A stretch of 64,000 nt of DNA from the NCBI GenBank assembly GCA_030827135.1, contig JAURFE010000006.1, positions 62,001-126,000 of the forward strand, read 5' to 3'. How positions within the stretch are numbered: the first letter of the stretch is position 1; every line of letters begins with the position of its first letter. This DNA comes from Vicinamibacterales bacterium (GTDB taxonomy: Bacteria; Acidobacteriota; Vicinamibacteria; Vicinamibacterales; SCN-69-37). Position numbers and translations under genes: made by a program. Below, piece by piece: positions 1-64,000 of this stretch. The notes under the pieces were generated by a model. The model saw nothing but the letters and a program-made list of their open reading frames with translations, did not search any database and was not told where the DNA came from.

Positions 1-40
1 TATTCCCACCGGGGGCTCCAGGTCTTGCTGACGTTCGCGG

Positions 41-1960
41 CTACCGTCCGATGACGGCCTGCAGGGCGGCGTCGTTGAAGTCGATCGTCATCTTCAGCTT
101 GGCCTTGGTCATGTAGGCCGAGAAGAACTCCTGCCGGCGGCGCTGGAGGAGTTCGTTGGTGAGCTGGATGCGCTCGGCCGCCAGGCCCTCCGCCGTGCCT
201 GTGGTCTTTTCCACCACCTTGGCGACGACGACCGCAGTCGGGGTCGAAATCGGGGCCGACACGGCACCCTGCTCGAGTGTGAAGACGGCGTCGTCCACCA
301 CCGAACTCACGCCGACGTCCGGCAAGGGAGCGCCGCGGGTCACCAGTTCGGTCGTTTTCACCGTCACGCCCGCGGCCTTGGCCGCGGCGGCGAACGAGCC
401 ACGCTGGGCGGCGGCAGAGAGCGTCGCCGCGCGGCTCCTGGCGACTTCGATGGCCTTGAGCCGAATCACGTCGTCTTTGACCCGTTCCTTGACCGTGTCA
501 AAAGCCGGCACGGCAGGCGGAGCGATTTCCACCAGGGCGATGAACGCAAAGCCCTGGCTCGTGCGCAGTTGTCCGGACACTTTGCCCTGCTCAAGCGTGA
601 AGGCCTGCGCGGTGACGGCCGGCACAAAGCCGAGACCGGCCAGCGGTTCCTCACGTGAGAAGAGCCCCGAATCGCCGACGGTCAGGCCACGCGACTGCGC
701 CACGCGATCGAGGTCCGACGGGTCGTCAATCTCCCTGGCCGCCTCGTCGGCAATGCGCTGCGCTTCCTGCTGGGCCTTCTCGAACTTGATCTGGTCCTCA
801 ATCTGGCCACGCACCTCGGCGAGCGACCGCACGGCGCCGGGCCGCTTGTCGGTGGTCTTGATGATGTGGAACCCGAACTGCGACTTCACCAGGTCGGTGA
901 CTTCGCCGACGTCCTGGCCAAACGCCGCAGTGGAGAACTCGGGCACCATGGCCTCGCGCGCGAAGAAGTCCAGGTCGCCGCCACGGTCCGCCGACGAATC
1001 TTCCGAAAACTGCTTCGCCAGCGCCGCAAAGTCTTCTCCGGCCCCGACACGCGCGAGCACGGCCCGCGCCGCCTTTTCAACGGCGGCGACATCCTTGCCC
1101 TCGGTCTTGAAGAGAATGTGGCTGGCGCGCACCTGTTCGGGGGTGGTGAACGTCGAGAGGTTGTCGCGGTACCGCGCTTCCACCTCGGCGGACGTGACGG
1201 TCATTCCAGTGCGGAGGGCATCCGCGTCGATCGAAATGTAGCGCACGCGGCGTTTCTCAGGCGCGCGATACGTCTCCTGATTCGCGGCGAAATGGGCGCT
1301 CACTTCGGCGTCGGTCGGCGCAATGCCCTCCCGGAACGCGTCGGCGATCAGGACCGCCATTTCGAGTTTCACCTTGTCGTTGCGCTGGCGATATTCCTGC
1401 GCGACGTCTGCCTCCGAGACGTGCACCCAGCCGGTGACGGCCGCCTGCAGTTTTTCCGCCATCAGACTCTTGCGCAGCTGGTCTTCAAACTCGCTGGCGC
1501 GCAGGGGCGGCCGCTGCATCTGCAGGACCTGCCGGTAGCGCTCGTCGCCGATGAACTGGCCGTCCTGCTGAAAGCCGGGCATCCGCAGGATGCGCTCGCG
1601 CAGTTCGGCGTCCGTCACCGTCAGGTTCAGGCGCGCAGCCTCGACGATCATCGCTTCCTCGTCGATCATCTGCTGCACCACGCGCTGCGGAATCCCCAGC
1701 TGCTGGATCATCTCGCTGGTCAACTGGCCGCCGTAGGCCTGCTGCACGGACGCCATCTGCTGCTGATACAACCGCTGGAACGTGCCGACCGTAATCCGGC
1801 GGCCATCGACGGTCGCGATCGCGTCATTGGAGTTCGCGCCGGTGCCCGCGGCCGGGTCCAGGAACGAGGGAACGTACAACAGAACAAAAGTGACGACCAC
1901 CAGTCCGAGGCTCCATTTCAGCCAGGTCTTGTGGCGACGCATCCGGTCGAGCATTGTCAT
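41..1960 (-). CDS. Membrane-anchored SurA/PpiD-type peptidyl-prolyl isomerase (foldase)
   Basis: 639 aa. One transmembrane segment lies at about residues 14-34 after a basic cytoplasmic tail, then a SurA-N-like helical chaperone region (about 45-200) and a parvulin rotamase domain at about 276-372, recognised from ASHILFK, GGDLDFF and GFHIIK. A long C-terminal region follows, with a second weaker repeat of that pattern. This is the layout of PpiD, which helps proteins fold as they leave the Sec channel; here it would sit on the periplasmic side of the inner membrane. The open frame extends upstream to 2143, but I chose ATG at 1960 because GGAGAG lies 8-9 nt upstream and the extra N-terminus is low-quality sequence overlapping the divergent gene. 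The family is confident; the exact partner proteins are unknown. Confidence 0.9.
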   Translation of the reverse strand: MTMLDRMRRHKTWLKWSLGLVVVTFVLLYVPSFLDPAAGTGANSNDAIATVDGRRITVGTFQRLYQQQMASVQQAYGGQLTSEMIQQLGIPQRVVQQMIDEEAMIVEAARLNLTVTDAELRERILRMPGFQQDGQFIGDERYRQVLQMQRPPLRASEFEDQLRKSLMAEKLQAAVTGWVHVSEADVAQEYRQRNDKVKLEMAVLIADAFREGIAPTDAEVSAHFAANQETYRAPEKRRVRYISIDADALRTGMTVTSAEVEARYRDNLSTFTTPEQVRASHILFKTEGKDVAAVEKAARAVLARVGAGEDFAALAKQFSEDSSADRGGDLDFFAREAMVPEFSTAAFGQDVGEVTDLVKSQFGFHIIKTTDKRPGAVRSLAEVRGQIEDQIKFEKAQQEAQRIADEAAREIDDPSDLDRVAQSRGLTVGDSGLFSREEPLAGLGFVPAVTAQAFTLEQGKVSGQLRTSQGFAFIALVEIAPPAVPAFDTVKERVKDDVIRLKAIEVARSRAATLSAAAQRGSFAAAAKAAGVTVKTTELVTRGAPLPDVGVSSVVDDAVFTLEQGAVSAPISTPTAVVVAKVVEKTTGTAEGLAAERIQLTNELLQRRRQEFFSAYMTKAKLKMTIDFNDAALQAVIGR

Positions 1961-2100
1961 GGTCGGGATCTCTCCAACGGTCCGAAAGGACGCATTATGC
2001 CATGTCGCTCCAAGTACCAGCAAAATCAGGGGCTTGCCCGTGGTATAGTCCGGTGGTTTGGCGGGCCGTTTAGGCCAGTGTTTTGGGGACGCCGACCACG

Positions 2101-3582
2101 ATGCCGGGACGACGACAGGCGGCGTCAACCGCACGCCAGACAACTCAGCTCAACGGGCCCCCCCCGGGGACACTGACGCTTGCCGTCTTTCACCGGGGGC
2201 AGCCGGGCGAAAGTGTCGAACGCCACGTCGCACCCCTGCGCCGGGCGCGGCGCGTCGCGCTGTCGATTGCGCGGCAGCGGGAGGCGGCGATGCCGCCGAA
2301 AGGGGTGGGCGGCATCCTCTGGGAAATCGCCGCGGACGGGGGATTGGATCGGCGCCGCGTCTCGTCGCTGCTGGCCAGAGCGCCGGCCGCGTCCTACGCG
2401 GCCGTGGGGGACCGGCACCTCGCCGACCTGTCGCGGTCGCTTGGATTTCGGCATCACCTGACGGTGCCGCTGCGGTGGCCCGAAGTTGAACGGGCTCTGG
2501 GGCTGCCCGGGGTGGTGGATCTCGCGGACCGGCTGGAGAAGGCGACCCCCCGCCTGCTCGCGACGGCGAAGCGGGCGGAAGTGCTCAGCGACCTGTTGCG
2601 CGCAGTCAATGAGTCGACCGATCCGTCGGCTGTGGCCTCCACCCAGGTGGCGCGGCTGGCGACGTGGATTCCGGTGGCCTCGTGGTCTGTGGTCGCCGTC
2701 GACGTGGACGGACAACTGCACTGCCTGTCCGGACGGGACGCGGAAGGGACGGTGAAGGCGGCGGTCGAGGCGATTGCCGACGTGGTGGTCCAGACCGGAG
2801 AGCCGTACGCCACGGATCGGGTCGCCGGGGATGGCCGAATCGGGGAGGCGGTCGAGGCTGCCGCAGTGGCGTGGCCCCTGCTCGTCAACGGCGCCATCGT
2901 CGGGGTGCTGGTCGGCGTGGACCATGGACGGTCGCGCCGCGTCCCCCGATGGACGCCGAGCCTGCGCGCCGCGATGACGCGCCTGGTGGAGCCGGCGGCG
3001 TTTGCGCTGGCCCACGCGCTGCGGGTGATGCGGGCCGAGGCGCTTTCGGTGACGGACGATCTTACGCAGTTGTACAACTCCCGCTACCTGCACGAGGTGT
3101 TGCGGAAGGAAGCGAAACGCGCGGTGCGGAGTGGACGGCCCCTGTCGCTGCTTTTTGTGGACCTGGATGGGTTCAAGAAGATCAACGACGCGCACGGCCA
3201 TCTGCTCGGCAGCCGGGCGCTGGTGGAAGCGGCGGCGGTGATTCGCGGCAGTGCGCGCGAGACGGATGTGGTCGCGCGGTTCGGCGGCGATGAATTTGCG
3301 ATCGTGCTGCCCGATACGGCGGAGGATGGCGCGCGCACCGTCGCCGTGCGATTGCTCGAGCGGATCGCGCGGTATGTGTTTCTCGCTGATCGCGGGCCGG
3401 GCAGCCGCCTGACGGCCTCGATCGGCGTGGCGACGTTGCCCGCCGCGGGGCAGACTGCGGAGGGGGTCGTGCAGGCCGCCGATGCGGCCATGTATCGGGT
3501 TAAGGAAGCGGGCCGCAACGGCATCTACTTTGCCGGCGGGGACCTGCTTCGGCAGACAGATTTGAGACAGGAGTCACGGTGA
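2101..3582 (+). CDS. Diguanylate cyclase with N-terminal GAF-like region, coupled to mreB
   Basis: 493 aa from ATG 2101 (TTG 2083 is an alternative). The C-terminal 170 residues form a GGDEF domain with an intact GGDEF signature at about 395-399 and the inhibitory I-site RxxD (RETD) ending five residues before it. An active, product-inhibited cyclase making c-di-GMP from two GTP is therefore expected. Residues about 150-300 look like a GAF sensory domain; the first 150 residues are unassigned. No membrane segment is seen, so it should be cytoplasmic. Its stop codon overlaps the mreB GTG (GTGA), so the two are probably translated together. That is an uncommon neighbour for the rod-shape operon. 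Confidence 0.9.
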   Translation: MPGRRQAASTARQTTQLNGPPPGTLTLAVFHRGQPGESVERHVAPLRRARRVALSIARQREAAMPPKGVGGILWEIAADGGLDRRRVSSLLARAPAASYAAVGDRHLADLSRSLGFRHHLTVPLRWPEVERALGLPGVVDLADRLEKATPRLLATAKRAEVLSDLLRAVNESTDPSAVASTQVARLATWIPVASWSVVAVDVDGQLHCLSGRDAEGTVKAAVEAIADVVVQTGEPYATDRVAGDGRIGEAVEAAAVAWPLLVNGAIVGVLVGVDHGRSRRVPRWTPSLRAAMTRLVEPAAFALAHALRVMRAEALSVTDDLTQLYNSRYLHEVLRKEAKRAVRSGRPLSLLFVDLDGFKKINDAHGHLLGSRALVEAAAVIRGSARETDVVARFGGDEFAIVLPDTAEDGARTVAVRLLERIARYVFLADRGPGSRLTASIGVATLPAAGQTAEGVVQAADAAMYRVKEAGRNGIYFAGGDLLRQTDLRQESR

Positions 3583-4604
3583 ATCTCCGATCGTTGTTTT
3601 CACTGTTTTCGAGCGATCTCGCCATCGACCTTGGCACGGCCAACACGTGTGTCTACGCACGCGGCAAGGGCATCGTCGTCAACGAGCCGTCGATTGTCGC
3701 GATCAACAAGATCTCGGGCCGGATCGAGGCCGTTGGCCGGGAAGCGAAGGAAATGCTCGGGCGCACCCCCGGCAACATCGTCGCGATCAAGCCGATGAAG
3801 GATGGCGTCATCGCCGACTTCGAGGTGACCGAGAAGATGCTCTCGCACTTCATCAAGAAGGCGCACAACCGCACCATGTGGGTCCGGCCGCGCATCGTCA
3901 TCGGGGTGCCGTCGGAGATCACACAGGTCGAAAAACGCGCGGTCAAGGACAGCGCGTACCGCGCGAAGGCGAGCGAGGTGTACCTCGTCGAAGAGGCCAT
4001 GGCCGCAGCCATCGGCGCCGGCATGCCCATCGAGGATGCGTCCGGCAACATGGTGGTCGACATCGGCGGCGGCACCACGGACATCGCCGTGATCTCGCTC
4101 GCCGGCATTGTCTACAGCAAGGCGATTCGTGTCGCGGGCAACGAAATGGATGAAGCGATCATCCAGTACATCAAAAAGACGTACAACCTGCTCATCGGCG
4201 AACGCACGTCCGAACAGATCAAGATGGAGCTCGGGTCCGCCTACCCGCTGGACGAGCGGCTGACCATGGAGATCAAGGGACGGCACCTGATTGAAGGGAT
4301 CCCCAAGACCATCACCATCACCGACGAGGAAGTTCGCGAGGCGCTCGCCGAGACGGTGAACGTGATCGTGGATGCCGTGCGCGTGGCGCTGGAACGCACC
4401 CCGCCGGAACTCTCCGCCGACATCGTCGATCGCGGGATCGTGGTGACCGGGGGCGGCGCGCTGCTCAAGAACCTCGACAAACGCCTGCGCGAGGAGACCG
4501 GCCTGCCGGTGGCCACTGCCGAAGATCCCCTGTCGACGGTCGTGCTCGGCGCGGGCAAGATGCTGTCGAATTTCGAACTCCTGAGAAAGATCTCGCTGGA
4601 TTGA
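3579..4604 (+). CDS. mreB: Rod-shape actin homologue MreB
   Basis: 341 aa, the usual MreB length. Actin-fold nucleotide-binding motifs are visible: DLGTANT near the N-terminus (phosphate 1), DIGGGTTD in the middle (phosphate 2), and VTGGGALL near the C-terminus (adenosine loop). MreB polymerises on the inner membrane and directs the elongasome that builds the lateral cell wall. GTG start at 3579, preceded by ACAGGAG and overlapping the upstream cyclase stop codon. It heads mreB-mreC-mreD-PBP2-rodA, so the cell should be rod-shaped or have lost that shape recently. Confidence 0.98.
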   Translation: MNLRSLFSLFSSDLAIDLGTANTCVYARGKGIVVNEPSIVAINKISGRIEAVGREAKEMLGRTPGNIVAIKPMKDGVIADFEVTEKMLSHFIKKAHNRTMWVRPRIVIGVPSEITQVEKRAVKDSAYRAKASEVYLVEEAMAAAIGAGMPIEDASGNMVVDIGGGTTDIAVISLAGIVYSKAIRVAGNEMDEAIIQYIKKTYNLLIGERTSEQIKMELGSAYPLDERLTMEIKGRHLIEGIPKTITITDEEVREALAETVNVIVDAVRVALERTPPELSADIVDRGIVVTGGGALLKNLDKRLREETGLPVATAEDPLSTVVLGAGKMLSNFELLRKISLD

Positions 4605-4608
4605 ACGA

Positions 4609-5448
4609 TTGGCCAGTTTCCGACGGACCTTCGTCCTGTTTCTGCTGCTGAGCTTCGGTCATATCCTGCTGATTTCCGCGCAGGTGCAGTCGCAGAGCGG
4701 CCTGCCGTTGGTGCAGGCCGGCGCCTTCAGAGTGTTTGCGTTCATCCAGCATCTGACGTCCGGGGCCGCCGACATCGGCCGCTCGGTGTGGTCGAACTAT
4801 GTCGCCCTGCGCGGCGTGGCGGCCGAGAACGATGCGCTGCAGAAGCGGGTGCTTGAACTGGAAGGCCTGGTGCAGTCGCAGGCGGCCATCGTCAGTCAGA
4901 CCCAGGAACTGGAAGCGGTGCTGCGGCTGCAGCAGAGCCTGGTGGCGCCGACGCTGGCGGCACGCGTGATTGCCGGCAACCCGGCGCCCGGCGCCAACAT
5001 GATCACGATCGACCGTGGATCGGCGGATGGCGTCGAACCGGATATGGCGGTCATCGGGCACTCCGGCGTCATCGGCCGCGTCTTTGGCCGTCCCGCCCCC
5101 CACGCGGCCCAGGTCCAGTTGCTGATCGGCCGGCAGGCCGCGGCGGCTGCCGTGACGGAAGTCTCACTGGCCACCGGCATGGTGATGGGCGGCGCGGGAG
5201 ACCCGCCGCTCGAGATGGACTACGTGGACGTGCTGCACGACGTTGCCGTAGGGGAGCGGGTCCTCACGTCCGGTCTTGACGGCATCTATCCGAGGGGCTT
5301 TCTCATCGGCACGGTGGAGCGCGCCATCCGCGGTTCGGGCGTCTACAACGACCTGCGGGTGCGACCGGCCGTCGACTTCACGCGCCTTGATGTGGTGCTG
5401 GTGGTGCTGCCCCGGCCGGCGCGCGCCGGCGAGGGGCCGCCGTCATGA
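4609..5448 (+). CDS. mreC: Rod-shape-determining protein MreC
   Basis: 279 aa. An N-terminal transmembrane segment (about residues 5-25) is followed by a coiled coil (about 60-105, heptads such as LQKRVLELE and QELEAVLRLQ) and the paired beta-barrel domain typical of MreC (VIAGNPAPGANMITIDRGSADG, then VLTSGLDGIYPRGFLIG). MreC is the periplasmic scaffold that activates PBP2/RodA. TTG start at 4609, four bases after the mreB stop; its own stop overlaps the mreD ATG. Confidence 0.94.
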   Translation: MASFRRTFVLFLLLSFGHILLISAQVQSQSGLPLVQAGAFRVFAFIQHLTSGAADIGRSVWSNYVALRGVAAENDALQKRVLELEGLVQSQAAIVSQTQELEAVLRLQQSLVAPTLAARVIAGNPAPGANMITIDRGSADGVEPDMAVIGHSGVIGRVFGRPAPHAAQVQLLIGRQAAAAAVTEVSLATGMVMGGAGDPPLEMDYVDVLHDVAVGERVLTSGLDGIYPRGFLIGTVERAIRGSGVYNDLRVRPAVDFTRLDVVLVVLPRPARAGEGPPS

Positions 5449-5966
5449 ATCTGCCCCGCGTGCTGCTTCTTGTGGCCCTGGGCCTGGTGCTGCAGATGGC
5501 GCTGGCGAGATTCACGGTGGGCGACCGCTGGGTGTTTGATCTCGTGCTGGTGGCGGTCGTGTTCGCGGCGTTGTCGTGGGGCCCGATGGCCGGCATGTGG
5601 GTCGGCACGATCGGCGGGCTCGTCCAGGACGCCCTGTCGGGCGACATCATCGGCGTCGGAGGGCTGGCCAAGACGGTGTCCGGGTTGGCGGCGGGTGTGG
5701 CGGGGACTCAGTTCATCATCTCGAGTGCCGCGGGGCGAGTGGCCACGGTCGCGGTGGTTACGATCGGACATCGGCTGCTGGTGGTGGCCCTGCTCGCCCT
5801 GGTGGATCAGCGGTGGTCAGATGGCGGGTGGGTGGCTATGCTCGTGGAGACGGGCCTTAACGGACTGGCCGGCTTGATCGCGTTCACGGCCACTGAGTGG
5901 GGCCCTGGGGCGATGCGTCAGACGCGTGAGCTGCGTCGGCCGTCGTTGAGCAAACGCCGGTGGTGA
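5445..5966 (+). CDS. mreD: Rod-shape-determining protein MreD
   Basis: 173 aa, almost entirely hydrophobic with about five transmembrane helices, matching MreD in size and position. The sequence includes the typical GPMAG..VG...GLVQD..SG motif in the second and third helices. It is an inner-membrane elongasome subunit. ATG at 5445 overlaps the mreC stop, and only 4 nt separate its stop from the PBP2 gene. The assignment rests on gene order and topology as much as on sequence, because MreD is poorly conserved. Confidence 0.9.
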   Translation: MNLPRVLLLVALGLVLQMALARFTVGDRWVFDLVLVAVVFAALSWGPMAGMWVGTIGGLVQDALSGDIIGVGGLAKTVSGLAAGVAGTQFIISSAAGRVATVAVVTIGHRLLVVALLALVDQRWSDGGWVAMLVETGLNGLAGLIAFTATEWGPGAMRQTRELRRPSLSKRRW

Positions 5967-5970
5967 CCCC

Positions 5971-7941
5971 ATGCTGACCCCTGGAGCCTACGAAGATCGC
6001 CAGAACCTGCAGTCGCGGCTCTTCGCGTTCCGCGTAGGCATCGTCCTGTCGTTTGTGCTGTTGGCGGTCACCTTCTGGACGCTGCAGGTGCTGCAGTACC
6101 AGCAGTACCTCGAGCGCGCCGAAAACAATCACATGCGGACGATCGAACTGCGCGCGCCCCGGGGCGTCTTGTTCGATCGCCACGGGGAAGTCCTCGTCCA
6201 GAATCGGCAGGCCTTCCGCATCGCGGTCGTCCGTGAGCAGACCGGCGGGGATCTGGAGGGCGTGCTGGTGCGCCTCGCCGCGATTACGGCGGTGGACGAG
6301 GCGACCGTGCGCGCGACCGTCAAGCGGCGCATGAACGAACCGTCGTTCCGGCCCATCCCCGTGATCGAGAACGCGACCGACACCCAGGTGGCCTCGGTAC
6401 TGGCGCGCGCGCTCGAACTGCCCGGCGTGGTCGTGGAACAGGTGCCGACCCGCCGGTATCCCGACAACGGACTCGCGGCCCATTTGTTCGGGTACGTCGG
6501 TGAAGTGCAGAAATCACAATTGCGGCCCGGGCTCGAGCCCGGTGCGATTGTCGGGCAGGCCGGCGTCGAGCAGGTCTACGACGAATGGCTCATCGGCGAA
6601 AACGGCAACCGGTTTGTCGTGGTGAACAGTCGTGGGCGCGAAATCGAGGAACTCGAGCACCAGGAACCCGTCGACGGCAGGCGGGTGCAGCTGACGATTG
6701 ATGCCGACCTGCAGCGCGCGCTCGAAGACGCGTTTCGCATCAAGGGCTTCAACGGCTCAGGCCTGTTTCTGGATCCACGCACCGGTGAAGTCCTGGCGAT
6801 GGCCAGTCTGCCGTCCTACGATCCCAACGAATTCGCGACGGGCATCGATCAGGCCAAGTGGCAGGCGCTGCTGGGGGATCCGCTCAAGCCCCTGCGCAAT
6901 CGCACCGTGCAGGGGACGTACGCGCCAGGGTCCACCTTCAAGATCGTCATGGCGCTGGCCGCGCTTGAGGAAGGCCTCATCACCCCGGAGACGTCGTATT
7001 ACTGTGCGGGGGCCAAGACCATTTACGGCAACTCCTTCGCCTGCAACAGACCTGGTGGCCATGGCCGCGTGAACCTCAGGCAGGCGCTCCAGCATTCGTG
7101 CAACGTGTACTTCTACACCCTCGGCGAAATGTTGAAGGTGGACACGATTCACAAGTGGGCCGACCGGCTGGGGCTGGTCGGCAGAACAGGCATCGATCTG
7201 CCGGCAGAAGATGAAAGCGTGATTCCGTCGGAAGCGTGGAAGCGCCGCCGGTTTGACGAACGGTGGTATCCGGGGGACACCATCTCGGTGGCGATCGGGC
7301 AGGGGTACGTCACGGTCACGCCCGTGGCGCTGGCCCGGATGATCTCCACGGTCGCCAATGGCGGTACCCTGATTACACCTCATGTCATTCGCGCCGTCGA
7401 CAAGGGAGCCGGGTGGGAACCGGTGGCCAGTCACACGACGGTGCCGCCGGTGGCGCTTAATCAGGACCTGCTGGGCGCGATTCGAGATGGCCTCTGGATG
7501 GCCGTCGACTCCGGCACGGCCCGCGGGGCCAGACTGCCCGGGTATGAGATCGCCGGCAAGACCGGGACGGCGCAGGTCATCTCGCTTGATGCGGCCAAAG
7601 CCGTGGCCGGACGCACCACGCGAGACTTGCGGCACCATGGCTGGTTTGTGTTCTTCACCCCGAAGGACAACCCGGAGGTCGCCGGTGTCGTGTTCGCCGA
7701 ACACGGCAGTTCGAGTGGGGCCGCCACACCCATCGTCCGTCACGTGATGGACACCTACTTCGCGAAGAAGGAGGGCCGCCCGCTCCCGAAGCTGGCGCCG
7801 CCACCCACAACACCTGCCGTGGCCCGCTCAACACCAGCGGGCCCTACGACACCCGTGGCCCGCTCAACACCAGCGGGCCCTACGACACCCGTGGCCCGCT
7901 CAACACCAGCGGGCCCTACGAGTGGAGGCGGCGTTCGGTGA
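5971..7941 (+). CDS. mrdA: Penicillin-binding protein 2 (elongasome transpeptidase) with repeat-derived C-terminal tail
   Basis: 656 aa. One N-terminal transmembrane segment (about 20-45), a PBP dimerisation domain (about 60-230) and a transpeptidase domain. Catalytic motifs are intact: S321-T-F-K324, S376-C-N and K530-T-G. It cross-links peptidoglycan during elongation together with RodA, MreC and MreD. The last 40 residues (about 617-656) are a tandem 12-residue repeat (ARSTPAGPTTPV) encoded by three 36-bp copies of the GTAG-head hairpin repeat seen elsewhere in the window. That tail lies beyond the catalytic domain and is probably tolerated. The stop overlaps the rodA GTG. Confidence 0.96.
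   Translation: MLTPGAYEDRQNLQSRLFAFRVGIVLSFVLLAVTFWTLQVLQYQQYLERAENNHMRTIELRAPRGVLFDRHGEVLVQNRQAFRIAVVREQTGGDLEGVLVRLAAITAVDEATVRATVKRRMNEPSFRPIPVIENATDTQVASVLARALELPGVVVEQVPTRRYPDNGLAAHLFGYVGEVQKSQLRPGLEPGAIVGQAGVEQVYDEWLIGENGNRFVVVNSRGREIEELEHQEPVDGRRVQLTIDADLQRALEDAFRIKGFNGSGLFLDPRTGEVLAMASLPSYDPNEFATGIDQAKWQALLGDPLKPLRNRTVQGTYAPGSTFKIVMALAALEEGLITPETSYYCAGAKTIYGNSFACNRPGGHGRVNLRQALQHSCNVYFYTLGEMLKVDTIHKWADRLGLVGRTGIDLPAEDESVIPSEAWKRRRFDERWYPGDTISVAIGQGYVTVTPVALARMISTVANGGTLITPHVIRAVDKGAGWEPVASHTTVPPVALNQDLLGAIRDGLWMAVDSGTARGARLPGYEIAGKTGTAQVISLDAAKAVAGRTTRDLRHHGWFVFFTPKDNPEVAGVVFAEHGSSSGAATPIVRHVMDTYFAKKEGRPLPKLAPPPTTPAVARSTPAGPTTPVARSTPAGPTTPVARSTPAGPTSGGGVR
7818..7920 (-). repeat. Three in-frame tandem copies of the GTAG-head hairpin repeat
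   Basis: Period 36 bp, starting at 7818, 7854 and 7890. Each unit carries GGCCCGCT, a seven-base loop, AGCGGGCC, then CCTAC, so the GTAG head points to the minus strand. The array encodes the C-terminal tail of PBP2 and keeps the reading frame (36 = 12 codons). The third copy ends just before the overlapping rodA start codon. Confidence 0.9.
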
Positions 7942-9041
7942 TTGTCGATCGCCGGGTGTTGCCGCACCTCGACTGGCCGCTGCTGGCGGCGGTGGTGGTG
8001 CTGACGTTTGTCGGGTTGGCCACCATCTACTCGGTCACCTGGAACATCGCCGCGGGTGCGCCGGGCACGGAGTTCTGGCGGCAGTTGTACGCCATTCCCG
8101 TCGGCATCCTGGCGCTGGCCGTGTGTCTGTTTGTCGATTACCGCACGCTCGCGCAGCGCGCCGCGCTGATCTATCTCGCCTTGGTCGCGGCGTTGATCGC
8201 CGTGCTGGTGTTCGGGGTGGTGGTCAAGGGCGCGCGACGATGGATCGATCTGGGGGTTGGCTCGCTGCAGCCTTCGGAGTTCGCACGTCTCGGCGTCGCC
8301 CTCATGCTCGCCATGTGGTTTGGTGACGGCCACAGGAATGCCCGGTCGATCGCGGATCTGGCGTGGGGCGCGGTCGTGGTAGCCGTGCCACTGGGGTTGA
8401 TCTTCTTCCAGCCGGACTTCGGCACCGCCGCCACCCTGGTGTCGGTGTATGTCGGCGTGGTGTACCTGGCCGGTCTTCCGCTGCGCTGGGTGGGGATGGG
8501 CCTGCTGGCGGTCGCGTTGCTCTCGCCGGTCGTCTGGACCTGGGGGCTGCAGGACTACCAGAAGGGCCGCGTGATCACGTTCCTCGATCCCGAGCGCGAC
8601 CCCCGTGGCGCGGGCTGGCAGCAGATCCAGGCCAAGGTCACCGTGGGGTCCGGGGGGTTGTTCGGCAAGGGATTCCGGCAGGGCACCCAGGGGGCCTACC
8701 GGTTTCTGCCCGAAGGCCACAACGACTTCGTCTTCGCCGTGCTGGCCGAGGAGCACGGGTTCTTCGGGGTCATCGTCGTGCTCGGGCTCTATCTGTTTGT
8801 GGTCATGCGCAGTCTGGAGGCGGCCAAACTGGCTAAGGACAGGGTGGGCGCGTTCCTGGTGGTCGGGATCGTGTCCTGGTTTACGTTTCAGGTGGTGTAC
8901 AACATCACTATGCAGGCCGGGTTGGTCCCCGTGAAGGGGCTGACCCTGCCATTGATGAGTTATGGCGGGTCGTCGCTGGTGGCGACGCTCGCCGGGTTTG
9001 GCCTCATCCTCAACGTGCGGATGCGGCGCTTTATGAATTAA
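7938..9041 (+). CDS. rodA: Peptidoglycan polymerase RodA (SEDS family)
   Basis: 367 aa with about ten transmembrane helices. SEDS landmarks include LGVGSLQPSEFARLG, FLPEGHNDFVFAV.EE and the C-terminal LPLMSYGGSS. RodA is the lipid II glycosyltransferase that partners PBP2 in the elongasome. The GTG at 7938 overlaps the PBP2 stop codon (GTGA), so the pair is translationally coupled even though a repeat array occupies the end of the PBP2 gene. rng follows after 12 bp. Confidence 0.96.
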   Translation: MIVDRRVLPHLDWPLLAAVVVLTFVGLATIYSVTWNIAAGAPGTEFWRQLYAIPVGILALAVCLFVDYRTLAQRAALIYLALVAALIAVLVFGVVVKGARRWIDLGVGSLQPSEFARLGVALMLAMWFGDGHRNARSIADLAWGAVVVAVPLGLIFFQPDFGTAATLVSVYVGVVYLAGLPLRWVGMGLLAVALLSPVVWTWGLQDYQKGRVITFLDPERDPRGAGWQQIQAKVTVGSGGLFGKGFRQGTQGAYRFLPEGHNDFVFAVLAEEHGFFGVIVVLGLYLFVVMRSLEAAKLAKDRVGAFLVVGIVSWFTFQVVYNITMQAGLVPVKGLTLPLMSYGGSSLVATLAGFGLILNVRMRRFMN

Positions 9042-9053
9042 GGATTTGGCTCC

Positions 9054-10754
9054 ATGAACAAGGAGATGGTGATCTCCTCGACCCCGCACGAAACCCGTGT
9101 GGCGATTCTCGAGGACGATCAGGTGGTTGAAGTTTTCATTGAACGCGAACACTCGAGGGGCGTGGTCGGCAACATTTACAAGGGCCGCGTCTCGAAGGTG
9201 TTGCCCGGCATGCAGTCGGCCTTTGTGGACCTCGGGCTCGAACGGGATGCCTTCCTGTATGTGACCGACGTCATTGATCCGACGGCCGAAAGCCTTGAGG
9301 ACGAGGACGAGCCCGGCATCGAACCGGTGCCCGTCCCGGAGGCGGGCGCGGTGGCGGACCTCGAAGCGCTGGCGCACGCCGAGGCCGGGGCCGCCGAGGT
9401 GGCGCCGGACGAGCCGGCGGTCACGGGCCCGGCACCTGAGGGAGAGCCGGGCGTCGGCTCATCCGCCCAGTCCGCCCAGCCGGCGGGTGGTGGCCAACGC
9501 CGCGGCGGCCGCGAGCGGGACCGCACAGCCCCCGACACCAAGATCGAAGACCTGCTCAAGGAAGGGCAGGAGGTCGTCGTGCAGGTCGTCAAGGAGCCGC
9601 TGGGGACCAAGGGCGCCCGCATCACGTCCCACATCTCGCTGCCCGGCCGCTTCCTCGTCTACATGCCGACGGTCGATCACATCGGCGTGTCGCGGAAAAT
9701 CGAATCCCGCGAGGAGCGCCGCCGCCTCCGCACGATCGTCCAGAAGTTCAAGGAAGAGTCCGGCCTGCCCGGTGGTGTCATCATCCGCACGGCCGCCGTC
9801 AACCGTCCCGACGAAGACATCCTGAGCGACCTGCAGTACTTCAAATCGGTCTGGACGGAGGTGCAGCGGCGCAAGGATACCCAGCGCCCGCCGTGTGCGT
9901 TGTATCGGGAGGAAAGCCTTGTCGCGAAGTTGCTGCGCGACTTCCTCACCGAACAGTTCACGGCCATCCGCATCGATGACGAGACGGAGTACAAGCGGGT
10001 GGTGGCGCTGATGGGGCGCATCATGCCGTCGATGGCCGGCCGCGTGAAGCATTACAGCAAGGACTACCCGATTTTCGACGAGTACGGCGTCCAGACGGAA
10101 ATCGACAAGGCGCTGCGCAGCAAGGTCTGGCTCAAGTCCGGCGGCTACATCGTCATCAACCAGACGGAAGCCCTCGTGGCCATCGACGTCAACACCGGGC
10201 GGTATGTCGGCAAGAAGAGCGCCGGGCGTCTGGAAGACACCATCGTGAAGACGAACCTGGAAGCCGCCAAGGAGATCGCACGACAGATGCGGCTGCGCGA
10301 TCTGGGCGGCATCATCGTGCTCGACTTCATCGACATGGAAGACAAGAAGAACCGGCAGAAGGTGCTGGCGGCGATGGAGCAGGAATTACGGCGTGACCGC
10401 GCGCCGTCCAAGGCCGTGGCGGTCAACGATTTCGGGCTGGTGATTGTGACGCGCAAGCGCGTGAAAAGCAGCCTCGAGCGGTTGCTCACCGAGCCGTGTC
10501 CGTACTGCTCGGGGACGGGCATGATCAAGGCGAGTCCGACGATCTGTTACGACATCCTCACCGAGGTGAAGAAGGTCGCGTCAGACCTGGACGGCTACAG
10601 CCTGGTGTTGCGTGTGAACCCCGAAGTGGCGCGGGCCCTGCGCGAGGAGGGCCGCGGGGTGTTCAAGGAACTGGAGGCCACAGTCGGACGGTCGGTGACG
10701 GTCCGGGCCGATGAGCAGCTCCATCATGAGCAGTTCGACCTGATGGCCATGTAG
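9054..10754 (+). CDS. rng: Ribonuclease G/E family endoribonuclease with a large acidic insertion in the S1 domain
   Basis: 566 aa. The N-terminal S1 RNA-binding fold (YKGRVSKVLPGMQSAFVD) is interrupted at about residues 80-165 by a Pro/Glu/Ala-rich linker and a basic Gly-Arg patch before the last S1 strands (EGQEVVVQV). The RNase E/G catalytic core follows, with metal-binding Asp378 (AIDVNTG) and Asp424 (LDFIDME), and the Zn-link Cys482-x-x-Cys485. It processes rRNA precursors and starts mRNA decay. The C-terminal degradosome scaffold of RNase E is absent, favouring RNase G. Cotranscription after rodA is a common arrangement for rng with mre genes. Confidence 0.94.
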   Translation: MNKEMVISSTPHETRVAILEDDQVVEVFIEREHSRGVVGNIYKGRVSKVLPGMQSAFVDLGLERDAFLYVTDVIDPTAESLEDEDEPGIEPVPVPEAGAVADLEALAHAEAGAAEVAPDEPAVTGPAPEGEPGVGSSAQSAQPAGGGQRRGGRERDRTAPDTKIEDLLKEGQEVVVQVVKEPLGTKGARITSHISLPGRFLVYMPTVDHIGVSRKIESREERRRLRTIVQKFKEESGLPGGVIIRTAAVNRPDEDILSDLQYFKSVWTEVQRRKDTQRPPCALYREESLVAKLLRDFLTEQFTAIRIDDETEYKRVVALMGRIMPSMAGRVKHYSKDYPIFDEYGVQTEIDKALRSKVWLKSGGYIVINQTEALVAIDVNTGRYVGKKSAGRLEDTIVKTNLEAAKEIARQMRLRDLGGIIVLDFIDMEDKKNRQKVLAAMEQELRRDRAPSKAVAVNDFGLVIVTRKRVKSSLERLLTEPCPYCSGTGMIKASPTICYDILTEVKKVASDLDGYSLVLRVNPEVARALREEGRGVFKELEATVGRSVTVRADEQLHHEQFDLMAM

Positions 10755-10781
10755 GGCATAATGGCAGTCGTGGAGGCAACA

Positions 10782-11210
10782 ATGACACGCAAAGCACTTC
10801 TTTCGATGTTGGCAGGGGCGATGGCGCTGGCGGCCTGGATGCCGGTCAGCCTGGCCGCGCAGACCGCGACCACACTCGGGACGGTTCAGCTGTCGCGTGG
10901 CGTGATGGCTGACGGCAAGGCGTTGCCGGCCGGCAGCTACAGCCTCCGCGTGTCCGCGGACCCGGTCGCCGCCGTGGTCGGCCAGGGCGGTGACAACGCC
11001 AAGTGGGTGGAATTTGTGCAGGGCGGTCAGGTCAAGGGGCGCGAACTCGCCTCCGTGATTCCGTCCGCCGAGGTCAAGCAGGTCGTCAAGGGCGCGGCGC
11101 CCGCCGCCGGCGGCGTCAAGGTCGAACTGCTTAAGGGCGCGGAATACATCCGCATCTGGGCGAACCGCAGCGGCAATCACTACCTCGTGCATCTGGTCGT
11201 CGGCCAGTAG
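10782..11210 (+). CDS. Small secreted protein of unknown function
   Basis: 142 aa from ATG 10782, chosen because GGAGG at 10772-10776 is at the right spacing; an in-frame ATG at 10761 lacks one. A signal peptide (about residues 1-27, cleavage near SLAAQ) precedes a compact beta-rich domain with LPAGSYSLRV, resembling exported acidobacterial proteins of the DUF2911 type. I would not assign a function. It is the last plus-strand gene before a convergent boundary marked by a hairpin at 11227-11248. Confidence 0.8.
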   Translation: MTRKALLSMLAGAMALAAWMPVSLAAQTATTLGTVQLSRGVMADGKALPAGSYSLRVSADPVAAVVGQGGDNAKWVEFVQGGQVKGRELASVIPSAEVKQVVKGAAPAAGGVKVELLKGAEYIRIWANRSGNHYLVHLVVGQ

Positions 11211-11226
11211 CACCGGGCCGGACGTG

Positions 11227-11248
11227 GGGCAGCCCGTCAGGGCTGCCC
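11227..11248. repeat. Perfect 9-bp hairpin between convergent genes (REP-like, possible bidirectional terminator)
   Basis: GGGCAGCCC and GGGCTGCCC form a 9-bp perfect stem with the four-base loop GTCA. It sits 16 bp after the stop at 11210 and 4 bp before the convergent stop at 11253. The left flank ACGTGG resembles the TACGTAGG head of the repeat family in this window. There is no T-tract. Confidence 0.6.
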
Positions 11249-11252
11249 TCAC

Positions 11253-12416
11253 CTACCTCTTCACAATCACGACATTCCCGCTGAAGCTCTTGGCGGTGAT
11301 GGTGGCACTGCCGTCACCAAACGTGCCGCGCAGCTGGCGCGCCGCGCGCCGCTGCGTCGACACCGCGCCGGTGCCCTGCAGCGGCAGCGCCGAATTCACC
11401 GAGCCATTAAAGGTGTCCGCGTCGAGCGTGAATCCGATCGTGTCGTCCAGCGCCAGCCGGACGTTGCCCGCCTGACTCTTGAAGTCGTAGCGGCCCCGGG
11501 CCTCAAGCGGGCCCTCAAAACGGACATCCCCTGACATCGTGTGCAGCTTCACGTCGCCGGATTTCAGGCCGACGACCGAGACGGTGCCGCTGATCGTGCC
11601 CAGGGTCACGCGTCGCGCGCTGACATTGGTGGCCGTCACATCGCCGCTCATCGTGCCGGCATCGAGGGGCCCGCTGGTCTCCGTGTCTCGCAGCGTGATG
11701 CTCCCCGACACGGTCTTGGCCGAGATGAGCTGCGTCGCCCCGGTCACCTGCACATCGCCACTGGTCGTGTGGACGGCGAGTTCGCCGCTCATCGCCCCCG
11801 CGATCACGTCCCCGGACACGGTCTTCGCCGTGATGCGCGTGCCGGCCGGTGCCGTGATGACGTAGTGCACGGTCACGCTGTAGCTGGACTGCCGTTCGTT
11901 GGGATAGACCGTCCGCGCCGTGGCCCGGTCGCCGCGGTGCATCGTTTCCACACGCACACGGGCCAGGCCGGTCCGCGCGTCCGCCTCCGTGCGGCCACGC
12001 GCCTGCCGCGTAATCTCGATCGTGAGTTCACGCCCGGGTCCGGGCACGATCCGGATATCCCCTGACAGGTTGTCGATGTCAAACACCCCGGCCGTGCCGA
12101 TCGCAAACGTCCGAGTCTCGCGGTCGGTCTGCGACGCCGGAAAATTCCGCTGCCACGGCATGTTCGCGAGGCCTTCGACAGCGGCGCCGATCTCGCGCGT
12201 GGCCAGCGAGAGCTCCCGGCTGAGGTCCCTGCGCGCGTCGGGCCCAAACGCCTCGCGCATCGCGCGCCGGATCTCGGTGGCGGCTTCGCGGATGGCCTGG
12301 GTGTCGACCGTGACCCGCACATCGACCGGCTGTGCCGGGGACGGGGTGGGGGTCGCGCCGAGCATGGTGGCGACGGCAAGGCTGCCGAGAACAACACGAA
12401 TGGATGACACGGGCAT
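11253..12416 (-). CDS. Exported DUF4097 (putative adhesin-like beta-helix) protein
   Basis: 387 aa. ATG 12416 is preferred over 12437 because GGAGAGG lies 8 nt upstream. A signal peptide (cleavage near SPAQP) is followed by a short helical region and then repeated short strands such as KTVSGDVIAG, HTTSGDVQVTG and TMSGDVRFEG. Each carries the T-x-SG-D/S-V signature of DUF4097, which folds as a right-handed beta-helix. The protein is predicted periplasmic or surface-exposed; its molecular role is unknown. It lies 20 bp downstream of the anti-sigma gene and is probably the effector of that ECF operon. Confidence 0.88.
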   Translation of the reverse strand: MPVSSIRVVLGSLAVATMLGATPTPSPAQPVDVRVTVDTQAIREAATEIRRAMREAFGPDARRDLSRELSLATREIGAAVEGLANMPWQRNFPASQTDRETRTFAIGTAGVFDIDNLSGDIRIVPGPGRELTIEITRQARGRTEADARTGLARVRVETMHRGDRATARTVYPNERQSSYSVTVHYVITAPAGTRITAKTVSGDVIAGAMSGELAVHTTSGDVQVTGATQLISAKTVSGSITLRDTETSGPLDAGTMSGDVTATNVSARRVTLGTISGTVSVVGLKSGDVKLHTMSGDVRFEGPLEARGRYDFKSQAGNVRLALDDTIGFTLDADTFNGSVNSALPLQGTGAVSTQRRAARQLRGTFGDGSATITAKSFSGNVVIVKR

Positions 12417-12436
12417 GACGAATCCTCTCCGGAACA

Positions 12437-13138
12437 CTACGAAGTCTTGTTGACGAGTCCGGCAGCGGCTTCCGCCGCGCCGCCTGCATCACCCTGTCGC
12501 ATCTCGTTCATGAGCACGACCGTGGACTGCAGGAGAGTGACCTTGTTGCGCAAGGCGTCAAAGAGGCTGGTGCGCGCCGGTTGACTCGCCGGGTTGGCGG
12601 TCAGCGCCGCGCGGCTTTCCGCGATCGCCGAGTCAATCGTCGTGACGTTTCGCTGCAGCGTCGCCAGCGTGTCGGGTGAGACGTTCTGCGTGCCGTCCTT
12701 CACCACGGTTTCGAGCATCGCAATGGCCCGTTCGTATTCCGCTTCTGCGCGTCGCAAGGTGTCCTCTACCGTTTCGACGGTGGGCGGCGCCGAGGCGTTG
12801 CTTTCGGCCGTCACGATCGGAGCGGCCGTGTCCGGTTGCGCCACCAGATACACGCCCGCGGTGACCAGCAGCAGGGTAGCCGCCAGGCCGAGCCACTGCC
12901 ACGTGTCGGAGCGCCGCTGCGTGTGGCGCAGCTGCCCGGCGATGTTCTCCCAGACGTGCGCGGGCGGCGTGATGGGGCCGAGCGTGCTGGCCGCCATGCT
13001 GATGCGATCGAGATCCGTCACGAGCGCCCGGCACTCCGAACAGGACTGCAGATGGGCGTCGACCGCGGCGCGGGTGCCGGCGTCAAGCGCGTCATCAAGA
13101 TAGTCGCTCACCTGCGCGAGCGCGTCATGACACGTCAT
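12437..13138 (-). CDS. Transmembrane anti-sigma factor with zinc-finger (ZAS) domain
   Basis: 233 aa. Residues 1-45 hold a zf-HC2/ZAS anti-sigma domain (MTCHDA, then HLQSCSEC, the H-x3-C-x2-C zinc motif). A single transmembrane helix follows (about 92-112, GLAATLLLVTAGVYLV), then a Ser/Thr/Ala-rich periplasmic region. It should hold the adjacent ECF sigma factor inactive until an envelope signal releases it. Its ATG overlaps the sigma gene stop by 4 bp, which supports stoichiometric expression. Confidence 0.92.
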   Translation of the reverse strand: MTCHDALAQVSDYLDDALDAGTRAAVDAHLQSCSECRALVTDLDRISMAASTLGPITPPAHVWENIAGQLRHTQRRSDTWQWLGLAATLLLVTAGVYLVAQPDTAAPIVTAESNASAPPTVETVEDTLRRAEAEYERAIAMLETVVKDGTQNVSPDTLATLQRNVTTIDSAIAESRAALTANPASQPARTSLFDALRNKVTLLQSTVVLMNEMRQGDAGGAAEAAAGLVNKTS

Positions 13139-13722
13139 CGCGATCCTCCCCGGGACGTCGTGAGGGCGTCGCGCAGGCGCAGGCGCGCCTTGTGCAACTG
13201 CGACTTGGATGTGCCGTCCGAAATGCCCAGCATCGCTCCGACCTCACGGTGTTCAAACCCTTCCACATCGTACAAAACGAAAACCTCGCGGCAGCCGTCA
13301 GGCAACGTGGCGATCGCCCGCTCCAGATCGAGGCGATCAACCACGCCGAGTATCGGCCCGCGTCCACCCACCGGCGTCGGCGCGTCCTCTGCGTCGTACG
13401 AGTCGGTCACCTGGGCGGAGCGGTTCGCCCGGCTGCGCAGGAAGTCGAGGCACAGATTTGTCGCGAGTCTGAAGAGCCACGTCCCCAGTGACGAGTCGCC
13501 CTTGTAGAGCCCCAACTTGCGGTGAGCCGTCAGGAAAATATCCTGGAGCAGGTCCTCCGCGTCCGTGCGCCCGACCATGCGACACGCCAGCCCGAACAGC
13601 CGAGGCGAGTGCAGCCGGTACAACTCCTCGAACGCGCCCGGCACCCCTGATCGACACCGATCGGCCAGATCCATATCGGCGTGGGGGGCCGCGGACGTGT
13701 TCAGAGGGTTAGACGGGGCCAT
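13135..13722 (-). CDS. ECF (RpoE-type) RNA polymerase sigma factor
   Basis: 195 aa. Region 2 (about 25-95) contains the core-binding sequence DAEDLLQDIFLTAHRKL and the -10-melting helix; region 4 (about 130-185) contains the helix-turn-helix with FEHREVGAMLGISDGTSKSQLHKAR. No region 1 or 3 is present, as expected for ECF sigma factors. It heads a sigma / anti-sigma / DUF4097 operon. Residues 100-125 between the two domains are acidic and Pro/Gly-rich, a normal linker. Confidence 0.94.
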   Translation of the reverse strand: MAPSNPLNTSAAPHADMDLADRCRSGVPGAFEELYRLHSPRLFGLACRMVGRTDAEDLLQDIFLTAHRKLGLYKGDSSLGTWLFRLATNLCLDFLRSRANRSAQVTDSYDAEDAPTPVGGRGPILGVVDRLDLERAIATLPDGCREVFVLYDVEGFEHREVGAMLGISDGTSKSQLHKARLRLRDALTTSRGGSR

Positions 13723-13774
13723 GGGGTCCGAACGTTGCTTTGCTAGGACAAGACGGCGGGACTCGGTCAGGAGT

Positions 13775-14080
13775 TCAGGGGAACCACCGCACCCCGGCGA
13801 ATCCCGAGATACGCCCGCGGCGGATGGCCAGGCCCTCGGCGGCCAGCAACTGCGCTTTCAGTTGTGGCGACCGCCCAAACCCGCCGAGGCGCCCGCCGGC
13901 TGCTACGACCCGGTGATAGGGCAGACCCGGCTCATCGGCGCGCCGCAGGATCTGGCCGACGGCCCGAGCCGCGCCCGGCCGTCCGGCCAGCGCCGCCACG
14001 TCGCCGTAGGTGGCCACCCGGCCTGCGGGAATCCGCCGGAGGACCCGCGTCACACGCCGTGCAAAATCGGTGGCCGGCAT
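13775..14080 (-). CDS. Alkyltransferase-like (ATL) DNA-damage-recognition protein; active-site Cys replaced by Tyr
   Basis: 101 aa, the length of stand-alone MGMT C-terminal domains. The helix-turn-helix and arginine-finger region (TYGDVAALAG ... AARAVGQIL) is intact. The acceptor motif that reads PCHRV in O6-alkylguanine transferases is PYHRV here; the codon is TAT, one base from the Cys codon TGT. ATL proteins, which mostly read PWHRV, bind O6-alkylguanine and flag it for nucleotide excision repair without transferring the alkyl group. By analogy this protein should be non-catalytic. It follows the phosphatase gene by 12 bp on the same strand. Confidence 0.85.
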   Translation of the reverse strand: MPATDFARRVTRVLRRIPAGRVATYGDVAALAGRPGAARAVGQILRRADEPGLPYHRVVAAGGRLGGFGRSPQLKAQLLAAEGLAIRRGRISGFAGVRWFP

Positions 14081-14092
14081 CTCTGCCGCATC

Positions 14093-15721
14093 CTACTTCG
14101 CGCCGCGCAGCGCCGGCACCAGTACCTGGCCATCCACACGCGGCAACGTGAGTCCCAGAAGGGCCGCGAGGGTCGGCGCGATGTCGGCCGGGGTCGCCGG
14201 CACGAGATACCGGCCCGGCGTGATCCCCGCACCGGCGAACACGACGGGCACACGCGTGTCGTAGCCCCACGGCGTGCCGTGTGTGGTCAGGCTCGAGGTC
14301 GACTGGCTCATCCAGAAGGGCGAGAGGATGAGGACCAGGTCTCCGCTGTGCTCAGGAACAAAACTGCGCCGCGTCATTCTGAGCACCGCATCGTCAGTCG
14401 CGATGCGCGGGGAGAGTTCGTCGGCCCAGTACACGCGGTCGATGGCCGGCATCGCCATCAGCGCCTGGGCCACGGCCGCGCGTGCCTCCGGGCGTTGACG
14501 CAGGTGTTCCAGCGTGGCCGGCTGCAGGTAGACGTTGGCCCCGACCGAGGTGAGCACATGGGGCCCCTCGCCCACCAACGGCGTCAGGGCCGTCTCGATC
14601 ACGGCTCGCATGCTCGCGGTCGTGTAGCGGCCGGCCGTCGGGGTACCGAGTCCGACGCGTTCGGGGAGCGGCGACACGCCGTGGTCCGCCGAGAGCGCGA
14701 TCACGTACTGATCGCGGCCCACGGTCTCGTCCAGCATCGTCAGCAACGCGCCGATGGTGCGGTCGAGGCGGGCGAGCGTGTCCTGCACCTCGTGGCTGTG
14801 CGGACCAAACCGATGCCCGACAGTGTCCAGCGCCGAAAAGCCCAGCGCGAGGTAGTCGGTGCCACCCGGAGTCCGACCCATGTTCAGGTCCGCGACGAGG
14901 TGCTGCGCGAGCGCGCCGATGGCGGCGTCACTGACCGGCGATCGGGACCAGGCGGTGGCAAAGGCGTTGTCGGGAACACCGTTCGGGCTGATCAGGCGGT
15001 GCGGAAACGTGCGCGGTTCACCTTCACCGGCGGCATCATCGACAAAGCGGTACTGATCAAGCGGCAGGAGGCGATCCCACGTGCGGCCGTAGTCCGCGCT
15101 GATGGGGTGTGCAGCCGCCCAGCGATCCACGGTGGGCCACGCCGCCTTCGTGTACGTCGAGGACGTCGCCCAGGACCCGTTGCTCTCCGTCCACGCGACG
15201 TAGGTGGTGGGACTGGGCCGGCCGGCCATCGTCAGCGCGCTGCGGGGCTTCTGCGAGAGACTCACAATCGTCGACGGTCGCTCCCGCTGCGCGCGCAGTT
15301 CATCGGCCAGCGTATTGACGCGCAGATAGGTGGGCCCATGCCGTTCAACGCCGCGGCCACCCCCGAGCGGCACCGACTCGGCTGACGCGTCCTCGGTGCA
15401 CTGAACCTGCTTGCCCAACGCGCGGTCGTACCACTCGTTCCCCACCATGCCGTGGGTTGCCGGCAGCGCGCCTGTCGCGATCGTGGCGTGTCCTGCACAC
15501 GTGACGGTGAGAGCGTACGGATACTCGGCGAGAGGAAACACCGCACCCGTCTCAAAGATCCGGCGCAGTCCCTGGGTCCACTGGTGCCCGTAGAGTGTCG
15601 GGTAGTCCGCGCGCATCTGATCGACCACCAGCACGACGACCAGGCGCGGGGGCGTGGGCTGCGCCGACAGCGGCTGGGCGAGGATCAGCAGGGCAGCAAC
15701 GGCGAGCAGGCGAACACGCAT
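14093..15721 (-). CDS. Secreted PafA-like alkaline phosphatase / type I phosphodiesterase
   Basis: 542 aa. A signal peptide (about 1-20, PLSAQ) is followed by the alkaline-phosphatase superfamily fold. Visible are the first metal Asp in VVDQMRADY (Asp34) and the nucleophile region TVTCAGHATIATG (Thr at 72/74), a Thr-type active site as in PafA rather than the Ser of PhoA. Later ligands include ALSADHGVSPLP. The enzyme probably hydrolyses phosphomonoesters in the periplasm to supply phosphate. AAGAGG lies upstream of ATG 15721. Length and motifs fit the family well; substrate range is unknown. Confidence 0.9.
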   Translation of the reverse strand: MRVRLLAVAALLILAQPLSAQPTPPRLVVVLVVDQMRADYPTLYGHQWTQGLRRIFETGAVFPLAEYPYALTVTCAGHATIATGALPATHGMVGNEWYDRALGKQVQCTEDASAESVPLGGGRGVERHGPTYLRVNTLADELRAQRERPSTIVSLSQKPRSALTMAGRPSPTTYVAWTESNGSWATSSTYTKAAWPTVDRWAAAHPISADYGRTWDRLLPLDQYRFVDDAAGEGEPRTFPHRLISPNGVPDNAFATAWSRSPVSDAAIGALAQHLVADLNMGRTPGGTDYLALGFSALDTVGHRFGPHSHEVQDTLARLDRTIGALLTMLDETVGRDQYVIALSADHGVSPLPERVGLGTPTAGRYTTASMRAVIETALTPLVGEGPHVLTSVGANVYLQPATLEHLRQRPEARAAVAQALMAMPAIDRVYWADELSPRIATDDAVLRMTRRSFVPEHSGDLVLILSPFWMSQSTSSLTTHGTPWGYDTRVPVVFAGAGITPGRYLVPATPADIAPTLAALLGLTLPRVDGQVLVPALRGAK

Positions 15722-15751
15722 GGGGACCTCTTCTTCAGGATGCCGACGTCC

Positions 15752-16201
15752 TTACTTCTTTCCACTGAGCGAGCATAAGGTCGCGATGTACAGGGAGTAC
15801 GTCGCCTGCCCGAGCCAGAACCAGGCGGGCGCGAGATCCGGCTCCAGGATGCCGGGGCGATGGACGAAGGCGATGGCCGCGTGTACACCAAGAGCGATCG
15901 CGGCCACGTGCAGCGCCAGGATCGGTTCACACCGGAGGACGAGGACGGCCGCCGCGATGGGCAGCAGGCCCAGGGCGGCATCAAACCGCGCCATCGGCGC
16001 CGTCTCGCCGCTGACAGCCAGGCCGATGACCACTGCACCCTGCACGGCGAGCACCAGGGCCGCCCACTGCGACAGATGGAGCTGTGCCACCAGCCGCGCC
16101 GGTGACGCGGAGGCCGCGCGCGTCAGTCGCCACGTGGACACCGTCAGCGCAAGGGCCGACACCAGTGCGGCAGTGAGAAGGACGCGGGCTGTCTCGGTCA
16201 C
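15752..16201 (-). CDS. Small integral membrane protein, function unknown
   Basis: 149 aa with four predicted transmembrane helices (about 6-26, 42-66, 76-96 and 103-125) and a short C-terminal hydrophobic stretch. I recognise no family. GTG start at 16201, with TATATT six bases upstream on the minus strand and no Shine-Dalgarno sequence, so its mRNA may be leaderless. It is divergent from the nucleoside salvage operon, with only 23 bp between start codons. Confidence 0.7.
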   Translation of the reverse strand: MTETARVLLTAALVSALALTVSTWRLTRAASASPARLVAQLHLSQWAALVLAVQGAVVIGLAVSGETAPMARFDAALGLLPIAAAVLVLRCEPILALHVAAIALGVHAAIAFVHRPGILEPDLAPAWFWLGQATYSLYIATLCSLSGKK

Positions 16202-16207
16202 AAGTCC

Positions 16208-16215
16208 AATATACT
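16208..16215. promoter_or_regulatory. Overlapping divergent -10 boxes for two predicted leaderless genes
   Basis: On the plus strand TATACT (16210-16215) lies 9 nt before the deoA ATG at 16225. On the minus strand TATATT (16213-16208) lies 6 nt before the GTG at 16201. The two hexamers share four bases. Neither start codon has a Shine-Dalgarno sequence, and no clear -35 box is seen on either side. Confidence 0.65.
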
Positions 16216-16224
16216 TGGCGCTGC

Positions 16225-17559
16225 ATGCGAGCGCTCGACATCATCCGCGCCAAGCGCGACGGCCGAGTGCTGACACGCCCGGAGATTGACGCCTTCGTCA
16301 CAGGCGTCACCGACGGCTCCTGGCCCGATTACCAGGTCTCGGCGCTGCTGATGGCCATCCTGCTGCGGGGGATGACCATCGACGAAGCGACCGACCTCAC
16401 CCAGTCGATGATTGGGTCGGGCGTCCGTCTGGACTGGTCGGATATTGCCGGCGACTTTGCGGGCGGCGTGGCCGTGGACAAACACTCCACGGGCGGGGTG
16501 GGCGACAAGACGTCCCTGATCCTCGCGCCGCTGGCCGCAGCCTGCGGCGCCCTTGTGCCCATGATGTCGGGCCGCGGCCTGGGCCACACCGGCGGCACAC
16601 TCGACAAACTCGCGGCGATTCCCGGTTTCACCACGGATCTTTCACCGGCCCGGATGCGGGCCGCGCTCGTCGCCACCGGGTGCGTGTTGATTCGCCAGAC
16701 CGCCGACGTCGCCCCCGCCGACCGGCGCCTGTATGCGCTGCGCGATGCCACGGCCACGGTCGAAAGCCTCCCCCTCATTTCATCGTCGATCCTGTCGAAG
16801 AAGGTCACCGAGGGCATCGGCGCCCTCGTCATGGACGTGAAGGTCGGGTCGGGTGGGTTCATGGAACAGTTGGACGAGGCCCGCGAGCTGGCCCGGTGGC
16901 TGGTGGGCATTGCAACCCGGAGCGGCGTGAGGACGGAGGCCGTGCTGACCCGCATGGACACGCCGCTGGGCCTCGCGGTCGGCAATGCCAATGAAGTGCA
17001 CGAGGCAATCGCGACCCTCAAAGGGCAGGGGCCGGCCGATCTGGAGGCGTTGTCCGTCCATCTCGCGGCGCGGATGCTGATCATGGCGGGGGCCGCGACG
17101 GAGCACGACGCCGACGCCAGGGTTCGCGACGCATTGACCAGCGGGCGCGCCCTGCAGAAGTTCGCGGATATCATCACCGCGCAGGGTGGGGACCCGCGGG
17201 TGATCGACGATGCCTCGCTGATGCCCATGGCCGGGCGGGAAGCCGTGATCGCCGCGTCCCGCCGCGGATTCGTGTCCAGGATTCATGCCGGGGCGGTGGG
17301 CCATGCGGCCGTCGTGCTCGGCGCGGGCCGCGACCATGTCGATGGCGTCATCGATCCGGGCGTCGGGATCGAGGTGGTGGCGCCTGAGGGCAGCGAAGTC
17401 CGGGCCGGTGATCCCGTCCTGCGGGTGCTCTACCGGGAATCGGCGAAATTGGAGGCGGCGCTGGCGCGCCTCGCCTCGGCGGTGGACATCGCGGACGTGG
17501 CCCCGGCCACACGTCCGCTCATTCTCGAAACCATTCGTGCGCAGGAGACGGCCCGATGA
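16225..17559 (+). CDS. deoA: Thymidine / pyrimidine-nucleoside phosphorylase
   Basis: 444 aa, the standard length of this family (AMP phosphorylases are longer). It has the N-terminal helical domain, the phosphate-binding KHSTGGVGDKTSL segment, the family signature SGRGLGHTGGTLDKL and the C-terminal barrel-sandwich hybrid domain. It splits thymidine, deoxyuridine or uridine with phosphate into base and (deoxy)ribose-1-phosphate in the cytoplasm. It is the first gene of a salvage operon with a nucleoside transporter, purine nucleoside phosphorylase and cytidine deaminase; its stop overlaps the nupC ATG. Confidence 0.95.
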   Translation: MRALDIIRAKRDGRVLTRPEIDAFVTGVTDGSWPDYQVSALLMAILLRGMTIDEATDLTQSMIGSGVRLDWSDIAGDFAGGVAVDKHSTGGVGDKTSLILAPLAAACGALVPMMSGRGLGHTGGTLDKLAAIPGFTTDLSPARMRAALVATGCVLIRQTADVAPADRRLYALRDATATVESLPLISSSILSKKVTEGIGALVMDVKVGSGGFMEQLDEARELARWLVGIATRSGVRTEAVLTRMDTPLGLAVGNANEVHEAIATLKGQGPADLEALSVHLAARMLIMAGAATEHDADARVRDALTSGRALQKFADIITAQGGDPRVIDDASLMPMAGREAVIAASRRGFVSRIHAGAVGHAAVVLGAGRDHVDGVIDPGVGIEVVAPEGSEVRAGDPVLRVLYRESAKLEAALARLASAVDIADVAPATRPLILETIRAQETAR

Positions 17560-18887
17560 CAGCACCGACAAAAGACCAACGACTTCGACTGATGGCGGCG
17601 ATCGCGGCCGTGGTGCTCGGCACGGCAGTGGTGCTCGCGGCCAACGTGTTGCCGACGGCGGTCCGCGGCGCGCTGGGCATCGTGGTGTTCCTCCTGGTGG
17701 TGGCGTCGTTCTCCAGCAGGTTGTCGGCGGTGAACTGGCGGACGGTGGGGTGGGGCCTCGCTCTGCAGTGGGGGCTCGCGCTCTTCATCCTCAAGTTTGA
17801 AATCAACGGCTGGCGGCCCGGCTACGCGTTTTTCTCCTGGGTCTCCAGCGTCGTGAAGCAGTTTCTGGAATTCACCACGTCCGGTGCGACCTTCGTGTTC
17901 GGCGGGCTGGCCGATCAGGCCGTGATGGAGAAGGTGTTTCCAGGCGGGTTCGTGTTTGCGTTTGTCGCGCTGCCGACGATCATCTTCGTCTCGTCGTTTT
18001 TCACCGTCCTCTACTACTTCGGCGTCCTGCAGTTCATCGTGCGCGTGATGGCGAAGGCGATGATGTATCTGATGCGGACGAGCGGCGCCGAGACGTTGTC
18101 GGCCGCGGCCAATGTGTTCATGGGCCAGACCGAGGCGCCGATCATCGTCAAGCCGTATGTGCCCAAGATGACGCAGTCGGAACTGCTGGCGATGATGATT
18201 GGCGGCATGGCCACCATCTCCGGCGGCGTCATGGCGGTTTACATCACACTCGGCGCCGACCCGGTGGCGATTCTGACGACGAGCGTCATGGCCGCGCCGT
18301 GTGGCCTGTACCTGGCCAAGATCCTGATGCCGGAAACTGAAGTGCCGGACACGATGGGCGAGGTGCGCACCAGGGTCGAGCGCACCCATGCGAACGCCGT
18401 TGATGCGGCCGCCGCCGGCGCCTCGGACGGCACGACCCTGGCCATCAACGTGGCCGCGATGCTGATTGCGTTTCTCGCCTTCATCGCCATGTTTGACTAC
18501 ATGCTCGGGGCTCTGCAGCCGGGCCTCACGCTGGCGGCGATCTTCGGCAAGGTGTTCGCGCCCGCAGCCATTCTGATGGGCGTGCCGATGGCAGACGTGC
18601 CGGCCATCGCCGACTTGCTGGGCACCAAGCTCATAGCCAATGAGTTCGTCGCCTACGTCAAGTTGACCACCGAGTATCGCGAGACGCTGAGTCCCCAGGG
18701 TTTCGTGCTCGCGACGTACGCACTGACCGGGTTCGCCAACGTGGCCTCCATTGGCATCCAGCTCGGCGGCATTGGGGCGATGGCGCCGGACCGCCGCGGT
18801 GACCTCGCCCGGCTCGGTGGCCTGGCGTTGCTCGGTGGATTTCTGGCGACCGTCATCAACGCGTCAATTGCGGCGATGCTTCTGTAG
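17556..18887 (+). CDS. nupC: Concentrative nucleoside transporter (CNT/NupC family)
   Basis: 443 aa, around ten transmembrane segments. It carries CNT landmarks: the G-Q-T-E-A-P motif (GQTEAPIIVKPYV) in the substrate site, GGMATISGGVMAVYI, and TGFANVASIGIQLGG in the C-terminal half. CNT proteins import nucleosides with Na+ or H+ across the inner membrane. The position between two nucleoside phosphorylases fits uptake of exogenous nucleosides for carbon, phosphate-sugar or base salvage. Overlaps deoA by 4 bp. Confidence 0.95.
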   Translation: MTAPTKDQRLRLMAAIAAVVLGTAVVLAANVLPTAVRGALGIVVFLLVVASFSSRLSAVNWRTVGWGLALQWGLALFILKFEINGWRPGYAFFSWVSSVVKQFLEFTTSGATFVFGGLADQAVMEKVFPGGFVFAFVALPTIIFVSSFFTVLYYFGVLQFIVRVMAKAMMYLMRTSGAETLSAAANVFMGQTEAPIIVKPYVPKMTQSELLAMMIGGMATISGGVMAVYITLGADPVAILTTSVMAAPCGLYLAKILMPETEVPDTMGEVRTRVERTHANAVDAAAAGASDGTTLAINVAAMLIAFLAFIAMFDYMLGALQPGLTLAAIFGKVFAPAAILMGVPMADVPAIADLLGTKLIANEFVAYVKLTTEYRETLSPQGFVLATYALTGFANVASIGIQLGGIGAMAPDRRGDLARLGGLALLGGFLATVINASIAAMLL

Positions 18888-18898
18888 GAATCGTGACG

Positions 18899-19717
18899 AT
18901 GTCGATGTTTGACCAAAGCACCGAGGCGGCGGCATTTCTTCGCGCCCGGCTGGGCGCCGTGCCGGACGTCGCCGTCGTTCTCGGCTCAGGCCTGGGAGAT
19001 TTTGCGACAGGGCTGACCGATGCCGTCACCGTGCCCTATCAGGACATTCCGCATTGGCCGCGGGCGACGGTGGTGGGACATGCCGGAACGCTGGTGGCCG
19101 GAGGGTCGAAGGGACGCCGGGTGCTGGCACTGGCGGGACGTGCGCACTTCTACGAGGGGCATCCGTTGACCGTGGCCACGTTTGCGATGCGGGTGCTCGG
19201 ACAACTCGGCGTGAAGCACGTCGTACTGACCAACGCCGCCGGCGGTATCAATACGCGGTTCTCGACCGGCGCCCTGATGGTGATTGACGATCACATCAAC
19301 GCGATGGGGACCAATCCCCTCATCGGGCCGAACGACGACCGATTCGGCGCACGGTTCCCCGACATGTCGGAGGTCTATTCGGCACGGTTGCGGGCGATTG
19401 CCGACCAGACCGCCGCGGCCCTGGGTGTACCGATCGAACACGGCGTGTACGTCGCGGTCTGCGGGCCGAGCTACGAAACCCCCGCCGAGATTCGGGCGTT
19501 TCGCACCATGGGGGCCGATGCCGTCGGCATGTCCACCGTCCCGGAAGCCATCGTCGCGCGGCACCAGGGGCTTGAAGTGCTCGGCATTTCCTGCATCACC
19601 AACCCGGCCGCCGGCGTGTTGCCGCAGCCGCTGGTGCACGACGAAGTCATGGAGACCGCCCGGCGCGTGCGCGGCGCGTTTATCGCGCTACTGGAGGGGA
19701 TCATTGCGCGCCTCTGA
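18899..19717 (+). CDS. Purine-nucleoside phosphorylase (trimeric class)
   Basis: 272 aa from ATG 18899, which has TAGGAA at suitable spacing; GTG 18893 and ATG 18905 are alternatives. Class I motifs include the phosphate site LGSGLGDFA, the central VLTNAAGGIN, the purine-site Glu in GPSYETPAEIR, VGMSTVPE and SCITNPAAG. It converts purine nucleosides and phosphate to base and ribose-1-phosphate. In the ITNPAAG motif the usual base-contact Asn is kept. Because mtnA lies downstream, an MTA phosphorylase-like role is possible, but sequence favours a general PNP. Confidence 0.92.
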   Translation: MSMFDQSTEAAAFLRARLGAVPDVAVVLGSGLGDFATGLTDAVTVPYQDIPHWPRATVVGHAGTLVAGGSKGRRVLALAGRAHFYEGHPLTVATFAMRVLGQLGVKHVVLTNAAGGINTRFSTGALMVIDDHINAMGTNPLIGPNDDRFGARFPDMSEVYSARLRAIADQTAAALGVPIEHGVYVAVCGPSYETPAEIRAFRTMGADAVGMSTVPEAIVARHQGLEVLGISCITNPAAGVLPQPLVHDEVMETARRVRGAFIALLEGIIARL

Positions 19718-20105
19718 GCCGATCGACGTCCTGGTGACGGCCGCGCGGGAGGCGCGTGACCGCGCCATCGCGCCGTACTCCCACTTCCGGGTCGGGGCGG
19801 CGCTTGAGACGGCCGACGGCCGGATCATCACCGGCTGCAATATCGAGAACGCCTCCTACGGCCTGACGACCTGCGCCGAGCGCGTGGCGTTGCTGAAGGC
19901 CCTGTCTGAGGGGCATCGGGTCTTTACGCGGATCGCGGTGGTCGCCGACACCGCCGCACCGACGCCGCCGTGCGGGCCCTGCCGTCAATTGCTCTGGGAG
20001 TACTGCGGAGATATTCCGGTCATCATGGCGAACCTCGCCACGGTGACGTCCACCACGCCACTCGCGGCATTGTTCCCGATGCCGTTTGACCACCGTTCCC
20101 TCTGA
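19704..20105 (+). CDS. cdd: Cytidine deaminase
   Basis: 133 aa from TTG 19704; GGAGGGG at 19692-19698 fixes this start, which lies inside the end of the PNP gene. Zinc-deaminase motifs are present: [18 protein letters not shown] (catalytic Glu and first zinc Cys) and [11 protein letters not shown] (the other two zinc cysteines). It converts cytidine and deoxycytidine to uridine forms, which DeoA can then cleave. Length is typical of the homotetrameric class. The stop shares its A with the mtnA ATG. Confidence 0.95.
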
Positions 20106-21157
20106 TGCTGCCGACGATCGCCTGGGACCTCGACGAGATCGTCATGATCGATCAGCGGAAGCTGCCGGGGCAGGAGATCTACGTGCGCTGCCGGACGGCG
20201 AAGGACGTCGCGAAAGCGATTACCACGATGGTGATCCGTGGCGCGCCGGCGATTGGTGTCGCCGCCGCTATGGGCATCGCCGCGGGGATGAAACGCAGCA
20301 AGGCCACCGGCACCCGGCAGTTTACGGTCGAGTTCAATCAGACGTGTGACATGTTGGCGGCGACACGCCCGACGGCGGTCAACCTGTTCTGGGCGGTTGC
20401 GCGCATGAAGCGGTCGTTCGGCGCCGGCGCACTGGCCGGGGAATCGGCCGCCGAACTTGCGGGCCGGCTGCGACGCGAAGCGGACGCCATTCACGACGAG
20501 GACGTGGCCGCGTGCCGGGCCATCGGCGACGCTGGTGCGACTGTGGTGCCCGCAGGCGCGCGCATCCTGACGCACTGCAATGCCGGCGCGCTGGCGACCG
20601 CCGGTTATGGCACCGCGCTCGGCGTGATTCGATCGGCCTCGGCGCAGGGCAAAGTGGCGCACGTCTTTGCCGATGAAACGCGACCGTTTCTGCAGGGCGC
20701 CCGCCTCACGGCGTGGGAACTGGTCAACGACGGCATCCCGACCACGGTGATCACCGACTCCATGGCCGGGCTGCTGTTGCGGGATCAGAAAATTGATCTC
20801 GTTGTCGTCGGCGCCGATCGCATTGCGGCGAACGGCGATGTCGCGAACAAGGTCGGGACGTACACCCTCGCGATGCTGGCGCACGCACATCAGATCCCGC
20901 TGTATGTGGCGGCACCGTGTTCGACCATCGATCTCGACACGTCCGACGGGTCGGGCATCCCGATTGAAGAGCGGAGTGCCAAAGAGGTGACCCATGTCGG
21001 CGGCACACAGGTCGTGCCCGACGGGGCGACCGTCTGGAATCCCGCGTTCGACGTGACGCCGCACCGGTTGATCGCGGGCATCATCACCGAGCACGGGATG
21101 ATTCGTCCGCCGTATGTGGAGAGCCTGCGGTCCATGGCCCGGGGGGCGCAGGCATGA
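20105..21157 (+). CDS. mtnA: Methylthioribose-1-phosphate isomerase
   Basis: 350 aa, full length. The catalytic Cys lies in [15 protein letters not shown] and the catalytic Asp in [16 protein letters not shown]; the C-terminal [18 protein letters not shown] matches true MtnA rather than eIF2B-like relatives. It isomerises 5-methylthioribose-1-phosphate in methionine salvage and can act on 5-deoxyribose-1-phosphate in the DHAP shunt. Its place in a nucleoside phosphorylase operon suggests it handles 5-deoxypentose-1-phosphates released upstream. No other methionine salvage genes are in the window. Confidence 0.94.
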
Positions 21158-22209
21158 GAGTGCTCGGCATCGAAACGTCGTGTGACGAGACGGCAGCGGC
21201 GGTGGTGGCGACGACCGGTGACGCGGCGAATCCGTGGGTGGTGCAGTCGAACATCATCGCCTCGCAGACCGCGATTCACCGCGAGTGGGGAGGCGTGGTG
21301 CCCGAACTTGCCTCGCGCCAGCACTTGCGCGACATCTGCGGCGTGGTCGATCGGGCGCTCGACACCGCCGGGTGTGGATGGGCCGGCATCGACGCGTTCG
21401 CGGTGACCCAGGGGCCGGGACTGGTCGGCGCCTTGCTGGTCGGGGTGTCCTATGCCAAAGCCGCTGCGCTCTCGCTGGGGAAGCCGATCGTGCCCGTCCA
21501 TCATCTCGCCGGACACATCGAGTCCATCTGGCTGGAGCACGGGCCGATTCCGCTGCCGGCCGTGGTGCTCGTCGTCTCCGGGGGGCACACGAGCCTGTAT
21601 GAAGTGCCGGCGCCCGGCGTGTACCGGCTCGTGGGGCGGACACGCGATGATGCCGCCGGGGAGGCATTCGACAAGGTTGCCCGACTGCTCGGTCTCGGCT
21701 ACCCCGGGGGACCGGTGGTCGACCGACGCGCAAAACTCGGCCGCGATCAGGCGGTGGCGTTGCCCCGCCCCCGGTTTACCGGGCCGTCGCGGTCAAAGCC
21801 CCATCTCGAGGGAATGACCGAGTTCAGTTTTTCAGGACTCAAGAGCGCGGCGGTGCGCCTGTTGCAGCAGCGTCAGGAAGCCGGATCGATGACTGAGGCG
21901 GAGGTGAACGACTTCTGCGCGAGTTTTCAGCGCATTGTGGTGGAGACGCTGGTGGATCGCACGTTTGCTGCCGCAGCCACGCTCGGTGCGCGCAGTGTCG
22001 GGATTGCCGGCGGCGTGTCGGCCAACAGTCGTCTTCGGTCCGACGCGCTCGCGCGCGGAGTGTCGGAAGGGATTCCGGTGTTTGTGCCGCCGCTGTCGCT
22101 CTCGACCGACAATGCCGCGATGATTGCCGCCGCCGGGCTGCGGCGTCTTGATGGCGGGGCCGAGTCGGCGCTCGACTTCAACGCCGACCCCGCGTTGCCC
22201 ATGCCGTAA
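21154..22209 (+). CDS. tsaD: tRNA N6-adenosine threonylcarbamoyltransferase
   Basis: 351 aa. It starts with the conserved [13 protein letters not shown], contains the metal-binding histidines in the VPVHHLAGH motif, and ends with [10 protein letters not shown] and [15 protein letters not shown]. TsaD with TsaB, TsaC and TsaE makes t6A37 in tRNAs reading ANN codons, an essential modification. It overlaps mtnA by 4 bp, so it seems carried as the last gene of the nucleoside operon; that is probably a matter of transcription rather than shared pathway. Confidence 0.96.
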
Positions 22210-22357
22210 CAGAGTCAGCGAATACGCGTGGCGTCTCGTCCGGGCCGGTCGACCGACGCCGGCGTGTCGCGCGCAGTCGCGGGACAACCGCACGAGGTCG
22301 CCGTTGTATTCGATTCCAAGGGCCCGGGCGCCGCGCTGGGCGCCGCATCGTGGCGTA

Positions 22358-22398
22358 CAAAAAGAAACCGGCCCCCAGGCGTGAGCCCGGGGGCCGGT
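22358..22398 (-). terminator. Intrinsic terminator of the cold-shock gene
   Basis: On the minus strand a GC-rich stem, with arms GGCCCCC and GGGGGCC flanked by further pairs and a short loop, is followed by TTTCTTTTTG. It lies about 20 bp after the csp stop codon. The rest of 22210-22416 shows no convincing gene or RNA. Confidence 0.85.
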
Positions 22399-22416
22399 TG
22401 TGTAAACCGCGCGATC

Positions 22417-22623
22417 TTACGCGAGGCGAACGTTCTCGGCGCGGGGACCCTTCGGACCCTGACCGGTGTTGAACGTCACGGCCTGGCCTTCGCGCAGCTG
22501 ATCGAACTGCGCGTCGACGACCGCCGACTGGTGGAAGAAGTACTCGTTGCCATCGGTCGCGGCAACGAAACCGAAACCCTTGTCGCTTACCAAACGCTTG
22601 ATCGTGCCTGTCATGTTAGTCAT
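22417..22623 (-). CDS. Cold-shock-domain RNA-binding protein
   Basis: 68 aa from ATG 22623 (GAGAA a few bases upstream); GTG 22644 is possible. It is a single OB-fold cold-shock domain with RNP1 KGFGFV and an RNP2-like YFFHQS, where most relatives have FVHFS or FVHYS. It binds single-stranded RNA and prevents or melts structure. The 218-bp gap to the divergent Nudix gene probably holds its promoter and 5' leader, though I found no confident -35/-10 pair. It has its own terminator downstream. Confidence 0.93.
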   Translation of the reverse strand: MTNMTGTIKRLVSDKGFGFVAATDGNEYFFHQSAVVDAQFDQLREGQAVTFNTGQGPKGPRAENVRLA

Positions 22624-22826
22624 ATGTGTTCTCGAAATACTCACGTGCTGAAATCGCCAAAGTACGCGGCTGAAACATCTCTCTCAACGGCGTGCGAATC
22701 GTGAGCACTGTCATTGAATCGCCCAAAACGGGCGGCCGACGAGGGCATGGCGAACACCCTCTCCGTGGGAACTGAAGTATTCAGTTCGGCTGGATGTCCC
22801 CACGATAGCACAGTTTGAATCGGGGG

Positions 22827-22832
22827 CATAAT
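22827..22832 (+). promoter_or_regulatory. Candidate -10 box of a leaderless gene
   Basis: CATAAT ends 9 nt before the ATG at 22842. The only G-rich stretch (GGGGG) lies inside the promoter, upstream of any expected transcript start. Confidence 0.5.
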
Positions 22833-22841
22833 CGACGGCTC

Positions 22842-23612
22842 ATGGATGCGATGGACCTGGTGCGGCGTGTGTTTGCTTCGGCCAATGCCGCAGCTGTGGA
22901 TGACATCCTCGCCTGGTACGACGCCGAGTCGGCCCTCGACGTGGTCGGATCCGCGGGGGGCCTCGTCACGCGCGGCCATGCCGGCATCAGACGCGCGTGG
23001 CTCGGCCCGCTCGCCGGGCGCTACGACGTGCGCCGCGTCGCGGGCATCGAAACCGGGTGGGGCTGGGTCCGCGCCGACTGGGTGAAGGACGGCCAGCCCG
23101 GGTACGCCTATTTCTGGATCGAGGAGGATCGCATTCGCAGGCACCGCCACGTGGTGGTTGGCGCCCGTGAAACCCAGGGCGCCCTGCGAACACCGTCGAG
23201 GCGCCCCGTGTTCGGCGTGGGGGCGGTGGTGTTCGACGATCACCACCGGGTGTTGCTCGTGAAACGTCTGCACGAACCGCTGGCGGGGCAGTGGAGTCTG
23301 CCCGGAGGCCGGCTCGAAATCGGTGAGACACTCGAAGCGGCGACCGCGCGGGAACTGCTGGAGGAAACGGGGCTGCACGTCGACGTCGGGCCGCTGGTGG
23401 AGGTCTTCGACCGGATTCTGCTCGATGCCGACGGGAACGTGCAGCATCACTATGTGATCGCCGATTATTTGTGCACGGTGCGAGGCGGCGAACTCTGCGC
23501 GCAGTCCGATGTCAGCGACGCCGCGTGGGTTTCGATCGCCGACGTCCCGGCGTACATCGTGACGGACAAGGCCCGGGATGTGATTGCCAAAGCCCGGCGG
23601 ATGGCGGAGTGA
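22842..23612 (+). CDS. Fusion of an NTF2/SnoaL-like domain with a Nudix hydrolase
   Basis: 256 aa from ATG 22842 (TTG 22815 also in frame). Residues about 1-115 resemble an NTF2/SnoaL-like nuclear-transport-factor fold (short helices, then W-rich strands GWGWVRADWV and GYAYFWIEEDRI). Residues about 120-250 form a Nudix domain with a complete Nudix box beginning GGRLEIGE and ending RELLEETGL. Nudix enzymes cleave nucleoside diphosphates linked to another moiety with Mg2+. The Nudix half looks like MutT/NudG-type sanitising enzymes. The substrate is unknown. The fusion may couple ligand sensing to hydrolysis. Confidence 0.85.
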   Translation: MDAMDLVRRVFASANAAAVDDILAWYDAESALDVVGSAGGLVTRGHAGIRRAWLGPLAGRYDVRRVAGIETGWGWVRADWVKDGQPGYAYFWIEEDRIRRHRHVVVGARETQGALRTPSRRPVFGVGAVVFDDHHRVLLVKRLHEPLAGQWSLPGGRLEIGETLEAATARELLEETGLHVDVGPLVEVFDRILLDADGNVQHHYVIADYLCTVRGGELCAQSDVSDAAWVSIADVPAYIVTDKARDVIAKARRMAE

Positions 23613-23614
23613 CT

Positions 23615-24448
23615 ATGAAACGAACATGGCTAGCGGTTGTTGTGGTGTGGGTGGCTGTGGTGTCCGCACCGCTGTCGGCCGAGTTGCGGTTTACCACGAA
23701 AATCACCGCACGCGCGGTCCCAGGGGCGCCGCCACCGAGTGGCATGCTCGCGGCGATGGGCGACGTGGTCGGACAGGTGATCAACGAGCAGTTCGGCGGC
23801 CCCGATGGTGTGGAGACGATCACAACGGTCCATGAAGACGGCCGGATGCGCGTGGAGTCTGCGAAGTCGTTCAGCGGGCTGCCGGCCGGGGCGGTGGTGC
23901 TCACGCGCGCGGACGGCACCTCGGTGGGGTATGACCCGGCGGCAAAGACCTGGTGGAAGATGCCGGACCCCGGCACCGACCCTGCGGTAGCCGGGATGAT
24001 GGCCCGGATGAAGCCCGAGCTCTCCTCCAAACGAACCGGCGAATTTGTGACCGTCACCGGGCTCCGCGCGGAACGCGTGACCGTGCGCATGCGGATTCCG
24101 ATTCCCATGCCTGAGGGGGTGGACCTGAGCCAGGTGCCGCCGGAACTGCTGGCGATGATTCCCAGGGAACTCGTGATCGAGGGGGACAGCTGGGTGGCGG
24201 CGGCGTTCGGCAAGTACATGAAGGCCGGCCTGGCCGCCCTGAGTGCAGGGCCGATGGCACAACTGGGGTTCGACACGCTGGGGAAGAGTCTTGACGGCTT
24301 TCCGGTGCGGTCCGTGATGCGCACATCCGTGCCCGCCGCGATCGAGATCGAGACGCTGGTGACCAAGGTCGGCGAAGAAGCGGTGCCGGCGTCGGTGTTT
24401 GAGGTGCCGGCCGGCCTGCGTGAGATTCCGTTTCCCGGAGGACTGTAA
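23615..24448 (+). CDS. Secreted protein of unknown function
   Basis: 277 aa from ATG 23615 with GGAG 7-10 nt upstream, three bases after the Nudix stop. A clear signal peptide (about 1-24, cleavage near PLSAEL) precedes a beta-rich exported domain. The text KTWWKMPDP and a long amphipathic middle region are visible, but I recognise no family beyond DUF4412-like resemblance. Followed closely by the HD-domain gene, probably one transcript. Confidence 0.75.
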   Translation: MKRTWLAVVVVWVAVVSAPLSAELRFTTKITARAVPGAPPPSGMLAAMGDVVGQVINEQFGGPDGVETITTVHEDGRMRVESAKSFSGLPAGAVVLTRADGTSVGYDPAAKTWWKMPDPGTDPAVAGMMARMKPELSSKRTGEFVTVTGLRAERVTVRMRIPIPMPEGVDLSQVPPELLAMIPRELVIEGDSWVAAAFGKYMKAGLAALSAGPMAQLGFDTLGKSLDGFPVRSVMRTSVPAAIEIETLVTKVGEEAVPASVFEVPAGLREIPFPGGL

Positions 24449-24451
24449 GCG

Positions 24452-25024
24452 ATGAGCGATTTGTCGAGAGCCCGGGCGTGGGCCCTGGTCACGGAACACG
24501 TGCAGAGCGAGAGCCTGCGGAAACATCTGCTCGCGGTGGAAGCGGCTGTTCGCGGGTATGCGAGACGCGCGGGAGAGGATGAAGAGGCCTGGGGATTTGT
24601 CGCCCTGGTGCACGACTTTGACTACGAGAAGTATCCCGATCGCGAAAACCATCCCTACCGCGGGGTCGAGATTCTCACGGCCCTGGGGTACCCCGCATGG
24701 GTGACCCGCGCCATCCTCTCGCACGCGGATTACAGCGGGGTCACCCGGGAGTCCCCGCTGGAAAAGACCTTGTTTGCGTGCGACGAAATGGCCGGGTTCA
24801 TCACGGCGGCCGCCCTCGTCCGGCCGTCGAAAAGCGTGATGGACCTGGAAGCCTCGTCGGTCATCAAGCGGATGAAGGACAAGGCCTTTGCCCGCGCCGT
24901 GCCGCGCGAGGACCTGAAGAAGGGGGCGGAGGAGATGGGCCTCCCGCTCGTCGACCACATCACGAATGTGATTGAATTCCTGCGCGTCGAGGCCGACGCG
25001 CTCGGGCTTCGTGGTGCGCCGTAA
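24452..25024 (+). CDS. HD-domain hydrolase
   Basis: 190 aa. Metal-binding HD signature: HLLAVE (first His), then HDFDYEKYP (His-Asp pair), and later SHAD. The acidic/basic pattern matches small HDIG-type phosphohydrolases found next to nucleotide or stress genes; the substrate is not inferable. GGAGGA at 24437-24442 supports ATG 24452. It follows the secreted protein gene by 3 bp, so the two are probably cotranscribed. Confidence 0.85.
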   Translation: MSDLSRARAWALVTEHVQSESLRKHLLAVEAAVRGYARRAGEDEEAWGFVALVHDFDYEKYPDRENHPYRGVEILTALGYPAWVTRAILSHADYSGVTRESPLEKTLFACDEMAGFITAAALVRPSKSVMDLEASSVIKRMKDKAFARAVPREDLKKGAEEMGLPLVDHITNVIEFLRVEADALGLRGAP

Positions 25025-25062
25025 TTTCGCGGCGGACGAACTCCGGGTCGCACCTGTGCGTA

Positions 25063-25068
25063 TACGTT
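25063..25068 (+). promoter_or_regulatory. Candidate -10 box before the ABC operon
   Basis: TACGTT, within TATACGTTACT, ends 8 nt before the ATG at 25077; no Shine-Dalgarno sequence is seen. Confidence 0.45.
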
Positions 25069-25076
25069 ACTGACTT

Positions 25077-26014
<938 letters not shown>

Positions 26015-26018
<4 letters not shown>

Positions 26019-26860
26019 GTCCCATTCACGATCAGTCCTATCGCCGCTATGCCGGGGAGCGCCGCCCGGTCGGGCACGCGTGGCGCGTGATTGCCTCCGA
26101 TGGCATTCGCCAGATGCTCGCCAAACGCGCGTTCCTGGCCCTGCTCCTGGTTGCCTGGATCCCCGTCATCGTGCGCCTCGTGCAGATGTACTTTGCGACG
26201 AGTGTGCCGCAGGCGGCCGGCTTCCTGTCGATTACGGCCGATACCTACCGGGACTTCCTGGAACAGCAGAGCGTCTTTGTGTTCTTCATGACGATCTACG
26301 TTGGCGCCGGGCTCATCGCCAACGACCGCCGCGCCAACGCGCTGCAGATTTATCTGTCGAAGCCGATGCTGCGCGCGGAATACGTCGGCGGCAAACTGCT
26401 GGTGCTGGCGACGTTCCTGCTGTGTGTCACGCTGGTGCCGGGCTGGCTGCTGCTGCTCATGCAGATGGCGTTTGCCGGCAACGCGACTTTCATCGCGGCC
26501 AATCTGTATCTGATTCCGGCGGTGACTCTGGCCAGCCTGGTCATCGTCACCGTGGCGTCCTTCACGATGCTGGCGTTGTCGTCACTGTCGAAATCCAGCC
26601 GGTTCGTCGCGGTGATGTACACCGGTGCGATCTTCTTCACGGCGGCGCTGTATGGCGCGTTGTCCTCCATCTTCGGATCCACGCGCGTCGCGTGGGTGTC
26701 CATCGGGGCCAACATGGAGCAGGTCATCGATGTGATCTTCCGCAAGACACCGCGGTATGAAGTGCCCACGGTGATCTGTGTGATGGTGCTGCTCGCGCTT
26801 GTCGTGGTCTCGATTTCCATTCTTGAACGGCGCGTGCGCGGCGTGGAGGTGGTGTCATGA
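26015..26860 (+). CDS. ABC-2 type permease (first pair)
   Basis: 281 aa with about six transmembrane helices and a soluble N-terminal stretch (about 1-35). The topology and the run LIANDRRANALQIYLSKPMLR, a cytoplasmic loop that contacts the ATPase, fit ABC-2 permeases such as NosY. Overlaps the genes on both sides by 4 bp. No substrate prediction. Confidence 0.85.
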
Positions 26861-27801
26861 CGGACCCCATCGGCACCGCCGCGCCTATTGTGGCCGCGGA
26901 TCACCTGTCCAAGTGGTACGGACAGGTCATCGGGCTCAATGACGTCACCGTCACCGTGCCGCCGGGCATCACCGGCCTGTTGGGGCCCAACGGCGCCGGC
27001 AAAAGCACGTTCATGAAGCTCATCACCGGCCAGCTCAGCCCCAGCAAGGGCAGTGTGAAGGTGTTGGGTGAGCCGATCTGGCAGAACCCCGGTCTCTATT
27101 TCCGCATCGGCTTCTGCCCGGAGCAGGACGCCTTTTACGAGCGGATGACCGGGTTCGAATGGGTCGCCGCGCTGGTGCGGCTCAACGGCTTCACCGAAAC
27201 GGAAGCGGCGCAGGCTGCTGAGCGGGCCCTCACGGCGGTGGACCTGATGGACGCCGCCAACAAGAAGATCGGCGCCTACTCCAAAGGCATGCGCCAGCGC
27301 GTCAAACTCGCGCAGGCCATCGTGCACGACCCGGCATTGCTCATCCTCGACGAACCGCTGACCGGCATGGACCCGATCGGCCGGCGCAAGACGATGAAGA
27401 TGATCCGGGAGTGGGCGAAGCAAGGGAAGAGCATTCTCGTGTCGAGCCACATCCTTCATGAAGTCGAGTTGATGACGCCGAACATTCTGCTCATCAACAA
27501 CGGCCGCATCCTGGCCGAGGGCAATGTCCACCAGATTCGCGACCTGATCGACGAACATCCGCACACGGTCTACATCCGCGCGGAAGACCCGCGGGGGCTC
27601 GCGAAGGAATTCCTGACGCACGCCGATGTCCTGAGCATGCGGTTTGAACCCGGGGCCGTCATTGTCGAAACCGGCAAGCCTGATGAGTTTTATGCGCGGC
27701 TGACCGAACTGGTGGCCGCGGGGCAGTGCGGCGCGGTCGACGAGGTCACGTCGCCGGACGACAACCTGCAGGCGGTCTTTCAGTATCTGGTGAAGCAATG
27801 A
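26857..27801 (+). CDS. ABC transporter ATP-binding protein (second pair)
   Basis: 314 aa. Walker A GPNGAGKST, signature YSKGMRQRVKLAQ, Walker B LLILDEPLTGMD, H-loop SSHIL. It has the same domain layout as the first ATPase and a shared non-canonical signature, so the two probably arose by duplication. The ATG overlaps the preceding permease stop, and its own stop overlaps the next permease start. Role: energises the second ABC-2 permease. Confidence 0.92.
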   Translation: MTDPIGTAAPIVAADHLSKWYGQVIGLNDVTVTVPPGITGLLGPNGAGKSTFMKLITGQLSPSKGSVKVLGEPIWQNPGLYFRIGFCPEQDAFYERMTGFEWVAALVRLNGFTETEAAQAAERALTAVDLMDAANKKIGAYSKGMRQRVKLAQAIVHDPALLILDEPLTGMDPIGRRKTMKMIREWAKQGKSILVSSHILHEVELMTPNILLINNGRILAEGNVHQIRDLIDEHPHTVYIRAEDPRGLAKEFLTHADVLSMRFEPGAVIVETGKPDEFYARLTELVAAGQCGAVDEVTSPDDNLQAVFQYLVKQ

Positions 27802-28634
27802 CACAGCCTCAGCGCAGCGCGCCCAGCCTCCTGACCGCCTCCCTCCGCGTGTTCGAGATGTCGCTCGGCGAGATGTTGTGGTCCCGCCGGACGATTTTTA
27901 TGGGCCTCGTGGTGGGATTGCCGGTGCTCATGGCCGTGGTGGTCCGGTTGTTTGATCTGGCCGGGGCCTCGGGGATTCGCGTCAACAACATGGCCGTGAA
28001 CGGCCCGGCGATTTTTGGCCTGATGGTGTGGGCGTTTTTCGTGAAGTTCAGTGTGCCCGTGCTCGGCGTGTTTTACGGCACGTCGCTCATTGCCGACGAG
28101 GTGGAAGACAAGACGATCACCTACCTGTTCACCCGTCCCATCGCGCGTGAAGCGGTGCTGATCGGCAAGTATCTGGCGTATCTGGCCTGCACGATATTTG
28201 TCGTGTTGCCGTCCATGGTCCTGGTCTGGATTCTGGTGATCCCGATGGGGGGCAGCCTCGGGGCCAACTTCCTCGACCTCGTCAAGGACCTCGGGATTGT
28301 GGCCGTCGGCCTGGCCGTCTACGGGGCCGTGTTCGCCTTTATCGGGGCCTACTTCAAGCGGCCGCTGCTCATCGGGCTGGCCTTCATCTTCGGCTGGGAA
28401 ACGGCGGTGCTCGCGTTCCCCGGCTCGTTCAAGTTGTTTTCGGTGGCGTATTACATCCAGGGCCTCGTGCCCCATGCCATGCCGAACGACTCATTTGCCA
28501 GCATGATGCAGGCCATATTCCGCGAAACCCCGTCGCTGACCACCTCGCTCGCCACAATGGCGCTCATTTTGGTCGTGTTTTTGGGATTTGCGGCCCGTAT
28601 TGTCGCCAGACGCGAATACGTCCTGGAGCAGTAA
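27798..28634 (+). CDS. ABC-2 type permease (second pair)
   Basis: 278 aa from ATG 27798, which overlaps the ATPase stop (ATGA). About six transmembrane helices. The motif IADEVEDKTITYLFTRPIAR in the first cytoplasmic loop is typical of ABC-2 permeases where the ATPase docks. Last gene of the four-gene transporter operon; the next gene is 106 bp away. Confidence 0.86.
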   Translation: MTQPQRSAPSLLTASLRVFEMSLGEMLWSRRTIFMGLVVGLPVLMAVVVRLFDLAGASGIRVNNMAVNGPAIFGLMVWAFFVKFSVPVLGVFYGTSLIADEVEDKTITYLFTRPIAREAVLIGKYLAYLACTIFVVLPSMVLVWILVIPMGGSLGANFLDLVKDLGIVAVGLAVYGAVFAFIGAYFKRPLLIGLAFIFGWETAVLAFPGSFKLFSVAYYIQGLVPHAMPNDSFASMMQAIFRETPSLTTSLATMALILVVFLGFAARIVARREYVLEQ

Positions 28635-28740
28635 GGGCAGGCCGGGTGGCTCTTTTTCAGGTATTTTGTGGCACGAATGGACCGAACCAGGGACCTTTCG
28701 GGCAAAATCTCCGTATAGACGAGGCAGAGGGCAACGCCGT

Positions 28741-29769
28741 ATGAACAAACGCACCCGGTATTTCTTGGTTGGTTCGACCGCAATTGTGGTCCTTGGACTC
28801 TGCACCGGACTGGTCGCTTTCTACAGCGGTGGCCTGAGTCTGACGTCATCGAGCCGCGGTCCGAGCGAGATGGCCTACCTGCCGGCCGATGCCGCCATGG
28901 TCGGCTACGCCAACGTGCGTGAGGTCATGACCTCGGAATTCCGCCAGAAGATGATCGCCGTGATTCCGAGCGGCGAGGAACGCGACGAGTTCCAGCGTCA
29001 GACGGGCATCGATGTCGAGAACGACATCGACACCGTCGTTGCGGCCTGGACTGTCGGCGAACCGGACAAACACGGCTTGGTGCTCGTGCGCGGGCGCTTC
29101 AACGACGGCCAGATTGAAGGCGTCATCCGGCAGCACGGCGGCACCACCGAGCAGTACAACGGTGTCCGCATGGTGATTGCGAACCCGCAGGCGATGCATA
29201 CCGATGGAATGCCGCGTGATGTGGTGGAACCCAGCGAGTCTTTCGCGCTGGCCTTCCTCGAGACCGGGCTCCTGGCTGTGGGCAGCGAGACCGCCGTCAA
29301 AGGCGCCATCGACGCAAAGGCGTCGGGTAAAAACGCGACGACCAACGACGAGCTGATGAACTACATCAACGACATTCAGGCGGGACAAAGCGCCTGGGCA
29401 GTGGGTCGGTTTGACGCCATCAAGGGCTCGGCGGAAGTGCCGGATCAGATCAGGCAGCACCTGCCGGCCGTCCAGTGGTTTGCCGTCTCCACCCACATCA
29501 ACGGGGGCGTCACCGGCACCCTCCGCGCTGAGGCGAGCGACGATGCGTCTGCCGAGAATCTGCGTGATGTGGTGCGTGGCGGCATGGCGATGGGACGCCT
29601 GATGTCAGGCAGTGACCCGCGCATGGAGATGCTCATCAACTCGCTCCAGATGTCGGGATCGGGCAAGACGGTGGCGCTGAGTTTTTCGGTGTCGCCTGAG
29701 ATGATTGACGCGCTCAAGAGCGTCGCCGAGCTGGCCGACCAGGGCCAGCCGCGCACCGACCGCCAGTAA
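28741..29769 (+). CDS. Membrane-anchored exported protein of unknown function
   Basis: 342 aa. An N-terminal hydrophobic segment (about 7-29) is likely an uncleaved anchor, followed by an extracytoplasmic domain beginning SEMAYLPADAAMVGYANV. This resembles DUF3352-like proteins, which show weak internal duplication, but I would not assign a function. It is upstream of a strong terminator, so it is likely monocistronic. Confidence 0.75.
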   Translation: MNKRTRYFLVGSTAIVVLGLCTGLVAFYSGGLSLTSSSRGPSEMAYLPADAAMVGYANVREVMTSEFRQKMIAVIPSGEERDEFQRQTGIDVENDIDTVVAAWTVGEPDKHGLVLVRGRFNDGQIEGVIRQHGGTTEQYNGVRMVIANPQAMHTDGMPRDVVEPSESFALAFLETGLLAVGSETAVKGAIDAKASGKNATTNDELMNYINDIQAGQSAWAVGRFDAIKGSAEVPDQIRQHLPAVQWFAVSTHINGGVTGTLRAEASDDASAENLRDVVRGGMAMGRLMSGSDPRMEMLINSLQMSGSGKTVALSFSVSPEMIDALKSVAELADQGQPRTDRQ

Positions 29770-29795
29770 CCGGCCGGTCAGGCACAGAATTCCGG

Positions 29796-29824
29796 GGGCG
29801 GCAGGGCAACCTGCCGCCCTTTTT
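29796..29824 (+). terminator. Intrinsic terminator
   Basis: A perfect 10-bp stem (GGGCGGCAGG / CCTGCCGCCC) with loop GCAA, followed by five T. It ends only 5 nt before the -10 box of the next gene. Confidence 0.93.
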
Positions 29825-29829
29825 GTGTC

Positions 29830-29835
29830 TAGAAT
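29830..29835 (+). promoter_or_regulatory. Candidate -10 box of a leaderless gene
   Basis: TAGAAT ends 9 nt before the TTG at 29845, directly after the T-tract of a terminator. No Shine-Dalgarno sequence can fit between them. Confidence 0.6.
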
Positions 29836-29844
29836 GTAGGTCCG

Positions 29845-30243
29845 TTGCCAACTCGTGTCTTTTTCTACGGCACCCTCATGGCAGGGTTCGACCGGCGCCG
29901 CCGTGCCGGTATAGATGACGATCTGACCTTTGTGGGGCGAGGGTGGGTGTCGGGACAGCTGTACGACGTGGGGTTGTACCCGGCGGCCGTACCGTCCGAT
30001 GACGGTCGCATCTGGGGCGAAGTCTACGAGACAACCGAACCCGCGCGGGTGCTCGATGGCCTCGATGCCATCGAAGGGTATGACCCGGCGGACGCCGACC
30101 GGAGTCTGTACCAGCGCCAGTCGGTGGCGGTGACGCTTGACGACGACGCCGTCACGACCGCGTGGATTTATTTCTACAACGCCCCGCTCGGCCACGCAGA
30201 ACGGATCCCGTCCGGCGACTACCTGCAGCATCTTCGGCGGTAA
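29845..30243 (+). CDS. Gamma-glutamylcyclotransferase-like (GGCT/BtrG superfamily) protein
   Basis: 132 aa. The N-terminal FFYGTLM is the GGCT signature and DAIEGYDP carries the catalytic Glu position; WGEVYE fits the middle strand. Superfamily members release 5-oxoproline from gamma-glutamyl amines or peptides. TTG start at 29845, preceded by a candidate -10 rather than a ribosome site. Its stop TAA (30241) also forms the first bases of a TAAGAT box before the thiolase gene. Confidence 0.85.
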   Translation: MPTRVFFYGTLMAGFDRRRRAGIDDDLTFVGRGWVSGQLYDVGLYPAAVPSDDGRIWGEVYETTEPARVLDGLDAIEGYDPADADRSLYQRQSVAVTLDDDAVTTAWIYFYNAPLGHAERIPSGDYLQHLRR

Positions 30244-30246
30244 GAT
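30241..30246 (+). promoter_or_regulatory. Candidate -10 box overlapping a stop codon
   Basis: TAAGAT ends 7 nt before ATG 30254; its TAA is the stop codon of the upstream gene. The stop codon alone supplies half of the match, so this case is weaker than others. Confidence 0.35.
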
Positions 30247-30253
30247 CCCCCTC

Positions 30254-31453
30254 ATGCCCGTCGTGATTCTTGGTGCCGCGCGCACCGCGATTGGCCGCTA
30301 TGGCGGCACCCTTCGACAGACACATCCGGCAGACCTCGGCGCGCGAGCGGCGAGGGCTGCGATCGAACGCGCCGGGATTACACCAGACGACGTTGATGAA
30401 GCGTTCTTCGGGCACGGCCGGCAGGCCGGGTCGGGGCCGAATCCGGCGCGACAGGTGTGTCAGCGTGCGGGGCTGCCGTTCACCGCTCCGGCGCAGACCA
30501 TCAATCAGGCGTGTGCCTCAGGGCTGCAGTCGGTCGCGCTGGGTGCGCAGGCCATCCTGCTGGGGCAGTCGAGGTTCGTGCTGGCGGGAGGCATCGAATC
30601 GATGAGCCGCATGCCGTACATGGTCGACGCCGAAGACGCGCGATGGGGCCACAAGATGGGGAACTTCACCCTCGTGGATGCCATGTATCGTGATGGGTTC
30701 AGGTGTTCGTTGTCCGGCCTGATCATGGGCGAGACGGCTGAAATTCTCGCGCGCCAGTACGGCATCACCAGAGAGGCGTCGGACGCCTTTGCGCTCGGCA
30801 GCCAGCACAAGGCGGAAGCGGCTGCTGCGGCGAGACGTTTTGCGGCCGAGATGGTTGCGGCGCCCGGCCACGACGGCAAGGGCAAACCGGTGGAACTCAC
30901 CGTTGATGAACATCCGCGGGCCGGCAGCACCATCGAAGGACTCCGCAAGTTGCCGCTGACGTTTGGGATGGTCGAGGGACATCCCGGGATCATCACGGCG
31001 GGATCGGCGTCGGGCATTACCGACGGCGGTGCCGCGCTCGTGCTCGCCGATCAAGCCGAGGCCACACGTCGCGGCCTGACGCCCATGGCGCGCATCATCG
31101 GATGGGCAACGGCCGGCGTCGATCCCCGCATCATGGGCATCGGGCCCGTGCCTGCGGTGAAGAAGCTGTTCGCGCAGACCGGTCTCACCATGGACGACTT
31201 TGACCTCGTGGAACTCAACGAGGCGTTTGCCGTCCAGGTGCTGGCCGTCCTCAAGGACCTGCCGATTCCTGCGGAGAAGCTCAACGTCAACGGTGGGGCC
31301 ATCGCGCTCGGACACCCCATCGGCGCCACCGGTGCTCGCATCCTGGTCACGCTGCTTCACGAAATGGTGCGCCGCGGCGCCCGTCGCGGCCTGGCCACCC
31401 TCTGCGTCAGCGGGGGACTGGGGATGGCGCTGGCCGTTGAGCGCGACGTGTAG
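30254..31453 (+). CDS. Acetyl-CoA acetyltransferase (thiolase)
   Basis: 399 aa from ATG 30254. Thiolase active site complete: nucleophilic Cys87 in NQACASGLQ, the NEAFAVQ motif, His in GGAIALGHPIGATG and the second Cys in CVSGGLGMA. It condenses or cleaves acetoacetyl-CoA and similar 3-ketoacyl-CoAs. Length and motifs fit the biosynthetic/degradative class AtoB/PhaA. Downstream is an esterase remnant; no operon partners are apparent. It would fit the end of leucine or fatty-acid degradation, which supplies acetoacetate or ketoacyl-CoA. Confidence 0.95.
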   Translation: MPVVILGAARTAIGRYGGTLRQTHPADLGARAARAAIERAGITPDDVDEAFFGHGRQAGSGPNPARQVCQRAGLPFTAPAQTINQACASGLQSVALGAQAILLGQSRFVLAGGIESMSRMPYMVDAEDARWGHKMGNFTLVDAMYRDGFRCSLSGLIMGETAEILARQYGITREASDAFALGSQHKAEAAAAARRFAAEMVAAPGHDGKGKPVELTVDEHPRAGSTIEGLRKLPLTFGMVEGHPGIITAGSASGITDGGAALVLADQAEATRRGLTPMARIIGWATAGVDPRIMGIGPVPAVKKLFAQTGLTMDDFDLVELNEAFAVQVLAVLKDLPIPAEKLNVNGGAIALGHPIGATGARILVTLLHEMVRRGARRGLATLCVSGGLGMALAVERDV

Positions 31454-31456
31454 CCG

Positions 31457-31570
31457 TTACTTCGCGAACGTTCTGAAGAAGCGTACCATCAGCGATCCTG
31501 CGGCGTCGGGCAACTGGTGTCCGCCCGCATGGATGTACGTGACGACGTCCGCGTTGACGCGATCGACAGG
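31457..31570 (-). pseudogene. 3' remnant of an alpha/beta-hydrolase (esterase / PHB depolymerase-like) gene
   Basis: Reading the minus strand back from TAA at 31459-31457 gives an open tail of about 38 codons containing YIHAGGHQLPDAA and VRFFRTF. This is the C-terminal pattern around the catalytic His of secreted esterases. No start codon or upstream part exists: the frame runs into a GTAG-head repeat pair at 31581-31646. I read this as a gene truncated by deletion next to the repeat; function is lost. Confidence 0.55.
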
Positions 31571-31580
31571 TAGGCCCTTC

Positions 31581-31646
31581 GTAGGGCGCGCTGGGTTTGA
31601 GCGCGCCGACGATGGCCGCCTGAAGTTCAGGCGGCCCTACGTGCCG
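31581..31646. repeat. Two GTAG-head hairpins in opposite orientation (BIME-like)
   Basis: First unit plus strand: GTAGGGCGCGCT, loop, AGCGCGCC. Second unit minus strand: GGCCGCCTGAA / TTCAGGCGGCC followed by CTACGT. The two stems differ completely but both pair. Located between an esterase remnant and a dehydrogenase promoter. Confidence 0.8.
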
Positions 31647-31692
31647 AAAAACCTCCCAACCCTCCATGTCTCGTTGTGAATCCCCGGAGGCA

Positions 31693-31698
31693 TATAAT
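31693..31698 (+). promoter_or_regulatory. Consensus -10 box of a leaderless gene
   Basis: A perfect TATAAT ends 9 nt before the GTG at 31708. GGAGG occurs only upstream of the box, where it would not be transcribed. Confidence 0.7.
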
Positions 31699-31707
31699 CG
31701 GCAGATT

Positions 31708-32757
31708 GTGCGAATCGCAGTAATCGCTGGAGATGGCATCGGCAAGGACGTGACCGCGGAAGCGGTCAAAGTGCTCACGGCAATTGGGGAGGTGTCAGGC
31801 GCCCCGCTGGAGCTGGAACACCTGCCGTGGAGTGCGGATTATTACCTGCAGTCCGGCATCACGATACCGCCCAACGGCTACGACATGCTGCGGGACGACT
31901 TCGACGCGGTCTTTCTCGGCGCGCTGGGCGATCCCCGGGTGCCCGACAACAAACATGCGCGCGACATCCTGCTCGGCGCACGTTTTGAACTCGACCTCTA
32001 CGCCAACTACCGCCCGGTGAAATTGCTCAACGACGCGTTGTGCCCACTGAAAGATCGCGGCCGCAAGGACGTGAACTTCGTCGTGTTCCGCGAGAACACC
32101 GAAGGCGTGTACGTGAGCATCGGCGGGCGCTTCAAGGCCAATACGCCTGACGAAGTCGCGATTCAGGAGGAGATCAACACCTTCAAGGGTGTGGACCGCA
32201 TCATCCGGCACGCGTTCGCCTACGCGGCGGCCAACGGCCTGACCAAGGTCTGCATGGCCGACAAGAGCAACGCCATGCAGCAGGGGCACGCCCTCTGGCA
32301 GCGCGTCTTCAAGTCGGTCGCGGCGGAGTACCCGGCGATCAAGGCGTCCCACATGTACATCGACGCGCTCGCGATGTTCCTGGTCAAGGACCCCGGCCAG
32401 TTCGAGGTGATCGTCACCAACAATCTGTTTGGCGACATCGTGACCGACATCGGTGGCGCGTTGCAGGGCGGGCTCGGCATGGCCGCGTCCGGCAATCTGC
32501 ATCCCGGCCGGACGTCGCTGTTTGAGCCGGTGCACGGCTCGGCCCCGCCGCTCGCCGGCAAGAACATCGCAAACCCCATGGGGGCCATCCTTTCCGCCGG
32601 TCTCATGCTCGAAACGCTGGGCCGGGTGGACGACGCCAAGCGGATTGAGGCGGCTGTGGAGGCTGCCATTGTGGCCGGTGAGACCACCGGGGACATCGGG
32701 GGCACGAGGGGCACCTCCCAGGTTGGCGACTGGATAGTCGCCAATCTGAAAGCCTGA
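31708..32757 (+). CDS. Isocitrate/isopropylmalate dehydrogenase family oxidoreductase
   Basis: 349 aa from GTG 31708; an upstream ATG (31666) would add 14 unconserved residues that span the promoter. The family landmarks are the N-terminal RIAVIAGDGIG, ENTEGVY, the metal-binding region NLFGDIVTDIGG and the NAD-site region FEPVHGSAP. The substrate-recognition segment reads ENTEGVYV, not the R-E-L-T-G-G of typical LeuB. Homoisocitrate, tartrate or isocitrate-like substrates are therefore as plausible as 3-isopropylmalate. No leucine pathway genes are adjacent; folE follows. Confidence 0.85.
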   Translation: MRIAVIAGDGIGKDVTAEAVKVLTAIGEVSGAPLELEHLPWSADYYLQSGITIPPNGYDMLRDDFDAVFLGALGDPRVPDNKHARDILLGARFELDLYANYRPVKLLNDALCPLKDRGRKDVNFVVFRENTEGVYVSIGGRFKANTPDEVAIQEEINTFKGVDRIIRHAFAYAAANGLTKVCMADKSNAMQQGHALWQRVFKSVAAEYPAIKASHMYIDALAMFLVKDPGQFEVIVTNNLFGDIVTDIGGALQGGLGMAASGNLHPGRTSLFEPVHGSAPPLAGKNIANPMGAILSAGLMLETLGRVDDAKRIEAAVEAAIVAGETTGDIGGTRGTSQVGDWIVANLKA

Positions 32758-32778
32758 AACGCGCGTAGGTTGAATGTG

Positions 32779-33336
32779 ATGGAAGACATCATTCGCCAAC
32801 TGTTGACCGCCCTTGGGGAAGATCCGACCCGCGACGGTCTGAAAGAAACACCACGCCGGGTCGCGAAGTCCTTCGATTTCCTGACAAGCGGGTACCGCAC
32901 GGATCTCGACGACGTCATCAACAAGGCGTTGTTTGATGTCGAGTACAGCGAGATGGTCATCGTCCGCGACATCGACTTCTACAGTCTCTGTGAACACCAC
33001 ATGCTGCCGTTTTTCGGCAAGTGTCACGTGGCCTATCTGCCGTCGAAGAAGGTGATTGGTCTCAGCAAACTTCCGCGGATCGTCGACATGTTTGCCCGAC
33101 GCCTCCAGGTGCAGGAGCGGCTGACCGAGCAGATCGCCGATGCCATCACGTCGAAGATCGACCCCATCGGCGTGGCGGTCGTGATCGAAGCCACACACCT
33201 GTGTATGGCGATGCGCGGCGTCGAGAAGCAGAATTCCACCACCGTCACCAGTGCCATGCGCGGCACGTTCCGTGACGATCCCCGCACCCGCCACGAGTTC
33301 CTCGAACTGATCCGGCATCGCAAACAAGCGGAGTAG
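32779..33336 (+). CDS. folE: GTP cyclohydrolase I
   Basis: 185 aa, full length. Zinc ligands Cys71, His74 ([11 protein letters not shown]) and Cys142 (THLCMAMRG) are present, with the pterin-site [10 protein letters not shown]. It converts GTP to 7,8-dihydroneopterin triphosphate, the first step of folate and queuosine precursors. ATG 32779 is preferred over in-frame TTG 32770 and GTG 32776. An array of GC-rich octamers begins on the last base of its stop codon. Confidence 0.97.
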
Positions 33337-33367
33337 CTGGGCGGCTTGGCGGCTGTGCGGCGCACAA
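33336..33367 (+). repeat. Octamer tandem array directly after the folE stop codon
   Basis: GCTGGGCG, GCTTGGCG and GCTGTGCG in succession (33336-33359), then a degenerate GCGCACAA. The array starts on the last G of the TAG stop. Nearly the same sequence follows another stop codon at 61005 on the minus strand. Confidence 0.75.
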
Positions 33368-33418
33368 GGGGCGTGTGCGCATCCGGCCCGGATACTTCAA
33401 GCCGTGGTGCTGAGTCGG

Positions 33419-33424
33419 TATACT
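33419..33424 (+). promoter_or_regulatory. Candidate -10 box of a leaderless gene
   Basis: TATACT ends 6 nt before ATG 33431, with TTCAAG 17 nt upstream as a possible -35. No Shine-Dalgarno sequence. Confidence 0.65.
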
Positions 33425-33430
33425 GCAGAC

Positions 33431-34123
33431 ATGCTCAAAATTGCCGCCAGCGCTCTGCTGGCTCTGGCTGTGATCGTGCCCGATGGGTACGTAGGGCCCG
33501 CTGAACGTCAGTGGGCCGAGTACGTAGGGCCCGCTGAACGTGAGCGGGCCGAGTACGTAGGGCCCGCTGAACGTGAGCGGGCCGGCACCGCTCTGGCGCA
33601 GGTAACCAACGAGTTCACGTGTGCCGCGCAGCTGGGCACCGGCCTCAAGAGCAAACGCACCTTCTGCGACATCATCATCGGCACTACGCTCACCGACGGC
33701 GTCCGCATGTCGATTCCGGCGCACACCGGACCGACGACGCTGCGGTTTGACCTGCACAACCGGTATCCCATGGCGCAGGAGGGCGCGACGCCCGCCCAGA
33801 TGTATGCCAAACACACCGCAGTCGTCGCCGTGCTGAATCAGTTGGGAGACACGGTGGGCAAGGCGGCGGTCGCCCGCGAATTGCGGACCGATGTCGACAT
33901 CTTTGACCGCGTCGAGGGAGGCATCGGCCCCGGCGGATCGATCATGGTGGCGCCGGGACGACCTGAAGCGGTTGTGCTCGAGCTGCCGGAGTCCACGACC
34001 GCCATTGCCATCGTGGGCATCAGTCTCGAGGCGACGTCGCTGTCAGTGCAGGGGACGTTTGTCACGCCGGGCCGCCCGGTGGCCGTGGGCAGCAACTTCC
34101 GGATTGAGTACACGCGACGATAG
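33431..34123 (+). CDS. Secreted protein whose signal peptide is split by an in-frame repeat array
   Basis: 230 aa. Residues 1-19 are a typical signal-peptide n- and h-region (MLKIAASALLALAVIVPDG). Residues 20-52 are three 11-residue repeats (consensus YVGPAERERAE). Then comes TALAQ, a signal peptidase I site that would normally follow the hydrophobic core. The mature part (from about residue 57) is a beta-rich domain with FRIEYTRR at the end; I know no family. The insertion adds 33 charged residues between core and cleavage site, so export or processing may be altered. Confidence 0.75.
   Translation: MLKIAASALLALAVIVPDGYVGPAERQWAEYVGPAERERAEYVGPAERERAGTALAQVTNEFTCAAQLGTGLKSKRTFCDIIIGTTLTDGVRMSIPAHTGPTTLRFDLHNRYPMAQEGATPAQMYAKHTAVVAVLNQLGDTVGKAAVARELRTDVDIFDRVEGGIGPGGSIMVAPGRPEAVVLELPESTTAIAIVGISLEATSLSVQGTFVTPGRPVAVGSNFRIEYTRR
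33488..33586 (+). repeat. Three in-frame tandem copies of the GTAG-head hairpin repeat
   Basis: Period 33 bp, starting at 33488, 33521 and 33554. Each unit reads TACGTAGGGCCCGCT, a short loop, AGCGGGCC, GAG; the first copy has a G-T wobble (AGTGGGCC). Being a multiple of three, the array stays in frame and lies inside the signal peptide of the gene at 33431. Confidence 0.92.
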
Positions 34124-34131
34124 CTCCGACC

Positions 34132-35358
34132 TCAATGCACGTTCTTCGTCTTTTTCGTCAGGTAATCCTGCAGCACGTATTGCCCGAGTGTGTAGGGCGT
34201 GGTGAAGTAGGCCTTGCCGTGGCAGATGCGCGCCACCCGCCGCACAAATGACACGAGGTCGTAGTCGCGGGCCAGCATGAACGTGTTGATCATGATGCCG
34301 GCCCGGCGGCACGCGGCCACCTCCGCGAACGTCTCCCGCAGCACGTAGGGGTCGAGACCAAACGCGTTTTTGTAGATGCGGCCATCCGGCAGGCTGATCG
34401 CCGAGGGCTTGCCGTCGGTGATCATGATGATCTGCCGCATGTCCTTGCGCTGGCGTTCCAGCAGCCGCCGCGCCAGCCGCAGGCCTTCACGGGTGTTGGT
34501 GTAGTACGGACCGACGCGCACACGTCCGAGCTGGGCCAGCGGCACTTCCTCGGCGGAGTCGTGAAACAACACAACCTTCAGATCATCGCCGGGATATTGG
34601 TGCTTGATCAGGTTGGTGAGCGCGAGCGCGACACGCTTGGCAGGCGTGAACCGGTCTTCGCCGTACAACACCATGCTGTGACTGCAGTCGAGCAGCAGGA
34701 CCGTGGCGCAGGAGCTCTGATAGTCGCCTTGCGTCACCATCAGGTCTTCGTAGTCCACGTCGAGGCCGTTGCCGCGCTGCACCGAGTTGAGAATCGTCGC
34801 CGACGCGTCCAGGTTCATCGTGTCGCCGAATTCGTAGGGCCGCGGTGGCCCCCCGGCATCGACACCCGTCGCCAGTTGCGTCGTGTCGTGCCGCCCGACA
34901 CTGCTGCGCCCCATCGACCCAAGCAGGTCGCGCAGGGCGCGGTACCCCAGAAAGTCGAGCGCCTTGTCGGTGACTTCAAACCGTGTCGTGCTCTGGTCCG
35001 GGCCCGCCGTGCCCGCGGCCTGCTGTGACGGGGGCGTGCCGGTGGTCGAGACAAACCCCTGGTCGGTCAGCTGCTCGATGACCTTCTGGACGAGTGCCTC
35101 GATGCGGTCACGTGCCGACGGATCGCCAAGGTCCTTGACGAGGTTCTGCACCATGTCCTCGGACATGGCGCCGCCATTGAGGAGCGCATCGAGCACGGCG
35201 TCGTGCAGCGCCTGCATCGACTGGTCGCCGCCATCGAGCGGATCCCACGGATTGTTGAAGCCGCTCGACAATAGGAGGTCCGAGAGGCGCTCGAGGAGCG
35301 TCTCCATATCGACCCCGTCAAGCAGGTCCTCGACGTATTTCCCGTAGCGGTATTTCAT
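34132..35358 (-). CDS. VWA-domain protein (partner of MoxR/ChlI-type AAA+ ATPase)
   Basis: 408 aa. The C-terminal half is a von Willebrand factor A domain with a MIDAS motif DCSHS, followed by the conserved Thr and the MITDGKPSA strand. The N-terminal part is helical and acidic with Gln/Asp-rich stretches. Proteins of this kind pair with MoxR or magnesium-chelatase-like AAA+ ATPases as metal-insertion or chaperone systems. Its ATG overlaps the AAA+ stop codon (ATGA). Client unknown. Confidence 0.88.
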
Positions 35359-36893
35359 CAGTTGTAGTACTTCTTCCGGCCCTTGGGACGACCTTCAGTC
35401 TCGTCATCCTCCTCAAGCATCGTCCGGATATCCGGATCCTCGACCCGCTCGCGCTTTGGACGACGCTCCTGGGGGGAACCCTCGATCCGTCCCTCATCGG
35501 TGCGGCTGATCTTCTTCGTGGCGCACAGCCCCTCGAGCACAAAGTCGACGAGCGAGGCGCGCGCGCCGGCCGAGGCGCCGATGGGGATGCGGAGGTGGGG
35601 CAGGGCGTCGTGAAGTGCGGTGATATCGGCGACAGAGTCGAGCAGCGCCTCTGCGCCGACGGTGTCCGCCAGATCGAGTGTGCCGCCGTCGTCGAACCAG
35701 TGAATCAACTGGCGCAGGTTGACCTTCGCGGCGTAGCCATCAAACACGGTGGCGATCGAGGCGCGCACGAGTTCCCCGGCCACAGCGTCGGCGCCCTTGA
35801 GCTCGCCCTCGTATTCGAGTTCGATCTTGCCGGTGAGCGCGGGCAGCGACGCATACAGGTCGCTGACGCGGGGCACGGCCACCGATTCGGCGTTCAGCGC
35901 CGCGCGGCGCTCGGCGTTTGAGACCACGTTTTCGATGGTCGTGATGGGCAGGCGCTGGCTGACGCCCGACCGGCGGTCCACCTTGGAATCCTGCCGCGCC
36001 TGAAACGCGATCTCTTCAATCACCTCGCGCACAAACGCGGGGACCTCGACCGGCACGGCCCCCGGGCGGTCCGTCCACGCCTCCTGCGCCGTGATGCTGA
36101 TGGCCGCGTCGCGTGTGCGTGGATAGTGCGTGCGGATTTCCGATCCGATGCGGTCCTTGAGCGGCGTGATGATCTTGCCGCGCGCCGTGTAGTCCTCGGG
36201 GTTTGCGCTGAAGACGAGCAGGACATCGAGCGGCAGCCGCACAGGGTAGCCCTTAATCTGGACGTCCCCCTCCTGCAGGATGTTGAACAGGCCGACCTGC
36301 ACCTTACTGGCGAGGTCCGGCAGTTCGTTGATGGCGAAGATGCCGCGATGCGCCCGCGGCAACAACCCGTAATGCATCGTCCTGACATCGCCCAGCTCGA
36401 GGCCCGACTTGGCGGCTTTGATCGGATCGATGTCGCCGATGAGGTCGGCAATCGTGACGTCTGGTGTGGCCAGCTTCTCCACGTAGCGGTGTTCGCGCGC
36501 CCGCCATGTGATCGGCAGCGCGTCCCCTTCGGCCGCCGCGCGCATCTGGCAGGCGCCACAGATCGGCGCCAGCGGATGGTCCTGGATCTCGCAGCCCGCA
36601 ATGACCGGCACCTGGGCGTCCAAGAGCGACGTCAGCGCCCTGAGCAGGCGCGTCTTCGCCTGTCCGCGCAGGCCCAGCAGGATGAAGTTGTGCTTCGACA
36701 GGATCGCGTTGACGATCTGCGGCACCACTGTGTCGTCGTAGCCGACGATGCCGGGGAAGAGCGGTTCGCCGGCGCGCAGCTTGGCGAGCAGGTTTGTGCG
36801 GAGTTCGTCCTTGACGGACGCAGGGGACCAGCGGCCGGCCGCCATCGCCTGGCGTAGTGCGCCCACGGTGGCCGGGAGGGATTGGGAATGCAT
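35358..36893 (-). CDS. Magnesium-chelatase ChlI / MoxR-like AAA+ ATPase
   Basis: 511 aa. A P-loop (GLRGQAKTR, with A for G before K) sits at about residue 74-82, followed by a lid with inserted helices as in ChlI-type enzymes and a Walker B region [10 protein letters not shown]. An inserted CGACQM cysteine pair suggests a small metal site. The last 50 residues are charged. It probably works with the VWA protein encoded immediately downstream to remodel or load metal into a client. Candidate GATAAC -10 lies 9 nt upstream of its ATG. Confidence 0.88.
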
Positions 36894-36975
36894 ACCAGCG
36901 ACGTTATCATCGGTCTGGTGGCCCCGGGGTTGCCCGTCCGGAGTTCATTGTGTAAACTCAATGGGCTGCTTCTGT

Positions 36976-37050
36976 GCGGGAATAACTCAGTGGTAGAGTG
37001 CGACCTTGCCAAGGTCGAAGTCGCGGGTTCGAATCCCGTTTCCCGCTCCA
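36976..37050 (+). tRNA. tRNA-Gly (anticodon GCC)
   Basis: 75 nt including an encoded CCA. The acceptor stem GCGGGAA pairs with TTCCCGC, the anticodon loop is TTGCCAA on a CGACC/GGTCG stem, and the T-arm reads GGTTCGAATCC. It is on the strand opposite to the flanking genes. Confidence 0.97.
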
Positions 37051-37063
37051 TTTCTTACGGCGG

Positions 37064-38239
37064 CTAGCGTCGCCGGGCCTTCAACACCACGTCAATTGAG
37101 TCCGGCCGGGGATTGATGAAGGCAACCCGTGTACGGCCGTCGGGTTCCGTGGAAATGACCCCGGGAATGGCACTATCGGTGAGGTACCAGCCCTCGGGCA
37201 GCACGACGTCGTTGGCCGGCCGGCCGAAATTCCGGTTCCACACGAGTTGGCCGTCAACGAGGCCGTAGCGGCCGGCGTCCGTGTATGTTTCAGTGATGCG
37301 CAGCCGTGAACTGCGTCCGGCCTCGATGGCGGGGAAGTGGATGACCACCACCACCGCGTCGCCTTCCTTGACCGTTTCGACCCGCAGGGATTCGCCGGTA
37401 TCGAGCAGGACCGCCGACGGGTCGGATACTGACGACCCGCCACGAACCACATTGCGGTAGGTCGCCACGCCGGGCCGCGATTCCGTGTAGTCGTGATACA
37501 GCCGGAAGCTGTGCGTCTCGGGCTGCTGCAGGAAGTAGACAATCTCGCGGTCCTGTACGGCGCGTTCGGTGATGCGGAGGTTGGCGAGTTCGTTGCGCGC
37601 GCTGGTCGCCGGCGTACCCGGGGTCATGACGGGCGCCGAGGTGACCGGGGGCGCCTTCGCCGCGGCCGAAGGCGCGGGACGCTGGCGGGCGCGAAGGGCG
37701 ATCCAGGGTGCCGTGGGGCCCGTCTGCCAGTGACTGAGCATCAGCCGGCCGTCCGCTTCCTCGATGACCTGCGACGGGACATTCGACGACAGGATCTCGT
37801 AGCCCTCGGGCAACACAATCGCATTACGCACCCCGCCGAGCGGCCGCTGAAACTCGATCTCGGTCCCCGTCGCGCCGTAGACCCGGGGCTCGCGGGACGT
37901 CTTGCTGATGCGCAGCCGTGTCTCCCCGCCTTTCGGGACCGGTCGGGCCAGCTGCACCCGGAGTTCGTTCTCAACCACCTCGAACGTCAGGGGCTGGCCC
38001 GTCAGTCGATCGATCACCGAGATGCCGGTGGCCTGACTGCCCGGAGACAGGCGTTCCACATACACGCGCGCCCCCGCGGTCGTCGCCGAGACGTCCTCGG
38101 TGATCCGGATGCTCGACGTGGCTGGGTCAAGCAACTCATAACGGGTGTAGGAGTCCGCCGAGCCCGACTGCGCCGAGGGAATCACGGTGCAGAGGGCCGC
38201 CAGGCAGACCGGGGTCGCGAGAACGAGGAGGGATCGCAT
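37064..38239 (-). CDS. Secreted protein of unknown function
   Basis: 391 aa from ATG 38239 (ATG 38248 possible; the longer frame to 38389 runs through repeats). A signal peptide (about 1-24, cleavage near IPSAQS) precedes a beta-rich exterior protein with two similar halves, each containing a GxRxRxSKTSR or RSSRLRITET segment. I recognise no family. TATAAT lies 7 nt upstream of the ATG, without a ribosome-binding site. An octamer array occupies the region just upstream. Confidence 0.72.
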   Translation of the reverse strand: MRSLLVLATPVCLAALCTVIPSAQSGSADSYTRYELLDPATSSIRITEDVSATTAGARVYVERLSPGSQATGISVIDRLTGQPLTFEVVENELRVQLARPVPKGGETRLRISKTSREPRVYGATGTEIEFQRPLGGVRNAIVLPEGYEILSSNVPSQVIEEADGRLMLSHWQTGPTAPWIALRARQRPAPSAAAKAPPVTSAPVMTPGTPATSARNELANLRITERAVQDREIVYFLQQPETHSFRLYHDYTESRPGVATYRNVVRGGSSVSDPSAVLLDTGESLRVETVKEGDAVVVVIHFPAIEAGRSSRLRITETYTDAGRYGLVDGQLVWNRNFGRPANDVVLPEGWYLTDSAIPGVISTEPDGRTRVAFINPRPDSIDVVLKARRR

Positions 38240-38246
38240 GGCGCGC

Positions 38247-38252
38247 ATTATA
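38247..38252 (-). promoter_or_regulatory. Consensus -10 box of a leaderless gene
   Basis: TATAAT on the minus strand, 7 nt before ATG 38239. Immediately upstream lies the octamer array, so the usual -35 position is repeat sequence. Confidence 0.65.
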
Positions 38253-38253
38253 G

Positions 38254-38293
38254 GTGGGCGGATGGGCAGGTGGGCGGATGGGCGGGTGGGCGT
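38254..38293 (+). repeat. Octamer tandem array (RTGGGCRG type)
   Basis: Five successive 8-bp units: GTGGGCGG, ATGGGCAG, GTGGGCGG, ATGGGCGG, GTGGGCGT. It sits between the tRNA-Cys region and the promoter of the minus-strand secreted protein. Confidence 0.85.
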
Positions 38294-38411
38294 CGTGATA
38301 GACTGCCCGGGCGATGATCGTTTCCGTTCGCCTCTCGTGTCGCTGTTGTTGCCGGGCCTAGTGCCTGGCGGCTGCGAGTTGTTCCGCACTCCCCGTCAGT
38401 TGTTTTCAGAA

Positions 38412-38485
38412 GGCGCCGTCGCCAAGCGGTAAGGCAGAGCTCTGCAAAAGCTCCATCCCCGGTTCGATTCCGGGCGGCGCCTCCA
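38412..38485 (+). tRNA. tRNA-Cys (anticodon GCA)
   Basis: 74 nt with encoded CCA. Acceptor GGCGCCG/CGGCGCC, anticodon loop CTGCAAA on a GAGCT/AGCTC stem, T-arm GGTTCGATTCC. Followed after 28 bp by a candidate leaderless promoter. Confidence 0.97.
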
Positions 38486-38513
38486 ATACTGATCCGGGGA
38501 CTCCTGACCCCCT

Positions 38514-38519
38514 TAGAAT
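38514..38519 (+). promoter_or_regulatory. Candidate -10 box of a leaderless gene
   Basis: TAGAAT ends 6 nt before ATG 38526; the sequence between is too short for a ribosome-binding site. Confidence 0.6.
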
Positions 38520-38525
38520 GTGCGC

Positions 38526-39902
38526 ATGCTCCGAACCCGAGTATTGCTGACTCCGGCGTTGGCTCTGTGCGTGATGTCGCTGGCGCCCCAGGCCCAGCAG
38601 GCGCCCGCCCCGGCAACTTTCACCGCACTGGAAGCCGTGGCCCGGCAGGAATTGGCCCAGACACAAGCCCCGGGTGCCGCCATCGCCATCGTCCACGGCG
38701 ACCGCGTGATCTACACGCGCGGCTTCGGTGTCGCGAACGTCGAGACCGGGGAAGCCATACGCCCAGAGATGTTGTTCCGCCTCGGGTCCACCACCAAGAT
38801 GTTTACGGCCGCTGCGGTCGTCCTGCTGGCGGAGCAGGGCAAGCTGAGCCTGACCGATCCCATCGGGAAACACATCAAGGGCCTCACGCCCAAACTCAGC
38901 GCACTCACCGCGCACCAGTTGCTGTCGCACACATCCGGCATCCTCGACGAAGCCCCGATGTTCGGCAGTCATGACGATGAGGCGATGCGGGAAGAGATTG
39001 CGTCGTGGACGGATGCGAAGTTTTTTGCGGAGCCGGGTGCCGTGTACTCGTACTCCAATCCCGCGTATTGGCTGGCCGGGCTGCTGGCTGAGACGGCCGG
39101 GGGCCAGCCGTTCGCGGATCAGGTTGCGACGAGCCTGTTTGCGCCGCTCGGGATGGCCAGGTCCACCTTCCGTCCGACATTGGCGATGACGTATCCGCTG
39201 GCGCAGGGCCACGACCTCGCGGACGGCAAGGTGGCGATTATCCGCCCCGCCGCGAACAACTCGGCGTCATGGCCGGCGGGATCGATCTTTTCGAACGTCA
39301 TGGACCTGTCGCGATGGGTGACGGCCTTTGTGAACGGCGGCCAGGTCGGTGGGGAACAGGTGCTGCCCGCATCGTTGTTCACGCAGCTGACGACGCCGCG
39401 ATCGACGATTCCTGGTGTGGCCAACCGGTATGGCTACGGCGTGCAGGTCGGCACCTGGCGCGGCCTCGACGTCGTCGAGCACACGGGGTCACGGGCCGGG
39501 TACGGGTCGTACATCCGCATGGTGCCCTCGCAGAAGTTTGGGGTGGTGGTGCTGGCCAACCGGACGGGGGTGACCATGCCACGAACGGCGACCGCGGCGA
39601 TTGAAGCAGTGCTGAATCCCGCGCCGGCTCCCGCCGCACCGGCGGCCCGCACGCCGGTGGCGACGACCGACGCTGACCGCGCGCGGTACCGCGGCACCTA
39701 TTCGCAGGGCGCCAGGCAGATGGTCGTGGACGTGAAGGCCGACGCGCTGGTCCTGCGGCAGGGCACGCGGGAGACGCCGATGGAGCAGGTCGAGCCGCAC
39801 GTGTTCACCGCCGGCGGCGCGCGGTATGTGTTTGTGGTCAATGACGCCGGGGTCGTGCAGTTCCTGCACTCCGGCAGCCGATCGTGGAGGAAAGTGCAGT
39901 GA
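38526..39902 (+). CDS. Serine hydrolase, class C beta-lactamase / D-Ala-D-Ala peptidase fold
   Basis: 458 aa from ATG 38526. A signal peptide (cleavage near PQAQQ) precedes the fold with the S-x-x-K motif (STTK, in RLGSTTKMFT) and the YSY motif (YSYSNPAYWLAG), which replaces Y-A-N. The C-terminal domain is a small beta structure (YRGTYSQGARQMVVDV). Such proteins hydrolyse D-amino-acid peptides, esters or peptides, not usually antibiotics. Its stop overlaps the GTG of the following peptidase gene, so the two are likely an exported-hydrolase operon. Confidence 0.9.
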   Translation: MLRTRVLLTPALALCVMSLAPQAQQAPAPATFTALEAVARQELAQTQAPGAAIAIVHGDRVIYTRGFGVANVETGEAIRPEMLFRLGSTTKMFTAAAVVLLAEQGKLSLTDPIGKHIKGLTPKLSALTAHQLLSHTSGILDEAPMFGSHDDEAMREEIASWTDAKFFAEPGAVYSYSNPAYWLAGLLAETAGGQPFADQVATSLFAPLGMARSTFRPTLAMTYPLAQGHDLADGKVAIIRPAANNSASWPAGSIFSNVMDLSRWVTAFVNGGQVGGEQVLPASLFTQLTTPRSTIPGVANRYGYGVQVGTWRGLDVVEHTGSRAGYGSYIRMVPSQKFGVVVLANRTGVTMPRTATAAIEAVLNPAPAPAAPAARTPVATTDADRARYRGTYSQGARQMVVDVKADALVLRQGTRETPMEQVEPHVFTAGGARYVFVVNDAGVVQFLHSGSRSWRKVQ

Positions 39903-41842
39903 AGAACGTAGCCCTGGGATGTGTGTTCGCGTGTGTGGTCAGCGCGGTGGTGATTGGCACGCTGGGAAACCAGCGCGCCCTGCAGGCGGCCACCCAACCC
40001 GTCACTCCGATTTTCGCTGACGGTCAGGCGCAGATCGTTCCTGGATTTCAGGAGCCGGCGCAGTGGATTCGTGAGCGGCTCTGGGTCGAGACCGAGTTCG
40101 ACTCCGACGGCGACACGAAGCGCGACCGCGTCCACGTGGGCGTCGTCCGCCAGCGCCAGACGGAGTCCGAGGGACTCAAGGTCCCGGTCATCTACGCATC
40201 GTCGCCGTACTTCGCCGGCACGTCGGGCGACACCAAGTTCCTGTGGGACGTCAATCAGGAACTGGGGGCGAATCCGCCGCCGCGCACGTCGCAGCCGGAG
40301 ATCAAGTTTCAGCCGGACCGCACGACGATCTCCAACTCGGAGGTGAACACCTGGGTGCCGCGCGGATTCGCAGTGGTGCACTCGGAGGCGACCGGGACGG
40401 GCCTCTCGACGGGATGCCCGACCGTGGGTGGCGCACCGGAGGAACTCGCGCCGAAGGCGGTGATCGACTGGCTCAACGGTCGCGCGAAGGGGTTCACGAC
40501 CGTGGACGGCACCACCGAGGTGAAGGCGACGTGGACGACCGGCAAAGTGGGGATGACGGGCACGTCGTACAACGGCACGATTCCGCTCGCAGCCGCGACC
40601 ACGGGGGTCGCCGGTCTGGAGGCGATCATTCCGATCGCGCCGAACACGTCGTATTACCACTACTACCGGTCGAACGGCCTGATTCGGCATCCCGGCGGGT
40701 GGCTGGGAGAAGACATCGACTTCCTCTACGACTTCGTGCACAGCCAGGCGCCCGAGCGCCGCGCCGCGTGCAACAAGATCTATCGGGACGGTCAGTTTGT
40801 GGAGGGCCGTGACCGGGTGACGGGCGACTACAACACGTTCTGGGCGGAACGCGATCTGCTGAACAAGGTGCAGAACGTGAAGGCCGCCGTGTTGATGGCG
40901 CATGCGTTCAACGACTGGAACGTGGTGCCTGAACACAGCGTGCGCATCAGCGAAGCCCTGAAGGGCCGTGTGCCGCTGATGCAGTACTTCCATCAGGGAG
41001 GCCACGGTGGCGCGCCGCCGCTGGAACTGATGAACAAGTGGTTCACGCGGTACGTGTATGGCGTGGAAAACGGCGTCGAGAAAGAGCCGCGCGCCTGGGT
41101 CGTGCGCGAGGCACCACCCGCGCCACCGACACCACCCGGAACACCCGCACCCGGCCGCGGACGAGGCAACGCGCTGCCCCCGACGCCGTACGATGACTAT
41201 CCGAATCCCAAAGCCGCGACGGTGAACCTGCGCCTGGGGCCGGGCGGAAATCGCGTCGGAGGCCTCGAGCCGGCAGGACGAAGCGTCGCAGTGCAGAATC
41301 CCCTCGAGACGTTGACCGACAACGTGGAGTTTGCGGCGCCGGCATTGGCGCTTGCTGCCGAGTCACCCCATCGGTTGCTCTACGCGACGCCTGAACTCAC
41401 CGCGCCTGTGCACATTTCGGGCACGCCGCGCATCACCGTGCGGCTGGCGTCGAGCAAGGCGGCGGCGAACCTGTCGGTGTATCTGGTGCAGCTCCCCTGG
41501 ACGGAAGGGCCGATCGGCACCGCGAACCTGATCACCCGCGGGTGGGCTGACCCGCAGAACCACCGAGTGCTCACCATGGGCGGCAATTACAACAGCATGG
41601 CGCGCGGCGAGTCGCTCAAGCCCGGCGAGTTTGTGGACGTGACGTTCGATCTCCAGCCCGACGATCAGATCATCCCGGCGGGCAAACGGATCGGCCTGAT
41701 GATTTTCTCCAGTGATCGCGACTTCACGTTGTGGCCGAAGGCAGGCACCGAGCTGACGGTGGACATCACCCGCACGCGTCTTGCCCTGCCGGTCGTCGGC
41801 GGCGACGCGGCATTCACTGGGGCCCTCCCAGGCGTAAGATAG
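39899..41842 (+). CDS. Secreted Xaa-Pro dipeptidyl-peptidase / CocE-NonD hydrolase
   Basis: 647 aa from GTG 39899, with GGAGG at 39886-39890. An N-terminal hydrophobic segment (about 1-25) acts as signal. The alpha/beta-hydrolase domain contains the nucleophile motif GTSYNG, and a late Asp/His pair (HQGGHGG). A proline- and glycine-rich linker at about 405-430 separates the C-terminal jelly-roll (PepX_C) domain. The family cleaves X-Pro dipeptides from peptide N-termini, or esters such as cocaine for CocE. Substrate cannot be set from sequence. Confidence 0.9.
   Translation: MKNVALGCVFACVVSAVVIGTLGNQRALQAATQPVTPIFADGQAQIVPGFQEPAQWIRERLWVETEFDSDGDTKRDRVHVGVVRQRQTESEGLKVPVIYASSPYFAGTSGDTKFLWDVNQELGANPPPRTSQPEIKFQPDRTTISNSEVNTWVPRGFAVVHSEATGTGLSTGCPTVGGAPEELAPKAVIDWLNGRAKGFTTVDGTTEVKATWTTGKVGMTGTSYNGTIPLAAATTGVAGLEAIIPIAPNTSYYHYYRSNGLIRHPGGWLGEDIDFLYDFVHSQAPERRAACNKIYRDGQFVEGRDRVTGDYNTFWAERDLLNKVQNVKAAVLMAHAFNDWNVVPEHSVRISEALKGRVPLMQYFHQGGHGGAPPLELMNKWFTRYVYGVENGVEKEPRAWVVREAPPAPPTPPGTPAPGRGRGNALPPTPYDDYPNPKAATVNLRLGPGGNRVGGLEPAGRSVAVQNPLETLTDNVEFAAPALALAAESPHRLLYATPELTAPVHISGTPRITVRLASSKAAANLSVYLVQLPWTEGPIGTANLITRGWADPQNHRVLTMGGNYNSMARGESLKPGEFVDVTFDLQPDDQIIPAGKRIGLMIFSSDRDFTLWPKAGTELTVDITRTRLALPVVGGDAAFTGALPGVR
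41835..41840 (+). promoter_or_regulatory. Candidate -10 box overlapping the upstream stop codon region
   Basis: TAAGAT ends 7 nt before ATG 41848 and overlaps the end of the upstream stop codon TAG (41840-41842). Confidence 0.35.
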
Positions 41843-41847
41843 CCCCC

Positions 41848-42600
41848 ATGCGTGCATCCCGCTGGGTGACCGGGCTCCTGCTCGTGGTGGCCGTGCTGCC
41901 GCTGGCGGCGCAGCGCCGCGGTTTCGGCGGGGGCCGCAACTGGGTCCCGCCGCCTGCGGCGTCCCCCTACGACGGCCGGTTCGCGATCGTGCGCCTCTGG
42001 TATCCGCATTACGGGGGCTGGGCGTTTGACTACCCGGACATGGAGCAGAACCTGAATCTGATCCTGCCCGAAATCACGGCCATCCAGCCCAGCCCGAACG
42101 GCGGCAATGTGCTGCGCATGGACGATCCCGAGCTGATGAAATTCCCCATCGCGTACCTGTCGGAGCCCGGCTACTGGTATCCGTCCGACACGGAGGTGAC
42201 CGGGCTCCGCACCTACATCGAGAAGGGCGGCTTTCTGATCGTGGACGACTTTCACTTTCAGAACGAGTGGCACGTGTTCGAAACGGCCATGATGCGCGTG
42301 CTGCCGAGCGCGCGCATCGTCCGTCTCGATGTGTCGCACCCCATCTTCAACACCTTCTTTGCCCTCAAGACACTCGACGTCCCCTACCCGGGCCGCCTCG
42401 GCCAGCAGGGGCTCATGGGCGAGTTCTACGGCATCCACGAAGACAACGATCCCGCCAAACGCCTGTCGGTGGTCATCAACTACAACATGGACATCGGCGA
42501 CTACATGGAACACTCCGCCACCGGCCGCTACGCCGTCGATCCGTCGAACGAAGCCTACAAGTTCGGGATCAATTACCTGATGTACGGGATGACCAGATAG
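41848..42600 (+). CDS. Exported DUF4159-domain protein
   Basis: 250 aa. Signal peptide (cleavage near PLAAQR) followed by a Gly/Arg-rich stretch and a DUF4159-type Rossmann-like domain, recognised by FAIVRLWYPHYGGW, VTGLRTYIEKGGFLIVDD and NYNMDIGDYMEHSATGRY. Members often occur with MoxR/VWA genes in gliding or envelope-stress loci; here the nearest MoxR/VWA pair is 5 kb away. Molecular function unknown. It is the last plus-strand gene before a convergent boundary filled with hairpin repeats. Confidence 0.82.
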   Translation: MRASRWVTGLLLVVAVLPLAAQRRGFGGGRNWVPPPAASPYDGRFAIVRLWYPHYGGWAFDYPDMEQNLNLILPEITAIQPSPNGGNVLRMDDPELMKFPIAYLSEPGYWYPSDTEVTGLRTYIEKGGFLIVDDFHFQNEWHVFETAMMRVLPSARIVRLDVSHPIFNTFFALKTLDVPYPGRLGQQGLMGEFYGIHEDNDPAKRLSVVINYNMDIGDYMEHSATGRYAVDPSNEAYKFGINYLMYGMTR

Positions 42601-42615
42601 CGCAGTGCCCGACAT

Positions 42616-42716
42616 GTAGGGCGCGCTGACCTTGAGCGCGCCGTAACGTTGGCACGCTACAGTTCAGCGTGCCCTACGTACTGTGAGGCCGGCACGCTAC
42701 AGGTCAGCGTGCCCTA
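42616..42716. repeat. Three GTAG-head hairpins, one forward and two reversed
   Basis: Unit 1 (42616-42642, plus) has arms GGCGCGCT/AGCGCGCC. Units 2 and 3 (42651-42676 and 42691-42716, minus, 40-bp period) have arms GGCACGCT/AGCGTGCC. The arm changes are compensated so all three stems pair. Fills the gap between convergent genes. Confidence 0.88.
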
Positions 42717-42731
42717 CGTACTGTGAGTGCA

Positions 42732-44051
42732 TTACTTGATCGCGTAGAGGTGCTTGTCGCCGCGAATGTAGATCACGCCATTCGCGAGTGCGGGTGAGGC
42801 CCAGATCTTTTCGTCGAGCGAGTTGGTGCGAATCACTTCGTGGGTGGGGCCGGCGCGGACGACGAACGTGTCGCCGTCTTCGCTGGTCATCAGGAACTTG
42901 TCGCCAAACGACACCGCCGACGCGCGGAAGGTACCCGGCACCGGCGGACGGCCGCCTTCATACATGACGGCTCCGGTACGCGCGTCCAGGCAGGTCGTGA
43001 TGCCGCCGTCGGTGAACAGATACAGGTAGTCGCCAATCGCAATAGGCGACGTCACGTAGGCCGTGCCCTTGTTGTAGCGCCAGGCGATCCGTTCTTCCTC
43101 GGTCCTGGCTTCGGGCCGGAGGGCCATCACGACCTTCGCCGAATTGCCCGCGGTCGCAAACACCAGCCCGTGGGTCGTCACGAAGCTGGGAATGGGATGG
43201 CTGCGTGTGCCGTCCGAGCGCCAGCGTTCCTTGCCCGTCTCCGGGTCGTACGCGATCACCGCTTCGGCCCCGGAGGCGATCAGGTCGATCCGGCCGTCCA
43301 CGGGAAACAGAATGGGGGTCGCCCAGCTGCGACGGTTGTTCCGCTCGGCGCGCCACACTTCCTTGCCGGTGTTGCGATCAAAAGCCCGGATGTTTGATCC
43401 GGTGCCCATTTCCTGATCCACCTGCAGAATCACGAGGTGCTTGAAGAGAATCGGAGAGGTGCCCGGGCCCATGCCGGCCTTCGCGATGTTGCCGAGGTCG
43501 GCCCTCCACTTCAGCACACCATCCATCGAATACGCGTACAGGCCATGCGCTTCAAATGACGCAAACACCATCTGGCCATCCGTCACGACCGACGACGACG
43601 CGTAGGTGTTCAGGCGGTGACGGTCGTCATACATCGGGCCGTCGTATGCCGTGTGGTTCCAGAGAATCTTGCCGCTCCTGGCGTCGATACCCAGCACGTG
43701 CAACGAGTGGTCGTAGTCCACTGCGGTGCTGTCCGGATTCACGTAGCCGGGTTTCAGATCGAATCCCAGATGATCCGGCGCCTTCCGGCCCGGCACATGT
43801 TTGCCCTGGATGGAGGTCGTCAGAAAAATACGGTCGCCCCACACGATGGGGGAGGAGTGCCCGCGACCTGGAATCGCGGATTTCCACGCGATGTTCTCGG
43901 TCGCCGACCACGTGTCCTGATACTCGCCGGTGGCGATGCCCATGCCGTTGGGCCCGCGCCATTGCGCCCAGTGGGGGTTGTGCGTGTCGTCCGGATGGAG
44001 CGGCCACGCAAGACTCGCCAGCAGTGCCAGCGTCACCAGGGTCTTCATCAT
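42732..44051 (-). CDS. Exported PQQ-like beta-propeller protein
   Basis: 439 aa from ATG 44051, which overlaps the anti-sigma stop and has AAGGAA upstream. Signal peptide (about 1-20) and then successive beta-propeller blades with W-docking patterns such as GQMVFASFEAHGLYAYSMDGVLKW, GKEVWRAERNN and TGAVMYEGGRPP. Proteins with this fold act as assembly scaffolds (BamB-like) or bind PQQ; the conserved quinone residues are not clearly present. It is the third gene of an ECF sigma operon. Confidence 0.86.
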   Translation of the reverse strand: MMKTLVTLALLASLAWPLHPDDTHNPHWAQWRGPNGMGIATGEYQDTWSATENIAWKSAIPGRGHSSPIVWGDRIFLTTSIQGKHVPGRKAPDHLGFDLKPGYVNPDSTAVDYDHSLHVLGIDARSGKILWNHTAYDGPMYDDRHRLNTYASSSVVTDGQMVFASFEAHGLYAYSMDGVLKWRADLGNIAKAGMGPGTSPILFKHLVILQVDQEMGTGSNIRAFDRNTGKEVWRAERNNRRSWATPILFPVDGRIDLIASGAEAVIAYDPETGKERWRSDGTRSHPIPSFVTTHGLVFATAGNSAKVVMALRPEARTEEERIAWRYNKGTAYVTSPIAIGDYLYLFTDGGITTCLDARTGAVMYEGGRPPVPGTFRASAVSFGDKFLMTSEDGDTFVVRAGPTHEVIRTNSLDEKIWASPALANGVIYIRGDKHLYAIK

Positions 44052-44296
44052 TTCGGTTCCTTCCCGAGGGCGGCCATCACGGCCCGTACCAGGTCGTCCG
44101 GGCAGTCGGCGGCGCCTTCGTCCTTGCACGCCAGTTGCCCGGCCACAATGGTGGCTCGGTACTGCTCGAGATACACCTGGCAGTTGTGACACCGCGCGAC
44201 ATGGCCGTGAAAGGCGGCATGTACGTCTTCAGGCAGAACGTTGTCGAAGTACTCCATGAGGAAGTCCGACACTTCACGACAACACAGGTCCGTCAT
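44048..44296 (-). CDS. Soluble short anti-sigma factor (zf-HC2)
   Basis: 82 aa with no membrane helix. Zinc motif H-x3-C-x2-C (HVARCHNC) is preceded by CCREVSDFLMEYFDN, the usual anti-sigma helix. Being short and soluble, it may respond to redox or zinc in the cytoplasm rather than span the membrane as the one at 12437 does. Overlaps both neighbours by 4 bp. Confidence 0.88.
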   Translation of the reverse strand: MTDLCCREVSDFLMEYFDNVLPEDVHAAFHGHVARCHNCQVYLEQYRATIVAGQLACKDEGAADCPDDLVRAVMAALGKEPK

Positions 44297-44877
44297 GCGT
44301 GTGCTCCTGCCAGCTGGGGGGCGATGAGGGTGCGGAGGGCCAGCCGGCCGCGATGCAGCCGGATCTTGACCGCGTTGGGGGTGGTCTCCACCAGCCTGGC
44401 GGTTTCTTCGGTCGAGAAACCTTCAATGTCGCGCAGCAACACGACCGTCCGATACGTCTCCGGCAACGCTTCAATCGCCGTGCGCACCATCGCGGCCGTC
44501 TCTTTCCGCGACAGGGCGACGTCCACCGGCTCGGTCCACGACGGGAACTGGTCCGCATGGTGCTGGTCGGGCAGGAAGCGCGGCAGAAGGTCCTGGATCG
44601 GCTCTTCCGGCTTCCGGCGCCTCGTCCGCAGTTTCATCAGCGCCGCATTGACCACGATGGCGTGCAGCCACGTGGAGATCTGCGCGTCGCCCTTGAAGGT
44701 ATGACGCGAACGAAAGGCATTGATGAACGCCTCCTGCACCGCATCCCGCGCGTCTTCTTCGTCGTGGAGCATCCGACGGGCGACGGCGAGCAACCGGCCG
44801 CCGTAGGTGCGGACCAGCGTCTCGAAGACCTGTTCGTCACCGGCCTTCAGGCCTTCGATCAGTGCTGCACCATCCAT
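44293..44877 (-). CDS. ECF RNA polymerase sigma factor
   Basis: 194 aa. Region 2 (about 10-95) with DEEDARDAVQEAFINAFR and region 4 (about 120-180) with STEETARLVETTPNAVKIRLHRGR. It heads an operon with a short anti-sigma factor and a PQQ-propeller protein. A TAGGCT box lies 9 nt before the ATG, so it may be leaderless. A pair of opposed hairpin repeats lies farther upstream. Confidence 0.93.
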   Translation of the reverse strand: MDGAALIEGLKAGDEQVFETLVRTYGGRLLAVARRMLHDEEDARDAVQEAFINAFRSRHTFKGDAQISTWLHAIVVNAALMKLRTRRRKPEEPIQDLLPRFLPDQHHADQFPSWTEPVDVALSRKETAAMVRTAIEALPETYRTVVLLRDIEGFSTEETARLVETTPNAVKIRLHRGRLALRTLIAPQLAGAHA

Positions 44878-44886
44878 CGATGAGGA

Positions 44887-44892
44887 AGCCTA
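44887..44892 (-). promoter_or_regulatory. Candidate -10 box (weak) before the ECF sigma gene
   Basis: TAGGCT on the minus strand, 9 nt before ATG 44877. Confidence 0.35.
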
Positions 44893-44915
44893 ACATGGGC
44901 CCGGCAGGGGCGCGT

Positions 44916-44982
44916 GGCGCGCTACACCCCAGCGCGCCCTACGTACGCCCGTACGTAGGGCGCGCTGGGGTGTCAGCGCGCC
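44916..44982. repeat. Head-to-head pair of GTAG-head hairpins forming a near-perfect long palindrome
   Basis: Left unit (minus) 44916-44942 and right unit (plus) 44955-44982 face each other through TACGTAC and GTACGTA. The two copies are reverse complements apart from one indel, so the stretch could fold into one long hairpin or two short ones. The right edge touches the methyltransferase stop codon. Confidence 0.88.
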
Positions 44983-44983
44983 A

Positions 44984-45760
44984 TTACGGCGCGGGCACCC
45001 AGAGGACACGTGCGCCGAGGGTGCGGTTCGAAAATCCAGCGGCGTCGGAGAATTCCGCGAGTCGTGCGGGAAGATCGACGGCGAACTTGTGGTCACCCGC
45101 CACGGCGCCTTGACGATGTAACGCCCGTGCCCAGTCATCCCACCACGGCGCGGCCCCTCGGGCGAGCGGTTCCACCAGCAGAAACGACGCGCCGCGCGAG
45201 ACGGCCGCCGCAACGGTCTCGAGCAGGCGGGCGCGTCCGGGCGCTTCGAGTTCGTTGACGGCCCAGCCCGCCACAATGCCGGTGCCGCTCAGTGATCCAC
45301 GGCCCTTGACCGTGCGCTCCATCGCCGCCACGGCGTCCAGGCGCACCGGACGCCCCGTGAGTCCGAGCGTCTGCCAGTTCCACCGCGCTTCCTCGAGCGC
45401 CCAGGGATGCAGGTCGTAGCCGTCGATGGACGCGCGGGGATCGGAGCCCGCCATGGCCCACGCCGCGCCACACACCCCCGTACCGCAGCCGAGGTCAATG
45501 ATTCGTGTCGGCGGGGCGGCGGTCGTGACGGCCCGCACGGCCGCGTCCACGGTGAGCAGGTGCAGCGGCGCGTAAAACAGCCCGAAGGCTGCGCGTTTTC
45601 CGGCAGAGTCGAGTGGTGAACGGGTGGGAAGCTGCCCCCGGCGTTCCACGTACCGGACCGAAAGCGCGCGCACCGCGCGTGTGAACTCCGGCCGCGTCAG
45701 ATTGGCGAGATGCCGGGTCTCCAGGGCGGCGAGGAAATGGTCCCGCTCGGTGGGAGTCAC
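44984..45760 (-). CDS. Class I SAM-dependent methyltransferase
   Basis: 258 aa, GTG start at 45760. Motif I IDLGCGTGVCG (SAM binding), then motif II DGYDLHPWALEEA. The N-terminal helical region RALSVRYVERRGQLP and the following helices resemble Rsm22-type rRNA methyltransferases, but without enough to name the substrate. It overlaps the HMG-CoA lyase stop by 4 bp (GTGA), so it is the last gene of the leucine-degradation operon by position. Confidence 0.82.
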   Translation of the reverse strand: MTPTERDHFLAALETRHLANLTRPEFTRAVRALSVRYVERRGQLPTRSPLDSAGKRAAFGLFYAPLHLLTVDAAVRAVTTAAPPTRIIDLGCGTGVCGAAWAMAGSDPRASIDGYDLHPWALEEARWNWQTLGLTGRPVRLDAVAAMERTVKGRGSLSGTGIVAGWAVNELEAPGRARLLETVAAAVSRGASFLLVEPLARGAAPWWDDWARALHRQGAVAGDHKFAVDLPARLAEFSDAAGFSNRTLGARVLWVPAP

Positions 45761-46653
45761 GACCGGGCCTGCGAATAACGCGACGGCAACGGATGGCCGA
45801 TCGCCGGGCTCAAGGCCCGGGCCGCGTCGGACACCGCGTCCACGCGCACACCGGTGTCGATGCCGAGACCGTGCAACATGTAGAGCAGGTCCTCGGTCGC
45901 CAGGTTGCCGGAGGCGCCCGGTGCGTACGGGCAGCCGCCCAGGCCGCCGGCCGATCCGTCGAACGTCGCGATGCCAAAATCCAGCGCCGCCAGCACGTTC
46001 GCAAGCGCCATGCCGCGCGTGTCATGAAAGTGCAACGCAATCCTCGACGCGGGCATCGTCAGCAACATCTGCTCAAGGAGCATGCGGACCTGGCCGGGAT
46101 GCGCAACGCCGATGGTGTCGCTGACCGCCACCGCATACACGCCCATCGACAACAGCCGTGACGTGAGCTCGAAGACACGATCGACAGAAACCGGGCCTTC
46201 AAACGGGCACCCGAACGCCGTGGACAGGTACCCGCGCACACGCAGGCCCGCCGCAATCGCGGCCGACGTGACCTCGCGGTAGGTGTCGAACGACTCTTCG
46301 ATGCCGCGGTTGGTGTTCTTGCGGCTGAATGTCTCTGACGCGGCGGCAAAAATCGCCACGTCCGTCACATCCGCAGCGATTGCGCGCTCAAGCCCCGCCA
46401 TGTTCGGCACGAGCGCCGAGTAGCGGGTGCCCGGCCGGCGCTGGATGCTGTGGAACACCTCCGCGGCGTCCGCCAGTTGTGGAATCCACTTCGGACTGAC
46501 AAACGCCGACACTTCGATTTCGCGCAGGCCCGAGGCGCTGAGGCGATCCACAAATGCGATCTTGTCGGCCGTGCTAATGTGCGCAGCTTCGTTCTGCAAC
46601 CCGTCCCGGGGGCCGACTTCAACGACGGTGACGGCGGCAGGGAGGGGCGGCAT
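45757..46653 (-). CDS. Hydroxymethylglutaryl-CoA lyase
   Basis: 298 aa, full length. EVGPRDGLQNE holds the first metal/catalytic Asp, HFHDTRGMALAN carries the metal His pair, and GLGGCPYAPGASGN holds the catalytic Cys of the flexible loop. It splits HMG-CoA into acetyl-CoA and acetoacetate, the last step of leucine breakdown. It follows the biotin carrier gene by 6 bp and is the acetoacetate-producing step that the thiolase at 30254 could then process. Confidence 0.96.
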   Translation of the reverse strand: MPPLPAAVTVVEVGPRDGLQNEAAHISTADKIAFVDRLSASGLREIEVSAFVSPKWIPQLADAAEVFHSIQRRPGTRYSALVPNMAGLERAIAADVTDVAIFAAASETFSRKNTNRGIEESFDTYREVTSAAIAAGLRVRGYLSTAFGCPFEGPVSVDRVFELTSRLLSMGVYAVAVSDTIGVAHPGQVRMLLEQMLLTMPASRIALHFHDTRGMALANVLAALDFGIATFDGSAGGLGGCPYAPGASGNLATEDLLYMLHGLGIDTGVRVDAVSDAARALSPAIGHPLPSRYSQARS

Positions 46654-46659
46654 GGGGGA

Positions 46660-47135
46660 CTATTCGAAGTCGACCAGCACGGTGGTCGGCTGGACGAGTT
46701 CTCCTTCACGACAGTGTACGGCCTTCACCACGCCGTCGCGGGGCGCCCGGATCGGCAATTCCATCTTCATGGCTTCCAGGACCAGCAGGGGGTCGCCCTC
46801 GCTGACCGCAGCCCCGGCCGCGACGTTGATGCGCACCACCGTGGCCGACATCGGGGGGCGCAGAGCGTCGATGTCGGACGTGCGCGACCTGGAGCGGGCA
46901 CCCGCGCTCTCGACCGCCGCGCGCACGGTGATGCCGGCCAGCGTGGCCCAGGTGCCGTCCTGGGTCTTCAATGCGGCACCGACCAACCGTGTGTCGCCAT
47001 GACGCACGGTCGAGCGGCCGTCGGCACCCGTGGCCACGTCGAACGTGCCCTCCACGCCCTCGATCGTGATCACGCCCGCCTCAACGGTTGCCGTGAACTC
47101 CCGAGTCCCGATGGTGACGCGCAGTTTGGTCGCCA

Positions 47136-47136
<1 letters not shown>
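46660..47136 (-). CDS. Biotin carboxyl carrier protein of an acyl-CoA carboxylase
   Basis: 158 aa from ATG 47136, which overlaps the biotin carboxylase stop by 4 bp; the longer frame is repeat-derived. Residues about 85-158 form a biotinyl domain with the biotinylated lysine in EAMKME (Lys124) and a P-M motif at 95-96. In most methylcrotonyl-CoA carboxylases this domain is fused to the biotin carboxylase; here it is separate. Confidence 0.93.
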
Positions 47137-48619
<1,483 letters not shown>

Positions 48620-48623
<4 letters not shown>

Positions 48624-49395
48624 GACTGCCACGATGCCGGGCGCTTTCCCATGAATGCGCGCATGCCTTCCTGGCCTTCGGACGAGACACGCTGCGTCGC
48701 AATGGCGTCGACGGTGCGCGCCAGCACATCGGCGGGTAGCCGGCCGGCGACCTCGCGAAGCAGTGATTTGGTGGCGGCAATGGCGGACGGCGCCGCCTTG
48801 AGGAACTGCTGCACGTAGCGATCGACCGTTACGTCCAACTGGTCGGCCGGCACCACGTCATGCACGAGTCCCATCTCCCTGGCGCGACTTGCCGTGAACC
48901 GTGCGCCGCTCAGGCACCACTCGCGCGCAGCGGACAGGCCAATCTTGCGCACGACATACGGCGAAATCATCGCCGGCAGAATGCCGAGCACCACTTCCGT
49001 GAATCCGAACATCGCATCGTCGGTTGCGACCACGACGTCGCAGATGGCCGCAAGCCCGGCGCCGCCACCGAGGGCCGCACCATGGATGCATCCGATGACG
49101 GGGACCGGCAGGGAGTCGAGCGCGAGGAACATCGACGCCGCCATCGTGGCGTCCGCGATGTTCTCCTCGCGGGAGTAGGTCGCCATCTTCGACATCCACT
49201 GGAGGTCGGCGCCCGCGCAGAACGACGCGCCGGCGCCGCGGAGCACCACGACGCGCACGGAACCATCCGAGGGCACACCGGCGGCCCACTCGGACAGGTC
49301 CTGGATCAGGTCTTCGTTGAACGCGTTGCGCACCGCCGGCCGGTTCAACGTCACCGTGGTGACCGGACCGTGTTCCACCGTCAGGGTCGTCATCA

Positions 49396-49399
<4 letters not shown>
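48620..49399 (-). CDS. Enoyl-CoA hydratase, probably methylglutaconyl-CoA hydratase
   Basis: 259 aa. Crotonase oxyanion-hole motifs [12 protein letters not shown] and [15 protein letters not shown] are intact. Between the two carboxylase subunits and upstream of HMG-CoA lyase, its likely substrate is 3-methylglutaconyl-CoA. Start at GTG 49399 or ATG 49396; both overlap the upstream stop. Confidence 0.92.
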
Positions 49400-51003
<1,604 letters not shown>

Positions 51004-51012
51004 TCGCTGGTC

Positions 51013-51018
51013 ATTATC
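51013..51018 (-). promoter_or_regulatory. Candidate -10 box for the leucine-degradation operon
   Basis: GATAAT on the minus strand ending 9 nt before ATG 51003. A divergent TACAAT (51040-51045) faces the opposite gene at 51061. Confidence 0.5.
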
Positions 51019-51060
51019 TCCCGAAGGCAACGGAACCACTACAATGGCGGGGGAGGGTCT

Positions 51061-51282
51061 GTGGGCGAACGATCGTCAATTCTGTGGTGTGCACTGGCCG
51101 GCGCGGTCATCGGGGGCGCGGCCGGATATCTGTTCTTCACGGAAGAAGGACGCCGCCTCCGCGAAGACCTTGAGCCGAGAGTGATGGACCTGCTGGGCGA
51201 AATCGAGAAGGCGCGGGCCATGATGGACGCCCCGGCATCGCCCCGGCAGACCCCGTCCGATGTCCGTCCCTTTGCCCGCTAA
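51061..51282 (+). CDS. Small YtxH-like membrane-anchored protein
   Basis: 73 aa from GTG 51061, with GGGGGAGG just upstream and TACAAT as a possible -10. A transmembrane segment (about 7-25, [20 protein letters not shown]) is followed by a charged helical tail ([21 protein letters not shown]). This resembles YtxH-type stress proteins. Overlaps the next gene by 23 bp. Confidence 0.65.
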
Positions 51283-52201
51283 CGCAGACAAAAGGGCACT
51301 CGCGCCCCGGATGCAGCGGTTCGGTCGCCGGCTGCGCCGCACGGGCCGTCTGGGCCGGAAGGCCATCTGGCGCGGGTTCGTGGAGTTCACCCGCAGCGAG
51401 AGCATGACGTTCGCGGCGTCGATTGCGTACTACGCGCTGCTGTCCATTTTCCCCTTCTCCCTGTTGGTGCTCGCCGCGCTGGGACAGATTACGGTCGGCG
51501 AAAACGGTTCCAGCCTGCTGCAACTCATCACGCGCGCGATGCCGGCGCAAGTGGAGTTTCTTGACGCGCAGATGGCGGCGTTGTCGGGGCAGGCGCTGCA
51601 GCTGGGGGCCGCCGGCACGGTGTTGATGTTGTGGGCCTCGATGGGCGTGTTCGGCGCGTTGACCTCGGCCGTCAATCACGCCTGGGGTGTGGAGCAGCCC
51701 CCGGGATTTTTCAAACACAAGTTGATTGCGTTTGTCATGTTGGTGGCGGCGGCGTTCCTGATGGTGCTGGCGTTGCTGCTGGTCTCGGCGGCGCAGATGC
51801 TTGAGACGCGGTGGTTTGCCGGGCTGGTCGATGAGTTCGGCTGGCTGGAGTGGCTGCGTGGGTTTGTCGTGCAGAACGCGCCGATGCCGCTGTTCATATT
51901 GGTTGTGGGGTTGGTCTATTACTACGCGCCCAACGCCAAGGTTCGCCTGCGGGACGTGTGGGTGGGTGCCCTGATGGCGGGGCTGCTGTGGCGCTTCGCC
52001 TTCTGGCTCTTTTCCTGGTATCTCGGCGACCTCTCACGGTTTGCCAATCTGCACGGATCCATCGCGGCGGTTGTGGCCTTCCTCCTCTGGATCTACGTCT
52101 CCGCCGTGATCCTGCTGTATGGCGCCGAAGTGTCGGCGGCGTATGCGCGTCTGCGCAAGGCGTTGCCGCAGGAAGCCCCGGCTGCCGCACCCAGGGAATA
52201 A
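51260..52201 (+). CDS. YihY/BrkB (RNase BN-like) family membrane protein
   Basis: 313 aa with about six transmembrane segments. Family signature [19 protein letters not shown] at about residues 50-70, and a C-terminal region [18 protein letters not shown]. Once annotated as ribonuclease BN; that activity is not supported for this family. The start could also be ATG 51311. Followed by the YyaL-like gene after 4 bp. Confidence 0.88.
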
Positions 52202-52205
52202 CGCC

Positions 52206-54347
52206 TTGCTCTCGAACCGGTTATCGAAGGAACGCAGCCCGTATCTGCTGCAGCACGCGAAGAATCCCGTCGATTGGTACCCGTGGGGCCAGGAGGCATT
52301 CGCGCGCGCGAGGACCGAGCAGAAGCCCATCTTTCTCTCGATCGGCTACTCGACGTGCCACTGGTGCCACGTCATGGAGCACGAGTCCTTTGAGGATCCC
52401 TCGATCGCCGCATTGCTCAATCGGGACTTCATTCCGGTGAAGGTCGACCGCGAAGAGCGGCCGGACATCGATCGCGTGTACATGACCTTCGTGCAGGCCA
52501 CCACCGGTGCCGGTGGCTGGCCGATGAGTGTGTTCCTGACGCCGGACCTTCAGCCGTTTTTCGGCGGGACGTATTTCCCGCCAACCGCGCGCTGGGGACG
52601 TCCGGGCTTCACCGAACTGCTGTCGCAACTGGCATCCCTCTGGGAGAAGACGCCCGAGAAGGTGAGGGCGAACGCGGCCGGCATCGTCGAGCAACTCAAG
52701 GATGCGACATCAAGTGCGCCCAACCGCGCGCCGGTCGCAGGTCTGTCGGCGGTCACCGAAGGCATTGAGGAGTACATCAAGGCGTACGACCGCCGGAACG
52801 GTGGATTCGGTGGCGCGCCGAAATTCCCACGTCCATCAGAACTGGGATTTCTCCTCGACGCCTGGGCGGTGACGCGCCGCCATGAGGCCCGGCAGATGGT
52901 GGTGGACACTTTGCGGGCGATGGCCCTGGGCGGGATGCACGATCACCTCGGCGGCGGGTTTCACCGGTATTCCGTGGATGCCGAGTGGCGGGTGCCGCAC
53001 TTCGAGAAGATGCTCTACGACCAGTCGCAACTGGTGCTGGCATACCTTGGCGCCGCGCAGGCGAGCGGCGAGCCGTTTTATGCGACCGTCGCCGAAGACA
53101 CGCTCGACTACGTGCTCTACGAATTGTCGGCGCCGGACGGCGCATTTTTATCCGCCGAAGATGCCGACTCTGTGATTCCAGGCGGGACAGAGAAGCGCGA
53201 AGGGGCGTTCTACGTCTTCACGGCTACGGAAATTGACGCGCTGTTTGGTGCGGATGCGCCCATCGTGCGCCGGCGGCTCGGGATCGAAGATCGGGGGAAC
53301 GCGCCGTCGGATCCCCACGGGGAGTTTGTCGGCCAGAACATTCCCTACGTCGCGCAATCGGTGGAGGAGATTGCCACTCGCACGGGCCGTTCGCCACAGG
53401 ATGTGCTGCAGGTGCTGGCCGTCATGCGTCAGCGGATGTTCGAAGCGCGCGCGACGCGCCCCAAGCCGCATCTCGACGACAAGGTGCTCACGGCGTGGAA
53501 CGGCATGATGATCGCGGCGTTTGCCCGCGCCGGCCGGGTGCTGGTCGACAGTCCGAGACGCCACGACTGGAGACGCGCGGCGGTGCGCGCAGCCGAAAGT
53601 GTGCAGCGTCTCTTGTGGCGCGACCAGCCGCCGAGGCTGCTCCGTCGATACCGGGACGGGGAAGCGGCCGTCGACGCGTTTTGTGAAGACTACGCCTGCC
53701 TCACATGGGGACTGCTCGAACTGTTTCAGACCACCAGCGACGTGCGCTGGCTTGAGTGGGCCATCACGTTGACCGCGCGCCAGTCAGAACTGTTCTGGGA
53801 TGAATCGGACGGCGGGTGGTTCACCACGACGGGGTTGGATCCGACGGTGTTGTTGCGCCTGAAGGAGGACTACGACGGCGCGGAGCCGTCTGCCGCCTCG
53901 GTCACCGTACGCAACCTGCTGCACCTGGCGCACCTGACGGGCGAGGGACATTACGCCGATCGTGCGCAGCGCTCACTCGAACGATTTGGCCCCGCGCTCG
54001 GGCGTGTTGCGCGGGTCATGCCGTTCATGCTCTCGAATGTCGCGGCCTGGCACGGCCGCTCCTCCCAGATCGTCATCGTTGGCCCAGCCGGAGCCGAGCG
54101 CCTAGCGCTCGAAGCCGAGGCGGCGCGCGTGTATCTGCCCTTCGCCGTGCACATCACTGTCGAGCCTGGCGCCGCGCAGGCGGCACTCGCGTCGCGCCTG
54201 CCGTGGATCGCCGCCATGCCCATGGCCGCCGGCCGTCCCACGGCGTACGTCTGTCAGGACTTCACATGCCGGGCGCCCGTGACCGATCCGCGCGACCTCC
54301 GCCGACTCATCGAAGACATCAGCGCACCCAGACAGGTCCTGTCGTAA
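52206..54347 (+). CDS. Thioredoxin-domain YyaL/Spermatogenesis-associated protein 20-like protein
   Basis: 713 aa from TTG 52206, giving the standard N-terminus [18 protein letters not shown] thioredoxin-like domain carries Cys51-His-Trp-Cys54 (STCHWCHVM); the rest is a long (alpha/alpha)6-barrel-like region as in cellobiose epimerases/GH families, with [19 protein letters not shown]. The family is widely conserved but without an established reaction. A disulfide or sugar-acting role is possible. Stop codon TAA begins the TAACAT box before the next gene. Confidence 0.88.
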
Positions 54348-54350
54348 CAT
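54345..54350 (+). promoter_or_regulatory. Candidate -10 box formed by a stop codon
   Basis: TAACAT ends 6 nt before ATG 54357 and its TAA is the preceding stop codon; this makes the match weaker evidence. Confidence 0.35.
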
Positions 54351-54356
54351 CAGCGG

Positions 54357-55292
54357 ATGAAATCGCTTCTGGTGTTGATGTTGTCGGTGTTTACGGCCGG
54401 GCAGGGGCAGGACCCACAGGTCCCGCTGGTCTCGCAAGTGCCGCAGAGCCCGTTGGTGTCTACCGCGTGGGTCGCGGAACGGCTGCCGGACCCGGCGGTG
54501 GTGCTCCTGCACGTCGGTCCGGCACCGGCGTACGCGACCGCGCACCTTCCCGGGGCGCGCCTCGTCACGCTGCAGATGATCAGTGTGACCGGGAAAGGCG
54601 CGACCGGCGGCGAGTTGAATCTGCAGATGCCCGATCCCGAAGCGTTGCGTGCGGCCTTGCAGACGCTCGGTGTCTCCGATACGTCACAGATCGTCGTGTA
54701 TGCCGCAACGCCCCAGGTGATGACCACCGCGACGCGTGTCGTGTTGACGATGCAGTATGCGGGGCTTGGGGAGCGTACACGGCTGATGCAGGGGGGCATG
54801 ACTGCCTGGGTCGCCGACGGGTACGCCACGACCGACGTCGTCCCCGAGGTCATCCCGGGCGAACTGAGTCCACTGATGGTCGCGCCGATCGTCGTCGACG
54901 GTGATGCCGTCGAGGCGTTGCGCAAGACGCCTGGCGTGCGTGTGGTGGATGCGAGAGCCCGTGCGCTCTACATCGGCGAGCAGACCGGTGGCGGGCGCGA
55001 TCTGCCGCACAAGACGGGCCACATCGAAGGCGCCGTGAGTGTGCCCTTCAATTCCACCTACGACCCGCAGGGACGATTCAAGTCTGTCGAGGAGTTGCAG
55101 GCGATCTTCAGTGCAGCCGGAGTGCAGCCGGGGGATACGGTGGTGGCGTACTGCCACATCGGCCAGCAGGCTACGGCGACGATCTTTGCGGCGCGCCTGG
55201 CCGGCTTCGACGTGAAACTGTACGACGGGTCTTTTGAAGACTGGTCGCGGCGTCCGGACGCCGCAGTGACGAATCCCGCGACCAAGAAGTGA
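54357..55292 (+). CDS. Secreted double-rhodanese sulfurtransferase
   Basis: 311 aa. A hydrophobic N-terminus (MKSLLVLMLSVFTAGQG) suggests export. Two rhodanese domains (about 30-165 and 175-300); the first is catalytically empty and the second has the active Cys266 in YCHIGQQAT, a six-residue loop as in thiosulfate or mercaptopyruvate sulfurtransferases. It moves sulfane sulfur to cyanide or thiols. Upstream of two cytochrome genes on the same strand, so a sulfur-redox link is possible but not shown. Confidence 0.88.
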   Translation: MKSLLVLMLSVFTAGQGQDPQVPLVSQVPQSPLVSTAWVAERLPDPAVVLLHVGPAPAYATAHLPGARLVTLQMISVTGKGATGGELNLQMPDPEALRAALQTLGVSDTSQIVVYAATPQVMTTATRVVLTMQYAGLGERTRLMQGGMTAWVADGYATTDVVPEVIPGELSPLMVAPIVVDGDAVEALRKTPGVRVVDARARALYIGEQTGGGRDLPHKTGHIEGAVSVPFNSTYDPQGRFKSVEELQAIFSAAGVQPGDTVVAYCHIGQQATATIFAARLAGFDVKLYDGSFEDWSRRPDAAVTNPATKK

Positions 55293-55338
55293 TGAAACAA
55301 GACTGAATCAGTCCGAAAAGTTTCGCGCGGCGCCGTCG

Positions 55339-55344
55339 TAATGT
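55339..55344 (+). promoter_or_regulatory. Candidate -10 box of a leaderless gene, with nearby palindrome
   Basis: TAATGT ends 8 nt before ATG 55353. A palindrome CGAAA-AG-TTTCG (55314-55325) lies at the -35 position and could be an operator. Confidence 0.5.
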
Positions 55345-55352
55345 TGGATGCG

Positions 55353-56486
55353 ATGAGAATCCGTTCCGTAGCGTGTGCCGCGGCCACGCTGATGTTGGTC
55401 ACCGCCTTTGGATTGGTGCAGGACCCGTCGAAGGCCCAGGTCGTTCAAAAAGGCACCGTCAGTACGGAGGGCAAAACCGGCGCGCAGCTGTTCGCCGAGA
55501 GCTGCGCGGAGTGTCATGGGCTGGACGGCAAGGGCAAAGAGGCGAGTGTGCTCGGCTTTGACGTGCCGACGCCCGACTTCACCGACTGCCAGTTCGCGCC
55601 ACGTGAACCGAACGCCGACTGGGTCACCGTCGCACACCAGGGCGGCCCGGTGCGCGGCTTCTCGAACCGGATGCCGGCGTTTGGCGGCGCACTCGGGGAA
55701 GCGGACCTTTACACGATCATCGAGCACATCAAGGGCTTCTGCTCGGATCCTGCCTGGCCGCGCGGCGAACTGAACCTGCCGAAAGCGCTGCACACGGAGA
55801 AGGCGTTCCCCGAAGACGAGTGGGTGATGACCACCGGTTTCGGCAAAGGCCCGGCCAACATCTCCACCGAGTTTGTCTACGAGAAGCGGTTTGGTCCGCG
55901 AAACCAGATTGAAGTGAAGCTGCCGTTCCGCGCGACAAAGGACGGCGACTGGTCGGGTGGGGCCGGCGACCTCACGCTCGGATTCAAGCGCGCGATGGCC
56001 CACAGCCTCGAGAAGGGCTTTATCGTCTCGCTCGCCGGCGAAGTGATCCTGCCGACGGGAGACAGCGTCGCGGGACTCTCGAAAGACACCACCGTCTTCG
56101 AGTCGTTTGTGTCCTTCGGCAAACTCCTGCCGTCCGACAGCTTCTTTCAGTTCCAGGGCGGCGTTGAGTTGCCCACCGACACAACCAAGGCCGGCAACGA
56201 GGCTTTCTGGCGCGCGACGATTGGGCGCACGTTTACCCAGATCGGTCCGTTTGGACGCGCGTGGTCGCCGATGGTCGAAGTGCTCGCCGCGCGCGACCTG
56301 ACAGCCGGGGCGATCACGCACTGGGATGTGGTGCCGCAGGTGCAGGTCACGCTCAATACGCGGCAGCACGTTCGCTTCAACATCGGCTGGCGCACGCCCT
56401 TGAACGATCGGCGCGGCCGCCACTCCCGCGTCGTCATGTATTTCCTGTGGGATTGGTTTGACGGAGGCCTGCGCGATGGCTGGTAA
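55353..56486 (+). CDS. Cytochrome c domain fused to a predicted outer-membrane beta-barrel
   Basis: 377 aa from ATG 55353. A signal peptide (about 1-24) is followed by a monoheme cytochrome c domain with CAECH at 51-55 and the axial Met in FSNRMPAFG (Met107). Residues about 145-377 are alternating polar/hydrophobic strands with aromatic girdles, such as GDLTLGFKRAMAHS, FIVSLAGEVILPTG, HVRFNIGWRTPL and the terminal MYFLWDWFDGGLRDGW. That pattern is typical of an outer-membrane barrel. If so, heme and pore are one polypeptide. Overlaps the pentaheme gene. Confidence 0.75.
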   Translation: MRIRSVACAAATLMLVTAFGLVQDPSKAQVVQKGTVSTEGKTGAQLFAESCAECHGLDGKGKEASVLGFDVPTPDFTDCQFAPREPNADWVTVAHQGGPVRGFSNRMPAFGGALGEADLYTIIEHIKGFCSDPAWPRGELNLPKALHTEKAFPEDEWVMTTGFGKGPANISTEFVYEKRFGPRNQIEVKLPFRATKDGDWSGGAGDLTLGFKRAMAHSLEKGFIVSLAGEVILPTGDSVAGLSKDTTVFESFVSFGKLLPSDSFFQFQGGVELPTDTTKAGNEAFWRATIGRTFTQIGPFGRAWSPMVEVLAARDLTAGAITHWDVVPQVQVTLNTRQHVRFNIGWRTPLNDRRGRHSRVVMYFLWDWFDGGLRDGW

Positions 56487-58119
56487 GTATCTTGTCGGCG
56501 TCGCTGCCGTGTTGTGGGCGTCAACACTGGTTGTCGCCTCAGAGAAAATGACGTCGGAAGGCTTTGTAGAGGACACTCAAGTGTCCTCAATAAAGCCTCC
56601 CGACGTCATGTTCGAGCCGGGTGACACGTGCATGGTGTGTCACAACAACCTCATCACGCGCTCGGGCGAAAACGTGTCGATCGGTGCGGACTGGCGCGCG
56701 TCGATGATGGCCAACTCCGCGCGGGATCCGTACTGGATGGCGGCCGTACGGCGCGAAGTCATGGACCACCCGGCGACGGCCGCGACGATCGAAGACGAAT
56801 GCACGGTCTGTCACATGCCGATGACCACCTTCCCGGCGCGGGCCGCCGGCGGCAAGGGACGCCTGTTTGATCAGTTGTTGCCAACCGCGCCCAACGTCGG
56901 GCTCGCGGAAGACGGCGTGTCGTGCACGGTCTGTCACCAGATCCAGCCGACAAAATTCGGCGACCCCTCGAGCTTCAACGGCGGGTACGTGATTGACGTC
57001 GCCGCCGATGGTGCACGCAAGGTCTTCGGTCCGTTTGCGATCGACGCCGGTCGCACCAGGGTCATGCAGTCGTCGTCGGGCTTCCAGCCCAACGAATCGG
57101 CGCATGTGCAGCAGTCCGAGCTCTGTGCGACATGCCACACCTTGTTCACGCACTCGCTCGCAAAAGGCGCGACCGACGTGCGCTTGCCGGAACAGACGCC
57201 GTATCTCGAATGGCAGCAGAGCGCGTATCGCGACACGCAGAGCTGCCAGTCGTGCCATATGCCGGTGGTGCAGGAAGAGATCGCGCTGTCGCGTGTGCTC
57301 GGGCAGCCGCGCGCGGGTGTCTCACGCCACACATTTCTTGGCGGCAACTTCTTCATGATGCGGATGCTCAATCGCTATCGCGATGACCTCGGGGTGCGGG
57401 CGACGCCGGCGGAGATGGCCTCAGCCGTCGCGCGCACGGTGGCGCATCTGCAGAACGACACGGCGACAATCGCCGTCACCGCCGAGCGTGTTGATGGCCG
57501 GCTCGTCGCCGATGTGGTCGTCGACAACCTCGCCGGCCACAAGTTCCCGACGGCGTACCCGTCCCGCCGCGCATGGATTCAGTTGACGGCGAAAGACGCG
57601 CAGGGCCGCGTCGTGTTTGAGTCCGGCGCCTGGACGCCCGACGGTCGCATCACCGGGAACGTCAACGACACCGACGGCACCCAGTTCGAGCCGCACTACC
57701 GCCAGATCGATCAGCCCGACCAGGTCCAGATTTACGAATCGGTCATGGCCGATCCATCAGGCCGGGTGACGACGGGTTTGCTGTCGGGCGCGCGGTATCT
57801 CAAAGACAACCGTCTGCTGCCACGCGGTCTCGACAAGGCACGCGCAACCGCCGATGTGGCCGTGCACGGCGGTGCGCTGACCGATGCGGACTTCGCCGCG
57901 GGCCGCGACCGTGTGCGCTACGTCATCAACGCTGCACCGACCACCGGCGACGTCACCGTCACCGCCACCCTGTGGTTCCAGCCAATCGGGTTCAGATGGG
58001 CCGACAACCTCGGCACGTACGATGCACCGGAGATAAACAGGTTCGTCCGGTACTACACGTCGATGTCAGCAGAGTCTGCGCTCGCGATTGCGACGACGAC
58101 ATTCAAAATGAGGCAATGA
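56476..58119 (+). CDS. Secreted pentaheme c-type cytochrome
   Basis: 547 aa from ATG 56476, supported by GGAGG at 56463-56467; it overlaps the preceding stop by 11 bp. Signal peptide (about 1-22). Five CxxCH heme sites: CMVCH (52-56), CTVCH (109-113), CTVCH (150-154), CATCH (217-221) and CQSCH (257-261). The C-terminal half has none but carries AGHKFPTAYPSRRAW, a segment found in multiheme proteins of the cytochrome c554 type. It probably passes electrons to or from the cytochrome-barrel protein. The last codons lie in the octamer array. Confidence 0.9.
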   Translation: MAGKYLVGVAAVLWASTLVVASEKMTSEGFVEDTQVSSIKPPDVMFEPGDTCMVCHNNLITRSGENVSIGADWRASMMANSARDPYWMAAVRREVMDHPATAATIEDECTVCHMPMTTFPARAAGGKGRLFDQLLPTAPNVGLAEDGVSCTVCHQIQPTKFGDPSSFNGGYVIDVAADGARKVFGPFAIDAGRTRVMQSSSGFQPNESAHVQQSELCATCHTLFTHSLAKGATDVRLPEQTPYLEWQQSAYRDTQSCQSCHMPVVQEEIALSRVLGQPRAGVSRHTFLGGNFFMMRMLNRYRDDLGVRATPAEMASAVARTVAHLQNDTATIAVTAERVDGRLVADVVVDNLAGHKFPTAYPSRRAWIQLTAKDAQGRVVFESGAWTPDGRITGNVNDTDGTQFEPHYRQIDQPDQVQIYESVMADPSGRVTTGLLSGARYLKDNRLLPRGLDKARATADVAVHGGALTDADFAAGRDRVRYVINAAPTTGDVTVTATLWFQPIGFRWADNLGTYDAPEINRFVRYYTSMSAESALAIATTTFKMRQ

Positions 58120-58292
58120 GGCAATGGGGCAATGAGGCAATGGAATGGCCTCAATTCCTCAATTCCTCAATTCCTCAATCCAATTGCCGCAATGGCCGGC
58201 CCTCATCGGAGCCATTACGGCCATTGCATTAAGCCACTGTGGAATTGCAGGAATTCCATTGCCTCATTGCCTCATTGCCCCATTGCCTAATT
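58107..58292. repeat. Three octamer arrays forming an inverted-repeat convergent boundary
   Basis: AATGAGGC x4 (58107-58138, with one G substitution), TCAATTCC x3 (58151-58174), and ATTGCCTC x4 (58258-58289), which is the reverse complement of the first array in another rotation. The first array contains the end of the pentaheme gene, and the last one contains the stop of the convergent peptidase gene. Confidence 0.9.
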
Positions 58293-59654
58293 CTTTCTAA
58301 TGCCCGCGAGCCTGGCGATTCCGGCGAGAGTCGTCTGGGCCGCATTGAGCCCGAGCAGAAAGTCCTTGTCGGTGAACGAGGTCATGACGTCGGTGGGCTG
58401 ATGCCAGTGCGGGTTCCAGCCGGCGCCGGTCTGCATGCCGCGTTCGTTCTCGCGCAGGCTGATGGCCGCGACGCGATCCTGGAACGGCCGAGAGTCGGTG
58501 TTCGTCATGTGCGGCCCGACTGTGGCGGGGTAGTGCGTCGTATACATGTCCGCCGCCGCCTTGAGCGCAAAGGCGAGTTTCATCGACTGATCCACGAACT
58601 TCGAGTCGGACTGGAATTCGATGTTGACGTCCGCCTCGGGCCGCTGGTCACGGTCCACTGAGCCATCGGGTTTCGGCATGCCGTGGTCCCACATCATCAT
58701 GTCGTGCTGAATCATGCCGAGCCACTTCGGCTCCGGGTACCGTCCTGAGCCCGCAGGGCTCTCGATGCCCTGCAGCTTCTCGCGCTGATTCACGTACGCC
58801 CACGCACCGTTGAGTCCGCTCTCTTCGTTGTTCCAGAGGATGAACCGGATCGAGACATCCGACGTCACGCCCGGCATGTGGAGGATGCGCGCGAGCTCCA
58901 TCACCAGCGCCGTGCCCGACGCGTCGTCATTCACCGCTTCACCCTTGCCGAGGCCGTCCATGTGCGCACCGATGATGTACATCTCCTGCGGACGTGTGGA
59001 CCCGATCTTCGTGCAGAACACCTGCTGGCGTTCCCCCGGCGTGCTGGGCTCCGCGTTGGTCTCGCGAAGCCGCGCGTCCGGCTGCGCCTCAAGGGAACTG
59101 CTCACGCCGGTGCGACCGCGATAGCCATACTGCGTGGACCCGCCCTCGCGATTTCTCCGGACCCACTCAGTCGAACCGGGCAGGGGAATGGTCGCCGTCG
59201 TCGGCGGCTCAGCCGTGGCCTGACCACCGCGCCCCGCGCCCCGGCCCGCACCCGCGCCGGCGGCACCGCCCTGACCGGCCCCACGCGCGGCGCCCTGACC
59301 GCCCCCCGCGCGCCCCGCGCCGCCCTGCTGCGCAGCCTGCGCCGCAACGGTCGCCGGGTCAGAGGCTTCGGGCGACGGGTATTGATACGTGATGCGCTCT
59401 GTGTTCGTGCAGCCATAACTCTTCAGCTGCGCTTCGATCCAGTCGACCGCGTCGCGATTGCGCTTGGTGCCCTGCTGGCGATCGCCGAACTGCGCCAGCC
59501 CGCGGATCGTGTCCTTGTAGCGCCCGAGTTCCAGTTGCCCGACGAGTTCGCGAATCGGGTCAGCCGGTTGCTGCGGCGGGGCCTGTTGCGTGGATACGGA
59601 TGCGCCGGAGGCCAGCACACCCACGACAGCGACAATCAGCAGGGACTTCTTCAT
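58287..59654 (-). CDS. Secreted M28 family zinc peptidase
   Basis: 455 aa. Signal peptide (about 1-20), then a glycine-rich linker (about 105-145) splitting the lid from the core. Metal ligands show in GAHMDGLG, NDDASGTALV and NNEESGLNG, the M28 pattern with two zinc ions. It probably trims peptides in the periplasm as an aminopeptidase. TAGACT lies 9 nt upstream of the ATG (59654) and no ribosome-binding site is seen. Confidence 0.92.
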   Translation of the reverse strand: MKKSLLIVAVVGVLASGASVSTQQAPPQQPADPIRELVGQLELGRYKDTIRGLAQFGDRQQGTKRNRDAVDWIEAQLKSYGCTNTERITYQYPSPEASDPATVAAQAAQQGGAGRAGGGQGAARGAGQGGAAGAGAGRGAGRGGQATAEPPTTATIPLPGSTEWVRRNREGGSTQYGYRGRTGVSSSLEAQPDARLRETNAEPSTPGERQQVFCTKIGSTRPQEMYIIGAHMDGLGKGEAVNDDASGTALVMELARILHMPGVTSDVSIRFILWNNEESGLNGAWAYVNQREKLQGIESPAGSGRYPEPKWLGMIQHDMMMWDHGMPKPDGSVDRDQRPEADVNIEFQSDSKFVDQSMKLAFALKAAADMYTTHYPATVGPHMTNTDSRPFQDRVAAISLRENERGMQTGAGWNPHWHQPTDVMTSFTDKDFLLGLNAAQTTLAGIARLAGIRKN

Positions 59655-59663
59655 AGTGCCGAC

Positions 59664-59669
59664 AGTCTA
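59664..59669 (-). promoter_or_regulatory. Candidate -10 box of a leaderless gene
   Basis: TAGACT on the minus strand, 9 nt before ATG 59654. The octamer array 59673-59711 lies upstream. Confidence 0.55.
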
Positions 59670-59672
59670 AAC

Positions 59673-59711
59673 GAAGTCCCGGAGTTCCAAAGTTCCGAAG
59701 TTCCGGAGCCC
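59673..59711. repeat. Octamer tandem array (GRAGTTCC type)
   Basis: Successive units GAAGTCCC, GGAGTTCC, AAAGTTCC, GAAGTTCC, GGAGCCC. It reaches the stop of the permease remnant and the promoter of the M28 peptidase. Confidence 0.82.
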
Positions 59712-60632
59712 TATTCGGAGCGCAGGGCTTCCACGGGATTCAGGCCCGCTGCGCGGCGGGCGGGGATCCAGGCGGCGGCCAGCGCGACCAGCAAGAGGAT
59801 GCCGGCCGTCGTGCCGAATGTCAGCGGGTCGGACGGGCTCACGTTCACCAGCAATGAGTCGAGCAGCGGCGTCGCGAGAATGGCGCCCGCGAGGCCGACA
59901 CCCACACCGAGTGCGGCGAGACGCGCGCCCTGGCCAAGCACCCCGCGCAGCACACGCACGCGATCCGCACCCAGTGCCATCCGCACTCCGATTTCCTGCG
60001 TGCGTTGACTGACGGAAAAGGCGATCACACCCGAGAGTCCGACCGCCGACAGCAGCAGCGCCAGGCCGCCGAAGATCCCCAGCAGCAGTGCCGCCATGCG
60101 CGGAATGGCCACACTCATGCGGAGGTGCTCCTCAAGCGTGCGGACGTCATACAACGCCAGCTCCGGGGCCACCTCACGCACGGCCCGACGCACGGTGTCG
60201 ATCGCAGCGCCTGCCGGCCCGGACGTGGCCACCTGCAGCACCGGCGCGGACCGGTAGAACTGGTGAATCGGAAGATACATGACGGAGCGCGGCGCCTCCG
60301 CCAGCTGGCTGTACTTGCCGTCGCGGGATCGCAGCGGTGAAGCCGGGGCGTTGCCGGAAGCCACGGACGGCGTAGCGGAGATCCTGTGCAGTCATGAGTG
60401 TTCTCCATTGACGGGTGCGCAGCCAGAGTGCGTGCGGCAGGGCGCCGAGGCTTCAGCGGAAGAGGTCGCGACGGACATGGTCGGCGGAGCGATCGTCCGC
60501 CAGCAGAAAGCCGGCCTGCGCGAGAAGGTCGCCCTCCCACTGACGCCGCCAGTCGGTGCGCCGGTCCGCAGGCACCAGCCAGGCGCACCACCGCACGAAG
60601 CGGAGGGCACGCTGCGCAACCAGGGCCGTCAT
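59711..60632 (-). pseudogene. Decayed ADOP-type MacB-like ABC permease
   Basis: The frame begins at ATG 60632, one base after the PadR stop (GAGGAG upstream), with a typical permease-prefix helix, and stops at an in-frame TGA (60453-60455). The same frame continues with SLGALPHALWLRTRQW and MTAQDLRYAVRG, the conserved start of the membrane part. Near 60330 it breaks, losing several hundred codons. The C-terminal part (59711 to about 60345, with YLPIHQF and NPVEALRSE) is in another frame. ADOP proteins are about 800 aa, so this is a relic. Confidence 0.85.
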
Positions 60633-60633
60633 C

Positions 60634-60921
60634 TCATCGCTCCTCACGACGCGCCGGCGTGGCGAGCAGGGGATACCGGTCGAGGGCCTCGGCCGCGGTG
60701 ATTTCAAAGTACCGGCGCGCCGGACGACCATCCTTGTGGGCGACGGCATCGCGTTCCCACTTGGAGCGCACGAAGCCCAGTTCCTCGAGCCGTTCCAGGG
60801 CTGGATACACGGTGCCCGAGGTCAGGCCCGTGGCGTCCATGATGTCGAAGCCGAACCGCCGGTCGCCTTCGAGGGCCTGGAGGATGGTGATGGTGCCGAG
60901 TCCCAGCCGTGGTGTTCGCAT
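60634..60921 (-). CDS. PadR-family transcriptional regulator
   Basis: 95 aa from ATG 60921. Winged helix with the PadR pattern GTITILQALEGDRRFGFDIMDATGLTSGTVYPALERLEELGFV and a basic wing (DGRPARRYFEIT). In ADOP loci this gene precedes the permease and probably controls it in response to envelope ligands. Here the permease is a remnant (59711-60632), so the regulator may now act elsewhere or be decaying too; its own frame is intact. Confidence 0.9.
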   Translation of the reverse strand: MRTPRLGLGTITILQALEGDRRFGFDIMDATGLTSGTVYPALERLEELGFVRSKWERDAVAHKDGRPARRYFEITAAEALDRYPLLATPARREER

Positions 60922-60957
60922 GGCGTCTGCCGATGTCCAACATAGCCATACGGAGTC

Positions 60958-60985
60958 GGCGCGGTGCAAGTTCACCGCGCCCTAC
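60958..60985 (-). repeat. GTAG-head hairpin repeat
   Basis: Arms GGCGCGGTG and CACCGCGCC around a short loop, then CTAC, giving the GTAG head on the minus strand. Between the PadR gene and the M49 gene. Confidence 0.8.
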
Positions 60986-60987
60986 AT

Positions 60988-61005
60988 GCCGCCCAGCCGC
61001 CCAGC
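60988..61005 (-). repeat. Octamer array after a stop codon
   Basis: Two GCCGCCCA units (60988-61003). Read from the minus strand this is TAG, then CTGGGCGG twice, starting on the last base of the stop codon of the M49 gene; compare the folE stop at 33334. Confidence 0.7.
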
Positions 61006-62660
61006 TACTTGATCGCCGTGAACCGCGGTTCGATGTCCACCGGCACGCCGGTGAGTTTGTCGAGCACGGCCTGCACTTCGGGCCGCACGACCACCATCGT
61101 GGCGAGCATGGCCTGCGCGGCGGCGTAGTCGCCCACGGCCTGCATGGTCATGATGTCGCGCGTCAGGTTGGCCACGGCGTCCGCGATCTTCGCATCAACC
61201 ACCGAGAACGTGCCGTCGGCGTTGACGAGGACGGCGCCGTTGTCGAGCAGGTAGTTGAGCTGCAAGATCTGTCCGCGTCCGTGCGCCGAGGTCAGGCCGA
61301 AGCGGATGGACCGGAACGAGGATGCGAGGAACGTGGTGTACATCGAGCGCGCGATATCGGCCGAGATCGTGCCCTTGTTGGCGAGCTGGGCAAGCGCCCA
61401 GAGGCCGGAGATGTCGGCTTTGGCTTCCTCGAGCGCGGAGTAGGTGTCCTTGAGCGCCTCGCGCACCGGCGTCTGGGAGCCGTGCACCACGTGTGGCCCG
61501 AGGCCATGCATGAGCTCATGCATCAGGATGTGCGTGAAGAACGCATCGAACGAGACCTTGTCGCGGTCGGCGGCCGCGATGGCCACCTGCGCGATGGGCG
61601 TGAGCACGTGTTGGAACTTCGCCTCCTGCACGTTCTTGAGCATCACGCGCTTGGAGCCTTTCTCACGGATGACGCGGTCGTCGTTCGGCAGATTAAACGC
61701 CGCCGTCTGCACGCCGCGGTTGGCGTCGCCGGCCGAGAACACCACGTTCACCACGCGCATCGGCGCCATCGCGCCGATCTTCGCCGTGCGGTACCGCGCG
61801 TCGATCGGCAGCGCATCTTCGAGGCCCTGCAGTTCGCCGCCGAAGACGTCGAGCTTGGTGGTCTCCGCGTTGTCGCGCACGGTGACAAAGGCCTCGAACG
61901 CGGCCTTGTAGCCGAACCACGCGTCCTCGTACGTTTCGTACGGGCCGATGGTGGGTTCGATCGACGCGTCCAGTTCCATCCACGCCACGTCACTCGCGTA
62001 GTAGTCGTTGGACGTGAACGCGGCGGCCCGCAGTTCCAGGAACCGCTTCAGGGTCGGCTGCGAGGTCAGCGAGGCTGCGCGCCGCAGATGGTCGGCGGCC
62101 GCGGCGAGTGTGTTCTGGTATTCGACGGAGTAGGGCACCGCCATGAGCGAGCCGGACGCGTTGCGCCGGATGGTGGAGAAGAAGCCCACGGCCAGCTGCC
62201 GATCGGCGCCGCGCAGGGTGTTCATCCACGCCTCGACCTCCTCCTTGGTGGCGTCAGCGGGATAGAAATTGCCCTGCGGCGGCTTCGGGCCGACGCCGTC
62301 GATGAACGGCGCGTTTTCGTCGAGCCGCGACCACGGGCCTTTGTTGATGAGGAAGTAGTGGAGGCGCTCGCGGCCGGCCGGTGACTGGTCCTGGGCGAGC
62401 TGGACGAGGAGCGCGGGATTGTCGGCCCACACCTGCTGCAGGAACAACCCGTCAAACAGCCGCGCGGCGGCGACCATCGCGTCGAGGGCCTGGCGCTCGT
62501 TGTCCGGCAGGCCGGAGAGGTCCACGCTGATGTCGACCGGGTCAAAACGGGCAATCTGGCTGGCAAGCGGTGATCCGGTCACAGGGGGTGGCTCCGTGGG
62601 GGCCTCGGCCGTGCAGGCAGAGGTGAGGGTCAGCATGGTGATGAGGAGAAGCAGGGGCAT
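61005..62660 (-). CDS. M49-like (dipeptidyl-peptidase III family) lipoprotein peptidase
   Basis: 551 aa. Signal sequence with a lipobox (LTLTSAC), so likely lipid-anchored. Zinc site HELMHGLGPH (compare HExxGH in classical DPP III, here an H-x-x-x-H variant with the His pair and the second Glu in ALEEAKADI). A helical N-terminal domain covers about 50-200. It likely releases dipeptides from oligopeptides in the periplasm. The octamer array and hairpin lie directly after its stop codon. Confidence 0.82.
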   Translation of the reverse strand: MPLLLLITMLTLTSACTAEAPTEPPPVTGSPLASQIARFDPVDISVDLSGLPDNERQALDAMVAAARLFDGLFLQQVWADNPALLVQLAQDQSPAGRERLHYFLINKGPWSRLDENAPFIDGVGPKPPQGNFYPADATKEEVEAWMNTLRGADRQLAVGFFSTIRRNASGSLMAVPYSVEYQNTLAAAADHLRRAASLTSQPTLKRFLELRAAAFTSNDYYASDVAWMELDASIEPTIGPYETYEDAWFGYKAAFEAFVTVRDNAETTKLDVFGGELQGLEDALPIDARYRTAKIGAMAPMRVVNVVFSAGDANRGVQTAAFNLPNDDRVIREKGSKRVMLKNVQEAKFQHVLTPIAQVAIAAADRDKVSFDAFFTHILMHELMHGLGPHVVHGSQTPVREALKDTYSALEEAKADISGLWALAQLANKGTISADIARSMYTTFLASSFRSIRFGLTSAHGRGQILQLNYLLDNGAVLVNADGTFSVVDAKIADAVANLTRDIMTMQAVGDYAAAQAMLATMVVVRPEVQAVLDKLTGVPVDIEPRFTAIK

Positions 62661-62692
62661 ATGCCTGATTTTGCACGAAATTGCACGCCGGG

Positions 62693-62708
62693 CGGACCTT
62701 CAGGTCCG
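62693..62708. repeat. Short palindrome, possibly a degenerate hairpin repeat
   Basis: CGGACCT-TC-AGGTCCG, a 7-bp stem. It lacks the GTAG head, so membership in the repeat family is doubtful. Between the M49 gene and aceE. Confidence 0.4.
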
Positions 62709-62758
62709 GCACACCGGGGAGCTACAATAGTGGGCTGAGGAGTTGAGGAACCACACGA

Positions 62759-64000
62759 ATGAAGAACATGGCCCCCGAAGACGCAGCTGCGCTTGAGTCG
62801 ATTGAGACCCGCGAATGGCTGGAATCCCTGGATTATGTGCTGAAGACCGGCGACAAGAGTCGCGTCTTCCGCCTGCTGAACGCGCTGAGGACCCGGGCCC
62901 GAGCGGCCGGCTTCCGGGAGCCGTTTTCCTCGAACACCCCCTACATCAACACCATTCCGGCGACCGAACAGGTCCCGTACCCGGGCGACCGCGAACTCGA
63001 ACGGCGCATCAAGTCGATCGTGCGCTGGAACGCGCTGGCCATGGTCGTGCGCGCCAACCGTGAGTCGGACGGCATCGGCGGCCACATCTCGACCTATGCG
63101 TCCGCGGCGACGCTGTACGAGGTGGCCTTCAACCACTTCTTCCGCGGCAAGGAAGCCGGCCCTGACGCCGATCTGATCTACTTCCAGGGCCACGCCTCCC
63201 CGGGCATCTACGCCCGCGCCTTCCTTGAAGGCCGCCTCGACGAAAAACACCTTCACAACTTCCGCCACGAACTGCGCGAAGGCGGCGGACTCTCGTCGTA
63301 TCCGCACCCCTGGCTGATGCCCGACTTCTGGGAATACCCCACGGTGTCGATGGGCCTCGGCCCGCTGATGGCGATCTACCAGGCGCGCTTCAACAAGTAT
63401 CTCGAGAACCGCGGCCTCAAGCCCGCGTCCACCCAGAAGGTCTGGGCGTTCCTCGGCGACGGCGAAACCGACGAGCCGGAAGCCCTCGGTGCGATCTCGC
63501 TCGCGGCACGCGAAAAACTCGACAACCTGATCTTCGTCATCAACTGCAACCTGCAGCGGCTCGACGGCCCGGTGCGTGGCAACGGCCAGATCATCCAGGA
63601 ACTGGAAGCCGTGTTCCGCGGCGCCGGCTGGAACGTCATCAAGGTTCTGTGGGGCTCCGAGTGGGATGAACTGCTCGCGAAGGACACCGAAGGCCTGCTC
63701 GTCAAGCGCATGGGTGAAATCGTTGACGGCGAATACCAGCGCTACGTCGTCGAAGACGGCGCGTATCTGCGGAAGAACTTCTGGGGTGTCGATCCGCGCC
63801 TCGAAGCGATGGTGCGGCACCTCTCCGACGCCGACCTCAAGAAGTTGCACGTCGGCGGCCACGACCCGGTGAAGGTGTACAACGCGTATCGCGCGGCGAC
63901 GACCTCGACGGGCGCGCCCACCGTGGTGCTCGCGCGCACAATCAAGGGCTACGGCCTCGGCGAAGCGGGGGAGGGCAAGAACATCACCCACCAGCAGAAG
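62759..64000 (+). CDS. aceE: Pyruvate dehydrogenase E1 component, homodimeric AceE type (partial)
   Basis: 414 aa visible; the gene continues beyond the window. ATG 62759 with GAGGA upstream, and TACAAT about 30 nt earlier. Identity is clear from [60 protein letters not shown] and the thiamine diphosphate motif GDGETDEPE...NCNLQ (GDG-x26-NN with C for N). AceE decarboxylates pyruvate and feeds the acetyl group to E2. The full gene should be about 890 codons. Confidence 0.95.

Follow-up and report, generated by a model that had tools for sequence, protein, structure and literature searches.

A tandem array of GTAG-type REP elements in frame behind the signal-peptide core of a conserved protein in lake Acidobacteriota

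We analyzed a 64,000-nucleotide stretch of Vicinamibacterales DNA (hereafter the window) in which three tandem 33-bp repeats lie within a conserved gene, between the hydrophobic core of a putative signal peptide and the mature domain. Each unit is a REP of the GTAG type and belongs to a GTAG REP/RAYT system. We consider it likely (probability roughly 0.8) that the linker of this gene received a REP array of probable RAYT origin before the window species and its sister species split from their common ancestor, that the array stayed in frame and was tolerated, and that the protein is still exported. The insert itself is most likely a tolerated, near-neutral passenger.

Results

The gene that carries the array is the downstream neighbor of folE; the features referred to below are the following, with a slash marking a candidate cut throughout the text.

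32770-33336: folE, upstream neighbor of the host gene
33419..33424, forward strand: -10 promoter element TATACT, 6 nt 5' of the ATG; probable leaderless transcript
33431..34123, forward strand: host gene, directly 3' of folE; putative exported protein of unassigned family, 230 aa from the ATG
33440..33478, forward strand: signal-peptide hydrophobic core, residues 4-16 (IAASALLALAVIV), assigned from the sequence
33461-33469, forward strand: A11-L12-A13, an A-x-A candidate cleavage site upstream of the array
33487..33519, forward strand: REP unit 1, GTAC-GTAG plus hairpin, encoding YVGPAERQWAE
33494-33505, forward strand: G-P-A/E in unit 1, candidate cleavage site
33520..33552, forward strand: REP unit 2, encoding YVGPAERERAE
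33553..33585, forward strand: REP unit 3, encoding YVGPAERERAG
33590..33601, forward strand: ALA-Q motif, residues 54-57 (R-L-A-Q in the sister species)
33602..34120, forward strand: conserved mature domain with two conserved Cys, predicted with low confidence to be mostly beta strand

TATACT or TATAAT stands 6-8 nt 5' of the start codon in 20 of the 30 orthologues examined, a conserved spacing that supports the ATG at 33431 as the true start; so short a distance between promoter and start also suggests that the message is leaderless. The only in-frame start codons are at 33431, 33470, 33476 and 33707, the last of which falls within the conserved domain; with no start between the array and this domain, translation has to run through the array, unless the domain begins in truncated form. 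Searches with the 175-aa mature domain detected homologues in the genomes of 75 of 100 relatives, a few of the matches being weak or partial. Profile searches of Pfam, NCBIfam and PDB gave no meaningful match to the protein, and the AlphaFold model of the mature domain was poor (pLDDT 49.5); an Rfam search of the window returned two tRNAs and nothing else. Between the window species and the sister species (G004), dN is 0.082 and dS 0.794 in the mature domain (dN/dS about 0.10), and the domain is under purifying selection.

The three 11-residue charged repeats that an earlier note on this DNA had described between the hydrophobic core and ALA-Q are confirmed as contiguous 33-bp units at 33487-33585, 91-94% identical to the first. 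Each contains a short imperfect palindrome, GGCCCGCT-N7-AGCGGGCC, with 8-bp stems and a 7-nt loop (within a 20-40 bp size range), which is perfect in units 2 and 3 and has one mismatch in unit 1. The tetranucleotide GTAG, at 33491, 33524 and 33557, forms one foot of each hairpin, as it does in most genome copies. Three matches to the unit were found in the window against none in 100 shuffles, far above chance, and the initial 170 nt of the message fold much more stably than their shuffled versions (z -5.6). The window has other REP copies, which seem to be intergenic, at 7821-7919, 31581-31607, 42616-42717 and 44916-44942; those at 7821-7919 comprise three units with a 36-bp period and were not counted as coding because the enclosing open reading frame looks spurious.

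The family is dispersed through the genome in high copy. The 23-nt hairpin has 68 matches at up to three mismatches and none in the reversed control, in a count that lists both strands and may include a few near-perfect palindromes twice; a looser pattern of GTAG plus hairpin has about 270, against two in the reversed control. Copies occur singly, in tandem and as inverted pairs, the tandem and inverted arrangements being numerous. They are mostly extragenic: about 10 of the 168 copies examined lie within open reading frames with coding-like flanks on both sides, as judged on about 60 stretches rather than all 270 copies and by a simple codon model that misses some in-gene copies, the window array among them. 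The genome has two Y1 transposase genes. One, on contig C51, matches PF01797 above the cut-off (33.7 bits) and is closely flanked on both sides by GTAG-hairpin arrays; its orthologue in the sister species is 76% identical, and there too REPs closely flank both sides. This association suggests that the REPs are probably non-autonomous palindromic repeats spread by the RAYT (Y1 HuH) transposase of the lineage. The second Y1 gene (G000:C11, near 1080.3-1081.0 kb) is flanked not by REPs but by two identical long palindromic repeats (AAAAAGACGTCGGGTGTCTTTTTC..., at L059:1243-1266 and 1912-1935), an arrangement that brings to mind the TIRYT genes described from Acidobacteria (PMC3733652).

Matches to the REP family number 241 in the sister species and 0-1 in each of the congeners G001, G002, G003, G005 and G006. 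At the same place in the same gene, the sister species has six in-frame 33-bp units (VGPAEFERA repeats). The insert is absent from G001, G005 and G006, the three congeners with a readable N-terminus, in which the core runs straight into the domain, and from all other-genus orthologues examined. The right-hand borders of the two inserts match closely; at the left border the window species has about 17 bases more (GTGATCGTGCCCGATGG), which may, tentatively, be a decayed unit. Units are identical at 29-33 of 33 positions within a species and at 24-30 of 33 between species, as expected of unit-by-unit expansion with homogenization or of separate insertions. The sister-genome entry VFZF01000003.1 (L061) is labeled Acidimicrobiia, a label that is probably wrong, its nearest relatives being titled Acidobacteria.

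The (-3,-1) rule was the sole basis of our cleavage-site readings. ALA-Q, taken by the earlier note as the cleavage site, stands 40 residues behind the core rather than a few, and is not conserved, because the sister species has R-L-A/Q; with Arg at -3, signal peptidase would not favor cutting there. The other congeners have no equivalent of ALA-Q. Nearer candidates are present: A-x-A at residues 11-13 precedes the array, with comparable motifs at the end of the core in the congeners, and G-P-A/E, 8 residues behind the core in the window species, follows it directly in the sister species (MLKVAASALLALALVGPA/EFERA, that is, LALALVGPA/EFERA). A cut after A13 would give a very short signal peptide of 13 residues; this and the 8-residue distance to G-P-A/E make an uncleaved anchor possible.

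In most other-genus orthologues, the linker from core to conserved domain is 14-38 residues long, non-repetitive and not conserved in sequence; these linkers are often rich in Lys, Pro and Ala and commonly stand behind an AQ-type site, and one orthologue at a contig edge has no readable linker. Other genera thus come close to what the earlier note named as counter-evidence, a conserved non-repeat insert of the same size, but the sequence of their linkers is not conserved. The distance from the core to the first conserved Cys is mostly 10-38 aa without REPs, and 47 and 74 aa in the two REP carriers. The variable linker of the orthologues, the nearer cleavage candidates and the R-L-A-Q of the sister species together indicate that the array most likely adds length to the mature N-terminal linker and would leave export intact. 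Of the claim that a hairpin array was inserted into the signal peptide, the part that holds is the in-frame insertion at the N-terminus, which is missing from G001, G005, G006 and the other-genus orthologues examined and belongs to a mobile-type family spread across the genome; that it parted the core from the cleavage site is a weak reading, and the signal peptide is probably not split.

In-frame REPs are present in other genes of the genome as well. The ApbE flavin transferase (L011:1184-2584, minus strand, and L107) has three of them, 30 bp apart, within the ApbE domain, where the sister species has one unit at the corresponding place and the congener homologues read have none. Others lie in a 2-oxoacid dehydrogenase E2 (lipoyl-E2), within the linker from its E3-binding domain to its catalytic domain, in the linker joining HEAT repeats to a cyclophilin domain, and in a linker ahead of an RDD domain. 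At the ccoN-ccoO junction of the cbb3 oxidase (L096:324-2972, at G000:C33:301423-304026, minus strand, and L115) there are about five units, and three in the sister species; the two genes form one continuous frame in both species and separate frames in G002, and the ccoN of G003 and of G005 ends independently. Same-strand unit spacing is a multiple of 3 in all seven in-gene intervals and in 6 of 26 elsewhere (p=0.0004), a test with some circularity, in that arrays that break the frame would have been left out of the in-gene class.

Discussion

In the history that we prefer, a REP would have entered the gene before the window species and its sister diverged from their common ancestor, landing immediately after the core of the signal peptide, where linker length already varied across the order. 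The sole stop-free forward frame of the unit (VGPAExERA) would have fallen in register, after which copy number would have shifted by whole 33-bp units, to three in the window species and six in the sister, with homogenization of the array within each species. The protein would still be exported, with a cut that may fall either ahead of the array, at A-L-A13, or within unit 1, at G-P-A/E, and in its mature form it would carry the repeats as a charged linker at the N-terminus. That the sister species carries six copies at the same site indicates that the gene tolerates the insert and that the signal peptide is probably not broken. A possible variant of this history is that each species acquired its insert separately, at a shared hot spot.

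C-regions of signal peptides are normally only a few residues long. The earlier note had offered two outcomes for the gene, export through an unusually long c-region or misprocessing. For the former, in which signal peptidase would cut after ALA (residue 56), 40 residues beyond the core, the A-L-A/Q of the window species does obey the (-3,-1) rule, but the Arg of the sister motif, the nearer sites and the lack of an equivalent in other congeners make it quite improbable. Misprocessing and decay of the gene might be imagined because 99 bp inserted so close to an export signal could disturb that signal; this is very unlikely, since dN/dS is about 0.10 between two species that both bear the insert, the frame is open in both at two different copy numbers, and the promoter has been kept. 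An uncleaved N-terminal membrane anchor, with the repeats as a periplasmic stalk bearing the domain, has a small but real chance: the core has 13 residues, in the window species it is not immediately followed by a textbook cleavage site, and the repeats are charged and linker-like, but the sister species has its textbook-like G-P-A/E directly behind the core, and in many orthologues from other genera a clear AQ-type motif comes shortly after it.

Two further readings concern the RNA. Di Nocera et al. (PMC3733652) suspect that many N-terminal REPs lie untranslated in the 5' region and owe their place in proteins to annotation errors; for the present array this is exceedingly unlikely, as zero start codons stand between it and the domain, and the stretch ahead of it shows conservation of both the signal-peptide codons and the promoter spacing. 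It is also improbable that the hairpins have been kept to regulate translation or mRNA stability of the probably leaderless message: the 5' end does fold well, but good folding is expected of any REP array, copy number and loop vary between the species, and other REPs sit in mid-gene linkers. An intact, exported protein with a lengthened linker is thus the reading that we favor.

GTAG-type REPs and REPtrons have been defined by GTAG at one end, a 20-40 bp palindrome, hundreds of copies and a REP-flanked RAYT, and grouped in-frame REPs encoding 43-82 aa are known within genes of Thauera and Rickettsia conorii (Di Nocera et al. 2013, PMC3733652). The window family resembles these systems in its GTAG foot, palindrome, hundreds of copies, REP-flanked RAYT and grouped in-frame copies. 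Unlike the earlier intragenic cases, the window array lies between a signal-peptide core and a mature domain, occurs at the same site in two species with differing copy numbers, both in frame, and is hosted by uncultured lake Acidobacteriota. Rickettsia palindromic elements are likewise palindromic selfish DNA tolerated in frame in conserved protein genes (reviewed in PMC2229807); they measure 105-146 bp and no RAYT link is claimed for them in that review, whereas the window array consists of tandem 33-bp units with a GTAG foot. We rejected such an identity for the array because of its 33-bp GTAG unit and because its nearest named relatives are Acidobacteria MAGs. In the Yersinia RU-2/YPAL fusion YPO1552, an exported protein likewise owes part of its signal-peptide region to a small mobile repeat (PMC2229807), but there the 168-bp repeat partly forms the signal peptide, whereas the window repeats stand behind the hydrophobic core. 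Our searches of the open-access literature returned no account of REPs located behind the core of a signal peptide. Intragenic GTAG REPs and in-frame Rickettsia elements were thus already known; added here are the position behind the core, the whole-codon difference in copy number between two species, and evidence from selection that the gene works with its insert.

More speculatively, and in a view that may well be wrong, the RAYT/REP system of this lineage could act as a generator of adjustable protein linkers, in which stop-free units settle in inter-domain linkers, as behind the signal peptide here, and change in copy number only by whole codons between species; unit 1 would have supplied a new signal-peptidase site, G-P-A/E, and in one case ccoN and ccoO would have been bridged to form a single frame.

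What looked like a broken signal peptide thus becomes a clear example of a conserved exported protein that tolerates a selfish repeat. The lineage is bounded by two carrier species and three readable congeners without the insert, it has a candidate transposase, and copy number in it differs by whole codons. The case offers a natural test of how much sequence a Sec signal tolerates behind itself and, likewise, of the evolution of REP arrays as linkers in proteins.
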